Shown: piece by piece, positions 1 to 64,000 of the stretch
Layout of the letters: each line of letters starts with the position of its first letter
Numbering within the stretch: position 1 is the first letter of the stretch
NCBI GenBank assembly: GCA_031841125.1
Contig: CM063112.1
Span: 27,058,603 to 27,122,602, forward strand
From: Acanthococcus lagerstroemiae
Taxonomy: Eukaryota > Arthropoda > Insecta > Hemiptera > Eriococcidae
DNA length: 64,000 nucleotides
Reading direction: 5' to 3'
The notes under the pieces: model-generated
Database searches by the model: none
Told to the model about the DNA's origin: nothing
What the model saw: the letters and a program-made list of their open reading frames with translations, nothing else
Program-made: the position numbers and the translations under genes

Positions 1-150
1 AGGGAATGGGAAAGACTGAGGGAGGCCTTTGTCCACAGGCAGGGTATGGCGTGGTAGGGGTTTGCATACCTCTGGCTACACAAGAAACAGATTCTGTATA
101 TCCAAACCATTTTTTGCGCAATAAAGGCTACTTTACTTTACTTCCAGGGA
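1..150 (+). mobile_element. 3' end of a non-LTR retrotransposon
   Basis: Codons at 4-57 read EWERLREAFVHRQGMAW followed by a stop. This ending is typical of the C-terminus of insect non-LTR reverse transcriptase polyproteins. A short 3' UTR follows and ends in a simple CTACTTTACTTTACTT tail at about 130-146, as expected for a LINE 3' end. The rest of the element lies to the left of the window. Clade is not assignable from so little sequence. Confidence 0.55.
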
Positions 151-1478
151 CGTTGACTCGTGAATCCGAGACAAGAGAATCGCCTGGCAGATTCTATGAC
201 GAACCAAGAACTGAATGACCGTTCAGGTCTGCGTCAAGTCTTTTTTAAAACTTAACGTTAATGTAGTTTGAAAATGGGCCTCTATTTGAACGATTCGCAG
301 TACTTTCTGGAGGCTTTAGATTTCCCTGTAGCATTCTCGATCAGTATTCTTCAGAAGGCGAATAACATTTAGCTAAAAGTCGATGGCCGTCTACAAAGGT
401 GGCCCTTATCTCATAGACTTTCGAATTTTTTTTGTCCCCTCTCCCGCCGCGTTAGATCGCTGCCAAAAATTCCGAAGTTTGAGATAAATCAAAGGGAGGG
501 AGAAGAGAGACACATGCGGCAAGGGCTTGAAATTTGAATGGGATTAGCATCGAGATTAAGATGCTTGGCTTGTATCTGGGGATTGAGCAAATAGTTCCGA
601 GCCATCATTTCTTTTCGTCCTCAAATGAGGTCTCTCTGAATTGTTGAATTCATTTTCTGGGTCATTTTATCCGTAAATGCTCCCACTTCGGTTCTACAGG
701 GCACCACAGTAAGAATAACGTTACCTAACACTATGATGTTTAACGTAGTTTTTTGGGCAGGGGAGAAGGTCGCTGAATCCATTTATGAGGTGGTTTTTCC
801 TCCAACTTCTCCTTCCTCGACTCCGCAGAGCTCCATGAAAGGGCTAATACTACTTAACACCAAGTTCAACGTCTAATATGTTCAAAATAGGATTTTGTGG
901 ATGGATGAATCCATTTTTGAGGTTGTTTTGTCTCCATTCCCTCCCCTTCGAGCGTCCCAGCTCCACAAGAAAGTGGAACAATTTGAATTTTGATTATGAC
1001 AGAAAGTTTTGTCTGCGTCTTAAAATCACATACGCAAAATTTCATTTGAAAAATATTAATGGGTGGGGTTTTTCCAGGGGGTTGAGGTTTGATATGATAT
1101 TTTCTATGAGGAAATATACCATTTCGTTTTTAATGAATGTAAAAATGCATTGTGTTTGGAAAAATGGTTTCGAATAGGGAAAATTGTTCTAGTTAGCTTA
1201 CCAGTATAGTACCTTCCTTGAATTCGAGATGAAACAAAAAAAGGTCATTGCACTCCGTCGTATTTTTTTGATAAAAGTGAGCTCAATACATTATAGGTTA
1301 CAGCAACAAGATAAAAATGTGAAAAAAATTTTCATAATCAGTTTAGAGGTACACTGAGATCATTGTTGAAGTTAATTTGATTCTATCTCCATTCATACGC
1401 TTCCATGGTCTTTCGAACTAAAATACTTTATACTTTTTCTCACATCCTCGATTCAAAAATTCCGATTAATGCCAATGT
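151..1478. other. Intergenic, no recognisable feature
   Basis: AT-rich unique-looking sequence. The open frames are short, start nowhere convincing and have no splice context. I see no gene, RNA or repeat boundary here. Confidence 0.4.
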
Positions 1479-1486
1479 ACAAGTAA

Positions 1487-1785
1487 TAGTGATGGGCAAA
1501 TTTGCTCTTTTGCGAAACCATGTCTGTCTGCTCCCGGTTTTCACAAAAATCTAGTTTTCCACTCTGCTCCCTCTTCCCAAACTGCTCCGAGCATACTCCA
1601 AAGGTAAAAAATGCAGCATTTTATAACGATTCTTCCAATTCACTATTACGAAAAAAAAATCTAACGAATTTTGGAGTACTTGCGAGCAGAGAGCAGCTTC
1701 GATCCGTTGAGAGCAGTTTCTCGAACCTGCTCTTTTTGAAAACCTGGTTCGTCGAACCAAACTGCTCCCGAGCAGACCATCTCTC
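1487..1785. mobile_element. hAT-like MITE with GAGCAG-rich interior
   Basis: The left end TAGTGATGGGC and the right end (complement GAGAGATGGTC) form an imperfect terminal inverted repeat. The flanks are ACAAGTAA (1479-1486) and ATAAGTAA (1786-1793), an 8-bp target duplication with one mismatch. Inside, GAGCAG/CTGCTC recurs many times in both orientations. No coding capacity. Confidence 0.55.
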
Positions 1786-2353
1786 ATAAGTAAAACTCCC
1801 ACAAAAATTTCAGCTGGATCGGATTAGGGAAAACGTGCAACCAGCCTCCTTCTTTTCTTATCGAAATAACATGCGGTTTTGACCCAAAAAACTTTTTTCT
1901 CGGCTGTAACGACGTCAGAAATCTGTTCCCCCAAACTTCGGTTGGTTATTTGATGCTGAGTCAACATGAAACGGTTTTACTTCGCAATCTGGTCTGTGGT
2001 CCTCGGGATGGCTCCAAAAAGAAAGAGGGAAGAATGGGAGAATAACTTCGGGATAGGAGCTGATTTAAAGTATTTGAAGTTGCTGAATTCAATTTGAGAG
2101 CATTTTTTGGTCCCGATTTCCAAGAAATACCACAGGGGTTGAAACCACATAAGAACAAATTTGTCTACTCGGAATGATTTTTTGTCACAGCTTATTTTTT
2201 CACGCATTAAAAACAAAATTTCAACTTCTTCACGGGAAATTCCACATTAAACTTCGTGGGAAAACCCCTTAAAATTAATAATTCTTAATGAAATTTTATG
2301 CACGTTGTTTTTATACTCAAATGCAATTTTCCAGGGACGTCATCATCAAAATT

Positions 2354-2420
2354 CAAAAAAAAAAAAAATTGTTCCACTTTATTGGATACCCAAGGGGACC
2401 AACTACCCCCCCCCCCCCCA
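2354..2420. repeat. Poly-A and poly-C low-complexity tracts
   Basis: A run of about 13 A near 2356 and a run of about 14 C near 2406, separated by ordinary sequence. A T/C-rich low-complexity stretch follows at about 2610-2740. Confidence 0.7.
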
Positions 2421-2934
2421 ATTATCGAATTGTACGAATCCAAAAATGTTTCACAACCAATTTCTGAAGAACTAGTGTGAAATTCTCATTGCAATAGTTT
2501 TTCACAGTTTTTTCATAATTGCTCCAGAAAGTCATGAAAACGGGTCCAAAATAATCTTTTACTTTGTTACACGCGAGGTAAGAGGACACGTACCAGTAGC
2601 AGGGGAATATCGATTTCTAATGTTTTGCTTCCTTTTTTCGTCCTTTATTTTCTGTCTATCAGTCTTTTTTCCTTTCCTTCCTTCTGTTTTTCTTTCCTAG
2701 CTTATTTCTTATTTTCTTTCTTCCGTTTTTTGACATGGATATTTCTGTTGGCTGGCCCTCATCCTAAATTCGATGTCGCGTTTTTCCGACCGACACTGAC
2801 TTGTTTCCAGTTCAGTTCACTCTTTCCACTTGAGTTTACAATTCAGTTCAGTGGTTCACATTACCATGGAAATTATTTTTCCTTCTAGCCATGAGCTCAT
2901 TCATCTTGATATTTGCTGCGCGGCTGCAATTTGC

Positions 2935-3080
2935 AGCCAAAAAACATCTCTTTTCTAATTTTTATTCTCAACCCGAGCCCTGGAATTCGCTCTTTCGAGC
3001 ATTACCTCAGAGGCGTCGAGGAGGCTCCAAGACTGTCTTAGCCCTCTTCTCTTCTAACGAAAACCCGGCCTATCCATGTA
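2935..3080 (-). mobile_element. SINE-like fragment (same family as 32.7 kb)
   Basis: This segment is closely similar to 32690-32830. Both contain CTCAACCCGAGCCCTGGAAT, then a TTTCGAGCATTAC segment, then GAAAACCCGGCCTA. The 32.7-kb copy continues into a tRNA-like head on the minus strand; this copy lacks it and is truncated. Confidence 0.55.
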
Positions 3081-3565
3081 CCAATGTATTTGCATGCAGT
3101 TTAGATACTCGTCATCAGTTTACTGATGACTTTCCTTAATAACTTCTCGACCGTTAGTCGTACAGCACTAGTTGAAACAGCAAAATTAATCTACACCAAA
3201 CTTTACGATAAAATGGTCTCTGGCAGTTTGTTAAATCAGCCTTAAAGCCCCCTTCCCCTCCATGGAGGGTCAAAAATGAATCCCTGTAATGGAATACTCA
3301 ACACAAACCTTGTGTGAGAAATCTAGCCCCTGCCTCTCCAACCATAGGGCTCTCAATTTTCATGGTAGCTGAAAACCAATGTCAGTTTATGAGAGATTTG
3401 TCATGAAGTCAAGCGATCATCAGTTCATGATACATGAGTCGTGAAATCTGCTGCACAAGAAAAGGAAGAACGAGGTAAACTGACGAGCCATTTTCGATGC
3501 CGGTTTTCGAATTTTCCAATGGAAGTGGAGGAGGAGATGGCGGCGGATATAATTATTTCAATATA

Positions 3566-4410
3566 CAGGGTGTCTTTAGTAATGACCCACCCTTCCCCTT
3601 GGTAAGTAGGCAACCTGCACCGACAATATGTAGATATGTTTGCATACTCTTATTTTTGAAGGGCCCAGTTAAGATTAAATTTTGAAAAGTTTTCTATCTT
3701 TGATTTTTTCTTCTTCTTACAACTGGAGATAGACAGGAAAATGGTACCAGTAGGTAATAGTGGAGAGTAGCTGTGGCAACCACGGAAAAAATGGTCGGAA
3801 TTGGTTAAGCAGGGTGTTCATAAAGTCAATTTTAGTACATATTATATCAGAAAATGTTCACATTTTTTTCAATTTCCCGTGAAACTTGGTCTCTTAAGCT
3901 ACTGTTTTCTTATTTGCAATATATTGTGCATCAAATGTCCACAAAAAAAGTTCATTAGCAATTTTCTTGTATCTGGATTAGAACTGCTCAAAATGGAGTT
4001 CAAGAATCAACCTGAATATGGGGGAAAACTTTTTTCATTATTCATAACCGTAGGACCGTAACCAAACGATCCATGTCAACAAAAATTTGTTGGGCCCAGA
4101 TTCTTTAATCTATGTAAATAGCATTCCTCGTCACTAAATTAATACCCCCCCCTGTCGTCAAACCGATTCCACTGATTCCAACCATTCTTTTTTCTGTGAT
4201 TACCACAACTGCGCTCTACTATTACCTACTGGTACCATTTTTTGTGTATCTTCAGTCGTGAGAAGAAAAAAATTCAAAGATGGAAATCATTTCAAAATTT
4301 GACCATAATTCGGGCCCTTCAAAAGTTGGAGTATGCAAACATATCTACATATTGTTGGGGTGGATTGCCTACTTACCAAGTGGAAGGGTCATTGCGAAAG
4401 AAACACCGTG
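3566..4410. mobile_element. Foldback transposon with ~250-bp inverted arms
   Basis: Left arm starts CAGGGTGTCTTTAGTAATGA and the right arm ends with its imperfect complement (GGGTCATTGCGAAAGAAACACCG). The arms stay similar through the motifs TATGTAGATATGTTTGCATAC and TGGTACCAGTAGGTAATAG. Both ends abut TATA (3562-3565 and 4411-4414), a possible 4-bp target duplication. The central 300 bp carries no coding sequence. Superfamily not identified. Confidence 0.65.
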
Positions 4411-4734
4411 TATAGAGAGATTAAACTAGTTACAGCCTGAACTCCCATATTTCGCGTATTATCTTCGGATTGATCAGTGTGCCTCTCTTAACTGGCATTC
4501 CAAACTTCAAGTTTTCACGATAAAATATAGGATTCTTCTTCAATGTACTATCACTCGAACTATTTTCTTTCTTCCCTTCTTTCTTTTTTTCTTTTTTCCC
4601 TCTCTTCTTCCTTCCTTTTTATTTCGCCAAAAGTTCTGCGAATCCTGGAATCCACGTCCCGCTCAATCTTGGGGAATTCTTTCAACACTTACCTCACCCC
4701 CTTCTGCTTTCACGATTTTAGCGTGATAATACAA

Positions 4735-5395
4735 AGGGGATCGGTTAGAATGTTAAGGTTTGCAGACGATGTTTTTTAATAGTGGAAAGAAGTAAAGAAA
4801 AACTAAAGAAAACATTGAAAAAATTGCATGGAAAATTGAAAATAAAATATAAAATGAAGATGAAAAATAAAAAATTATGTTAGTCAGTAGATGGAAACAA
4901 AATCCAATAAATATGGAAATAGGAGGTGAACAAATAAAGGAGATAAAAGAATTTAAATACTTAGTCTGATAACGAAAGATGGAGGAAGTAAAACAGAAAT
5001 ATAAAGTAGAATGGGGCAAGCTAAGAGATTTTTTTTTTTAATCAAAAAGGAGATATATTCAGGGCAAATATAGATTTAAAAGTAAGACTGAGATTTCTTC
5101 AAATGTATATTTGAGAGAAAAAGGATAGTAGCGTTTGAATTGTGATGTTATTGAAAGTTATATGGACAAAAAAGATCAAGAATGAGGAAGTATTGAGACA
5201 AATGGGAAGGAAAAGAGAAATTTAGAATATAATCGTAAAGAGAAGAGTTCAAATGATAGGTCATAATATAAATTGTTATTACTGCTAGAGGGCATGATTG
5301 AGAGGAAGAATTGGAAAGGAAGGTAAACAATGAGCTATGAAGAGCAGATAATGAAGGATACTACAAAGGGTAGATCCTTCTCAAAAATGAAAAGA
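4735..5395 (+). mobile_element. LINE reverse-transcriptase remnant
   Basis: Codons near 4735-4770 read QRGSVRMLRFADDVF, with the FADD form of the reverse-transcriptase catalytic motif. Further on, a frame reads IKEFKYL at about 4940, another conserved RT segment. Stops and frameshifts break the frame throughout. The 3' part (5150-5395) matches 40590-40890, so both are copies of one LINE family. Confidence 0.6.
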
Positions 5396-6186
5396 TTAGC
5401 TCAGGAAAGAAAACAGTGAAGAGACGCGAAAGTTGAGGCACCACTTTACAGTGGGCAGGAGAAATATCTTTGAATAGATTTCGAAAGTCACTGAACCCAT
5501 TTGCGATGTTAATTTGGCCGAAATGTCAAAATTAGGGTATTTAGAATGACGACGATTGAAGGGAAAGGCGAAGAGGTACATGGGAAAACCAAGCAAGTGC
5601 CATATGGGTATTTTCCAGAGTTCGAAGATAGCTAAATTCATTTTTGATGTCTGTTCAATCCTAAATTTAAAATTATTGGACATGGGGCTCAGTTTGATGG
5701 GCGGGGAATGAAGATTGCGTGAAATACAACACGGATATCGTTTCATAGGTCTTGTAAATCACTGACCTCATTTCGGACAGGGCTTCGAGGTTGACGAAGG
5801 AGTTTCAAAATTTTATAGAAAAATTATAAAATAACATAGACATTATTCTTCAGACATCTCAAAAGCCAGTTGATTAGGCAGAATAAGTGCCCCGAATGAA
5901 CTTAAACAAAGCTAATATCCATGAAGTCTGAGAAATGAGGCACAAATATTAAGTACTTATCTAAGTTTAATTTTTAAATGTTTTTGTATCCCAGAGTGCA
6001 GCCAAGAGTAGGTATGAGAAGAAACTGTAGATAAATTCGAAATTGAAATTTCACCCATCTGTGAAAGTGAACAATCGTTGAAATAAGAATTCTTTTTTAC
6101 TTATCAGTTAACGTTTCTGCAGTTGATTTGCTTTAGATTTTGAAGCAGACCAAATGAAAACCACTACTCCCTCTCATATCTGTACT
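5396..6186. other. Intergenic, no recognisable feature
   Basis: No coding, RNA or transposon structure could be supported here. Confidence 0.4.
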
Positions 6187-6194
6187 GGCGTCAA

Positions 6195-6414
6195 GGCAGT
6201 GGCGCACCCAAGGGTGGGGGCTAGGGGCTATAGCCCCCCTAGACTCAGCCGTCCCATGAAAATTTTAAATGTTACTCCACACGTTACAAATATTTATATT
6301 CAACTGATGTTATCTACCGAAAGTGCCTAGCGTTTGAACGTTAGAATCATATTTTTGAGACCTAACTTGCTTCGAATTTAGCCCCCTCCTCAGATAATTT
6401 CTGGGTGCGCCTAT
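6195..6414. mobile_element. hAT-like MITE, 220 bp
   Basis: Inverted ends share GGCGCACCCA (left CAGTGGCGCACCCA, right complement CATAGGCGCACCCA). Exact 8-bp duplications GGCGTCAA flank it at 6187-6194 and 6415-6422. No open frame. Confidence 0.75.
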
Positions 6415-6422
6415 GGCGTCAA

Positions 6423-7629
6423 CTACACTATAATTCTAATCTCTTAAATCTCATCTTCTAGAAAACATCAGGCCTACGATCTTTTATCAGTTTGCACAAA
6501 TGAAATTGATTTCAAAAAGTTAGTCGAGGATTAAGTAAGACATTCGCTGAACCAAGTAAACAAAATTAGGAAACTTCACGAAACTACTCGTAAAGGTTGA
6601 TTGTGCACAATAGCGGATTGTTACCTCATCAGGAAAACTACCTATGACTATGTATTACATAATCAAGTGTAGGTTATCTGAAGAGCGCAGAACAGCTTTA
6701 AAAACGTACAGAAAATCAAATTGCTATTTCGTATTTTAAGCTTTGAAAACATATCTGCGTTTCAAATTCGATATTTCTCAACGGATTTCATAGATATACG
6801 CGTAAAAAACACGGAACTTGTGAGTTAATACATCGTCTAGAGTAAGAGAATATATTTATGATGGATGTTCACACCAGAAAAGGGTATACATTTTGTCTTT
6901 ATGGAAACAGTGGCTTGATTTAGTTGAAATTTCATACTAGGTACATCAGAAAAGGGTACATTTTGTCTGTATGGAGTTATTGGTAATAGAACGAAGTAGA
7001 TAAAATTATTCATCATATAAATCGGCGACCAGCATTCTAGATCAAAAACTTGCTGACCTTATGCACTTTTTACGTTTCATGTGCAGAAAATCCAAGTGCG
7101 AGAAAAAAAAATCGCGGTATCTTTTGATATTTTAAAAGTAGAAAATTCATAAAATTTTAGACTCGATGAGAAAATTAAACGCGGTATCAATTCATCAAAA
7201 TAACATGACCCCAACACATTCCTCAGTGCTGGACCAAGAGGAATTTTCATCGACCGACTGTATGTCAACTATTCAATAAAAAGGTCTATTATTATTATTC
7301 GCTACAAAATCATACCAAATGGAAAAATCAAATTATGAAGATTAGTTTTCTTTAGCGGTTGAAGTGCATTTTCAAAAATTCAAATTTCCTCAGTTTGATA
7401 ATTGGGGAACGGCATGATATTGGCTCCTTGTCACTTTAGGGTAAGAGATATGAATGTCGACGGTAGCTAATCATAAACTTGCAATATCTAATTACTTTAT
7501 CATTTCACAGTTATTATAGTCAACAAAGTAGAAGTTTTCTTATTTATTTTTTCTTCACGTATTCAAGGTCACTTTGGAAACTAATCTTCAGTTGTAATTT
7601 GCACTACTCAATAAACACATTTTAGTATT

Positions 7630-7679
<50 letters not shown>

Positions 7680-8160
7680 ACAGTGCAGGAATTCATTCAA
7701 GGTCTCTGGCAGACTATGTTAGAATGTTAGTTTCTAGCAAGATCTGCTAAAAGAGGCTTATTCACTTGAAATGTTTAAATCGCCATTCAGACATGTATGA
7801 GTAATAATCTAAGTATGTTAAGTTTCATTAGCAAATGGTGACTATGGTCCCAAACAGTTTAGACGAAATTTTGCAGAACCGATCAACGATGCCTTTTTCC
7901 AAAAGACCTCTCACACTTTATGCCATATTTAGGAACCTTTGAATGGACAATATGGAGGCACAAAATCACTTAAATATCTAAAACTATGAGAATAACAAAT
8001 GAGGAGTTTCCTGAGCTCCATGCTCACATTAGATATTGGAGAGGGGAGGGGTCCAATGAAGATAAATTCTTTGTCGAGTAACTGGGCATTCGATAATCCA
8101 ACATTTGAGTGATATTCATGTACTTGAATCTGACAGAGTGATCGAGGCAGAGGGCCGACG
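6423..8160. other. Intergenic; one AG microsatellite
   Basis: No gene or element boundary seen apart from the AG microsatellite annotated separately. Confidence 0.4.
7633..7678. repeat. (AG)n microsatellite
   Basis: About 23 uninterrupted AG dinucleotides. Confidence 0.95.
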
Positions 8161-8169
8161 AACAAATCT

Positions 8170-8565
8170 CGGCCCACGCCGGACACAACGACTCTGTACC
8201 AAGCTGCTACAGCTGCTGCAGATACCAGGCACGGCTAACCCCGCCGTCACCACCTACCTACATTGCCACATGTACTGACGAGGAGGCGAGGGGTGGAGGA
8301 AGGAAGCGCATCCGTCTGTGATGCACCCGAATTCCAGGTTGATGCTGGATAAGCGTTGCCTTGGTCCGTAGGATGTCCCATAGTAGCCCTGGCAGGACAG
8401 CACGAATCCGAAGCGGAGAGGCGAAATAGGGGCTCGGGCCAGCCTCAATGCGTCCCTCTGGTCATGATGCGTAATTACTCAAAAGGGTAGTTGCCGGGGC
8501 TAAAGGTGTTGTATCTGGATGCCACTTTAGCATGCGTGCATCCCCATCCGCTCCACCGAATAAAG
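8170..8565 (-). repeat. GC-rich dispersed repeat, copy 1
   Basis: This GC-rich island in AT-rich DNA matches, on its reverse strand, the element at 44996-45426. Shared blocks in the same order are ATGCACGCATGC, CCGG(C/A)AACTACCC, CTGCCAGGGC and a CAG-rich end. Parts also recur at 12890-13030 and 22675-22770. Probably a retroposed, non-coding element; no conserved protein frame is shared between copies. Confidence 0.6.
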
Positions 8566-9859
8566 TACTTGAATCTTATAATGGATAATCTGTTGTCTAT
8601 TTCCGCAGATCAGCAGCCATATTGTATTTCACTCGATAATCGATTGTGCTCACTCGACCCGCCATTCTATATTTCTATATTTTCTTTGTTGATTTATAAC
8701 TTGGTAAGACTAGCATGATGGAATATTTTGAAATCTCACAAAGTTTATTCTGTCTAACTGGACCCGTTAAAAATGAAACCATTGCTATTTCAAACAGTAC
8801 CTGAAGAAACGAATTTTAATCTTTCAACTATCGCAGATTATAAATTTTCTAATTTATTGAGAAGAAATCAAGGGGGACTAACAACATCTTAAAATTTTAC
8901 AACTGACCCAAAACTATCGATTCGAGCAGAAACTGTTTCTTTATCTCGTCTTCTCGTCCCATAAAGCTCTCGATCCGGGACAGATAACGATTTCTAATAG
9001 AACATGCATATAGTATGATAACACTGAAGGTAATTACAAATACTTCTGATTCCTCGTTAGTTGAAGATTTTTATTAGCTAAGTTGATCTGATAAATCGGG
9101 ATTCCAATTGATTGATTTCAAATATGAGCTCATATCAGTGGCTGATTCAATGGTCGACTATATGTGCATGAGCTAGTGGAGTGAGAAAGCAAGTTTACTC
9201 ATGGTAACTTATTGTACAAGTGCCTTAGCTCTTTTTCTTGATATCATTCTGATGGAGATAGTGAACAGCGATAATATTGTGTCACTACCTTATTCCCTTT
9301 TAGAAGATACATAAAGTGCCCTGGAAATTTGTTTTCTATTTTCATCCCTCAAAATTGTTTTCTGCTTTCATCCCTCAAAGTTGCGTATGGACATGTCTAG
9401 CAATTTCAGTCGAAATTCGTAACTTTTTTGTGCGTATGAAGTACTTATTCCGATTGATGGCAAAATGCTCGAGCAATTCTTGGTAAGCTTTTGCTTAAAA
9501 TGCTGAGCAATTGTTGGACCTATGCTCGTTGAATAAATGCTTGAGTAGACATGGTCCAAACATTTTCTGTTTATGAAATGTTTATTTGCTCTCGATAGCT
9601 GAACTAGTAGTGTCAAGAAGGTACGATAGTATCAGTACCTGACTGGATTCGATGCCTATCGATACTTGGACTGGAGTATCGATACTATAATAATTTTTTT
9701 AATGCTATGACGATTTTGTAAATTTAAGTCGAATCGATGATATTGTCTTCATTGGTTCTTTCAAGTGTTTCACTATTCTAGTTTTTGGTATTTTTAGTCT
9801 TACTTGGTGATTTTAAAGCAAAAATTTTAGTTTTCACTTTTTAAAAAAATACTTTTTTG

Positions 9860-11458
9860 CAGGGGCGCAGCCAGAACATTTTTTTGGTGAGGGCTAGAAT
9901 TTAGAAAAATCGACTCCCTTCTTAAATTTTGATGCTCTAGCTTTGTATACTTGTTGAATATTCTTTACTACATATTAATTAAATATTATTAGGGGGAGGG
10001 GGAGGAATGGAAGAAAAAAACAAAAACTAACAAAAAATGCCACTTTAATATTCTCAGTTTCTGGAGAATGACCGATAGTCCGAAGTAAAATGAGAGTAAT
10101 TCCGAACTAAATGACCAAGGAGAATCCCTTTTTCCCCATCCCGCCAAAAATAGGTCTGAACCAATTTATACCATCAACCACAAACGATAGCATAACAACC
10201 ATAAAAGGCGGTGGAAGGAGGAAAGGAGAAGGACGAAAAATCAATCTACTCCGTTTCAAAATGTGAAAGGAAGATTATTTCTGGTGGCCCTGTTACATTA
10301 GGAAAAATTACGACATTTGGCTGAAAGTCATAAAAATGTCCACAAGTTTTCATTTTTGATTCGTAAATTATTTTGATAAACAGTCTCCGTGAGTCATTTT
10401 GATCTTTGTTATCCTCTTAAAAGAACAGGATTCTGCGCAAGTAACTAAACATAAAAATCTGAAATTTCAAAATTAAATAAAACTTACGGTGGGGTCTATT
10501 AGGAGGAGAAGGAAAACAAAAGGAAACTACTTCCATCTACGCTGAAAATTTTCGTTCATCCCCGATAAAAATTGTTGAAATAATTTTGAAATTGTTCGAA
10601 ATCGAATCCGTAAACAGAGACCAGATCAAATACGAGCGACCACCACCCATAGTCATATAATTTGGCTGAGGGGGGGGGGCACACACACTGAAATAATACA
10701 AAGAAAAATTGGAAGGAAGTCGACTAAAAATAATGGAAAACAACCAGAATCTTACGTAAAGAAAAATTGTCTACATCTACCAAAAATTGACCAAAACGAC
10801 CGAAAACCACTAAGTCGAACCAAAAATAATCACAATCACTATAACCTTGAAAACATGTCGCAGACAGATCATCTGCAACCACAGGAGAGCATTTTCACGT
10901 CTCGATTTTAATATCGACGCGACTACAGTCTGCAGCCATGTTGTTAATAGAAATTTCTATGGAAATGTCAACCACTCAACTGAATTGTCACCATGAAGAG
11001 CAAATCATACGGACTGGCTTCGTGTCGGGGGGAGCGTAACGGTTTTCGCTCAAGTATACCCATGGCCGGAAGAAAAATAAATTTCCATGGAAATGACAAC
11101 CACTGGACTGAATTGTTACCATGAAGAGCCTTGATTTCGACTCTCGTCTCAGAAGTAACGCTCAAAAAGAAACACACATTTTTCGTTTATGTGCCAAAGA
11201 TCTCGATCAGCTGTTTTTTTCGTAATGCTCCAAAGTAACATTTTTTTTTGTTTATGTGCTAAAGCAAAGACATGAAAATGTCAAAAGAGAAAACTTGACC
11301 TGGGGTGAAAGCTCAATTTGGTACCTACCTATTTTCATGAGCTGTAAATTTGTACAACCTACGACGCAGATTTTTTTTCGTTTCAAACTTGATTTTGAAA
11401 TAATTTTGAAGAATTTGGGGGGCCATAGCCCCTAGCCTCCTCCTTGGTTGCGCTCTTG
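9860..11458. mobile_element. Nested hAT-like element, 1.6 kb
   Basis: Left end CAGGGGCGCAGCC, right end complement CAAGAGCGCAACC. Flanks are CTTTTTTG and ATTTTTTG, 7 of 8 bases alike. The interior has only short frames. It contains an imperfect duplication of about 49 bp (10951-10999 and 11081-11129, around CTGAATTGT(C/T)ACCATGAAGA). It lies inside the 9605-12144 element. Confidence 0.65.
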
Positions 11459-11566
11459 ATTTTTTGATTCGTTCTCGTTAGTTCCTTCGCGTATTCTAGT
11501 TTTTAGCTTATAATTCTTACCATTAATTTTACCAAACGGTTTAGACCAAAAATTTAATTTTATGTA

Positions 11567-12042
11567 CAGTAGACTCCAGGTTATCCGACCTAATCGAGAC
11601 TGAAGTTTGGTCGGATACTGAAAAAGGTCGGATAATCCGAAATGAATATTTTCAACGTCGAAATAACGTGTACAAAACTGAAAAAGAAATTATTTATTTA
11701 GATAATTGACCTTTGGTGTAAAAAAATGAATAAATAAGTGAAAATCAATACTTCTGTAATAACAAATCACAAATTATAATTTTTCAAACTAGTCGGTGAC
11801 CAAAGTTGTTTTTTTTCTCTTAATCGCGCTTCTTTTTTTGGCCGCCGTAATTTCGCAACGCCGCACCTTCGCGCCGATCGAACAACGTACGTAATGTATC
11901 TACATACATTCCAAAATCAAAAATTAGGTGTCTAATGTAGAAATTCGAATCAACCGACCTCAGTAGGACGGATAAGTCGGAGGGTAGGGTCGGATAACCC
12001 GAAAGTCGGATAATTCGGAGTCGGATAATCAGGAGTCTATTG
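11567..12042. mobile_element. pogo/Tigger-like MITE, nested
   Basis: The ends read CAGTAGACTCCAGGTTATCC and, on the opposite strand, CAATAGACTCCTGATTATCC, with GTCGGATAA repeats just inside. Both ends abut TA (11565-11566, 12043-12044), the target duplication of Tc1/mariner/pogo elements. The terminal sequence resembles Tigger-type ends. No transposase frame. Confidence 0.75.
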
Positions 12043-12889
12043 TAGTAAAATATAGATAGTAGTGATAGTATCGATACTTATCGTTACTTTTGAACACCTA
12101 ATCGATACTAATCGTACTTTTTTGTTCGATACTTGACACCCCTAAGCTGAACTTGCTTCTTTTGGTCTAAAAATCCACCAGCTCATATTTTTTTGGGATA
12201 GAAAAATTTTGATAGGTCTGGCCGGAGAGTCAAAAGTTTAACTTGACATTCCCCTTAAGAATCTGTAATTTCGTTTTGAAGCTTCCAAAAAGTTGAAAAT
12301 TCATTCGACTATAGAAATCGCTCCCATTCGTGCAAGAATATGGAATACCTAGCGAAAATTTTGAAAAAAAGTTAGTTCAGTGGTCACTGGTTTCTGTTGG
12401 ATTTGGGGTAGAATATACACGTTTTCAAGTTCGAACTTTAAAGACCACAGGAATCTAATAAAATCATGAAAACGATTGTCTACTCAGATTTCCAAAACGT
12501 TAAATACATTTATGAAATCATTCGAGTCCTACCTCCATTTTGAAGGCTCCACTGAGGAGGCACGATCTAAAAATTATCAAGTACATCGATAATTGAGTTT
12601 TTTGGAGTCGCTAAATTCGTTTTTGCGGTTATTTGACTATACCCGTACCAATAAGGGTCCACAAGTGGTAGGAACGAGAAAAATTAAAAATTATTCAACA
12701 TATTTCTTTGACTATATCAATAGTTAGGTTTTTGGAGTCGCTGGATTTAGTTTTGAAGTTATTGATACTCCTGCAGCTAAAATAGTCTAAGTTCAGTTCA
12801 TGATCAACTCACTTTTTGAAATGTTTAAAGTATAAACGCTCGACCACTTGAAGCATTTTTCTCGAACAAATAGGGACTCAATAATTCGT

Positions 12890-13030
12890 GAGCACTCGCT
12901 CAACTGGCATCTCAAAATTCCGAGCAACTCTCAAGTCACTGATGCGATACTCGAAAGGACAGTTTCCGGGGCCAGGGATGCGGTGTCTAGGGAATCAAAC
13001 CTGCATGCCGTGCATCGACAGACACTTCAC
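12890..13030 (-). repeat. GC-rich dispersed repeat, fragment
   Basis: On the reverse strand this reads GGCATGCAGG..., then a segment with GACACCGCATCCCTGG, then CCGGAAACTGTCCTTTCG and GCATCAGT. It matches 45010-45090 in the same order. A truncated copy of the family annotated at 44996-45426. Confidence 0.5.
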
Positions 13031-13142
13031 CAGTGTATATCTGTAAGAATTTCGCCCGACAAATTCTCTAAATCCCTAAGCACTTAAAATAATTAGTATT
13101 TTTGCATGTTCCAATCATAAGTAATTCTGCTTAGTTCCATCA

Positions 13143-13849
13143 TATAAGAGTAGAAAGGACTACACTTGAGGACAAAATGTCTCCCGATATTATAGCCCCC
13201 CCCCCGTGACATTATGTTGGTGTATCTATTGTACGTACCGCCCACCATTAAATGTCCAGAATGGTTCCAGCCCCCTGGCTGCCATTTAGACCCCAGGAAA
13301 CTGAAAGAAGATTAAAAAAACAGTAAACAATTACAGTAGAAATACATGACCTGGGTCTCCCGAATAAACGTTTTCTCGAATATTTTCCCGAATAAACATT
13401 TTCCCGAATGGATTTTTCCCGAATAAACATTTTCCCAAATGGATTTTCCCTGAATAGACTATTGAAAGACTCTTGAAAAATTAGTCTTTTTGGTATACAT
13501 TTGATAGTTAATTGAGTCTATTTGGAAACATGTTTGTTTGGGAAAAATTCATTCGGGAAAATATTATTTGGGGAAATATTTATTCAGGAAAAATCCATTC
13601 GGGAAAATATTCGAATAACGTTTATTCAGGAGACCGAGGTCATGTATTTCTGTTGTAATTGTTTACTGCTTTTTAATCTTCTTTCAGTTTGCTGGTGTCT
13701 AAATGGCGGCTAGGGGGCTGGAACCATTCTGGACATTTAATGGTGGGGCGGTACGTACTATAGATACACCCACATAATGTCACCGGGGGGGGGGCTATAA
13801 TATCCGGGGAGGCAATTGGTCCTCAAGTGTTGTCCTTTCTACTTATAAG
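13143..13849. mobile_element. Foldback element with ~300-bp inverted arms
   Basis: The outer arms (starting TATAAG, then TAGAAAGGAC, then CACTTGAGGAC) are inverted copies of each other, including a segment that reads CTAGCCGCCATTT-like on one side and its complement on the other. Toward the centre each arm carries runs of CCCGAATAAACATTTT / CCCGAATGGATTTT, in opposite orientation on the two sides. No transposase. Exact target duplication unclear. Confidence 0.7.
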
Positions 13850-14416
13850 GAACCCAAAAATTTAATGCCCCTCACTCATTTTCGTACATTTTTCTCAGAC
13901 CCAGTGTCAAGTCAGTTTTTCATGTGACCAACATATAAAATCATTCAGACTTTGAAAGCATGCACATACCTTCTGCCATTTAAAGAACCACGCAGGCGAG
14001 AATACGTTTGGCTTTTTTCTATTGGTTTTGTGCAGAAAATAGCCGATCTGAGTAGAGAATGGACTAAAATCAGCCATTTCTCAGTACTTCTCGCAATATT
14101 TCCGATATTATCTGGTCCAAACTCCAATATGAAAAGCAGTATAGTATAGCCCCAATAGCTAGAAATGGGCATGGTTCGATTCCTTTTCAGAATTGTTTCA
14201 ATCGAGTCTGGAATTGGAAATCGGTGACTCTTTCGTCCAAGAAATAGTGATCGCCGATACAGATCCGTAGCCTCGAAGGTGCCCCCCCCCCCGGCTAAAT
14301 TTAGTGAATAAAAATAACGAATTCCTTATATTTTTCTCGCTAGTTTTGTTCAAAACTTTTCTTTCTACTACATTTTAATGTTTATAAACTTGGCAGCGCT
14401 GATTTTGCTTTGAAAG

Positions 14417-14838
14417 CAGGGATGCGAATAAGCCAGTAGCTGGAAGTCAGAAGCCGGAAGTGTTCGCAATTTTAGGACAATTTTGAGCAGCCAGAAGCTG
14501 GAAGCTGGGAGCTCTTTTAGCTGCTAATTGACTTCTTACAATATTCTTCTTAAAAATTGTTTTACTCAAATTCGAAAGCCCAAAAAAGAAAACTAATGTA
14601 CCTCTTCTGCTCCTCTTCACTTCACTTTATTTTCCCTCATTTTCTAAAAAGAGCCTTCCCCAATTATAAGACCCTTGGGTGAAAATAGGTAAAGGAAGCT
14701 GGAAGCTAGAAGCCAAAAGTCGAAAAAAAGATTGGAAGTTGGAAGCTCATATATTGATGCTGCAAGCGAAAAACTAGATGAGATTTGGCGGCTAGAAGCC
14801 GGAAGCGGAAGCTGTATCGTTAGGCTTCCACATCCCTG
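14417..14838. mobile_element. hAT-like MITE with GAAGCTG-rich interior
   Basis: Inverted ends CAGGGATG/CATCCCTG are flanked by exact 8-bp duplications TTTGAAAG (14409-14416, 14839-14846). The interior holds many copies of the motif family GAAGCTGGAAGC / GAAGCCGGAAG. Confidence 0.8.
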
Positions 14839-15129
14839 TTTGAAAGATAGACGAATCTTGTGTTTGTCATTCATTATAATTCACAAACATGCAGTGGTAG
14901 GCTCGCGATTCAGTTCACATTGAATACCGATGGTTAAATGCCCGAATGGCTGTTTGAGAACTAATAACTTGATAAGTCCGCAGAAATAGAATTTTTTTAC
15001 TTCCGAAAGTTCGAAAATTTGATCGTCGTTAAAAGAGTTTATCTTTTTTACGCGATATATTCAATTGTTTTTCAATGGGTTGCCGGTAAGTTGAATCACC
15101 AGTTTTGATTATAAATTTTGAGACCAAAT

Positions 15130-15475
15130 TCAATCAGTGACGTACCTAGGATTTCCCTGGGGGGAGGCAAAGTAAGATTTTCAAGAAAGAAAAGTCGAAA
15201 ATTGGGGTATTTTTTTTAAATTGCCGATGTTAGAGGACTATTTTATAAAAATGAAGGTAAAATTACTGCTCGTGTGAAAATTTTTCGAAAAAACGTGTCT
15301 TAAAGGCGCAAAATTACTCATTTTACATTCAATTGCATTCTCTTTCTTCGCCCCCCTGGCTACACCACTGCCTTGTAGAAATCTTCACATTATATACTAT
15401 GTGTATCCTTAAGCCCCCTTGGTAAACAGTCAGCACCCCTTACCGCAGATCCCTGGCTACGGGCCTGCGCCGATA
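15130..15475. mobile_element. Possible degraded CAG-ended MITE
   Basis: A left end CAGTGACGTACCTAGG and two candidate right ends (complement CAGTGGTGTAGCCAGG near 15369, or CAGGCCCGTAGCCAGG near 15468) resemble the other hAT-like ends in the window. I found no matching target duplication, so the boundaries are uncertain. Confidence 0.35.
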
Positions 15476-15666
15476 CCGGAATCGATTCCAGGATTTAGCC
15501 AAATTCCCATATCAGAGCAACTTCGATCATCCTCCTCTCAACTTTAGGACTCTATGTTTATCACTAAGTGTGGAAAGGCTTACCCATTAATGTGCTAGCA
15601 AGTGTTGAAACAGTGAATGTCAAATTGAAATCCAACTTGGTGTCGCACTGGAACGGATCCCAGTTA

Positions 15667-16051
15667 AGGCGCGTCCACACTTATCCAACTCTTGTCATTT
15701 TGTCGTTCGACGACGTCGAACAAAACGTGCACGCCCATACTCAAGCGACTGAAACACGACTTCTAGCCCAAGAAATATAGGTGACCAAATCGGATAAAGT
15801 CGAACGACAACAGTTGGATTAGTGTGGACGCGCTTTTACGTCTATACTACGCGGTGACTCGACGTCGCCTTCGATTTTTCTTTGATCACGACCGACACGT
15901 AGTCCAACGGAAAAGTATGTTGCACGACGTCGTTCAACCGACAGAAGTCGTTTGATTTTTATCGAATCACCGTTCACACTAGTTCGACAAAAATCGGCAA
16001 CCAAATCGGATGAAGTTGAAGAACGTATGTTGGATAAGTGTGAGCGCGCCC
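15667..16051. mobile_element. PIF/Harbinger-like MITE
   Basis: Left end AGGCGCGTCCACACTTATCC and right-end complement GGGCGCGCTCACACTTATCC form a near-perfect inverted repeat. Both abut TTA (15664-15666, 16052-16054), the 3-bp duplication usual for PIF/Harbinger. A third, internal copy of the end sequence, inverted, lies at about 15805-15840, suggesting an internal rearrangement. Confidence 0.65.
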
Positions 16052-16151
16052 TTATCGAGTGACTGAACATTCGATGCCTGAACACTTTGAACTTCCCTAA
16101 CGCTATTAAAAAGAACATTTCAGAATGAATTTTAGCACCTTATTACAGCAA

Positions 16152-16982
16152 CTCTACCTCCTGTACACACATGATATATCGCGTGATCCAAAAATTACTC
16201 TGGCGGTATTCACCGACGACACAGCTATCTCAGCTAACAATACGAACTACGAAAAGGCTGTAACCTTACTACAGCACTCGCTCAATAACATCTGTGCATA
16301 GGAACGAAAATTAAAAATAGCAATAGGTAAACGACAGCAAATCAGCCCGTGTAGATTTTGCACTGAGACATCACGGGCACTCCCCATCGAGCTGGGAAAA
16401 TCGTCATATTCCTCTCGCAAATCAGCCAGATATCTAGGCCTTCATCTGGATTCTAAACTAAACTGGATCAAACGTGTAAAACAAAAACGATCATGCTTGA
16501 ATCTAAAGCTCAGAAAATTTCACTGGTTGCTCGGTAGACACTCGAAACTCTGTCCTTATCGAACAAACGGCTGATAGCGATCTACCGTTATGGGGTACCA
16601 CTAAACCCAGTAACAGCACAAAACACCACAGATTCCAAAACAAAGTGCCAAGAGTAATCACCATAATGTTCCATGGTATATTTCGACCAAGCAACTTCAC
16701 GTGGACCTAGCATTGGACATCGTGGAAGAAACATACCATCGGCATGTTGAGCAGTACATCAAACATCTCCACAACCATCCACGGCGGCCATCCAAATGCT
16801 CGACACGACTATACGCAGACGCGTAGACTGAAGCGTAGCCATTATACTTGATATGCAGGATTACCTTAATTCATTTTTTCTTTTTAAATTACATGTAACT
16901 CTTTCGCTCGTCATATCTCGCTGTGTAAATTTTGAGTAAATAGTTTAGTAACTAGTTCTCAAATAAAATTGTATGAAAGAAA
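16152..16982 (+). mobile_element. 5'-truncated Jockey-like LINE
   Basis: Broken frames read TLAVFTDDTAISANN (RT catalytic region, here TDD), then RYLGLHLDSKLNW, then VPWYISTKQLHVDLALDIVE and QYIKHLHNHP. These are the order and spelling typical of the C-terminal half of Jockey-clade reverse transcriptases. The 3' end has AATAAA shortly before the junction. Exact 10-bp duplications ATTACAGCAA (16142-16151, 16983-16992) mark the insertion. Several stops make it dead. Confidence 0.75.
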
Positions 16983-17071
16983 ATTACAGCAATAAGATAG
17001 ATGACTGGATATGAGCTGTAACGACCACCAACCATTTCCCAAGACTGAGATCATCTTACGCTATAAGGCTG

Positions 17072-17226
17072 CACAGTTTGACACGCGTATAATGGACCAC
17101 CCACCATTTTCTCGCAAATTCGGTCCGTTGAAAGAAAATTGTCTGCGCTAGCGCGTGACCAATTCTCGTTTCACGGACCGTACTTGCAAGAAAATGGCGG
17201 CCCATTATCTCGTGTGAAACTATGTG
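17072..17226. repeat. Near-perfect hairpin MITE
   Basis: Two ~67-70-bp arms pair across an ~18-bp loop. The left arm starts CACAGTTTGACACG; the complement of the right arm starts CACATAGTTTCACACG. Both then run through ATAATGG(A/G)CC, CCATTTTCT and CGGTCCGT. No coding. Confidence 0.75.
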
Positions 17227-18264
17227 ATCTACCCTAAGCCGGCAGCCATCTCCAAGTTTACTCGATTATCGATTACGTTCACACAACGATCGGTTGTTCG
17301 ATTCACTCAACCATTCGAGTAATCTCACAATCGAGTACTCGATTACGCCGATTTCAGAGCCCACCTCATTCCCTGCCTCTGGAAGTTCAAAACCACTCAC
17401 CCGTGTACTGGCCTCCAAAATCGTAAGTCGACGATACGTAATCATCTTGGAAATGTCCGTTCACGAACAAATACGGCATCTGCTGAGTATTCATAGCGGT
17501 CAGGTTGAACTCCGGAAAGTTATCGAAATTTTCTTTTTCGGAAGGATGTAATAACATTTTGTTATTTAAATACTGTTTTCGACTCGGTCGCAAAATGTAA
17601 CGGAACACCAAAATGCAAAACTAGTGAACGGAAACTCCAAGGAAGAAAACTAACGTGGTACGATACCGCTAAACGTTGAAGTTTCCTATCCGTCAAATGC
17701 TCAAAGGTGGGAGTTCCATACTGGTGGGGATTCGAATAGGAAACAGTTATTGAAGATGCACTACACTTGCTAATAAGGACAGGATGTAAACAAATTGAAT
17801 TGTTGGAAAATAATCCCTGATTTATTGTTCCACGATGAATCAACTAGTTTATAATTAGCCCGATTAGCCATTTTGTAACATCATTTCCTCGAAACTGATG
17901 TATGAAAATTACCTATCTGAATGAAGATGTATCATGGCGTTCAAAGAGCAACACGATGAAACCCGTATTCACCATTCAGCAAAATATTCCATCAAAAAGC
18001 CAAAAGTCAACTTTTTGTAATCCAGAAAAAGTGTATGGCATAAGCTAAAAGCCGAAAGCTAAAAGCTGTATTAAGCCGTATATTTTCTCAATGTCAAAAG
18101 TTTAAGCCAAAAGCCGAAGCTGAATTTTTCGGCTGCAATACACTGAGGATATTTCTGAACCGCTTTGATGAGCTAGTGTTGCGTAAAAAGTCCCTTGTGG
18201 TGATACAGGATCTTTTTTGAAAATCCAAATTGAATCTCTTTGACTTATTGAATTCGCAAAATGG

Positions 18265-18477
18265 CAATTGGACGCGGTTAAGCAAAACAGAACCAAGCGA
18301 CCATTTTTTGACAAGATAAGTTATTAGTATCGTTGGAAAGAGCGTAAAAAGTAGAATTTTTCAAAATTGGGCCATGCTGTGTCATATTTATAGTTTCTAT
18401 ATGGCTCTTGGACTTCGAATTACTCTCAAAAAACAGATTTTGTCGCTTGGTTCTACCTTGCTTAACAGCGTCCAATT
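18265..18477. mobile_element. Inverted-repeat MITE, copy 1
   Basis: Ends CAATTGGACGC and GCGTCCAATT enclose inverted segments around AAGCAAAACAGAACCAAGCG. A central segment with GGAAAGAGCGTAAAAAGTAG is shared, inverted, with 46224-46488. Immediately to its left (18000-18130) lies a short tract of AAGC(T/C)AAAAG repeats. Confidence 0.55.
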
Positions 18478-18827
18478 AAAGAGATTGTGGGATACAGGGC
18501 CGGCAACTTCCGTACGCTACACATGGCTACACCGGGGAAATTATTGGTATAATTGGAGGTGCGTGTACAGTCATAAAATGAAGCTTCAGCTTTCACTTCG
18601 CAAAAGTGAAATGCAAGCTGCAGAGTATATGCATAAAAAAAGTGAAGAGGAAGCTTGTGCTCAAGAGTGAGAGCGTTTGCTTCGGGAAAAAGGTTTCCCT
18701 TTGAGTTGTATGCATAAAGAGGAACGTTAACTTTAAAAGTAAAGCTTTCGCTCGTGAAAAAATGCATCTAGTCCCGAGTAGACTTTTTTTCGAAAAACTC
18801 ATGCAGTTATCATTCATATTCGAGAAG

Positions 18828-20480
18828 ATTCCTTTGAATTCCAAGGAATTTTATCGAAAATGTTTAGGAAAAATTTCCGATCATTTTCGAAGAATTTCAT
18901 CCGACATCACTGAGAAGAATCTCCGAAGAGTCAGGAAAATTTTATTGAAAATTTTAAGGAAAATTTCCAACGATACCAAAGGATTTTATTGGAAATCATC
19001 GAGAAATATCTCTGATGACTTTTGAGGCATTTCTTCAGAAGAAAGTTTCGATGACTTCCAGAGATTTTCATCGGAAATATTTGGGATAAATTACCGATGA
19101 TTTCTGAAGAATTTCATGATAAATATTCGGGAAAAATCTCCGATGATTTCCAAGGAATTTTGTCACAAATCTTTGAGAACAATGTCTGATAATTCGGAAA
19201 TCTTCAGAGAAAATTTCCAATGTTTTTCGAAGAATTTTTTCAAAAATCTTCCTATAATTTTAAAGAATTTTATCGAAAATATTTTGGAAAAATTCGACGG
19301 TTTTTGAAGAATTTTATCGGAAATTATTAGGAAAAATCTCTGATGATTTCCAAAAGAATTATTTCATTGGGAATCTTCGATAAGAATCTCCGATGATCTT
19401 AAACGGGAAAAAATTCAGAAAATTTCCGAAAAATCCCATTGGAAATCTTTAAAAAGAATTTCTAATGTTTTCCAAAAAAAATGTATTAAAATTCTTCGAG
19501 GAAATTCTGCGATAATTTTCGAATAGGAAACATTCGGGGAAAAACTCCGATAGTTTTTGAAAAATTTTATCGAAAATCTTCAGGAAAAATCTCCGATGAT
19601 TTCCAAAGAATAATTTCATTAGAAATCAAGAAAAATCTCCGATGATTTTTAAGGAATTTCATCGGAAATTTTTGGGGAAAAATTCTGATTCCCGAAGAAT
19701 TGAGAATATTTTCCACTCATGCGATGGGATCAGAGAATTTCCTGGAAGATTTTTCGGAAATTGTTGGAAACTTTTTCTGAAGATTTCCGATAAAATTCTC
19801 CGAAAATGAGCGGAGATTAATCTCAAATTATTTTCGAGAAAATTCTTCGAAAATAATTGTGGGCTGATTTCCGAAGAATTTCATCAAAAATCTTCGAGAA
19901 ATATCTTTATTCCATCGCATGAGTGGAAAATAGTCTCAATTCTTCGGAAATTATCGGAATTTTTTCCCCAAAAATTTTTGATGAAATTCCCTAAAAATCC
20001 TCGGAGATTCTTCTCGAAATTTTCCAATGAAATTATTCTCTGGAAATCGTCGGAGATTTTTCCTGAAGATTTTCGATAAAATTCTTTAAAAAACCATCAG
20101 AGATTTTTCCCAAATATTTCCCATGAAATTCTCCATAAATTATCGGAAAATTTTCCTGAAGATTTTTGTAGAGATCATTTGGAAAATATTGGAATTCTTC
20201 CTGAAGATTTCCGATGAAATTCTCCGGAAAAGATTTCCGAAAAAATTCTCCTGAAATCATCGGAGATTTTCCTCAGTGATGTCCGATGAAATTCTTCAAA
20301 AATAATCGGACAATTTTCCTTAATATTTTCGATAAAATTCTTCGGAAATTATCTTCGGAATCAAAGGAATCTTCTCGAAGATTTCTGATGAAATTCTTTG
20401 GAAATCATCGGAGATTTCCCCCGAAAATTTTCGACAAAATTCTTATGGGAAATCATCGGAGATTTTCCCCGAAAATTATT
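18828..20480. repeat. Inverted pair of 46-bp minisatellite arrays
   Basis: From 18828 to about 19720, units of about 46 bp repeat with a consensus near GAATTTTATCGGAAATCTTC followed by GGGAAAAATCTCCGATGATTTCC. From about 19770 to 20480 the same unit runs in the reverse complement. The centre is near 19815: the sequence at 19688-19728 (around CCACTCATGCGATGG) reappears inverted at about 19911-19950. Units diverge by about 10-25 percent. Confidence 0.85.
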
Positions 20481-20841
20481 TCATCGTTTTGTATGTTTCG
20501 TGCTTTTTCCACCTGTACACCACCACTACCATCTTTGTCTTCACTTCTTTGAATGATTTTCAGTTTAGAAGACGTTCCTTATGGACACATACGTCGGCTG
20601 GTAATAACTTGAATAAACGTTGTTATCTTTGAATTTTGTGGAGCGTTCGCTATGAAGTGAAAGAGAAAGCTTATGCATACGGATTGAAGCAAAACCTTAA
20701 GCTTCTATCTTTCCCTTCAGAGCGAAGGCTCTGGCTCTTACTCGGTTCTTTTGCTTTGACTTTAAAGCCCAATTTTTATGCATACGGCTTAATGATACGA
20801 TAATAAAACGATATTGTGTAAAATCAGTGTTGTTATTTTTT

Positions 20842-21094
20842 CAGTAGCGTAACTACTCATTCCTGCGGGGGGGGGGGGGAATTGAAATTATAGAATAAAA
20901 AGTAGGTATATTTTCACCATGTTCAATTGTCATTAAATGAACAAAAAAAGAAACAAACTTATAACATAAGATATCTATCATCCATTACAAAATAAGGTCT
21001 ATTTTACGCTCTTTAGACACAGCAAAAACTAAAAATTTTACTTTTAACGGGATCAGGGGGGAGGGTTGTGCCCCCCCCCGTATTTATGCCACTG
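20842..21094. mobile_element. hAT-like MITE with poly-G/poly-C subtermini
   Basis: Ends are CAGTAGCGTAACTA and, on the other strand, CAGTGGCATAAATACGGG. Poly-G and poly-C tracts lie just inside. It matches 58265-58423 in inverse orientation, including TGTTCAATT then CATTAAATGAACAAAAA. Flanks TATTTTTT / CGTTTTTT agree at 6 of 8 bases. Nested in the 18495-21141 element. Confidence 0.65.
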
Positions 21095-22674
21095 CGTTTT
21101 TTTTTCGCTACACATGGGATCATGAAAAGTTGCCGGCCCTGGTGGGATATACGCAATAAATTATCTTTTTCAAAATCAAAAAAATTAACACACGTATATT
21201 ATTTTGTCAAAATTAATTGATAAAAATTGTACAGATGATTATTAATTGTATTTTAATTTCAATAATATTAAAACACTTAAAACTATTAAATTGTACTTTG
21301 TTGACACTTGTTTGCATTTGTGTACACTTCACATTTATCTACACTATTTGTCTACATTACTTTGTCTACAAGTCGACAAATGTATTTGTCTAAGCAGATT
21401 TGTCTACACCAACATCCCTGATCTCGGGGCTTTTATGAGTCAGTGCCCTTATTCATTCTACTGTTCACCTCCTCAATATTTCACATCACCACAAGGGACC
21501 TTTTTACGTAACACATTATAATATACAGATTGTCAGATTTACGATATTGATAATCGAAGGATGAAAATAAATGCCTGGATTATTCCATCACCAAACTAAT
21601 GTTACGGATACTTGCGAGAAAAAGTGGTCCTATTTTGAAATATGGACCAAAACTGTAAGTGTGAAGAAATTTTCAATGTTTTTACATCGCTCTAATAGCA
21701 GTACAAGAGTTCATCTGAAAGCATCATACAAATTCGAATGTGCTTGTGGCTGGTGAAAATGTTTAAAGATAGTAAAGCAAGTACCGAGTAAGACATCTCC
21801 ATCTAAGGAACAAATGCACAGTAGTAGAGGGTCTACTTCACGCTGTACTTGCAGTTCTTTGGATGGTCCCTTGCTTCTGTCCTACTCTAATTTTTAACGA
21901 AATATTCTCAGTTTCTGGAGAATGATTCCTGTGTGAGTCGCCAAAAATTTTGAACACGTTTAGAGTCTCCAATATATTTGAAACGGTTTTAGCTAGATTG
22001 AAAGAAAAGTCTTGAGGAGTCTCGATGAGTTCCAAATAAAGCTAGATAAGTCCTAAAAAGTCTGAATAACGCCTGATAATTGTCTTATGTGAGTCTGGAG
22101 AAAAGTTGAAGAGTTCAAACGTATCTGGAAGAGTGTAGAAAGTCTCAAATATTACTGCAAAAATCTCGAAAAGGTCACAACATAGCTGCAAGAGTCTGTC
22201 TCTCAAACAAGTCTAGAAGCCTTGAGGATTATTAAGCTTGAAAGAATGTTATAATTAATAATAATACTTGATGGTATTTTGTCTCACTTGGAAAAAAGAG
22301 AGAAAAAAGGGAGGAGGAGGCTACGTTTCTAATATACAGGGCGATTCAAATCCTGCGCAGACCGACTGACTGAAAGTCAGTGAAAGATGGCAGAGAACAG
22401 GAGAGAATTAAAGTCCATCTTAGGTAGGAGAAAAGGTATTTTAAGTTATCTGAAGATATGACAGTATATTTAGGGGCGCTGATTACTGCACAATCGGTTC
22501 AAGTATCGTCGGCCATTGTACTTTCAGTTTCATTGTTGCCCTTTTCTTGAAACGTTATCCGCAGTATAATTAGCCACCGCCATATAATTATTATATCACA
22601 TTTTGCAGCGTTGCAAGGGGAAGAAAGATGTGAAGCGTTTAAAATGGAAGTCAAATTTGAACAACTCTTCGATG

Positions 22675-22770
22675 ATAAAAGGGCGTATATGATGGCGATG
22701 CACGCATGCCAAATTGGCCCCGGGACACCGCACCCCCATCCCGAAACGCCCAGAATGGGCCTGTGTCAGA
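22675..22770 (+). repeat. GC-rich dispersed repeat, fragment
   Basis: GATGCACGCATGCCAAA, GGGACACCGCA and CGAAACGCCC occur here in the same order as in the element at 44996-45426. A short partial copy. Confidence 0.45.
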
Positions 22771-22813
22771 ATAGGGGGGGGGGGGAATTTGAACAACTCT
22801 ATGTCTAAAACTA

Positions 22814-23554
22814 CAACGCGTGTTCAGAAAGTAAGGTTCCCATCGAAATAACTCGAGAACAAAAAAATATTTTTAATGCACTTTTGGAGTAACACTGTTT
22901 GTAGCCTTATCACTTCGTGTTTCGAGTTACAAGTTATTCCGTTAATTTCTTCACGAGTTATCATTTTCTGAAGATGGATTGGGGAGTGCCGAGTTCCTCC
23001 AGAATAAAACAGGTGACTTTATTTTTCAATTGCAAAGGTGCCCTGCTTATGGAGTTTCTTCCAAAAGATCAAAACAGTCGATCTTATGCGTATTTCGACA
23101 CTCTAGTGCGTTTATATGCATCCATTCGATCAAAACGACATGGTCTCTTGACGCGGTAAGTTGTTCTTCTGCACGACCATGCGAGACCGCATTCCCCGCC
23201 AAACACAATCCAGGTTTGAAATTTGATCTTTTGCCACATTCGCCACAGTCTGGACTTCAGTGCGACTAATTTTCATGTGTTTGGCTCTCTCAAAGAACAG
23301 CTTGACGGGAAAGTGTTCGCAAATGAAGAAGAAGTGAAATTGGAAATCAAATAGTGGCTAGCCAAAGTTGACGCAAATTTGTTTCACGATGAAATTTTCA
23401 ATTTGGTATCACTCTGGGACAAACGCGTCAATAAAGCTAGCGCCTACGAAGAATTGTAATATGTACTTTTCAAATCTTATTGCTTCAAAAATTAATTCCG
23501 TTTATTCGTTCTCGAGTTACTTCGATGGGAACTTTATTTACCGAACACCCCTTG
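22814..23554 (+). mobile_element. Dead mariner transposon
   Basis: Long inverted ends (left GTGTTCAGAAAGTAAGGTTC; right complement GTGTTCGGTAAATAAAGTTC) continue into CCCATCGAA and CTCGAG on both sides. Broken frames read FNCKGALLMEFLPK, VVLLHDHARPH-like and FHVFGSLKEQLDGKVFANEEEV. These are the mariner D,D34D transposase blocks in order. Both ends abut TA (22812-22813, 23555-23556). The transposase is shortened and frameshifted. Confidence 0.8.
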
Positions 23555-23556
23555 TA

Positions 23557-25180
23557 AATGTAAAAATCGAAATCAGAATTTAGTCCACTGGCTTCATGCC
23601 CACATTTTGTACATTAGGCAAAAAGATGAGTCAAGTTTCATGGTAGAAACCGTGTCTCTCTTCACTTCCGACAGAAATCCTGCGTTTGACCTTCATTAAG
23701 ACAATACGAAGGAAGAAAATTTGAAATTTCAAGACTTTCTTAATCCGACGCATTTTCACAATCACTGCACGTGATCAATACACGTTCGACTCGTAATTTA
23801 TCAACAATATTTACCTGATGATACCGATATCGCGCCGCCACTATTAGAATATAAAAATATTTACATACACAATTTCTCAGGCTTAGAATAATTACATAAT
23901 TATCTTGATAAAATGAGAAAATGTCGAATACAGTAAAGCAGACCGATAGATTTGAATAGAGAGAATCAGCTTTCTAGTTTATATCTGCCAAATGTGTACG
24001 TAACTGGTATGGCAGCTATTAATGGCCATCTGATAAGATTTGAAAAAGATAAAACCGCATCATCCCGTCCTAACGACTTAAATCAGCCCTTATAAATGAC
24101 GACGTAATCTGTAGAATAATTTGAAACCGTTTCTGGCTCATGAACTATACTCAAGACATGCGATTGACTGGGCGAGAATTCAAAACAGTGATGAATTTCA
24201 CGGCAGCTTATAATTTTTATCTTACATCACAGAATTTTTATACTTGGGGCGATGAATAATAAAATTGCGCGAACTAATTAAAATATAGTTCGTGTTAATC
24301 TGTTTGTTTAGAATGAGTCATGAGGAAATACCTAACCTGTGTTCCGAATGTGGAAAACCTACATCAGGGGCTAAAAACAGTTTTATGATTGAGCAAATTT
24401 AGTATGAGATGTTAGCCGTGATTCTTTTTTCAGATCATGGTTAATGGATTATAATTTTCAAGTTCAACGTGCGTAGTGAATTTTTTCATAATTTTTGCTG
24501 ACTTAAATATGATGCAGCATACACACCCCTAATGCACGGGCTTAGCCCATAACCTAGCTCAACTCTGAGTACGACCTACAATTTTTTTGGCAGTACCCAT
24601 AAGGCCATTGTATGCATAGGTATCTATAACCATGGGTACAACATTTTTACATTCTAGCCCGACCTGAAATTCGAGCAGCCTTATTTACTTGAAAACTGGA
24701 ATTTGAAACTCTGTGTTCAACTATAAAACTGTAATATACCTTATTAACGAAAAATAGGTATTCGAATATTATTTCTACTATCGTACCTACTCTGTTAAAT
24801 TCGTCTGAACTTCGTAACTGCTCGCAAAACCAAAACGGAGATACAATTTCTTTTTTGGTAACAGCATTAGGGCAGTGAAGAGAAAATCTGGCAGTCTTTG
24901 CTGGGCTCCCGTTGAAGTAAAATTGCACTTACAAATATTCGAGAGCAAAATGAGCAAAAAATTTAACTTTCTTAATTAAATTTTGTACAAGAAAACACTA
25001 TTTTTGCTTCATTTTCCACGGATTCTTGACAATTTGTATACCGGGGCACTTTGTGGTGCCCGGTTTCGAGGAAATGCTCGTAATCACCGCTCCCCCTACT
25101 GGTCACTCTTAATAAACCGAAATCCTTCTAATGGTAACTAAAATTTCCACAGCTATGTCTATGAGTCATTGGCGTTCCAG
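23557..25180. other. Intergenic; 5' 150 bp is a dispersed repeat
   Basis: 23557-23700 continues the repeat interrupted by the mariner and matches, inverted, 28916-29100 (around GGGCATGAAGCC). The rest is AT-rich with no supported feature. Confidence 0.4.
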
Positions 25181-25420
25181 CACAGCGGCGTAGGAGGGGG
25201 TGTCGGGTTAGAACCCCCTCCCTCAACGCTGTCAAAAAGAACATTTCAGGATGTATTTCAGCTCATTAATTACAGCAATAAAATACACACTGACGTAGGA
25301 ACGGAGGAGGTTGGGTAAGACCCCCTCCCCCAAACACTGTCAAGAAGGGCATTGCAGAATATATTTTAATGCGTTTCAATAAAATAAGATGACGGGATAT
25401 GCCCCCAAGTCTGAGACTTA
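25180..25420. repeat. Two tandem ~117-bp repeat units
   Basis: Two diverged units each contain a GGTT(A/G)..ACCCCCTCCC block, then AACACTGTCAA(G/A)AAG or its variant, then CATT(T/G)CAG(G/A)AT. The same sequence flanks the Jockey insertion at 16095-16151 and 16983-17030, including the ATTACAGCAA target. This makes it a dispersed repeat family. Confidence 0.55.
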
Positions 25421-25872
25421 CCCATGCCGGTATTCCAGCATGCATCTCGTATAGAGTGTTGTAATTCAAATGCTATCGTACATCATATGTCTCTAGAAGA
25501 TTTTGTAATAACTGTATTTTTAGTTGAACCAAAGAAAGGTTATCAGTACGGGAGTACTCTATAACTCCACTCACTGTACATAACACTTGATTAAAAAAGT
25601 ATTATAATGCTGTACTAATCGATGACAATAATACACATGCGAATGATAAATGTAAAATATGTAAACATCTCTACAGGCTGAGGTTACTGTATGCTTGATT
25701 TTTGCTTTCGCAGAATTTTCTCAAGAGAGTAATAATATGTAGGATATGATAAATTGAGATTTCTATTAATTTTCCTAATGATACTGTTTTTTAAACCCAT
25801 GCTACTATGCATCTGCCAAAATTTCTGCAGCATGCGAGGTCTACCTAAAAAGCATTGAGAATGATCCTGTAA

Positions 25873-26103
25873 CAGTGTTGCCAGATGGGAAATTGAAAAA
25901 TATACTAGCAAGAAATTTTCCAAAATTGTACTAGATTTCACATCAAATGCACTAAAAGTCAAATGCATGATCTTTAACATGTACCAAAACAAACAAAAAA
26001 AGAAACAAAATGTACCAGAGAATGTACCATATCCTACCAAGAATGATGAAAATGTGTCAAAACGTGCCAGTGTTGTTGAAATGTACCAAATCTGGCAACA
26101 CTG
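25873..26103. mobile_element. hAT-like MITE with ATGTACCA motifs
   Basis: Inverted ends CAGTGTTGCCAGAT match at 13-14 positions. Flanks TCCTGTAA / TTTTGTAA agree at 6 of 8. Inside, the motif ATGTACCA recurs at least four times. Confidence 0.6.
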
Positions 26104-26214
26104 TTTTGTAACTTGGCAACATGTTCTCTTTGTTTATGGTGACGTACATCCCTCCTCTACCTACAGTGCAAGTTTCGACCAGTTTGCTTACTCCTTTTTC
26201 ATTTTAAGTGCGAA

Positions 26215-26535
26215 GATCAAATAGCATAATGCGATCGAATTTTGCGTCAAACGTGCGGACGCCTACAAAAAATTTGAAACAAGCGTATTGAGACAGTTCT
26301 CTATTGGAAGCACAAGTTTTTCTTTGCCAAAAGGCCTTTTTAGAGGGTTGTGAAACGGTCGAGATGAACCTTGCTTCGGAAGGCCTTCCTCAGCTAAAAC
26401 TAATGAAAATGTGAACTATGTGAGAGACCTGGTGAGGTCTGATCAACGTCTGACTGTCAAAATAACAACTAAGAAGCCTAATTTGAACCATCAAACTGTT
26501 CACGATGTTTTGACTGAAGAATTGGGGATGTAAAA
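26215..26535 (+). mobile_element. Fragment of a second mariner transposase (N-terminal)
   Basis: Broken frames read IKFCVKRADAYKKFETSVLRQ, NVNYVRDLVRSDQRLTVKI and QTVHDVLTEELGM. They correspond to the N-terminal helix-turn-helix half of mariner transposases, as far as the segment before the first catalytic Asp. Several stops; no terminal repeats found. Confidence 0.6.
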
Positions 26536-26620
26536 ACATAGGTCTCGCCTGACTTTTTACCATAGTGGAGTAAAAAAGAAAAAGAAAGAAGAAGAAAAAA
26601 AAATCAATAATAGTATACAC

Positions 26621-28807
26621 AGGGTGGCCCTTAAAATTCAGCTCCCACCCCCTAGAACTGTTACTTCATATGAAAAAATGATCCCCTAAAAATATCAACT
26701 CGATTAATTAATTTTAAAGCGGCCCGAATGAGGGATTCCATTAAAATGGAGGTTGCGCGGTCGAGCACGCTACTCATACGTTACAGTGCCGGGTGAAGAA
26801 CGATGCTTTGCACGGTAAGCATACGCTTGTAAAAGTACAGTTGGCGTTTCAAATTTTTTCACAGCAGATTTTTCTGAATAACTTCTTTTGAAGAAAAAAA
26901 AAAAAGAAAAGAAAAGAAAAAACAGGATGTGTAACAGTCATTTAAGTGATTTAACGTCATTTATTTTGGAAGACCAATGTTTATATATTCTGTCCAACAG
27001 GAGCTTTCCTGCCATACCGCCTAGCTGCAACTCACCGGTAGGTTTGTGTTATCCCCACTCTATGGACCAGTGCCCTTGGCTTCCCTTCCATAAACGATCA
27101 TTGTTGTCATGTTTTCATAATGTGTTCCCCCTCCCTCCCAAATGTTCCTTCTCCACCTTTATCCTGTGTTCCATCCACTATATATTTATTTTTATTTTGG
27201 CAAATTTGTTTGTTTTGTTTACTTATATATGTATATATTTTTATCTCATCTTATCTTATTTTATTTTTTGGTTTTCTTAGTTTGTTTTTGTTTTATTTTT
27301 GCTTCTTTTATGCATTTTTATTTTATTTTCCGACAAAATTTGTGGCAACTTATAATTTGCAAATAGTCTTAATTATAGTCCCCCTCTGTTATTGGCCACT
27401 GTGCTGTTGAGGGGGACCTAAATTTCTAATAAATATAAATAAATAAATAATTTAAACATTTAAAAATCAGCAAATTATACCTTGAAAAAGAGAACAAAGA
27501 ATTTAGAATTTGAAAATTCTATTATAATGACCAAGGCTGCAATTTTTATCGAATGCATATTTTTATCTATGGCGTGTATTCCAGAAGTTTCAAAAGATGC
27601 TCTCGAATCACAAAATTCTGAGTTAAATGAGCAGCACTTCATTTTGTATATTTCGCATATTTTGCACCAATTCTGCATATTTTTCAAAAAATTCTCCTCA
27701 AAAATGACTTTTCTAGTTTCTTACTCAAAAATACCTACTAAAAATAATTCCCGACTCAAAAGAAAGACAGAAAAAAAAAATTGAAAATACTTTTTTAATG
27801 ATTAATGAATCGCAGAAAACCTTTTAGAAAAATACATAATGTTCTTTTGCATGTGAGATACCCTTTCTCTTGCCCGCATCACATTCATCAATCATCAAGA
27901 AATTATGAATAGGAGCAATATCTCCTGGGTGCATCTCCTATTAAAAAGAAGACTGGACTCCTTCGGTAAATACTTGGCTGGATCATTTTGAAATTAGATA
28001 AACATTGTCTTAGTATATCCAACTTAATTTTTTCATTAAAATGATATCCATATGAATGAATAGTTTATTATTTTAGAGCTTTCATAGCCAACTGGGGGGA
28101 AGTCACTTAAAGGTCATTTATTTACGAAATGCGATTTGTTTTAGAAAGTATAGACAAATAACATTAAACATTCATTGAATTTTTTTAATTCGTATATATT
28201 AGGAATGAAAACAAACATTAAACATTCGTAATATTTTATTATTTCAATCATATTAAACTAAGTGTTGATTTTTCAGAATTTGGGTACTGTATTCTGTATT
28301 TCGTCCTACCTTGTATTAAAAATTGTTTTTGTTCTTCGTTTCTGCTTATTTTTAAATTTTTGACGGTGAGGGACAATTCACAATTTCGTTTGCTCCCTTC
28401 GCTCATAATTCACAGTTTAAAAAATAAATAGAAACCCAAACAACAAATAATTAACATAATTAAATCAGTAAACTAGACTACACTGAGTAGAACAGATGAA
28501 AAAAAATTTTAATTTTAATTTTTCAAGTCAGAAATGCAAAAACAGAATTTTAGTTAATAAAATTATACGGTGTATCTCAGGGACCGTTGATGCCCGAGTT
28601 TTTCCGCGGGTCGCAACGGACATGCAAGAATAGTCGGTGCGTTACCTTCATTTTAATGAAATCTCTCATTCGGGCCACCTTAAAAGTGATCAATTGAGCT
28701 GAAATTTTTAAGGGAATGTTTTTTCATATGAAAGAATAATTCTAGGGAGTGGGAGAGTGAAATATCAGGAAAAAATATTTCGTCATCTATAACAGAAGGC
28801 CACCCTA
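26621..28807. mobile_element. 2.2-kb element with ~200-bp inverted arms
   Basis: Left end AGGGTGGCCCTTAAAATTCA and right end (complement AGGGTGGCCTTC) open long imperfect inverted arms. The arms share TTTCATATGAAAAAA-like, GCGGCCCGAATGAGGGAT-like and CATTAAAATG segments. ATACAC occurs next to both junctions. The centre contains a LINE 3' end (26925-27452) and AT-rich filler, but no transposase. Confidence 0.6.
26925..27452 (+). mobile_element. LINE 3' UTR with AAAT tail
   Basis: A T-rich non-coding segment ends in GAGGGGGACCTAAATTTC and then AATAAATATAAATAAATAAATAA, a form typical of insect non-LTR element 3' ends. The long open frames here come from the T-rich composition and have no protein similarity I recognise. 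It is inserted in the 26621-28807 element. Confidence 0.5.
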
Positions 28808-28915
28808 ATACACACATTATGCGACAAATGCCCAGTATAGCTATTTATATAATTTCAGTTTCTGTGTCTACTGGGGCAGGGGTCTCAGCTTACCCTTCCT
28901 CCCTAGGTATGCCAA

Positions 28916-29100
28916 TGTGCAAAAAATTCGTGCAAAATTGGTCCCAAAAAACCTGATAAATGAATGTCAGAAGTGAAGAGAGATCACTATTGGTTCATAA
29001 ATTGTTGGAATTCTCGTGGCACAAAATATGGGCATGAAGCCCCTTGACTAAGTTCTGACTTCAATTTGCTTTTAGTTTCAGAAGTAGAGTTGTTCAAATT
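28916..29100 (-). repeat. Dispersed repeat (mariner-free copy of the 22.8/23.6-kb site)
   Basis: On the reverse strand this reads AAATTTGAACAACTCTA, CTGAAACTA, then GTCAGAACTTAG and GGGGCTTCATGCCCATATTT. The copy split by the mariner has the same blocks on either side of the insertion (22786-22813 and 23555-23615). Confidence 0.6.
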
Positions 29101-31590
29101 TGTCTTCCATTATGCCTCCTATCGTTCTTCTCCTGGCATTACTGCAAAGTGGTAAACAATATATAGTGGTAGCTGATTTTACTGTGGGCATAGGCGGACC
29201 CAGGATTTTCTCAAAGGAAGGGGGGAGGGTTGAAAAAAAAACCATGAATATTAATTTATTTTTATTTTATTTTACAGCATATTGGTTAATAAAATCTCTT
29301 ATATTCAACTATTGTCGGGCTCTATTCCCCCCATATTGGCCCATTTCTGGGCAAATGTCTCTACACATCCCTTCCATCTCTTCCTTTCCCGTCTCGTGAC
29401 GGCACCATTACTTAGGGACCCGATTCTGGACTGCGACAGAATAATGAAGAATTGGCGCCAGAGAAGGACTTCACGAGGGGGTGACTCAAGCCGTTCAGAA
29501 ATTCAGCATACATTTCTCGCGTTTGAAAATTTGAACTATTCATCTTGCATACTGGTTTTATTCGGTTCCCTTCAGTGAAACTTCAATATCTACTTCGCGG
29601 AACTGGAGAGGAAACCTGCAGACGGTGTAGAAATCACTAATTCACAGCATGATACTTCTTTCCCTGCTGATTAATGTTGCATAAGAGGAGCACAGCGCCT
29701 TAATCATCCCATTGTAACGATAAGATAAAAATAAATATAAATTTACTCTCATGTTTCACTAACATCCAACAACCTCTAATACATATCATCTAGAAATAAA
29801 TGCCATCGATAGGTATGTGTTTTCAAAGAGCGCATTATCCCAAATGTCGAGAGCGACATTGTGTAAGTATAAAATATGTGGAGGCTTCTGTTGACGTATT
29901 TCTTCTGTAAATTAGGCCGTACACTGATATGATAACACCGGTAGCTGACGTTATTGTATTACCGAAGATCTATAGTGCAGCTTTAATTGATCACGTAGGC
30001 GCCTGATAGAAACCCCCTACTACTATTTTGAACAGAAAGTTATCCCCAGAAACGAGGGCTGGTTTTCTGCATGTATAAATGTTGTAAGCGCAATGAAACC
30101 CTTGTGGCAACTGGACAAATCTCTATTGCTTCGATTTCTTGAGAATGGGTATTGGAAAGTTGGTAGGAAAATCATCACTGTATAGATTGTACCTTCACAA
30201 ATCTACTGAAGCAGCAAGGTATTACTCTTGAGGAAAATTGTCACGTTATCACGTGAGATTCAAGGTTCTGACTCATACCAGCAAAATCAAACATTCTGGA
30301 ATAAGCTTTTCATTACCTAATACGATGTACCCAAATTTTCCCTGTAAATGGAAATGGATTATTGACTTAATGCAAACCGATTGATTTTCGACACCTTGTG
30401 GAAACTCGAATTCTTTTTAGGTTTTTACTTTAACATTCATTAGAGTTGCTGAAACTCTGCCATGCTGTTTTTCCGGCTCTTAAATATACCTAGCCTCTTA
30501 TCAGTACCACACTTGTTTTTTTGTTCTCCAAATCTCTTCCTATAAAATCTATAAATCCTAAACTATCGGCAACAAAATTGTTCATCGGTTCTGCTTTGTA
30601 ATTTATTAATTACTTGCAGCTGAGAACGTGATGGTTAGGCTAATTAGACGAACTCCGATAGTGCGGTTTTTCATGTATTTCAAACAGATAAAAACGTGAA
30701 TGTATCTTGTGCCTTTATCACGATTCGACTTTTCTTTAACAGGCTTAGTGGCTCTTTTGATGAGCTCGAACGTCGTTGATTTACGATGAGGATAACCGAT
30801 GTAGCATTATCTGGATAAAATACAAAATTACTGCATGCACATCGGTAGTGAAAAATTACTGATGAGATAGTTTTGATAAGCCGACAATACGAATCTTACA
30901 ACTTATTTCTGTCCATTTCCGGACTGCTGTACAAATCCAAATATGATCAAGATGGATGCGATTTAACGGTGCGAAAGTTTTAATCAATATAGGTGCCTTT
31001 GACTCACAGGGATACGGGTTACGGGACGTTGAAATGGACGAGGTAGGGCTCAGTTTCGGCCTGATTTTACCATCCGATTACTGACCAATTGTGGTTGATA
31101 ATTTCATGTTATTAGTCGATATCAGGGTCAGTTTACATACTTATTTGTAGCAGAGAATATTCAACAAGTTTACACAGCAGGAGTATCAGAATAAATTTAG
31201 GTAGGGGGACGATTTTGGTCCATGATGGTAGACATATATTATCCATAGCGAAAGCACTGATATCCACGACTATATAGACAAAACGGCTTCAAAAATTTCT
31301 TTTTCTATGCAATTTTTGAAAATTGTGCTATCACATGCACCAATAACTACAGTCCTGCGCCTGTATCGTATTCAGGAATCAAAACTGTAGCAGTATTGCC
31401 ATTTGCTGAGTTGGAAAATGTACAAGGGATATATCTTCGCACCAATCAAAGATGATTGACCACGACAATGAACTTGAAATCCTGCCAACAGAACTTTAGA
31501 CACGATCCCGTCTGGAAATGTGAAGTCACTGACAGCAAATTGAACTTCTTAACATATTATGCGTCCAATCATTCTGAATAATAATACTAC
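29101..31590. other. Intergenic, no supported gene
   Basis: AT-rich sequence. A hAT-like end (GGCGGACCCAGGATTTTCTC) occurs near 29194 without a recognisable partner. Two open frames of about 98 codons (29100-29578) overlap each other and look like chance. Confidence 0.4.
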
Positions 31591-31598
31591 TTTATAGG

Positions 31599-31838
31599 CA
31601 GGGACGTACAGAAGAGTTTTTCCTGGGGGGAGGTAAAAATTGTGGAAGTCCCAACAGACTCAACTCAGAATTTCCAAGTACCAAAGCAAAAACAAAAAAA
31701 AGTACTTTTAACTTGTTGGATTTTTTTTCAACTCACCTGATTGAAATGGTAAATTTTTCCAACTACTGAGTGAAAAATTCCTGCAAGGGGGGAGGGGAAA
31801 GTTGCCCCTCTGCCCCCTCCCCAATCGGTACGTCCCTG
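31599..31838. mobile_element. hAT-like MITE, single-unit form
   Basis: Inverted ends CAGGGACGTAC are exact, and exact 8-bp duplications TTTATAGG flank it (31591-31598, 31839-31846). It holds one copy of an internal unit around GACTCAACTCA, then CTTTTAACTTGTTGGATTTT. Same family as 34057-34535. Confidence 0.85.
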
Positions 31839-32034
31839 TTTATAGGGAAAAAATAACATGAAACGAAAATTTAAGAAAATATTACAGGTATGTACTAAGA
31901 CAAAAATTTAGTAACGTCCACGTCGTTGGACACCTCCCTATGGTTTTTGCATTCAAAAGTTGATAATTTTTCCTATCTGATGAATTGGATTGGTGGAATT
32001 TGTTGCTGATGTTATCTTGTAACCCAAAATACCC

Positions 32035-32115
32035 CCCCCAAAAAAAAATATATATATATATAATAATAAAATAATAAAAATATATAATAAAAGAATAATA
32101 AGAAGAAGAAGAAAA
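32035..32115. repeat. AT/AAT microsatellite
   Basis: A C-run and A-run followed by (TA)n, then AATAATAA and AAGAAG tracts. Confidence 0.85.
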
Positions 32116-32699
32116 TCGAAAATAAGGGTTCAAAATTTTTTGGTAACAATATTCTCGGTTTCTGAAGAATGATCTGTTAACCGCATGTCAGTCACTGATG
32201 CTAAATTACTGCCCAGACTTATCTGACGTCTGAGTAGAATTAGATTTGAGCCCTTGGACGAGGGATTAAAACTGTTAATCTTAAGAACAGTGAGACAAAA
32301 AGAGGCCCGACCTTAGAAGTAAAAGAGTGTAAAAAAGTAACTGAGAACATTACATACAGGTACCTCTAGAGATATCAAGAAAGGTGGAATAAAATAGTCG
32401 TGCACAACTAGATGATTCAGGTAGAGCTCAAACTCCTGCTCAGGGAGGAAACTTTTGGAATTTTCTCGTATGAACTTCGTTCGTTTTGTAAATAAAGTGT
32501 TTCGGTACCATTTGTCTAATTTAGTGTCAAAAATTTGTCAAATATATAAGATTAGTCAATACACAGAATGGTGAAATATTGTTGAACTTACTAAATGTTA
32601 GCTATTTTTCCACAAGAAAAGAAATAGCATCACTGCATCACTTTTCTAGTGCAAGCGAGAAGCCCAGCAGTTACCAAAAGTGGTTAGCACTTGGGGAGA

Positions 32700-32925
32700 C
32701 GTCTCTTTTCTAATTTTTTTGCTCTCAACCCGAGCCCTGGAATCCTCCCTTTCGAGCATTACTTCAGAGACGTCGGGGAGGCGGTTAGGGCTGTCTTAGC
32801 TCTCTTTTCTTCTTGCCGAAAACCCGGCCTAGGTTGAAATGTTGCGAGTTGCTATACGTGGGCTCGAACCCGGGACCTCTGGATTCCGAGACCAGCGCGC
32901 TATCCACTCGGCCAACCAGACCCCG
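32700..32925 (-). mobile_element. tRNA-derived SINE
   Basis: Read on the minus strand from about 32925, it begins TTGGCCGAGTGGATAGCGCG (pol III A-box) and carries GGGTTCGAGCCC about 45 bp on (B-box). Spacing and folding are tRNA-like but the stems are imperfect. The body matches 2935-3080. Flanks GGGAGACGT / GGGAGACTT differ at one base, a likely short target duplication. Confidence 0.6.
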
Positions 32926-33399
32926 GGAGACTTGGAAACAAAGGTAGGTATGATTTAATCGATTTTATTCGCGAATTACATTCTTTTCTCGATTTAGTAG
33001 TGCTATCAGTTTCTCTCAAATTCATCAATGTAGATGAAATATGGCGAAGAGGGTTATGATTTGTCAAAATTTTAATGATTCTGCCCACTACCACCGGAAA
33101 GTATGAATTAGGAAGGTTATACACACGGCAGCTGAAACTGAAGTGAATGTTTCGGGTGGAAACCGTGTGACGTCGGAAAGTTTTGCTTTTTGGGGGATGG
33201 GGGGAGAAGACGAGGGAATCCAAAATCTAAGTCGATAGCAAAAAAAAGAACTTTTATCCTTGAATGCGGGAAGTTAACAAGCAAAAAGCTCAAAAATTTC
33301 GTCTCATTTCAAGGCGTTTTTTCTATAAACTTCTTTTAAAATTTTTCTCAGTTTTATACGGAAGGGGGGGGGGTGTAAATACTTTGTACCCCATTTTTC

Positions 33400-33662
33400 T
33401 GTGGAGGAGTGGCTTGGTGGCCGAGTGGATTTGAACGCTGCCTTCTAAACCACAAAACGCTGGTTGAGATCCCAGTACAGACGGCGAATTTTTGAGATTA
33501 AATATAATGAGAAAATCATAAAATAGAAAAATGGCTCGTCATCAAGGGGAATTACACTTTAACCCTTGTATCAAAATAACTGATCAAGGGGACCTATGTC
33601 CCAATGGGAGACCGAAACATCTGTTTCAAAGGCTGTAATTTAATTTAATTTAATTTAATTTC
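33400..33662 (+). mobile_element. Second tRNA-derived SINE, with TTTAA tail
   Basis: Starts with a tRNA-like head: TGGTGGCCGAGTGG (A-box) and GGTTGAGATCCC (B-box) about 45 bp downstream, with TTCTAAA in the anticodon-loop position. An unrelated body follows and ends in four to five TAATT repeats (about 33632-33660). Different family from the 32.7-kb SINE. Confidence 0.6.
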
Positions 33663-33797
33663 CTCGGGTGCAGGAGGTCACAATGTACTGAAATATCACT
33701 TTTCCTCCGAAAGGGCTCAAAATCTCACCCACGGTAGCTATAGGTAATTTCGAAATTACCCGAACGAAAAGATAAGTTTTTTACAGTGTAACCAACT

Positions 33798-33948
33798 CAG
33801 TGGCTCTGGACCCCCCCCCTCCTTGGCAACTTAAATTTTTTTGTAATCTACTTGCGTCACTTCCCCCTTTACCATTCTGCCCTATCGCCTATATGATTTT
33901 TTTTTCCAGTTTGGACCCCCTCAATTTCATCTTTGATACACGCCACTG
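33798..33948. mobile_element. Short hAT-like MITE
   Basis: Ends are CAGTGGCTCTGGACCCC and CACGCCACTG, with a second GGACCCCC inverted inside. The flanking 8-mers resemble each other only weakly. Confidence 0.45.
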
Positions 33949-34056
33949 GACCTAACTGCAATATTTTTCAAGGTTGATGGACAGAAAAATATCAGTCGTT
34001 ACTGTTTTAATTTTCTCAAAAGTTCAAAAAAATGCCGATGAAGATCCTCTTCTTTT

Positions 34057-34535
34057 CAGGGACGTACCGAAGAGTTTTCCCTGGAGGGGAGGGGAGCAAA
34101 AATTATGAAATTCACAACTGACTCAACTCAAAATTCCCAAGTATCAAAGCATTAAAGCAAAACCAAAGAAAAATTTTGATAGTCTTATTGGATTTTTTCA
34201 ACTATTAACTCAACTCAAAATTCCCAAATATCAAAGAAAGAAAAAAAAAAAACCTTTTGACTTGTTGAATTTCCTCAACTTCTCAACTCAATTTCCAAGG
34301 GTCAAAGCAAGTGAAAAGAAAAACAAAAAACTTTTGATTGACTGATTGGATTTTTCCAACTGATGCTGACTCAACTCAAAATTTCCAAATAGCAAAGAAA
34401 AAAAAAAAGAAAAACTTTTAACTCGTTGGATTTTCCCAACTCCGCCTGACTGAAATGGTAAATTTTCTCAACTACTGAGTGAAAAATTCCTACCGGGGGA
34501 GGGAAGTTGCCCCACCTCCTGTCGGTATGTCCCTG
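34057..34535. mobile_element. hAT-like MITE, expanded form with ~4 internal units
   Basis: Inverted ends CAGGGACGTACCGA / CAGGGACATACCGA with exact 8-bp duplications CTTCTTTT (34049-34056, 34536-34543). It has the same outer sequence as 31599-31838. The internal ~90-bp unit (ACTCAACTCAAAATT(C/T)CCAA, A-rich tract, CTTTT..TTGGATTTTTC) is repeated about four times instead of once. Confidence 0.85.
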
Positions 34536-34984
34536 CTTCTTTTTTTCTTTTTTCCTTTTACCCCTGAATACATCAGTCTTCAGTATGTTCAATACTAAAA
34601 CGAAATGTAGGGGTCGTGTTTGTGGCAGCTCTGATAACACGAAATAGCGATCAAATGTGAAATATTAAATTGACGTTCATGGCGACATCACAGTTTTTTG
34701 CTCTTAGTTAGTCGACTAATATCAGGGCTCTGTAAGTGGCTCCAATACTCTTGATCTTAGGTTTTTGACGATACAAGAAACAATTAATTCTGTAAATGCA
34801 GTGTTGGGTCACTGAATCATATCTCTGATTAAGTTTACTAATCTCTCTCCTAGGCTATGAACTTACTGACTCACTGCCATGTTCATCTACTGAATCTATA
34901 CTCCTTTCCTCTCACCCATGTAAAATCCTACAACACCTACCTCCTCCTTCCCCTCCCTAGAAACAATGCTCCATCCGACTAATG

Positions 34985-35230
34985 TGGAACATGAAACACA
35001 AATCGCTGAAATCGCTGGCCCAGACACTTGACTCCGTCCTGCATCGTTTCAAAGGACGGACTTGCTGCTTTTCTGATGGATCCAAAACAACAAATAAAAC
35101 AAGAGCTGCCTCTGAGCTACCAGTAGATAAGTTTCCATAAATCAGGCCAGAATCAACTAAAACACCTAGCTCACTTAATCCTTAGAAACGTGAGCACCGA
35201 GCACTCTCTAGCTGTTAACATTGCATTAAA
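34985..35230 (+). mobile_element. LINE RNase H-like remnant
   Basis: One frame reads CFSDGSKTTNKTRAASELP near 35058-35115, similar to the DGSK segment of RNase H domains in I/R1-type LINEs. The preceding text (about 34985-35050) is in broken frames and would fit the connection domain. Short and degraded. Confidence 0.4.
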
Positions 35231-37236
35231 TTGATGACCTCGTTTCCCATCCTTTTTCAAACCTCCATACCTAAATTTTTCGATGAGTCTCGAAATGCGC
35301 TAAAGCTCACAGTTCGTATGTTCAAGCACGCTAACACGAAATACGAATGTGTTTTAGGAAATGATAGCATCATTTTATGGTTTCGACGATGAGGGGAGAA
35401 ACGAGAAAACACCAGCAAACTCACTTCACAATGAAAGATAGGCAACCTTTTGGTCATGATAATGTTAGAGGTGAAGCCGATCATGGTCGGTTGATCGAGA
35501 TGGTAAATGTTTATCTATTGGCTAGCGTAATATCGATGGAAACTTTTGAAAGAGCGATAGATTACAGACAATCAGACAATAATAAATTTAAACTCGAAAA
35601 ATGCTATTCGGATGAGAACAAATTACATAAATACTTGAAAATTTCTCTGTAGACATTCATAATCTTGCCGTGGATCATGACATAGTCGTGGGATCAGTTT
35701 CGAAATCGAAGAATTGTAGCTGCTTAAAGTTATGATGCTATGAATGAGTCATTTAAGAAAAAATAAGTTACATCGATTCAAAGGGCATTCCAGATCGGCT
35801 TGTTTTGCTACCATATATGACACGATTTTTAATTTTTATAATTTTTGTTCTGAGTCATCGCAATGGGCAGTGACTCATTTCAGTCTCAACGAACACCAAA
35901 TCAAGTTTTTATTCAACGAAATGCTTCACATACGACAAGTATCAAAATACATCTGAGGTAATGAGCCGACCATCGATAGGTCAAAGGTGCTAAAATATGA
36001 GATCCATTAGCATACGTGTAATAAGACTTTGTCAAAATATCATAAACGTTTTTTCATATAGTCGGGCATTACTCCCCAACCGTTGCCTCTCAACATGTTA
36101 AAAGTGAAGCACTGTTAGGTACTTATAATAATTGCTTAAAATCAAATTAAATGTACTTTGAAATATCAAGTTATTGCGCTTTCATGGCGTCCGTGGACGA
36201 TGAAACTCAGCTGGGAAAAATTGCTGTTAGGATGATAGGTAGATTCAGTTTTACTTCGCAAGCAGGACTGACTGTACTTGATGAACCAGTTACTGAAACG
36301 ATTGCTGTAAAACGGATCACAGAAATCAGACCTGAGTACTAGGCAATTAAAAATATTATCCCTGTTTGTATTTGTTGTATTTGCATCTCACACCCAACTG
36401 AAGAGGATTGATGTGATTTTATCAGCCATTAATGAAAATATTGGCTGCAAATCTGGCTACAGGGTTCCCATACGTATTCCAACGAAACAGCAAGGATGCC
36501 TACAGAAATATCAGAAAAGTTCTTGTGGTCCTGACCTCATTCAGTGCTTTTGTAACTGGCAGCACTTGCCTCTACGTAGCTGAAAGCCCTTGTTATTGGC
36601 AGAACTTGCTTCTACTCTCTTGAAAGCCTTTGTGATTAGCAAAACTCGCTCACCCGCTGGAAAGGGCCTTCATTCGTCTTACCTCCGTCGTAAAACACTT
36701 TTTGTGCTCTGAATTACAATGATGCCTTTTTGGAGTATGAGGCAAGAGCTGATGGTACTAAGATGATAAAATCGCAGTCTTTATATCAATATTTCACGTA
36801 TCACGATCATTTAGGAATGCCTCAGTGAGCACAAAGAATTCCAAAGCCCTTTTTCATAACTACCATTTTTTCCAAATCAAATTCAAGCTTCTGAGTAACG
36901 TTAGGCAAACCTCGTGAAGCTATCATCGGATCATTAAAGTATTATCGATCTAATTCAAGTTCGACCCCAACTTTTAATTATATCTATCGGTCTTATCGAT
37001 AACCAAATTCTTGCTTTTCTAAACCCGTTGAACAGTCGCGTTCGTTAGAAATATTCGAATACTACGTGGCCTGATTCGGTATTGTCCTAAATTTTTCACG
37101 CCTTCGATGCCGAGTTACTTTTGAGTGCGCGACCCAATTATCGTCCAGTGTCATCGGGTTTTCAAATAATATGGCTCTGGAATGCGCATGAGCCTCCCCC
37201 AAAAAACCATTTACTGAGAAAAAATTGATCACATAC
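35231..37236. other. Intergenic, no supported gene
   Basis: AT-rich. A 91-codon open frame at 35377-35652 has no domain I recognise and an unremarkable context, so I do not call it. No element ends seen. Confidence 0.4.
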
Positions 37237-37369
37237 CTGTTGACAATTCGGGCAGGCCTGCGGTGGCGACAGTGGCGGCATTTTGTACAATCACCGAATT
37301 TGGAGCCAGGGAACCAGGTGAGACCACGAGTAACGAAGACGACGGCTGAGGTACGCGATCATCGTCCAT
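37237..37369 (-). CDS. Possible first coding exon of an unknown minus-strand gene
   Basis: On the minus strand an ATG at 37369 opens 44 codons, beginning MDDDRVPQPSSSLLVVSPGS and ending TAGLPELST. They run straight into a consensus donor (CAG|GTATGTG at 37236). The stretch is richer in G+C and CpG than its surroundings, as insect first exons often are. The peptide is low-complexity (Ser, Val, Ala, Pro), like the N-terminus of a regulatory protein, but I do not recognise it. No downstream exon could be matched within the window, so the remainder may lie far to the left. It could also be chance. Confidence 0.35.
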
Positions 37370-39650
37370 TCTTCAACGTGGGTCAAAGGTCGCATCCGTT
37401 CCTCTACAGCTTCTCAATCGAAATAAATCAAGGAAAATCGTCCTTTGCACTCAAACTAAAAGTGCTTGTAAATGTTGCGCGCGCGTAATTTTCTTATCGT
37501 GTTTGCCTTTCTCAAAATAACCCACATTTATCTTTAATAGTAGTTCTCTCTGTTATCAACTGCGCTTTATACGGATTCCTTTAATTACACAAAAACAATT
37601 ACTTCTTTCGCGAGGGGTAATTCCTTTTTGGCTGTTCTACAACCAACATTACAATTTCAGTTCGTAAAGGCGACTTTCTCTGATGCTGTAATTGGTATAG
37701 TGGAAGCTGCGCTAAACATACTTCAAGGAGAGTGTTGTTTCCTCTGATATTATAGCTACTCAGGTTTCGAGTTGTTGCTCACGATCTGCTCTGTTTTAGA
37801 TCATAACCCTATAAGCTATAACGAGGTGTATAGAAGCAATGTAGAAGACATTTTTTATTTCAAGTCTCAGGTAATACTACTGGAATACAACGCCAAGGGT
37901 ATGTGTTGACATTAATGTTTTGAATTAATTTCAACGATCGCGTCTAAAAGTCCATTCGCTAGATTTCAACCATTTGAAAGAATGACATGCGAGTTGTGAG
38001 CACTTGAATAACTGAAATTTCAAACTTATCAGTTTCAATACGACGTATGTAGGTATACTTAACACCACGTGCCATCGCACATCCCTGGTTAGCAGTGCAC
38101 AATGATGCAGAGGCAGATTGATTTGTATCCGGTACTGGCAGAGTAAAACTATACCTGTCTTTTGATTTCCTGCGTAGCAACTGTCGAAATCATGTAAATC
38201 AGTTCCGTTTGGAATATAATTATACACACTAAAAACTTATTTGATTTCCACAAAGACATGATGTCTACATTAAGAAAATATAGGTAGTTACTACTTGTAT
38301 ATCCTCGCGCATTCACTTATTAATCAAGTGTTGAGCTCCAGAGGCTGAATCATTGAGTTTATTCAATATCAAATCGACCCGAAAATTAGTTTGAAGACTT
38401 TTCTCTTCATTCGAATGAAGAATCAGAATGAACAGTTGTTACACAGAAGAAAATTAGATTGAGTCAAGTAGGAATCAAATGTATTTTTATTTCTATGAAA
38501 GATTTTCTCAACTAGCTTACCTTTATGCTGGTTGGTCCATTCTGGTGCTCAACACTTTTGATGAAATGAAACAGACAAACTACAAGTAGTTAGTATAATA
38601 TTGATGTAAGTACCTTTAACTGCATTTCCACCTGTCAAGTGAATACACCTTACCCGGACTATCAACATTCATAACTTGATCAAATGTGGGTAAAAACGAA
38701 CAACAAAGCCAATAATTTTCTCACATATCTCAAATATTGCAAGCATACTAGATAATTTTCTTCTAATGGCTTCACAGGGAACATTTTTCCAGCCAATGCC
38801 ATATAGGTATATGTTCTTCCTTCCCCAACAACCTGACAAATCAAATAAATCAAATTCTGTATCAGTTTAAAATACAGCCTTTTTTTCTTTTCTTATGAAC
38901 TCCCGTGCGGCGGCGAGCTTCACTTCGGATAAAATAATACAGTATTATTGTTCACATTCGCACAATCCGGGCCTAGTTTTGATACAATGCATAGGTAGTT
39001 TGATTATAGAGCACCCAGCCACAGGTAGACGTGAAAGCAACTCGCTTCCTAAGCTGACCTGTTTCCTGTGGAAGTGGAATGCGATACACCACTACTCCCC
39101 AAAACAAGAGAGGCTTAACTTGCACTCCCCCTCATACCATAAGTCATTGAGCCAACTACTACTAAAGCAGTAATTTCTCCTTTTTAGGAGCAATGTTGAA
39201 AACAATTATTTTCAACTATTGAGGATGATATTGTTCATCTCCTGCCGATAGCCATTCATCAATAAATCACAACTATCGACTGATAGGATAAGAAGTTTAT
39301 GGAAAACCCAGTTGTATTTCCTTAGCCTTTGTATTTTTCTGTTTTATGTCAGCTGGGTGTGTAGAAATCTTCATATCTCCATACTATTGTTAGAAGCAAT
39401 TTTTTCTGAAAGAAGAAGAGAACTTCATCAGAAAGGGTATGGGTGTATATGTCAAAACGAATGATGGTCACCAGAAGTGCACAACATGAGCTCCAAAGAA
39501 AAGCCCAATGTAAGCGAAGTCAGCAAACTTATTCACTATTCCATCAATGCGAACATTTTTTGTTGGCTTGTTTTCTGGCTCACTGATTCCATGCTTCATC
39601 CTGCCAAAAGTAACTGGTATTGCTTCAATTCTATAAAGGAAACATTCTCC
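37370..39650. other. Intergenic, no supported feature
   Basis: AT-rich sequence with short chance frames only. It may include the promoter of the candidate exon at 37237-37369. Confidence 0.4.
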
Positions 39651-39654
39651 TCTA

Positions 39655-40140
39655 AATATGTGTGCTACCTTAGCGTGGTGAGAGGGCTTAAAGAAGAATT
39701 AAAGGAACATAAGGAGACCGGTAGGATAAATCCTGATGAAAGCAAGGGAAAACATCATCAGAATTCTTCCCTGGAGATGCGTCTCCGCCACCACTATTAT
39801 ATTGGCAACTCACAAAGCAGGTAAATACTAAATAATAATTCCGAACATACGAAGTCTCCCATTCCGATGTCCCGGTGGAGACTACCTAGTGAGAAACTAT
39901 CAGAACTGAAAATACATACGAGGACACTGAATGAGGTAGGCAATTAGAAAATTTAAAGAAAGAGATGAAAGCATTGAAGTCAGATATAATAGGAATTAGT
40001 GAAGTGAGATGGCCAGAAGAAAATGATTTTTGGTTGGAGGCGTATAGAATAATTAATACATCAGCGAAAAGAAGGCAAACAGGCGTAGGTATTCTTATAA
40101 GACTATAGGGAATAGAGTACAAAGTTATACCCAACATAGT
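39655..40140 (+). mobile_element. LINE 5' region and start of APE endonuclease
   Basis: Starts with GTGCTACCTTAGCGTGG, shared with 52460-52480. About 260 bp later a broken frame reads LKSDIIGISEVRWPEENDFW and QTGVGILIRL. This is the N-terminal apurinic-type endonuclease of a non-LTR retrotransposon. The frame shifts before and after. The same element resumes at about 40435, so it is interrupted by the palindromic insert at 40146-40430. Confidence 0.65.
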
Positions 40141-40145
40141 TAAGG

Positions 40146-40430
40146 GGGCTCCAAGGGGAAGTATAGCGGACAGCCATTTTGATTGCAAGAAAAGTAAACA
40201 AACGCGTGTTGATAATCTAATTCATGCGTTTGTTTACTTTTCTTGCAATCAAAGTGGCTGTCCGTTATACCTCCCCTTAGATAGGCCGCCATTTTGGTTC
40301 AGGTTTTGTTGTTACCAACGCATTAAATTTTATTCAATAAGCAGCATCGCGCGGTATCATTTGCTCTAAGAGTTTTTAAAAAGCTGAACCAAAATGGTGG
40401 CCTAGCATACCCGTGTGGGACTACAGAGCC
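40146..40430. repeat. Double palindrome inserted in a LINE
   Basis: 40153-40205 and 40226-40278 are ~50-bp inverted arms (core TTGCAAGAAAAGTAAACAAA) around a 20-bp loop. A second pair, AGGCCGCCATTTTGGTTCAG (40283) and CTGAACCAAAATGGTGGCCT (ending 40403), encloses about 80 bp. Sequences on both sides belong to one LINE reading frame. Confidence 0.75.
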
Positions 40431-40434
40431 TTAA

Positions 40435-40905
40435 TAGTAAGAGTATAATTATTATGATGAGAATTTCAGCTCTAAACCACTATCTTTAGTGATAGTCCAA
40501 GTTTACATGCCAACAGGAAATTCTAATGAAGAACTACAAAAAATTTTTGGAAATAAGAATGCTAAAGTATGGATGTGCGACCTGCCCAATAGGAACACGG
40601 GGGGGGGGGAAGTAGAACTTTTCAATAAATGTGGTGTTGTTGAAGAATGTTGAAAATCAAATGAATTGAAAAGATCAGGAATGAGGAAGTATTGAAGTGG
40701 AAGGGGAAGAGACACTTGGAATGTAATTGTAAAGAGATGAAAAGTTAAAATGATAGATCATAATGTATGTACGACATCCAGGGATATTGTTATTACTGCT
40801 AAAGGGGATGGTTGAGAGAAATACCCGGAAAGGAAGCAAGAGAATGAGCCATGAAGAGCAGATAATGAAGGATACAAAATAATCCTTCTCAGACGCAACC
40901 TACCT
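40435..40905 (+). mobile_element. LINE continuation (APE) joined to 3' RT segment
   Basis: A frame near 40485-40535 reads LSLVIVQVYMPTGNSNEEL, the next endonuclease block after the 40.1-kb segment. From about 40590 the sequence matches 5150-5395 (RT region), so the middle of the element is deleted. Non-functional. Confidence 0.6.
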
Positions 40906-41339
40906 AGTCAATAGACTAAGAAATATGTCATCCTCATCAATAAAAACATCATCCGCAGGTACAATACTCTGTGATGATGTAGAAGTATGACAATAGCTGA
41001 GCCCAATATATTGCTAATGACAGAACATCAAGGCAGAGTGTGCGACTTATGGCTATATCGACAAAAGAAAGGAGCGTGCTATTGCAAGTAGAATTAAATC
41101 ATTTATTAATAGATCTTAAACACTCATTTAACAATTCTTCTACTAGACTTCAGTGCGACGGTCGCATCATTTCTTCGAATTTTAATGGATAAAATAATAC
41201 ACGCTTGAGTGTGAGCTACTCTACACCAAAATTATAGAGTACCATCTCTAAGAGTAATATCAATGGCAGAAAGCGAGAAGGGGGCGATCATCACGAGGCT
41301 AATTGATTCCTCCAGTGTAACAACTTATAAATTACACAA

Positions 41340-41490
41340 GTGTGTAATTTTTTACACATGTTACTATTAACTGTCTGTTCTAATTTTTAATAGCTATAAT
41401 TTAGAAACCCTTGAAAATTTACGCGGTGTGTAATTTTTTACACATGTTACTATTAACTATCTAAATCTTCAATGTGTAATGCAATACACA
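41340..41490. repeat. Tandem ~90-bp duplication
   Basis: GTGTGTAATTTTTTACACAT followed by GTTACTATTAACT occurs at about 41341 and 41427. A third partial copy (GTGTAATGCAATACACATGTTA) is at about 41472. Each copy contains a small palindrome, GTGTAA...TTACAC. Confidence 0.7.
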
Positions 41491-41624
41491 TGTTATCTTT
41501 CTCGGATATTTAATTATAGATGTGTGCTCACTACTTACCAACAGTTCACCTTTGATCTCCATCACAATGTGGGACGAGTCAAAGGTTCAAATACACTGTC
41601 CAAATAAAGTTAGAAAGTATTTAA

Positions 41625-41745
41625 ATCAAATTCAAATATATTCTTCACTTCTTAGAGTGTGCTTACTGTTTACATAAGAAATTATTTAATTCAAATTCAA
41701 ATATTTTCTTCACTTCTTAGAGTGTGCTTACTGTTTACACATCAT
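41625..41745. repeat. Tandem ~68-bp duplication
   Basis: TTAGAGTGTGCTTACTGTTT occurs twice, each time preceded by AATTCAAATAT and TTCTTCACTTC. Confidence 0.75.
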
Positions 41746-42029
41746 GCATGAATGTCTGAGCGCAAGCGAATGAATGCAAAACTAAGTAAGGCCAAAGGTC
41801 GGTGCGATAGATTTCCCACCAGTCCTTAGAAGGACAATATCAAAGACTAAATGAGTCGAACTCGGTTATTCTGTGGACTTTGCCCTATCATCAATAGTTG
41901 CGTTTTATCAAGGAATTCCATATGATAATCCATATCATCCTCCATAGTTGAAACTGACAAACCACCCTTATGAATTTTTAGGATAGTAAGAGGGGTTTTC
42001 CCATGACAGGTCACAATAATTGTTTTCGA

Positions 42030-42190
42030 TATAATAGTATTTTTTTAAATATCATTTATTATTATATTTATACCTATATAATAATATTTTTGATAATAAA
42101 TATAAAAATTAAAGTTTTATTTATGATTTTTTTAATTATTAATTTTATTATAGTACCTAAATGAATTATTAATAAAAATTAATTTAATGT
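42030..42190. repeat. AT-rich low-complexity tract
   Basis: Almost only A and T, with many TAATAA/TTATTA motifs. It divides the repeat-rich left part of the window from the dapF region. Confidence 0.7.
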
Positions 42191-43380
42191 CCGCCGCCCA
42201 CAGTAGCTTCTCAGTTCCCCATTGCAGGCTATGGTCAACAAAAAAGATGGAGAAAATATTTAGTTAGTGACTACTTAAACATGTCAGTGTAATAAGGAAG
42301 GCGGGATATATTTATTTATACCTAGGAAGAAAAAAAAAAATCTTTTTAACGGGGAAAATGAATGAAGAAGCATAACAATTTTAGAGGAGGAGTTAAATTC
42401 TCCTATCTGTGAGCCTCATGGAACTTCAAAGTATTGAAAATTGTTCGACAACATTTTTTTATTATCTTTAAACGGATGACTCAGTGCAGGAAGTGGTCAA
42501 GTCCATTTTTTTGAAGTTACAGATGATGCTATAACTGTGACTATGCTAAATGTTAGTTGACATAGTCTATCATAGCAAGAAAATTGACTAAGATTACTTC
42601 TTGCACTCAGCTCTTAACAGCTTTTTTCTTAAAGTCGTGAATGACTACATTTTCCGTAGTGGCAGCAGCAATTTAGTTGACGCCAGTGAAAAATGAGAAG
42701 ATTTTGAATTTTCTGGTCAATCGGATAGTCCATTTTATGCGCCTATTACTTACATTTGAAATGTATTCATTTTGATTTTTACTTATGACACTTGAAACGA
42801 CACGTATTAATTTTGAATTTAGTAGGTGATAAGTTACTTTAACCACTTTTACACCCTGGAATATATTACACCGGCAATTTTACTGATTTTTGGCCATGAG
42901 ACACAGGAAGTTTCTACGCCCTCTGGAGCCTCTGGAGTCTGGACACTGAATCGCGGTAGCGTTCTGCCCTTTCCCCCCGTGGAGACGACTTAAACCTAAT
43001 GATATAAATGGTATCCGAATTCTGTATACTTATCCATAATTATTTTCATCAAAAAAATTAAACAAGAACATTTCCTCCCACAGATCTTATGTTGCGTTTT
43101 CTTCAGAATTTCCCACGAGTTCTTGTACGGGGCAAAAATATCGACTTGACTATAAAAAATTTCAATTAAAACCTAAAAAGGAAAGTTCTAACTTTCACAG
43201 TTTTACCGGCGGGTTGTTAGAATCTGCCAAGGGTTGACTTTTCAAACACCATTGGGAAAGGGTGACAGCTCCATTTCCGCGCCAGGACAGTCTGATGTAT
43301 ACATAAAACGTGCATAACTTATTTCAGAAAAGTACGAAACTAAAAAGCTGGATAAATTATTTCTTTTGCAAATGAACATC
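42191..43380. other. Upstream region of dapF
   Basis: No gene or transposon end seen. It presumably contains the promoter and any 5' UTR exon of dapF. No core promoter motif stands out. Confidence 0.35.
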
Positions 43381-43392
43381 ATTATTTTGCAG
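43375..43392 (+). promoter_or_regulatory. Candidate 3' splice site in dapF 5' UTR
   Basis: TCATTATTTTGCAG ending at 43392 is a good insect acceptor. It lies 49 bp before the dapF ATG and just ahead of in-frame stop TAG at about 43422. If used, dapF would have a spliced leader while its coding region stays in one exon. Inference from motif only. Confidence 0.35.
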
Positions 43393-43441
43393 ATTATTTT
43401 CCGTCTTCCAACCCTTTTGCTAGCAGTCTGAATATCTCATC

Positions 43442-44248
43442 ATGATCCCATTTGTGAAAATGCACGGGACTGGAAACGATTTTGTTATCATCGATTGCCG
43501 CACGGAGTCCTATCCACCTATTGACTACACCCATATTGCAGACCGTAGAAAAGGAATCGGATGCGATCAAGTAATCCTCATCCATCCTTCGAACATAGCA
43601 ACCTGCAAAATGGATATTTATAATGTGGATGGTAGTAAAGCTGAAATGTGTGGTAACGCGGCACGGTGCGTCCTTCGGCTGGTCACTTCAGAACTCCAAA
43701 CTTCAGGCAGCATCGAGTTAGCCAATCGCGTTATCTCTGGAGAACGTTTATCAGAACGTGTTGTCAAAATTAATATGGGAAAGCCACTTTGCAACTGGGA
43801 CGACATACCCTTGCGAGAAGCTTGCGATACCTGTTATGTCAACTTTGAAATGGACAGTTTGAAGACACCAGTGGCAACTAATATAGGCAATCCTCATGTG
43901 ACGTTTTTCGTCGAGGACATAAATAGTGTTCCATTTGAAAAATTAGCCCCAAAAATCGAAAATCACCCTTTGTTTCCTAACCGGGTGAATGTTACCATTG
44001 CGAGTGTTATCAATGACCATGAAATTAAGGCACGAATTTGGGAGCGTGGAGTTGGTATTACTGAGGCTTGTGGCAGCTCGTCATGTGCTACATTAATGGC
44101 TGCCATTCGAAGAGGCTTGATCAAGAGTAACAGGGCTGTGATTCAGTTTCCCGGAGGAGATCTGACCTCTGAATTCGATGGGAAACACGTATTCATGACC
44201 GGTGAAGCGGTAATTGTGTTCAATGGTATTTACCGCAATGAACTCTGA
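43442..44248 (+). CDS. dapF: Diaminopimelate epimerase (bacterial-type, in insect genome)
   Basis: An uninterrupted 268-codon frame encodes DapF, which interconverts LL- and meso-diaminopimelate without a cofactor. That is the penultimate step of bacterial lysine synthesis and a source of peptidoglycan cross-link residue. It begins MIPFVKMHGTGNDFVIID, the family signature. The catalytic pair is present: Cys70 in AEMCGNAARC and Cys210 in ITEACGSSSC. IGNPHVTFF (148-156), FPNRVNV (178-184) and WERGVGIT (200-207) complete the fold. Length is normal for the family (~270). The ATG at 43442 is the only sensible start: an in-frame TAG lies 18 bp upstream and the protein begins at the conserved residues. 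There is no Shine-Dalgarno, no intron and no bacterial neighbour; an intron-rich helicase follows 3.5 kb downstream and AATAAA signals follow at once. Animals lack this pathway natively, so it is a horizontal acquisition. The ACGSSSCA form suggests an alphaproteobacterial donor (weak inference). No targeting peptide is evident. Confidence 0.93.
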   Translation: MIPFVKMHGTGNDFVIIDCRTESYPPIDYTHIADRRKGIGCDQVILIHPSNIATCKMDIYNVDGSKAEMCGNAARCVLRLVTSELQTSGSIELANRVISGERLSERVVKINMGKPLCNWDDIPLREACDTCYVNFEMDSLKTPVATNIGNPHVTFFVEDINSVPFEKLAPKIENHPLFPNRVNVTIASVINDHEIKARIWERGVGITEACGSSSCATLMAAIRRGLIKSNRAVIQFPGGDLTSEFDGKHVFMTGEAVIVFNGIYRNEL

Positions 44249-44383
44249 AAAATGACTAATTCATATTGACATCAGTATTGATTAAGTAGTCTGTAACAGA
44301 GCAAGTATCAACGAGGTGGTCGAGACCCAGCTGACTCTTATCTTCGCGACTAATAATTCTAATGGAATATTAAAATATTTTGA

Positions 44384-44421
44384 AATAAATAAGCTTAAGT
44401 ATAAGTGAAATAAAGAATAAA
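44384..44421 (+). terminator. Poly(A) signals of dapF
   Basis: AATAAA occurs at 44384-44389, 44409-44414 and 44416-44421, about 135-170 bp after the dapF stop. This is the usual distance for an insect 3' UTR and suggests the gene is expressed as eukaryotic mRNA. Confidence 0.5.
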
Positions 44422-44995
44422 TACAAAAGTCTAAAATGTATCTACATGTTTTGTATGGAGAAAGAGTACAATTTCTCAAATATTGGAAAACCCTGGACTC
44501 ACTGGGGTTGGAGCTATTAGGGGACTCTCCAAAAGATGCTGGAGGTACATGAAAGTTGTACCTTTCAAATACTCCATTATCAGTTCCCGCTTTCGTTGAA
44601 TGCATCAAAAGAGTCACTAAACTTTTTGAGAGACGATGATCTAGAGCAGTGTTCCTCAACAGGTGGTCCGCAAACTGAGGCTAGGATCGATTAGTACCTA
44701 CCTAGTTATTGGTTAAAAGTGTAACTAAATAGAAATACGAGAAACGCGGTTAATTTTGATTCCATTTCCAAAACGGATTCTAACCTTAAAAGATCAATGA
44801 AAGATAAGACTTTTACTTTTGGCTTTTCGCTTCTAGAAATGCTTGCACTTTTCGCTTTTCAGTTTTCAAATTTCTTTCCGTCTCTGGTAACTCCTTGGTA
44901 GACCATAATTTAATAAAACACTTAGAAAAAGACCTAAAACTATGTTGTTATAAGTTACTTTTTATTCTCGCATCATACAGCAAATTGAGTTTGGT

Positions 44996-45426
44996 GTGTG
45001 GTGGGACGTATGGCGATGCACGCATGCCAAAGTGACCCCTGAGACACCGCACGCCCGGCACCGGAAACTACCCTTTCGGGCATCGCATCAGTACCGAGGG
45101 GAACGCCTTGGGGCCGGGTCTGAGCCCCCATTTCTCCTGGCCGGAACGGTGCGCGCGTCCTGCCAGGGCCACCACGGGGTTCCCTACTGACCGAGGTCCG
45201 CACTCCCAGAGCGCTCGCCTGGAAATTTCAGGTCCCCCGCAGCCGGACGCGCTGCCTCTTCCTCTTCACTCACTCGTCGTGTGAGACTCGTCTGATTGAA
45301 GCTCCAGCCCTTGCACTGCGGGCGAGCTTCGCTGGATGGTATCCGCCGCAGCAGCAGCAGCAGCAGCAAGAGTCCAGTTTCTCCTCCTCCTTGCGTCCTC
45401 TGTCTCGACCACTCAGCCTCCATCTT
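44996..45426 (-). mobile_element. GC-rich retroposed repeat with 16-bp target duplication
   Basis: A 431-bp GC-rich block is flanked by GCAAATTGAGTTTGGT (44980-44995) and GCAAATTGAGTTTAGT (45427-45442), identical at 15 of 16 bases. Such long duplications mark LINE-mediated retroposition. Other copies are at 8170-8565, 12890-13030 and 22675-22770. It contains a (CAG)7-like run near 45350. The minus strand starts with TGAGTGGTCGAGA, loosely like a pol III A-box, so it may be a SINE. It lies 0.6 kb downstream of dapF. Confidence 0.7.
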
Positions 45427-45823
45427 GCAAATTGAGTTTAGTAATTATTGTAGTTCGTGAAAGCGAGTAGGTAGTTTCTTGTCTTGCCATTTTTGAGCAT
45501 TCAGTTGTACCCCCTTGTAGGTAGTACCCAACAGTATCCTTGAAAAAATTAGTTGATGATTTTGATCATTAATTAATCATTAGAGATTGGATCATTACAC
45601 TATACACAACAGCATAAAAAACAATGGGATGATATAATATGATTTGAGCTATGTTTCGAATGCTGAATACGATGGCGTTCACCATTTTTCTCTAGAACCT
45701 CTCTTTTTCCATAGTATTTGAAATTAAAATTCTATCAAATTTTTCTCATTTTATTCCTTTTTATTGTTGTGCAGGAATAGCTACACTGATACTGATAACA
45801 ATACTGAACGCGGTAGCCAATAG

Positions 45824-46172
45824 CAGGGCTGACAAGCCAATCATCATTGGCTTAAACTTCACGATTGGCTTACAAGCCAATGGCCGATTTTGATTAGCTT
45901 GGGAATGGCTTTTTCATAATTTCATCAACTGCTTCCAGCCGTTCATGATGTAGTCGCCCGGTCGAACACGATCCACGATGCACCATGCACGAGCCGTTTT
46001 CTTGAAGGGAAAAAAAAAAAAATTCATTGGCTTGTGCTGCTTCGATAAATTGATCGGCTTTTTATTGGCTTAATGCTTTTTGAAGGATTGGCTTTTGATT
46101 AGCTTCACAAGCCAATCAAATACGGCTTCTTCTTCTGCTAAGCCAATCATTTGCTTTAGCTTGTCAGCCCTG
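45824..46172. mobile_element. hAT-like MITE with AAGCCAATCA interior
   Basis: Inverted ends CAGGGCTGACAAGC are flanked by exact 8-bp duplications GCCAATAG (45816-45823, 46173-46180). Inside, AAGCCAAT(C) / ATTGGCTT recurs about a dozen times, changing orientation near the middle. Confidence 0.85.
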
Positions 46173-46223
46173 GCCAATAGTTGTTTGATCAGTGGTATCA
46201 TCTCGATGATACTAAAATTCGCA

Positions 46224-46488
46224 TTTGGACGCTATTCAGCAAAAGGAAACCAACTAGCAAAATCCGCGTTTGGAGAACACATAATTCGAAATTCAAGAGC
46301 CATGTAAAAACTATATGACATAGCGTTTACTGATAAGCCTTTTTCAACGTTAAGTACACATTTTTTAATCGGGGGCTCAATTTTGAAAAAATTTTCTTTT
46401 TACGCTCTTTCCAGCTATACTAATAACGTAATAACTCATTTTGTCTACAAATGTTGGTTGGTTCCTTTTTGCTGAATAGCGTCCAAGT
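46224..46488. mobile_element. Inverted-repeat MITE, copy 2
   Basis: Ends TTTGGACGCTATTCAGCAAA and, on the other strand, TTGGACGCTATTCAGCAAAA form inverted arms reaching AACCAAC. The central TACGCTCTTTCCAGC segment matches copy 1 (18265-18477) in inverse orientation. Confidence 0.65.
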
Positions 46489-46650
46489 TAAGATAGGAGA
46501 TAAGAAGAAAAAATGAACTCTCATCCACAAAATTAACACCCGCATTAAATTCCTTGTTGAAAATAGGAAAATACTGTTCTTATTATCATTGTTTCTTTTA
46601 CAAAATGTCAAAATCTCGAAAATTGTTGTGCAGTGTTATCATTTCCCGTC

Positions 46651-47187
46651 AGGAGCGGTATTCACGAAAAGTTGTTATGGTAACCACTCATAACAACTAG
46701 TCCCAAGGTGGTGTGGGTGGTTATGAGATGTTATTCAACATTGCGGAAAAAGGGTAACAACCGGTAACAACTCATAACCAGGGATGGCAAACGAAACAGT
46801 TTTTTTTTTCGTTTCGTTATTTCGTTTCGTTTGTTTGCAATCCCTGCTATTTACTGAACTCTGACTGAACTCACCCTGACTCAACTCACCCGGGAAAAGA
46901 AATGAAATTTCGATTACAGTAGGCTCGGCTACTAGTACCCGACCCTAGAAAGTGGTTGCAATAGGCTCGGCTACTAGTAGCCGATCCTAAAAATCACAAA
47001 TCAGAAAACTAGGGATGGCAAACGAAACGTTTTTTTTTTCGTTTCGTTATTTCGTTTCAATATTTTAGACAAAAATCAATCGTTATTTCGTTTCGTTTCG
47101 TTTGCCATCCCTGCGTCATAACAACTTTTTTATAATAACGGTTGTTATCATAACATCGCATAATAACTTTTCGAGAATAGTGGTCCA
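46651..47187. mobile_element. Inverted-repeat element around AACAACTCATAACAAC, with nested hAT MITE
   Basis: The outer ends carry TATTCACGAAAAGTTGTTATG and the complement TATTCTCGAAAAGTTATTATG. Next come tracts of ATAACAAC in opposite orientation. The middle is taken up by the hAT-like insert at 46779-47113. Confidence 0.55.
46779..47113. mobile_element. hAT-like MITE with CGTTTCGTTT interior
   Basis: Ends CAGGGATGGCAAACGAAAC are exact, with a further internal copy of the left end at about 47012. Flanks CTCATAAC / GTCATAAC agree at 7 of 8 if one extra base is allowed at the right end. CGTTTCGTTATTTCGTTTCG runs recur. The middle holds two copies of AGGCTCGGCTACTAGTA. Confidence 0.65.
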
Positions 47188-47757
47188 GGTTGATAAACAG
47201 TGTAGCCAATTCTTCTAAACTAAACTTTTCATGGGATAAGGATAACACAGCAATCTTATCAGTATCTTATCATAGATTTCTGTTCTGCCGTTAGTCTGGA
47301 TTACATTAGGACAGTTCTCTCGCAAATTCATCCGTGTTTTGCCGGTCTTTCTCGTTCTTGCCATTTTTTTCTGAATTTTCATGATAATCGAAAGCGTGAT
47401 CATTTATTATATGCTTCTCAGTGGCCCCTAATTTCCACTTTGGTGTGATGATCCTGTCTCATTCCATCATTTTGTGTCATGATCGTGACTCGTAAGTGCT
47501 TGTCTGCTGTCAGAACACTTCCATTACGGCTATTGTACCCTGTTAAAACCGGCATATCACGTAATGAACTGCTCAATATCTGTAAGCGTTTGACTTTTAT
47601 TCTTCATACCGGTTCTGTATGCTAAATATCCTGATAACTTCATTCGATTTTACCAGAGAAATGAGTTTCTGTATATTTTCGTTATCTAGATTCGAATAGC
47701 CTCAGCTGCTTGAGCTGCAGGCATTGTAGGTTCGACGCGCTTGTATCAGAATTAGCC

Positions 47758-50700
47758 ATGAATAACCCCGGTTTGTATATTGATCGAATGCAAATCAAGA
47801 AATTCGCTGGTAGGTTCAACTTCATCATGTTTGGGTATCATTATTTATAGCTCGAACGTCGACGGTCATCCTCGAAAACTACTGCGTCCAAGTCGCAAAT
47901 TACTACAAGAACTCGACTTACAAGCTGGTGAAGAATTTTTCGAAAAGCAATAATGGCTTATGGGTATGTCAAGTCTCAATCCAATGGCCAGTCCCCAATG
48001 AATTCCGTGCCGAAGAGTCCAAGAAAACCGAAGCAGCCAGGGTAGCATCTTGGCTTGCGTTAGAATGGCTAAAGGTAACAATATGAAGACTGAATTTGAT
48101 ACCTTCTGTGTCTTTGGTGAATTATTGACATTCAAATTTCTTCATTTGTTTCAGAGTCAAAATAAAATTGATCAAGATGGTAGACCACTACTCGTTAGTG
48201 AACTAAACGCTTCTGCAAATTTCAGTTTGCGGCCCGGAGCACTAGAGGCTATTACACAAGTGACACAGAAATATGAAAGTGTAATATAAAATTTTATACC
48301 CCGGCATCCATTTTATTCGGCTTCATTATAGATTGCTCATGCATTTTCAACTCTTAACAGGAAATGAAACCACTTTATGAAGAATATGACAGACTGTACT
48401 TTGACAGCAACAGACGTTATTTTGATGGTATGTATTTTGACTCGGTGTATTTTAATTTTCACCGTATCAGTAACCATAAATTCTTGCTAATTCTTTTTTA
48501 GATCATGACATACCATCATACTGCAACTTAACCGAAGAAGATAAAGCTGACCGTAGTGATTTGTTACTATCCAAACTAAAGGAAATGCCGCCTAAACAAG
48601 CCCTACCAATAGACAGCTTCAGGTAGTGATGAATTACAAATTTTCGGGCCAGGCATTCGCTGTATTATATGTGTAATGCTCGGGGTTTTAATTCCAGTGA
48701 AGAAATTGTAGATATTGTCGAGAAAAATCGAGTTGTTGTTATAAAAGGAGCCACTGGTTCCGGTAAAACTACTCGAGTTCCTCAGTTCCTGTTGGATCAT
48801 TATATCAGACAACTAAGGGGAGCCGAGTGCAACATCGCTGTAACTCAACCCAGACGTATTAGTGCCACATCGTTAGCTACAAGAATCGCAGCCGAGCGAA
48901 ACGAGAACGTTAGTAGCTCTTTGATGATCATGTTCTGTTTTGAAGTTTTGGAAATGATAAAAATTTATTTGTGTAGGCGGGATTCAGCGTTGGTCATCAT
49001 ATTAGATTCAGCGTATGTTACCCCACGCAGCCAGGAACTATCATGTTTGTATCAACTGGTATCCTCCTCCAGCGGTTGTTGTTAGATCCGAGTATGTTAA
49101 AGCCTTTCTCCGCTTGTGCTTCAGTTTGAGCTTCGATATTGAACTTATTCTTTGTGTTAGTGTTAAATGATCTTTCGCACGTGATCATCGACGAGGCGCA
49201 CGAAAGAGACCTGAATATCGATTTGCTGCTTCTGCTCATGAAGGAACTGCTGGAGAAAAACAATAAGATACGTGTCGTTATTATGAGTGCGACGATAAAC
49301 GCTGAGTTGTTTCAGCAGTATTTCAACAATTGCCCGCTGATATCGATTCCTGGATTCATGCATAACGTCAACACTTATTTTATTGATGTAAGCTGGAGCA
49401 CTTATGCAATTGATTTGAACTCAACTAATATAAATCTATATAATGTAACTGCCAAGTACAAAATACTGATGGTAGGAAACACGCAGGGCCAACAAACTGG
49501 AAATCTTCTGGAAAAACAAAATATCTCGTCTTGTAGTTAGAAATTTGATATTTTTTTAAAAACGGTTTATGTAAATGGATTGTACTCGTATTTCATAGGA
49601 TGATATCATGAACCAAAATTTCGGGCAACGGCATTACGAATACGATGAACGTGAAATCAACGACAGTCTAATCCTGAACGTCGTCCAATGGATTCATCGT
49701 ACCCGGGCGCCCGGTGCCGTTCTTGTATTCCTTCCCGGGTGGTCGGAAATTTCGAAGATCCAAAAAGTACTTCAAGATAACTCCGAAATGCATGTGCTGA
49801 CTGCGCATTCTAAAATGAAAATCGAACAGCAACAACTGATTTTCGAACCGCCGCCGGAAGGAAAACGGAAAGTAATATTGGCCACTAATATCGCCGAAAC
49901 GAGTATCACGATTCCGGATGTGGTGTATGTGGTTGATTCGGGAATTGTGAGAGAAATAGGGTAAGATGCTATCCTCTTTTCTGAATGCAGATGCACCGAA
50001 CGTGTTCGTAATTATAAACTGAATTACAGGAACTACAAAGGAGTAAAAGGTCTGACCAACGTGTGGATATCGAAAGCAATCGCGGACCAAAGACGTGGTA
50101 GGGCGGGTAGAGTGACGGAAGGCGAATGCTTTCGTCTGTACTCGAGAAAGAAGTACGAATCGTTCGACGAATATCCAGTACCGGAGGTGCTGCGTGTCTC
50201 TTTGGAAAACCTTGTGATGAGAACTAAAGTTGGTAAACTTGTTATAAACTGACAACAAGCATTCGGTGAGGATTCATAACTCTTGGATGTAAATTTTGTA
50301 GGCATATACGGACGATAGATTGTGTAACACTTTATCGAAATTCCCTGAGCAACCGCCTGAGAACGCGGTGAGAGAAGCCATCATTTACCTGCAACAGATA
50401 AACGTGCTCGATCTGGAAGAAAATTTGACCGCCTTGGGGAAAAGAATCGCCATGTTTGCCTTGCATCCTCTGTTATCAGCGGCACTAGTGTACTCTGTGT
50501 TTTTTAAGTAATATCATTGAGAATTTTTTTCCATTAGGATTTTGAATTAGACCCATTACTGACATAGCATTGTTCTTACTGTTCAGTTGTATCGACCCAA
50601 TGTTGTTCGTAACATCGAACCTGAACGGAGACGCGTTTATCTTTGGTATCGACTCGAAAAGCAGTTCACGTCGCAATGTATTAAGCGAAAGTCACCCCAC

Positions 50701-52207
50701 AAATGATACTTTGGCTTCGTATAACATTTATAACAAATGGAAACACAATGATCTACTGACTCCAGTGAATGAAGAAATCATGAATCTGAATATAAAAGCG
50801 ATGGAGAATTTCAAAAGTAAGTTGTTATAAAGGAGTAATCCACTTCTTCGGCAATACTGGGCCCGCGAAATGTCTTTCGACAGCTAAAATTAAACTTACA
50901 GTGGTATGTGTATTGTCTCAAATTTGATGGGGAATTTTCTTAAATGATTCAGGCGGGTCTTTTTGGTAAGTTGTGTGGGACTGCACGTAGCTCCTTACTG
51001 AACCTTCATAAGTACGCGGCTTCTTCCATTTGCGGGAAGTTCAAAATGTCTACGTACCCAGCTGTGCTGTTTTTAAAAACGGTGTCGTTGCACTGGTATC
51101 TATTTTATAACATGTAGAAATGAAAATATACGTGTATAAAAAAAAACTTAAAGCTGAGATTCTAATGTCTAACAATTGGTACATTCGTAGAAGTATTAAG
51201 GCTGAATATGGACTCCTTATTCAAAGCACACTTGGTAACAGTGGACGTCGTGATGAAATACGAAGAAGGCACACTGGACAGCGTGGCCTTAGACTTCGTG
51301 TCTCCTATTCTGCTAGCAGCCACTGGTCGTCTGGCTGTAAATGCGAAACCGTACCGTGCCAATGGAAAAATCAATCATTATCTGTCTACACTGTTCGTAC
51401 ATTCTCAGCCGTCAAATATGCCGACTCGCGGACACTGGGACCACGCATTCATAGGGCCATGTGTTGTATGTTTTAGGGATGGGCTCAAGGTTCAAATCGC
51501 CAACGATAGCGTTAATTTCAAGAACGCCCAAGTATCGTCTCCGTTTCTAACATTCTACAACATGAACACCACTGAAGAAGGGTTTCTAAGGATATACGAT
51601 ACTGCTCAAGTATCTCCCACTGCAGCTCTGCTGTTTTGCCCGACCTTACCTCAAATTGTGAGTGTTCTGTTTCCAGTGTGCGTGATTGATTCATGACAAT
51701 ATTTCTGAGTTTGCTTGTTCGTTACAGTTCTTTGCCGATGCATCGGATACTGTCAGAGTGGCTTACCCGAATATCGAGCTGCAAATTACAGCCAATCGAG
51801 AGTAAGTGAACGGATCAATATGTTCGCAGCTAACGCTAAGAAGCGAGATCAATATGATGCTTATCGCACATGATACCTTAATCGCCGCAAATTTGTATTG
51901 GGAGGGTATCACCTGAATCCGAGGAGATACCCTCCTAATACTGCGGATGTAAAAGTATCATATAATATTGATCTTCCTCCTCTTCACATTATCTGGGTTA
52001 CTGTGAACTTTTTTAGTGATTCTGATGATGATTTACAATTACAGGGAAGTGCAGGCTCTTCTACGTCTTCGTGAAGTCATGTGGAGTTCGGTGCATTTTT
52101 TTATCACCCACCACAACAGTTACGTTATCGAACCTGAATTCATTAAAGAGTTTAGAACTCACTTACTTTCCGTACTTGGTTACGTATTAAAAAATTGTGA
52201 TAGTTGA
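47758..52207 (+). CDS. DHX30-like DEAH-box RNA helicase (15 exons)
   Basis: Exons I could join with every phase closing: 47758-47809, 47851-48074, 48155-48280, 48361-48427, 48502-48622, 48698-48908, 48977-49091, 49161-49387, 49599-49960, 50030-50228, 50302-50507, 50587-50816, 51191-51657, 51728-51801, 52045-52207 (947 aa). A double-stranded-RNA-binding domain spans about residues 22-92. Helicase motifs follow: GATGSGKT (214-221, ATP binding), TQPRRIS, DEAH (316-319), SAT (348-350), TNIAETSIT, and QRRGRAGR (522-529). A helicase-associated region and OB-like C-terminus (LRIYDTAQVSPTAALLF) follow. Among DEAH proteins the layout fits DHX30, which acts in mitochondrial RNA granules and ribosome assembly, better than DHX9 or DHX36. 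It is shorter than vertebrate DHX30 (~1,190) and has one dsRBD. Upstream of the ATG the frame meets TGA at 47662 without another ATG, but an unseen 5' exon is possible. No obvious mitochondrial presequence. Two donors are weak (GTTAGT, GTTGGT). Confidence 0.9.
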
Positions 52208-52249
52208 AGTATTACTGATTTGTGTGTACTCATTTGTTGTATAGTTGAT

Positions 52250-52255
52250 ATTAAA
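52250..52255 (+). terminator. Candidate poly(A) signal of the helicase gene
   Basis: ATTAAA lies 43 bp after the helicase stop codon. Variant signal, weak evidence. Confidence 0.3.
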
Positions 52256-52459
52256 GTTGTATTTTGAAAGCGGATTTTCTTTGTGTTGTCGGTGTGATGG
52301 ACGAGAAAACGACTTATTGCAACAAAAAAAAAGGGAATGTTTTTGCGTAAAGATTACTTTAAATTTCTCCAAAAAGACAACGATATTGCGCGAAACAAAC
52401 TTATCACTAAGGTTGAGGTGGTTTCTTGGCCTCGCGTATCTATCTCCGCCCTCATCTGA

Positions 52460-52930
52460 GTATGCTACCTTGGCGTGGCGAGGGGGCTTGGAGAAAAACT
52501 AAAAGCACATAGGAGAAGGAAAACTCCGACAGATAAATCCTGCTGAGAGTCGGGGGAAACTACATCAGTATTTCCTCCTGGAAATGCGTCTCCACCACAA
52601 CAATTGTGACGGGAACTCACGAAGTAAATTCCGGACATGAAAATCCTCTATTAGGATGTCCGGGCGGGCCTTGTGAGAAATTATCAGAGAGAATGGATGA
52701 GACATGGAATGTAAGGAGTTACGGACACTGAAAGAGGTAGGCAAATTAGAAAATTTAAAGAAAGAGATGAAAATATTGAAATCAAATATATGTATTGATC
52801 AAGTTGATCTCGCATTTCTTGCCATGGATGTCGTGCATGCAGTGCTCCTGAAATCGAAGGAAATGAGGATAATCTCTTTTCACGAATACGTTCAGTTGTA
52901 CTTCGTTGCCTATATACTTTAAGTTGATAG
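52460..52930 (+). mobile_element. LINE 5' end, same family as 39.7 kb
   Basis: Starts TGCTACCTTGGCGTGGCGAG and follows the 39655 copy nearly base for base. It reaches an endonuclease start with broken frames TWNVRS and RTLKEVGKLENLKKEMK. The match ends around 52795, where unrelated sequence begins. Truncated, non-functional. Confidence 0.65.
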
Positions 52931-52954
52931 TAAGTATTGTGCACGAAGCGATGA

Positions 52955-53440
52955 TTTGCAGTAGAATTGACGTAGGTTTTTTACTCTACAATCCCTCCCC
53001 CCATGTTCACTTCCATTAAACGGACGAAAAAAACACCTCAATTCTATTGCAAATCATATGTATTGCGTATTGGTAGTATTGGGCTGCTGTTTATTTCCCC
53101 AACTTGATGCGTGACAGTAATTTGAATGGTTATATATGTAGTCGAATTGTGGTAAGGTCTTTACTCTGCAGACCCCCCCCCAGTTCACTTCTATTAAACG
53201 GACGGGGAAAACACCTCAATTCTATTGCAAATTGTGTATATTGGTAGTATCGTGCTGCTGATTTTGGTTCCCAACTTGATGCGTGACAGTAATTTGAATT
53301 ATATGCAGTCGAATTGAGGTGGGTTTTTTACTCTACCCCCCTCCCCCGTGTTCACTTCTATTTAAAAAAAAACACCTCAATTCTATTGCAAATCATCTAT
53401 TGCGTATTGGTAGAATTGGTCTGCTGCTGCCGTTGAAGAT
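52955..53440. repeat. ~175-bp satellite, array A (about 2.7 units)
   Basis: GATGCGTGACAGTAATTTGA recurs at 53105 and 53278. Each unit also has a poly-C stretch, GTTCACTTCTATTAAACGGA and ACACCTCAATTCTATTGCAA. The same monomer forms array B at 60695-61255. Confidence 0.85.
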
Positions 53441-53444
53441 TTTG

Positions 53445-53772
53445 ATGTGCGTATCCAAGTGGAACGCATTCGGAAAACCACTTCCACTACTACATTGATG
53501 AGCTCTATATATTAAAAACAGGGGTTAGATGCAAGAGTGGTAGTAAGCGTTCGTGGACAATCTGCGTTGTGGAATTCCCACTTTAAAATGTACACCAAGG
53601 ATCTATGTATTGGCGAGCGCATTCAGGTGGATATACATTCATAAAACCACTACCACTACTACATTGATGAGCTTTATGATGAAAACCGGTTTAGATGTGT
53701 GGGTGGTAGTGACAGTGAGCATTCCCGGACAATCTGCGTGGTGGAATTTCAACTTTAAAACCACAACATAAC
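53445..53772. repeat. Tandem ~165-bp repeat, two units
   Basis: Each unit contains AAACCACT(T/A)CCACTACTAC, ATTGATGAGCT, GTGGTAGT and GGACAATCTGCGT(T/G)GTGGAA. It abuts satellite array A directly. Confidence 0.75.
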
Positions 53773-54162
53773 CACTACCCCACCGTTTCTGCAATTGTAC
53801 TATGACGACCAATCAAAACGTTTCTGTTGAAAACGGTTGATATTTCAAACAAAACTGAATTACTACTATGCGCTTGATACTGACAACGTGATAACTATAT
53901 CATTCGGTTGTTCGGTGTTACTTTTCAGTTTTCGAATAATTATTAGAAAGTTTCGAGTGTTGTTTTCAATTTGCAATTTAAGAGAACAAAGTATTCAGTG
54001 TTTTGTCGATTGCATTTCCTAAATACGTACGTCGCATAAAAGATCAAATGTTGGAGAATTCTACAATCCATTCCAACAAAAGTTCGTGGAAAAAAAGCAA
54101 ACATTCTGCAGCGAGAGGTCTTTTGGTGACCAGGTAAGGCTTGAAAAATTTTGTAATATCCT

Positions 54163-55386
54163 TGTTATGTAGTAAGTACTAAGCTCGAAATGTACAGATC
54201 CGGAATGGTACAAGCATTTTTGTACTGTGCGCGAATCGAACGACCCACTTTTATCTGAACCTGAGATATCAGACTTAATACAATTAATACTATACCGTTT
54301 GCGATTAGTGTACCAACTTGTAGGAAATAAATAACATTGTGGGTACCGAATATATTGTACAAACCCTGGAATAGATTGTATTTGTATGTAATAATCCCTT
54401 ATTGCCCTTTACATGGTTCAACATGATAGTTCTTATAGTGCAGTGACCAACGTTGGAGGTGTGCTTCATTCTCATGCAATCACTTTATTTGGAAGGGGTT
54501 TGTAATTTAGCATACAGTTTTTGCAGAAGCTAATGCTAGGGGTCAAGTCGACTTGATCGATGTGCAGTCATAGAAATGGCCAGTTTCAATTTATTGTGAA
54601 TTATCAAGATCACCAGGTTAAATTTTTACACTTATGTGCTCTCAAAAAACGAAGACCACTGCAGAAGTTGCTTACATTTAATTGACCTTTTTTATGGATT
54701 CAGTGCCCCTCCCTGTTACAATTTAATAATTATCGCGAATTCGTAAATGCCATTATCAGTGATTTGGAACTGTTATGGCCGAGTCTCAAGATTGCATAAT
54801 AGTAAACCTCGGCATTCTCAAAGTCAGAGAGGTATCAAACAACAAACCGCGATGTTGAGGAAATGGCGAGAGCTTGGATGATTGACAATGGTTTGACTGC
54901 CTGGGCTGATGAATTATGTACGTTTCGTCCAAATTTCAAAAAAATAAGTTACCCCTCAGGAATTAAACAATCCCTTTTGAGGCGCTGTTTGACAGGAAAG
55001 CGAAATTAGACGTATCAGTGTGATGGAAGTTACACGAGAAACTGACCTCAATACAAAAAAAAAAAAAAAAAAAAAAAAAAAAGGAGAACAGTTCGTCTTC
55101 AAACGATAATGTAATGCTGGAAAAGCTATACGTACTTCCATCAAGAGGAATCTAGATGAGGGATACTATAATTACTATAATGGCTGTATATCTCTATTTT
55201 CTTCTTTGTCAGCTTTTGGTCTTATTGGTACAAACTTTTCATACATTTCGCAAATGGTACAGCATTATTTGTACCTTGTCCGATATTTCGGGTTCAGTGC
55301 AAATAAGTTGGTCGTTCGATTCGCGCATGGTACAAAAATGCTTATACAATTCCCGATCTGTACAATTTCGGGTTTGGTACGTAACA
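54163..55386 (+). mobile_element. Dead Ginger-type integrase DNA transposon
   Basis: Two ~200-bp inverted arms (54163-54365, 55190-55386) begin TGTTATGTA / TGTTACGTA and share CGCGAATCGAACGACC. Exact 4-bp duplications TCCT flank the element (54159-54162, 55387-55390). Between the arms broken frames read ARGQVDLIDVQS, then REFVNAIISDLELLWPSLKI, then RDVEEMARAWMIDNGLTAWADELCTF and PSGIKQSLL. These are blocks of a Gypsy-like integrase core, of the sort found in Ginger elements and KRBA2/SCAND3-type proteins. The usual DNG catalytic segment is lost (NNY), and stops interrupt it. A run of about 30 A at 55053-55082 interrupts the 3' part. Confidence 0.72.
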
Positions 55387-55390
55387 TCCT

Positions 55391-56274
55391 GACCGTTATC
55401 TGTGAGAAGATATACCCTTCCTCGTTAAAGAGCATTATTGTTGTAACTATGTATAATATATTGTAGTTTCTGCCTTCTATAACACTACCCAACAGCCAAA
55501 AAACCGCAAGAACGAGAGTAGCCGATTCTAGAAGTATTTTTCACGCTGAATTCAATGCCGCTTTTGGTTTTTCTTAATTAGCTCTCCTTTTCTCGTCAAT
55601 TCATTCTGAATTATTTCCCGTAATTTCCCTCTCGTGTTAGAAATATTAGTTAATGTGGCCACACTGCATGTATCACAAAACAAACTCGCCAACACAGTGA
55701 CGCGTGTGAACGTGTTTTGACGTTTTGATATCGGAACGATCTAAACAGTTTCAACTGATTCTAAGATTTTATCATTAACGATGAAGTAATGGAACAACAA
55801 TTTTGAGGAAGGCGATCTCTTCAGTGAAAAAATAACGCCTTTTCATTCCGGTATTACAGTTTATTGTTTCTTTTACGAAATGTAGTGAACTAGATAAATG
55901 TGTTCCGACGATAAATTTGATGAATATGTGTTCAATGCCGAATATTCATGATAATCACAACGCTCGTTGTTAAATTGGAATAATACTTACAGAACACAGA
56001 GGGACAGAGAACAACACGGAAGTTTTCTCTCCCGTCAAAGACGAAGCTTATCGGTGATATCAGTTTAATACATACAACATCAGTGTCGCCACATAAAATA
56101 GAACAATTTCTCATAATACACTATTAATATTTCCCAGCAAACGTAAAAAATGATTAGCTAACTCAGCATTTTTAATATCATATTTGAATGCGTGAAAAAT
56201 ACATTAAGAATCATCTATTTTCCTTCATGCGGTTTCAATAAAATCTCAGTTTGTTGTGTAGTGTAATTGGTGGA
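55391..56274. other. Intergenic, nothing supported
   Basis: AT-rich; no coding exon or transposon end recognised. Confidence 0.4.
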
Positions 56275-56280
56275 CAGGTA

Positions 56281-56920
56281 TTTGGGTGATTCCATATTGA
56301 ATTTCAGCTAAGAATTTGTAAAAAATGTAATACTTAATATAAGTAGTTGTATCTAATGTTGGCCCCATTACATTCAGCTACATGTATCAAATATTCTCCG
56401 CATATTTACCCAATGGGAAAAGGAAAATGGCAATTTTGTTCTTAAGCGTGGACATAAAATAGGTATGTTCAACGTGGACACTCACATATTTCTTGTATCC
56501 ACGACGAAAGACGTGAATCTTTCGACACTTAGAAGCAGTCTGTAGAAACAGCTCTAAATCTTCTTTGTGCAGAGACTACTTTCCTAGATGAATTGTAGGT
56601 ACTTTGTAAAACCGTGATCTGTAAGATTGTAACCTATATTGCCGCTGTGTGATCATACAGCCTCATCTTATCGCACTATGTAAACGTGAAAAATTTGTCT
56701 TTCAACGTGGACATCAATTTTTTTTATTACATCTCCACCCCACCCCCCCCAAAAAAAAAAAAAAAACAACAACAAATCAAATTTAAGCCCGCCCGTCGAC
56801 GGAATACGGCTTTCTCAGTGCTCCTAGTGTCGATTTCAACGAAAATACATTTGGAAAGTGAACCTCGTTTTTTTGTTTTTGTCCACGTCGAATTGTCTAA
56901 TTTTCAGAGAATCACCCATT
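56281..56920. mobile_element. TIR element with TA duplication
   Basis: Ends TTTGGGTGATTC and (complement) AATGGGTGATTC, both next to TA (56279-56280, 56921-56922). GTTCAACGTGGACA / TTTCAACGTGGACA occurs twice inside and its complement TGTCCACG near the right end. Also carries a C8A18 low-complexity tract (about 56742-56768). No transposase. Confidence 0.5.
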
Positions 56921-57028
56921 TACTGTCTTGAGCATTATGGTATGCCTTCCCTTAGGAGATATCACAAATTTATTATTTGTCTGTTATTCCATTTATTATC
57001 TCCTAATTTGCGCATATTCATTTTGCAG

Positions 57029-57213
57029 AAATAGCATCAACTATCACCAAAAATGTATCCGAAACCTTGAACATTGTTCAGGAATGGATCAGAAATAAGC
57101 GACGGGGCACAAAAATACGAAATGACCAACGAAACAGTGCACAACCACGACCAAGTATAAAAAAAGGCGGACGAATAGTTCAACACAGCCCGGACATTCG
57201 TTTCCAAATTTGA
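57029..57213 (+). CDS. Possible last exon with a homeodomain-helix-like segment
   Basis: After a good acceptor (CATTTTGCAG at 57028) one frame is open for 60 codons: IASTITKNVSETLNIVQEWI, RNKRRGTKIRNDQRN and a basic tail ending RFQI, then stop. The spacing of V-x-x-W-I-x-N-K-R-R resembles the recognition helix of atypical homeodomains such as MATa1. The first two helices would have to be in an upstream exon, which I could not find. It may be a gene relic or a transposon domain. Low certainty. Confidence 0.3.
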
Positions 57214-57639
57214 ATCAAAGTCAAATATCTTCGTTACTGCGCACCCCTCTCACTTCCTCAAAACATCATACCTTGCAAACAATAGTGACATTAGATGGTC
57301 CGTCCATCTCATCAAATTCCAGAATAGGATGTATATAATACTTTAGAATTTTTTTTAATTTAAATTGTTTTTTAATGAATGATTTTTTTTTATTTTAAAT
57401 AATATTTCAGGGTGTCTACACTATTGATAAGCAGTTTGGTTCTCGCACTGAGCTTCTCATACGTTCATGGTTTTGCCCGCTTCACGCTTATTAACTGTTC
57501 GGTTCACGCTTATTAACTGTTCGGTTTCTTTCAGAACTTCCTCAAACTGATTGTACGAGTCCTACAGGTCCGCCGCCCGTGTTGGTTCTATCCTATTTTT
57601 GGACGCCATTCCTTTGCAGTTGTAATGTAAAATTTGTAA

Positions 57640-58012
57640 GTCAGTCTTGCTCTCTCTGCTATCTTATATATATTTTGGGACAAGTGTTTTGTAAATTAGC
57701 TCAACCATTTCTTTGGAGAGGTGCTCGTCTATGAAAATCAACTGGGGAGCCAGCTCAGATTACCTGGCCATTCAGCTTTTCCTTCTTATAGTTTTCTACC
57801 AGGTCTTATTTGACCCCATTCTTACTATTCAGTCTAACAATCATTGTTAAGGTCTGATTTCTTGAAGGCAGCCCTTGTACTGCCCAGAAATAGTAGTCTT
57901 GGAGCTCTACCTCAAGGTTTTCTGTCGCCTTATTAAATATTTTCTTCACATCTTCTGACTCCTGGTACAGAATGCCATTAATTATGACATTGTTTTCTTG
58001 CTTTATTGCAGA
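57640..58012 (-). mobile_element. LINE ORF1 remnant
   Basis: The minus strand reads NVIINGILYQESEDVKKIFN, then WAVQGLPSRNQTLTMIVRLN and DLVENYKKEKLNG, with stops. This is the order of the RNA-binding-like ORF1 domain found in many insect non-LTR retrotransposons. Confidence 0.5.
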
Positions 58013-58264
58013 AATAGACTTCTAAAAAAACTTCTAAATTCGAGTACATGTAACGTTTATCTTTTTTGTTGTTTCAGTTGTATGAGATGTGTAGTGAGTT
58101 TATTCTGTCTTGATATTCATTTTTTTTTTTTTAACATACATATTTACTTTTTTGATGTACCATGTGCCATATGTGTTACGGAAATGTTGATTGTTCAAGA
58201 TTACAAAAACGCTAGTCCATCACACGAGTTCCTAAAATGACCAGGTCATGACTATAATGACTAG

Positions 58265-58423
58265 CAGTGGCGCAAATACGGGAGAAACCCCCCCCAACCT
58301 CTTATAAGTTTATTTTTGTTCATTTAATGAAAATTGAACATAGTGAAAAAATACCTACTTTTTCTTCTATGATTTCAGCCCCCCCCTCCCCTCCCCCCAG
58401 AAGGAACGATTAGTTACGTACTG
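58265..58423. mobile_element. hAT-like MITE (same family as 20.84 kb)
   Basis: Ends CAGTGGCGCAAATACGGG and (complement) CAGTACGTAACTAA. Flanks ATGACTAG / ATGACAAG agree at 7 of 8. Poly-C tracts lie inside both ends. Confidence 0.7.
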
Positions 58424-58431
58424 ATGACAAG

Positions 58432-59189
58432 GACGTAATAACGTGTATTTTAATTGTTGTAGGCAAATGCGTTGTTGATTTATAAGATTATAAAGCTGGC
58501 CTAGGCTGTCTTGTGAGTGCCGGAGAGGTAGTAGGTACTATCAATCTTGAGGACAAAGAATGACTCAGTAGTGAAATTAACAAAAAATAGTTTATGCTTT
58601 TACATGCTTGTATTACGTTGGTAAGAAAACCATCTAAAATAATTGTAGAATGAAGTACAATATGACGTTTTATTCTACAGATGAGAGGAAAGCACGAACA
58701 AGAAGAAATCTGGAACATCCGAAACGTATAATGAGCTATCACGTTTTCAGTTATCGTTGAGCCGTCAGTGTAGAAACGCGCATGCGCGGGGGAACATATT
58801 ATAGAACAGGTGTTTCGTCTAAAATTCCCTAGACATTTAAAATTTCATAAATCCCACTAGTGACGTGTCGAAGAAAAGGGTCTTAGTGGTAAGTGAACAT
58901 TCAGGTCTTTTCTTGTGACATGTCACTCTTCTGTTCTTTAAAATCACGTTAAGCAGTCACTTTAGCTCTAAAAACTGTGATTAAAATCGTACTTTACCAT
59001 CATCTATAGAATAAATTTATAAAATTACTCGTAAATTTTCGAAACTTCTGCCATATTTTTTAAACTTTAGATTAATTACTGTTAGATCTTTCAAACTTGA
59101 ATTCGGTAATATGTAGTTTACACGAATGTTATAAAGAAGGTATACTAATTTGGTGCGGTAGGTACACCTATAGTCATTTCAAAATGCAA
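58432..59189. other. Intergenic, nothing supported
   Basis: AT-rich sequence with no open frame of note, no RNA-like fold and no recognisable repeat end. Confidence 0.4.
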
Positions 59190-59192
59190 TTA

Positions 59193-59560
59193 GGGGTCGT
59201 TCATTAATTACGTACAGCCCCCCGGGGGGGGGGGGGGTAAAAATCTCTACATAGCCTTACTGAGAAGGGGAGAGGTAGAAGCCATTCTTACGTAATATTT
59301 TATTACGTAATTTTTAATGTAGCCACCACTCAGGCGACACATTTTCTACATGCAGCCGCTAAAGATGAGTAAATACACATACAGTGAAACCTGTTGAACC
59401 TTTTCAAATAATGTTAATTTATTTTAAAGCTTTTTAGGAAAATTCATGAAAAAATCACGTAATAAGGGGAAGGGGGTTCAGTTAATCTTATGTGTCCTTA
59501 CATGGGGGTAGTGGGTCAAAAACGGCCAAAATCATCCTTACATAATTAATGAATGACCCC
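59193..59560. mobile_element. PIF/Harbinger-like MITE
   Basis: Ends GGGGTCGTTCATTAATTACG and (complement) GGGGTCATTCATTAATTATG. TTA flanks both sides (59190-59192, 59561-59563), the 3-bp duplication typical of PIF/Harbinger. Poly-C/G and TTACGTAA motifs repeat inside. Confidence 0.7.
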
Positions 59561-59968
59561 TTAATCCACGTTTGCATGTGTTCAAATGTGCCCAGAAGTT
59601 GTGATCAAACGAAACTGTATATGCAAAGTACTAGTGCGCAGAGGTATACTAGACACCGCCTGCTCCTGATTAGGAATTAACGAATAGGCCTACTCAATTT
59701 TGCGAATTTCAAGATTTCCTAAATTATTACGGAATTCAAGTTATTTAGTTACTATCCCTCGTTCCTAAAACCCGACAGTGATGTTATTACCTGGACATTC
59801 TCAAGTTTTCCGTAATTTTCGACACTTCCGGTAACACAAATACAATACTATTTTCTGTACAAGCTCGTTCTCTCCTCTTTGATGCCGAATTCTGTTATGG
59901 AAATATTCTGATGTAATAAAGTACTTTTCATTTATAATTAATAAATTTTTTATTATGTCCTGAATTGT

Positions 59969-60123
59969 CAGGGGCGGATACAGAAAATAATTTCGGGGAG
60001 GGGGAGGGGTCCGAATGTAAAATGGTATAGATGAAACATAATAGCTTTAGGTCACTATAGACAGATTTAAATGTTTGGTATTTCATGGGGGGGACCTCCC
60101 CCCCCCCTCTGTATCCGCCACTG
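59969..60123. mobile_element. Short hAT-like MITE
   Basis: Ends CAGGGGCGGATACAGA and (complement) CAGTGGCGGATACAGA; flanks TGAATTGT / TAAATTGT agree at 7 of 8. Confidence 0.75.
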
Positions 60124-60184
60124 TAAATTGTGCATAGTGGCATAACGTGCATAAGAATACTGCCATATGTATGCGCGAAAATTT

Positions 60185-60670
60185 TGGCTTGCGTAGTGGT
60201 TTCGCACACGTAATGTAATGGTACGGCGTAGTTGGAAACAAGTGATCCGTGAGCGCATTTCCACTACAAATAAATGTGTTCTTGGGGAAGCACCACTGCC
60301 AAACGCATTCCATGCGTGTGCGTTTCTTTTGAAAAGACAATAGTTCGTAGTGGCATTACCACTCTGATACGTGCACGCAGAGCAACTACATTTTCATATT
60401 TTAATGTGAAAATTTTCAAGGGGGTAGTGGTACGACGTAGTGGGAAACAAGTGGTCCGTGAGCGCAGTTTACTACGAAGAAATCGAGTAGTGGGGAAACA
60501 AGTGGTCCGTGAGCGCAGTTCCACTACGAAGAGATATGTCGTCGGCGTAGCGCCACTGCCATCCGCATTCCATGCGTGTGCGTTTTCTTTGAAAAGACAA
60601 TGGGTCGTAGTGGCATTTCCACTCTAATACGTGTACGCAGCGCAACTAGATTTTCATGTTTTTAGTGGGA
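60185..60670. repeat. Tandem ~245-bp repeat rich in GTAGTGG/CCACTAC
   Basis: Two units, each with GTGGTCCGTGAGCGCA (or GTGATCC form), GCATTCCATGCGTGTGCGTT and GAAAAGACAAT, then CGTAGTGGCATT. The first block of unit two is itself duplicated (about 60430 and 60490). It directly precedes satellite array B. Confidence 0.8.
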
Positions 60671-60694
60671 AAATCTTCAACGGGTGTTTGGTTC

Positions 60695-61255
60695 CCAATT
60701 GATGCGTGACAGTAATTTGAATGGTTATATGCATTCGAATTGCGGTAAGGTGTTTTTACTCTACCCCCCCCCCGTGTTCACTTCTATTAAACGGATGAAA
60801 AAAACACCTCAGTTCTATTGCAAATCATCTATTGCGTATTGATAGTATTGGGCTGCTGCTGTTTGGTTCCCAACTTGATGCGTGACAGTAATTTGAATGG
60901 TTATATGCAGTCGAATTGCGGTAAGGTTTTTTACTCTACAGACCCCCCCCCCCAAGTTCACTTCTATTAAACGGACGGGAGGGGGGGGGACACACCTCAA
61001 TTCTATTGCAAATCGTGTATATTGGTAGTATCGTGCTGCTGTTTTTGGTGTCAACTTGATGCGTGACAGTAATTTGAATTATATGCAGTCGAATTGAGGT
61101 GTGGTTTTTACTCTATAGACTCCCGCTCCTCCAACATGTTCACTTCTATTAGACGGACGAAAAAAAAACCCTCAATTCTACTGCAAATCATGTATTGGTA
61201 GTATTATGCTGCTGTTTAGTTCCCAACTTGATACGTGTCAGTAATCTGAATGGTT
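60695..61255. repeat. ~175-bp satellite, array B (about 3.2 units)
   Basis: GATGCGTGACAGTAATTTGA occurs at 60701, 60877 and 61058, and a diverged copy at 61230 (spacing 176, 181, 172). Same monomer as array A at 52955-53440. It ends about 180 bp before the small gene at 61439. Confidence 0.85.
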
Positions 61256-61438
61256 ATAATGTTCGATAGAATAAGTCAATATATAATTGACGTGGTGCGT
61301 ACTGCGTACCGAACTTGTCCAGTATGAAACAAAGTTGAAGACCAGCAAGCTTTCAACCCGTGCCAAAAGGAATTTTACATGAGACACTACAATAGTACAC
61401 AGTGATAACCACTGATCCATTGGCAAGCATAATCAACG

Positions 61439-61730
61439 ATGAAATATAGTTTTCACACACTTATTCGTGTGCATTATTCAACAAAAACGAAATTGAAGTC
61501 AAGTCCCTTTGGAGTTGTTGAATATATTTTCCGAGTAAGTATATAATCTAGAATTGAATAGTTTCTTATTTGATTTATATCACATTGATTTCTTACATTG
61601 TATCGCGTAGGATAAACGATCACTGAAGAAGTACAAAACCCCCAGCTTAACAACATCCGAGATTAATCGCTTCTTCATTGATACAATGAGGCGTGATATT
61701 CGACGCCAATTTACTCGATTCGAAAAATGA
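61439..61730 (+). CDS. Small two-exon gene, 71-aa basic protein, unknown
   Basis: Exon 1 is 61439-61534 (donor GTAAGT) and exon 2 is 61611-61730 (acceptor CGCGTAG). The phase-0 join gives MKYSFHTLIRVHYSTKTKLK, SSPFGVVEYIFR, then DKRSLKKYKTPSLTTSEINR, FFIDTMRRDIRRQFTRFEK. An in-frame TAA 6 bp upstream of the ATG fixes the start. The first 20 residues lack acidic residues and alternate basic and hydroxylated residues, like a mitochondrial presequence. The rest looks like an amphipathic helical, basic mini-protein. I do not recognise the family. The 76-bp intron with consensus sites and codon-like composition favour a real gene. It points toward signal peptide peptidase on the other strand. Confidence 0.5.
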
Positions 61731-61897
61731 CGAGATTGAATATGAGCGTAGTAAGTAAAAGTAAATATAATATCCAACGATCTGAATCTTTAACTGCAGT
61801 CAAAGATCTGAATACTATATCAATCGAAAAGCTGAACGAAGTTCTGTTATTTCAGTTTGAAACCCAAAGAAGCAAAAGACTATTCCAAAAGCAGTAG
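61727..61897 (+). CDS. Overlapping short ORF downstream of the 71-aa gene
   Basis: An ATG overlaps the previous stop (AAATGACG) and opens 56 codons, MTRLNMSVVSKSKYN to SKRLFQKQ. Two consensus-like donors and acceptors occur within it. A second frame at about 61852-61985 (LKPKEAKDYSKSSSVVPPTD to RYITMRPR) follows the acceptor TTATTTCAG. Another ATG at 61991 (MNKPDDKGKTANS) runs into a GTAAGT donor at 62031. The exon structure is unresolved: alternative 3' exons, a dicistronic message or chance. Confidence 0.25.
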   Translation: MTRLNMSVVSKSKYNIQRSESLTAVKDLNTISIEKLNEVLLFQFETQRSKRLFQKQ

Positions 61898-62033
61898 TGT
61901 TGTTCCACCTACAGATTCGTATAGCTCGATGAAGTCCCAGACAATATTGGATATCCGTTCGGGGCCACGGTACATTACCATGCGGCCAAGATGAACAAAC
62001 CAGATGACAAAGGAAAAACAGCAAACTCTTGTA

Positions 62034-62966
62034 AGTGAACTTGAATATCAAAAAAAAAAAAAAAAAACGTGTTGAACAATTTAACCGTACTCACAGGTCT
62101 AAATTTTTCATTAAATAAATGAGGCTTCCATCTCGATCGAGAATAATTTATTATTTTTATTATTTAAAAATTACTTATTCCAATGGTATGTACAAAAAAT
62201 TCACAAAAAAAAAGAGGAGCGACGTCACGATTATTATAATTTCTCAGTTTCAACGATTTTTTTAAAATATACTTTATGAAGGCACCTTAGTAAGTACAAA
62301 ATGAATACAGAAGTGATTTACAGGGAGTAGAGATGTCCATAAGATTTGACAACTTACGTTGTAAATACGTTTGTATACAATTTACATACGTATTTCAAAT
62401 AGGTAACCCAATAATTTATTTAAACAGTTATTTAACAGGTTCATTTTTCCAATAAGAAATTTAAATAGCATAGGTTTTCAAACCGTTGTTCGTATTTAAA
62501 TGTTATGTTGATGATGAAGCCTATTTAAATTGAAACAGGAATAGGTGCAATGAAAGATTATGTAATGATCAAATAGATCGGACATCTCTGACAGGAAGCA
62601 ATGAAATTTGGGAAAATAAAGGTAACAATTCTCTAACTATCTGAGTAACAAGAATTGGAATTTATACACAAACAAAAACAAGACTTACATATTAAAACGA
62701 ACTTTGAAAATGGACACACTCAACCTATAATTCGGAAGAAAGACGGCCAAATGACTTGACTTATTGTAAAGTCAAATTCATCATCACGTAACCCTGGATA
62801 TCGATACGAGATAGTGCTGCCAACATTTCAACAGATGCAAATTCATACACGCCATGATAGAATTCGAATACCTGCACTTCTCAAAGGTTCTAATCGCAAT
62901 TCATTTTTGACGTGGAAGCACATAGCACTAACGTTGAAAAAATTGAAGTCAGAACCAGAAATGAAA
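62034..62966. other. Intergenic between convergent genes; SPP 3' UTR on minus strand
   Basis: AT-rich. On the minus strand AATAAA-like motifs lie near 62150-62163, about 0.8 kb after the signal peptide peptidase stop, and could end its transcript. No other feature seen. Confidence 0.35.
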
Positions 62967-64000
62967 TCATGGATACTTCTTCTTTTTCGGAGCCGCGGGG
63001 ACAGGCGAGGCTGCTTGCGATTTGCTCTTCGATCTGGTATTAGGCGTAGAATTAGGAGTATTCGTTTTCGATTCACCACCATTAGAACTCGACTTGGTGT
63101 CCGATTGGGCTTTCGATTTCTTTTCCTTCTTTTCGTTGTCAGGGCGCTTGGGGAGATCTTCGTACCTGAAATAATTCCAATTACGCTCATACTTTTCGTT
63201 CGATTTCAACTGATGAAGCTAAGTTCCCAACATGTTACGAACCTCAATTGAAGATTCAAACGCAAATAGCACAGAAAATACTAAGTAAATAATAATCTTA
63301 CTTGAACATAGCTTTAATATCACCCTTAAAGAAGGCTATGAGCGTCGGTATTCCAAGACAAGCCGGTACTAAGTATAATAAAGCAGGCTGAGCATGCTTA
63401 AACATATGCATCACAAGAATGGTAACGCCTAATCCGAGAACGTACGCGGTAAACGAGGCATAGAAATAAGTACTTTTGTTGCGATTCAAACTAAAAACCA
63501 AAACGAAGTCAAGATTAAAATTATAGTAACAAGTAATTAAGGTTTACAACAGGTATATACTGAATGAAAGTCATCAAGTGAGAAATATATATTAAACAGA
63601 AATACGTATTACCTATGATCGAATCGTAACAACAGGGCGATGAAAACACCTGGAATAACAATGTCGCCTAGTCCTAGCATAGCAAAATTTGTAGCTGAAA
63701 TTCCGTTCTCGAGAATGTCCTGCGGGAAAACCACTGAAACAATCCGAAAATACTAAGTAAATAACCACGTCCAACTTGTCAGATCTGCAATTACCATTCA
63801 AATTTACGAAAATGAAGTAACTCACGTTTAATCGGAGCTTCGAAAGATTTCGCCACAGTTACCATTACGTCCGTATAAAACACCCAGAATATGTCGTACA
63901 CAAACAGTCCTCCCAATAAAATGCATCCGGTGTAAATGTTATTCAAGAGCAACATTTCAACTCCGTTGATAGCAAATGCAATACCGAATAAGTTGTTCGC
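62967..64000 (-). CDS. HM13: Signal peptide peptidase (minor histocompatibility antigen H13), C-terminal part
   Basis: Four minus-strand exons join in phase: >64000-63826, 63733-63613, 63490-63302, 63165-62967. The 5' part lies beyond the window. The product is the ER-membrane aspartyl intramembrane protease that cuts signal peptides left in the membrane. Key motifs are all present. GGLFVYDIFWVF carries the first catalytic Asp. LGLGDIVIPG is the GxGD motif with the second Asp. QPALLYLVPA contains the PAL motif of the last membrane segment. Between them FRDHR-like, YFYASFTAYVLGLGVTILVM and FKHAQ segments match the family closely. The cytosolic tail is Lys/Ser/Pro-rich and ends KKKKYP, so the last four residues KKYP form a KKxx ER-retrieval signal, as in other members. 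Introns are 92-136 bp with GT-AG ends. Confidence 0.95.

Follow-up and report, generated by a model that had tools for sequence, protein, structure and literature searches.

An intact bacterial-type dapF resident in a scale-insect chromosome, with a companion lysA

An intact dapF gene of bacterial origin is resident in a chromosome of a scale insect, and the same chromosome carries a host-held lysA. DapF catalyses the second-to-last step of lysine synthesis, the conversion of LL- to meso-diaminopimelate, and LysA catalyses the last. We consider it likely that an ancestral Anaplasmataceae dapF now acts as a host epimerase which, together with host LysA, would complete lysine from the intermediates of a partner. 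The window referred to below is the whole stretch of 64,000 nucleotides that was analysed (C7:27058603-27122602), and feature positions are counted from its first letter.

Results

The window encodes a full-length diaminopimelate epimerase

The gene and the putative signals around it are as follows.

43442..44248, plus strand: dapF, diaminopimelate epimerase, 268 aa in one open frame, of bacterial origin
43388..43392, plus strand: TGCAG, a splice-acceptor-like pentamer 49 bases before the dapF ATG, possibly the boundary of a 5′ untranslated exon, though such pentamers are common by chance
44369..44421, plus strand: ATTAAA at 44369 and AATAAA at 44384, 44409 and 44416, candidate animal-type polyadenylation signals by consensus match only, 121-173 bases past the dapF stop

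The open reading frame runs intact from ATG to TGA as a single intron-free frame of 268 codons. Its product scored 241.5 bits against NCBIfam TIGR00652, for which the curated cut-off is 114.65, and 163.6 bits against PF01678. These results are in agreement with the initial annotation, which had described a full-length, intron-free dapF with catalytic cysteines at positions 70 and 210. Both Cys70 and Cys210 were invariant in all 44 aligned rows (the window protein plus 43 of the 120 relatives listed below), as were N12, Q43, N61, G71, N72, N150, N183, E201, R202 and G211 (44/44); residue 212 was S in 33 rows and T in 11. We take these residues to have the catalytic and substrate-binding roles of their counterparts in H. 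influenzae DapF, which was aligned with the window protein. By sequence, the window protein had 17 distinct relatives in the PDB, namely 16 DapF and one O-ureido-serine racemase. An AlphaFold model (mean pLDDT 95.9, pTM 0.91) gave a similar picture, the first ten PDB structure matches being nine DapF and one O-ureidoserine racemase (TM 0.87-0.91 by query). On the strength of family score, active-site residues and predicted fold, we identify the protein as a diaminopimelate epimerase.

dapF is part of the insect chromosome

The gene lies about 27.1 Mb into contig C7 (65,944,902 bases) of an assembly (G000) of 658,055,089 bases in 438 contigs, in which C7, C8 and C9 measure 65.9, 63.9 and 59.8 Mb and C10 measures 1.6 Mb. 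The window is free of N and has a GC content of 0.377. Downstream of dapF and on the same strand, an insect gene begins 3,509 bases after the dapF stop.

47758..52207, plus strand: DHX30-like DEAH-box helicase gene of 15 exons, an insect gene whose proximity ties dapF to the host chromosome
47758-47809, 47851-48074, 48155-48280, 48361-48427, 48502-48622, 48653-48908, 48977-49091, 49161-49387, plus strand: helicase exons 1-8, spliced by hand
49599-49960, 50030-50228, 50302-50507, 50587-50816, 51191-51657, 51728-51801, 52045-52207, plus strand: helicase exons 9-15, spliced by hand

When the exons were joined by hand, all 14 introns were of the GT-AG type and the product was 962 aa long without a stop; the helicase of 15 exons that had been placed 3.5 kb from dapF on its strand is therefore intact. 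Its closest named relative was from the scale insect Parthenolecanium corni (61% identity, 1268 bits), followed by an unlabelled protein at 57%, after which identity fell to about 35%, in proteins of a stick insect, a planthopper and aphids. The host is accordingly a scale insect. A whitefly was rejected as the source, since Bemisia DapF is enterobacterial and this helicase is closest to that of a scale insect among named proteins; P. corni itself was rejected on the 61% identity of the helicase, and Planococcus citri itself on the 55-56% identity of its LysA. Third-position GC was 0.43 in dapF, 0.46 in the helicase and 0.49 in host lysA. No gene was recognised upstream of dapF, where the longest stop-free frame in positions 1-43400 had 149 codons. 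None of seven chosen window ORFs, including one that overlaps a helicase exon, matched Pfam, and Rfam gave no match over the window.

Two features of the DNA between dapF and the helicase were also seen. Positions 45001-45500 have a GC content of 0.60, a CpG ratio of 0.86 and a short GCA repeat, and possibly belong to a mobile element or a promoter. Repeated CGTTTCGTTATTTCG stretches occur at 46780-46850 and 47010-47115, with 'agggatggcaaacgaaa' and its reverse complement at their ends, and probably represent copies of one short mobile element.

The position of dapF inside a 65.9-Mb contig and beside an intron-rich helicase confirms that it is resident in the scale-insect chromosome. It is extremely unlikely that contamination or misassembly joined a bacterial gene to an insect contig. 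A bacterial genome, contig C11, does occur in the assembly, and the upstream flank of dapF yielded no recognisable insect gene. However, the DapF of C11 is just 33% identical to window DapF. In addition, the sequence is continuous without N, the downstream neighbour has introns, the short stop-free frames of the upstream side are unlike those of bacterial DNA, the third-position GC of dapF is host-like, and a related DapF sits on a 10.96-Mb contig of the fungus gnat Bradysia.

Trees place dapF among Anaplasmataceae-type epimerases

Relatives of window DapF were taken as the best 120 of 7,843 passing proteins. The best-scoring of these 120 was a Bradysia coprophila protein named 'diaminopimelate epimerase-like' (P0001), 62% identical over 100% of the query and encoded on the long contig mentioned above; next came ten unlabelled proteins at 61-65% and one at 58%. 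Named bacterial DapF among the 120 were those of Candidatus Mesenet (54-55%, the closest), Ehrlichia (50-51%) and Wolbachia (45-53%). No protein named from P. corni or Planococcus citri was among the 120 listed of 7,843, the database containing one or more proteins of each species, and no DapF relative was found on viral contigs.

In tree 1 (76 rows: window DapF, 70 of the 120 listed relatives and 5 of 12 bacterial loci), window dapF was sister to ten Bradysia-type proteins (100/90), while P0007 branched outside these (100/99), followed by the Mesenet-type group (99/94) and, further out, by Wolbachia and Ehrlichia. Tree 2 (32 rows) gave the same order around window dapF (99/89; 100/98; 99/95). 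Mesenet thus shares the larger clade with the window gene but is not its direct sister, and a topology joining window dapF with five Mesenet-type rows was rejected (p-AU 0.004). Joining window dapF with P0007 was not rejected (p-AU 0.072), although the free trees put P0007 outside the window and Bradysia-type proteins; the branch order of these three is therefore unsure. The end branch of window dapF measured 0.27-0.32 changes per column.

The ten Bradysia-type DapF (P0001-P0006 and P0008-P0011) form one clade (100/99, tree 1), of which B. coprophila P0001 is the only named member; this clade points to an old bacterial dapF in flies. Their identity among themselves is 67-85%, so that they look like the proteins of several species. 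Because one of the ten alone is named, 'fungus gnat clade' is an extrapolation for the other nine. Bradysia DapF has alanines at positions 213-214, where window DapF has serines.

The protein search and the trees agree on a bacterial origin of dapF, with the window gene nested in Anaplasmataceae-type DapF, and they support an alphaproteobacterial donor of that type. The initial annotation had also named an alphaproteobacterial donor, on the grounds of the CGSSSCA form of a motif in the protein. The donor class survives by way of the trees, but the motif was discarded as a donor mark: it was held by 0 of the 120 listed relatives, among which CGSAACA (50), CGTGACA (44) and CGSGACA (21) occurred. 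The C11 bacterium was likewise rejected as the donor, given the 33% identity of its DapF. Compared with the DapF of ten bacterial loci, C11 DapF was 30-40% identical, a spread that singles out no taxon for C11.

A host lysA lies on the same chromosome

A search with TIGR01048 found lysA at C7:42197869-42199071 on the minus strand, as a single 418-aa frame scoring 414.5 bits (cut-off 297.9). It is about 15.1 Mb from dapF and on the opposite strand. Short frames to its right are presumably exons of a FERM-domain gene. Three weak matches on contig C1 (27.8-30.7 bits, below the cut-off) were dropped; they may be fragments of a different decarboxylase with the same fold.

The listed relatives of host LysA began with P0241, an unlabelled protein 92% identical to it; after three further unlabelled proteins (59-60%) came P. 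citri LysA (56%) and another unlabelled protein (55%), followed by Mesenet and Armadillidium nasatum proteins, both at 53%. In the LysA tree (34 rows, 33 of them from the 120 listed relatives), host LysA, P0241, P0243, P. citri LysA and three others fell on one side of a branch with support of 100/99.8. The simplest reading of this tree suggests one lysA transfer before the host lineage split from the mealybugs; possibly lysA was instead acquired twice, from closely related donors. No LysA so named from Bradysia was among the 120 listed LysA relatives. The A. nasatum protein (P0250), from a 67-kb contig, lies among Anaplasmataceae-type LysA and may reflect a further transfer or come from the contig of a symbiont.

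The bacterium in the assembly has its own lysine genes

An exon-by-exon search of the assembly found neither dapA nor dapB on host contigs. The same kind of search for Mur ligases gave six matches, all on C11 and none on host contigs. As these searches work through one exon at a time, host genes interrupted by introns may have escaped them; the Mur search also failed to find the insect folylpolyglutamate synthase, which we expect to have the searched Mur domain.

C11 comprises 1,506,484 bases and contains the dapB locus twice, with 3,669/3,669 bases identical and the copies 1,452,100 apart, indicating a bacterial chromosome of about 1.45 Mb (1.452) that is circular and was assembled with overlapping ends. 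It carries its own dapA, dapB, dapF and lysA and is thus not in need of host dapF. The only true bacterial 16S match in the assembly was on C11 (1528.7 bits), with 5 of 4,842 candidates scored, so that a further bacterium could be missed. By eye, the signatures of this 16S look Bacteroidota-like. Three other matches, with equal scores, were on contig C2; one of them, read directly, we take to be a eukaryote-type small-subunit gene. Within the scope of this 16S search, C11 was the sole bacterial genome found. The initial annotation had proposed checking whether the endosymbiont lacks dapF; no obligate symbiont without dapF was found in the assembly.

Two further contigs are AT-rich, namely C18 (L036; 281 kb, GC 0.17) and C19 (L037; 257 kb, GC 0.24), the latter 92% covered by frames of at least 100 codons. 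Frames in the 8 kb seen look primase-helicase-like and protein-kinase-like, which we take to suggest large DNA viruses.

Discussion

The intact dapF, its residence in the host chromosome, its Anaplasmataceae-type origin and the presence of a host lysA are most simply joined in the following way. An ancestor of the scale insect would have acquired dapF from an alphaproteobacterium, as yet unsampled, that belonged to the Anaplasmataceae, the family that includes Wolbachia, Ehrlichia and Mesenet, and the gene would then have settled as a resident nuclear gene. Its product would be an active epimerase, presumably expressed in symbiont-bearing cells, that converts LL- to meso-diaminopimelate, which host LysA would decarboxylate to lysine. 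A bacterial partner would supply the LL-diaminopimelate, and the insect would carry out the last two steps of lysine synthesis.

The precedents cited in the initial annotation, mealybugs and whiteflies, are well founded. Host-held dapF and lysA of Rickettsiales origin are described for the mealybug P. citri in the available text of PMC8659303 and PMC5664097, and host-held dapB, dapF and lysA for the whitefly Bemisia in that of PMC8659303 and PMC4607527. For Bemisia, E. coli complementation tests of the three genes are also described in the available text of PMC8659303. The same text gives Bemisia dapF as intron-free, whereas the table of PMC4607527 marks it with an intron. A host-held dapF and lysA is therefore an already known kind of arrangement. 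In the available part of PMC12510726, a lysine term is among those described as enriched in the transfers to Coccomorpha; in a term search, dapF did not appear in the main text of that paper or of PMC10158165, both on scale-insect transfers, and 'diaminopimelate' did not appear in the main text of the Bradysia genome paper PMC12051294, as far as these texts were available. Literature searches combining Bradysia with diaminopimelate epimerase found nothing, and those combining scale-insect families with dapF or diaminopimelate epimerase found nothing among the matches listed.

Planococcus citri is the closest parallel, being a scale insect whose host genome, according to the accessible text, holds both genes with a Rickettsiales origin, and its LysA falls in one clade with the LysA found here (100/99.8). 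It nevertheless represents another lineage, with a LysA 55-56% identical to that of the present host, and it has transferred peptidoglycan genes (PMC5664097, available text), whereas no Mur ligase was found here on host contigs. Bemisia tabaci resembles our insect in that a host-encoded DapF serves lysine synthesis (PMC8659303, available text). It differs in pairing an enterobacterial dapF with a planctomycete lysA, as given in the available text of PMC8659303 and PMC4607527, where both genes here are of Anaplasmataceae type, and in having a host dapB, which the exon-by-exon search did not find here.

The initial annotation left the role as lysine or peptidoglycan synthesis, and the evidence leans towards lysine. 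For mealybug symbionts, with their mosaic cell wall, a supply of host meso-diaminopimelate has been proposed, and a host DapF feeding a symbiont's peptidoglycan would suit the position of the enzyme at the branch point of lysine and peptidoglycan synthesis. P. citri, moreover, has bacterial-origin peptidoglycan genes beside dapF (PMC5664097, available text). We nevertheless regard this role as improbable here, because host lysA, which lysine synthesis alone needs, is present and all six Mur ligase matches were on C11, although intron-split host genes could have escaped this search.

Lysine synthesis thus remains the preferred role, and the companion lysA makes that part of the proposed symbiosis more likely. 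The other part, that host DapF fills the gap of a present symbiont, does not hold for C11, which has all four genes tested. Gap-filling is also not universal in scale insects, given that the Burkholderia symbionts of eriococcid scale insects keep a complete lysine pathway (PMC10689751, available text). Either the obligate symbiont may be absent from the assembly or the DapF and LysA module may act on diaminopimelate of any source.

The latter possibility leads to salvage, in which DapF and LysA would make lysine from diaminopimelate provided by dead bacteria, by the turnover of symbiont walls or by plant sap, independently of symbiont gaps. Both host genes encode terminal steps that work on any diaminopimelate, C11 shows no gap, and a related DapF occurs in the fungus gnat Bradysia, which is not an obligate sap feeder. 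However, no LysA named from Bradysia was among the 120 listed LysA relatives, and we judge salvage as such unlikely to be the role. It is more doubtful still that dapF was transferred and now lies idle, drifting towards decay, a very improbable state even though C11 has a dapF of its own: the frame is full length and every checked active-site residue has been kept over an end branch of 0.27-0.32. At such depth, an idle gene would not be expected to have escaped both stop codons and catalytic changes.

What is new here is a further scale-insect lineage with host dapF and lysA, and an unexpected DapF relative in a fly. With the former, host-held lysine genes are known not only from mealybugs and Bemisia but also from a lineage for which Parthenolecanium is the nearest named relative in our data. 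The occurrence of dapF and lysA without detectable mur genes or dapB on host contigs helps to separate lysine from peptidoglycan as the driver of such transfers. The kinship of scale-insect and fungus-gnat DapF raises the question of repeated donation by one bacterial lineage. A bolder and rather unlikely reading is that these DapF, which come from two unrelated insect groups, are mutually nearest among known relatives and are nested in an Anaplasmataceae-type lineage, reflect repeated donation by one unsampled bacterial lineage or a move from insect to insect after a first transfer, and that host DapF and LysA form a free-standing module from diaminopimelate to lysine, with C11 needing no help. 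If this is true, the module would belong to the insect in its own right and would not be a patch for a single symbiont.
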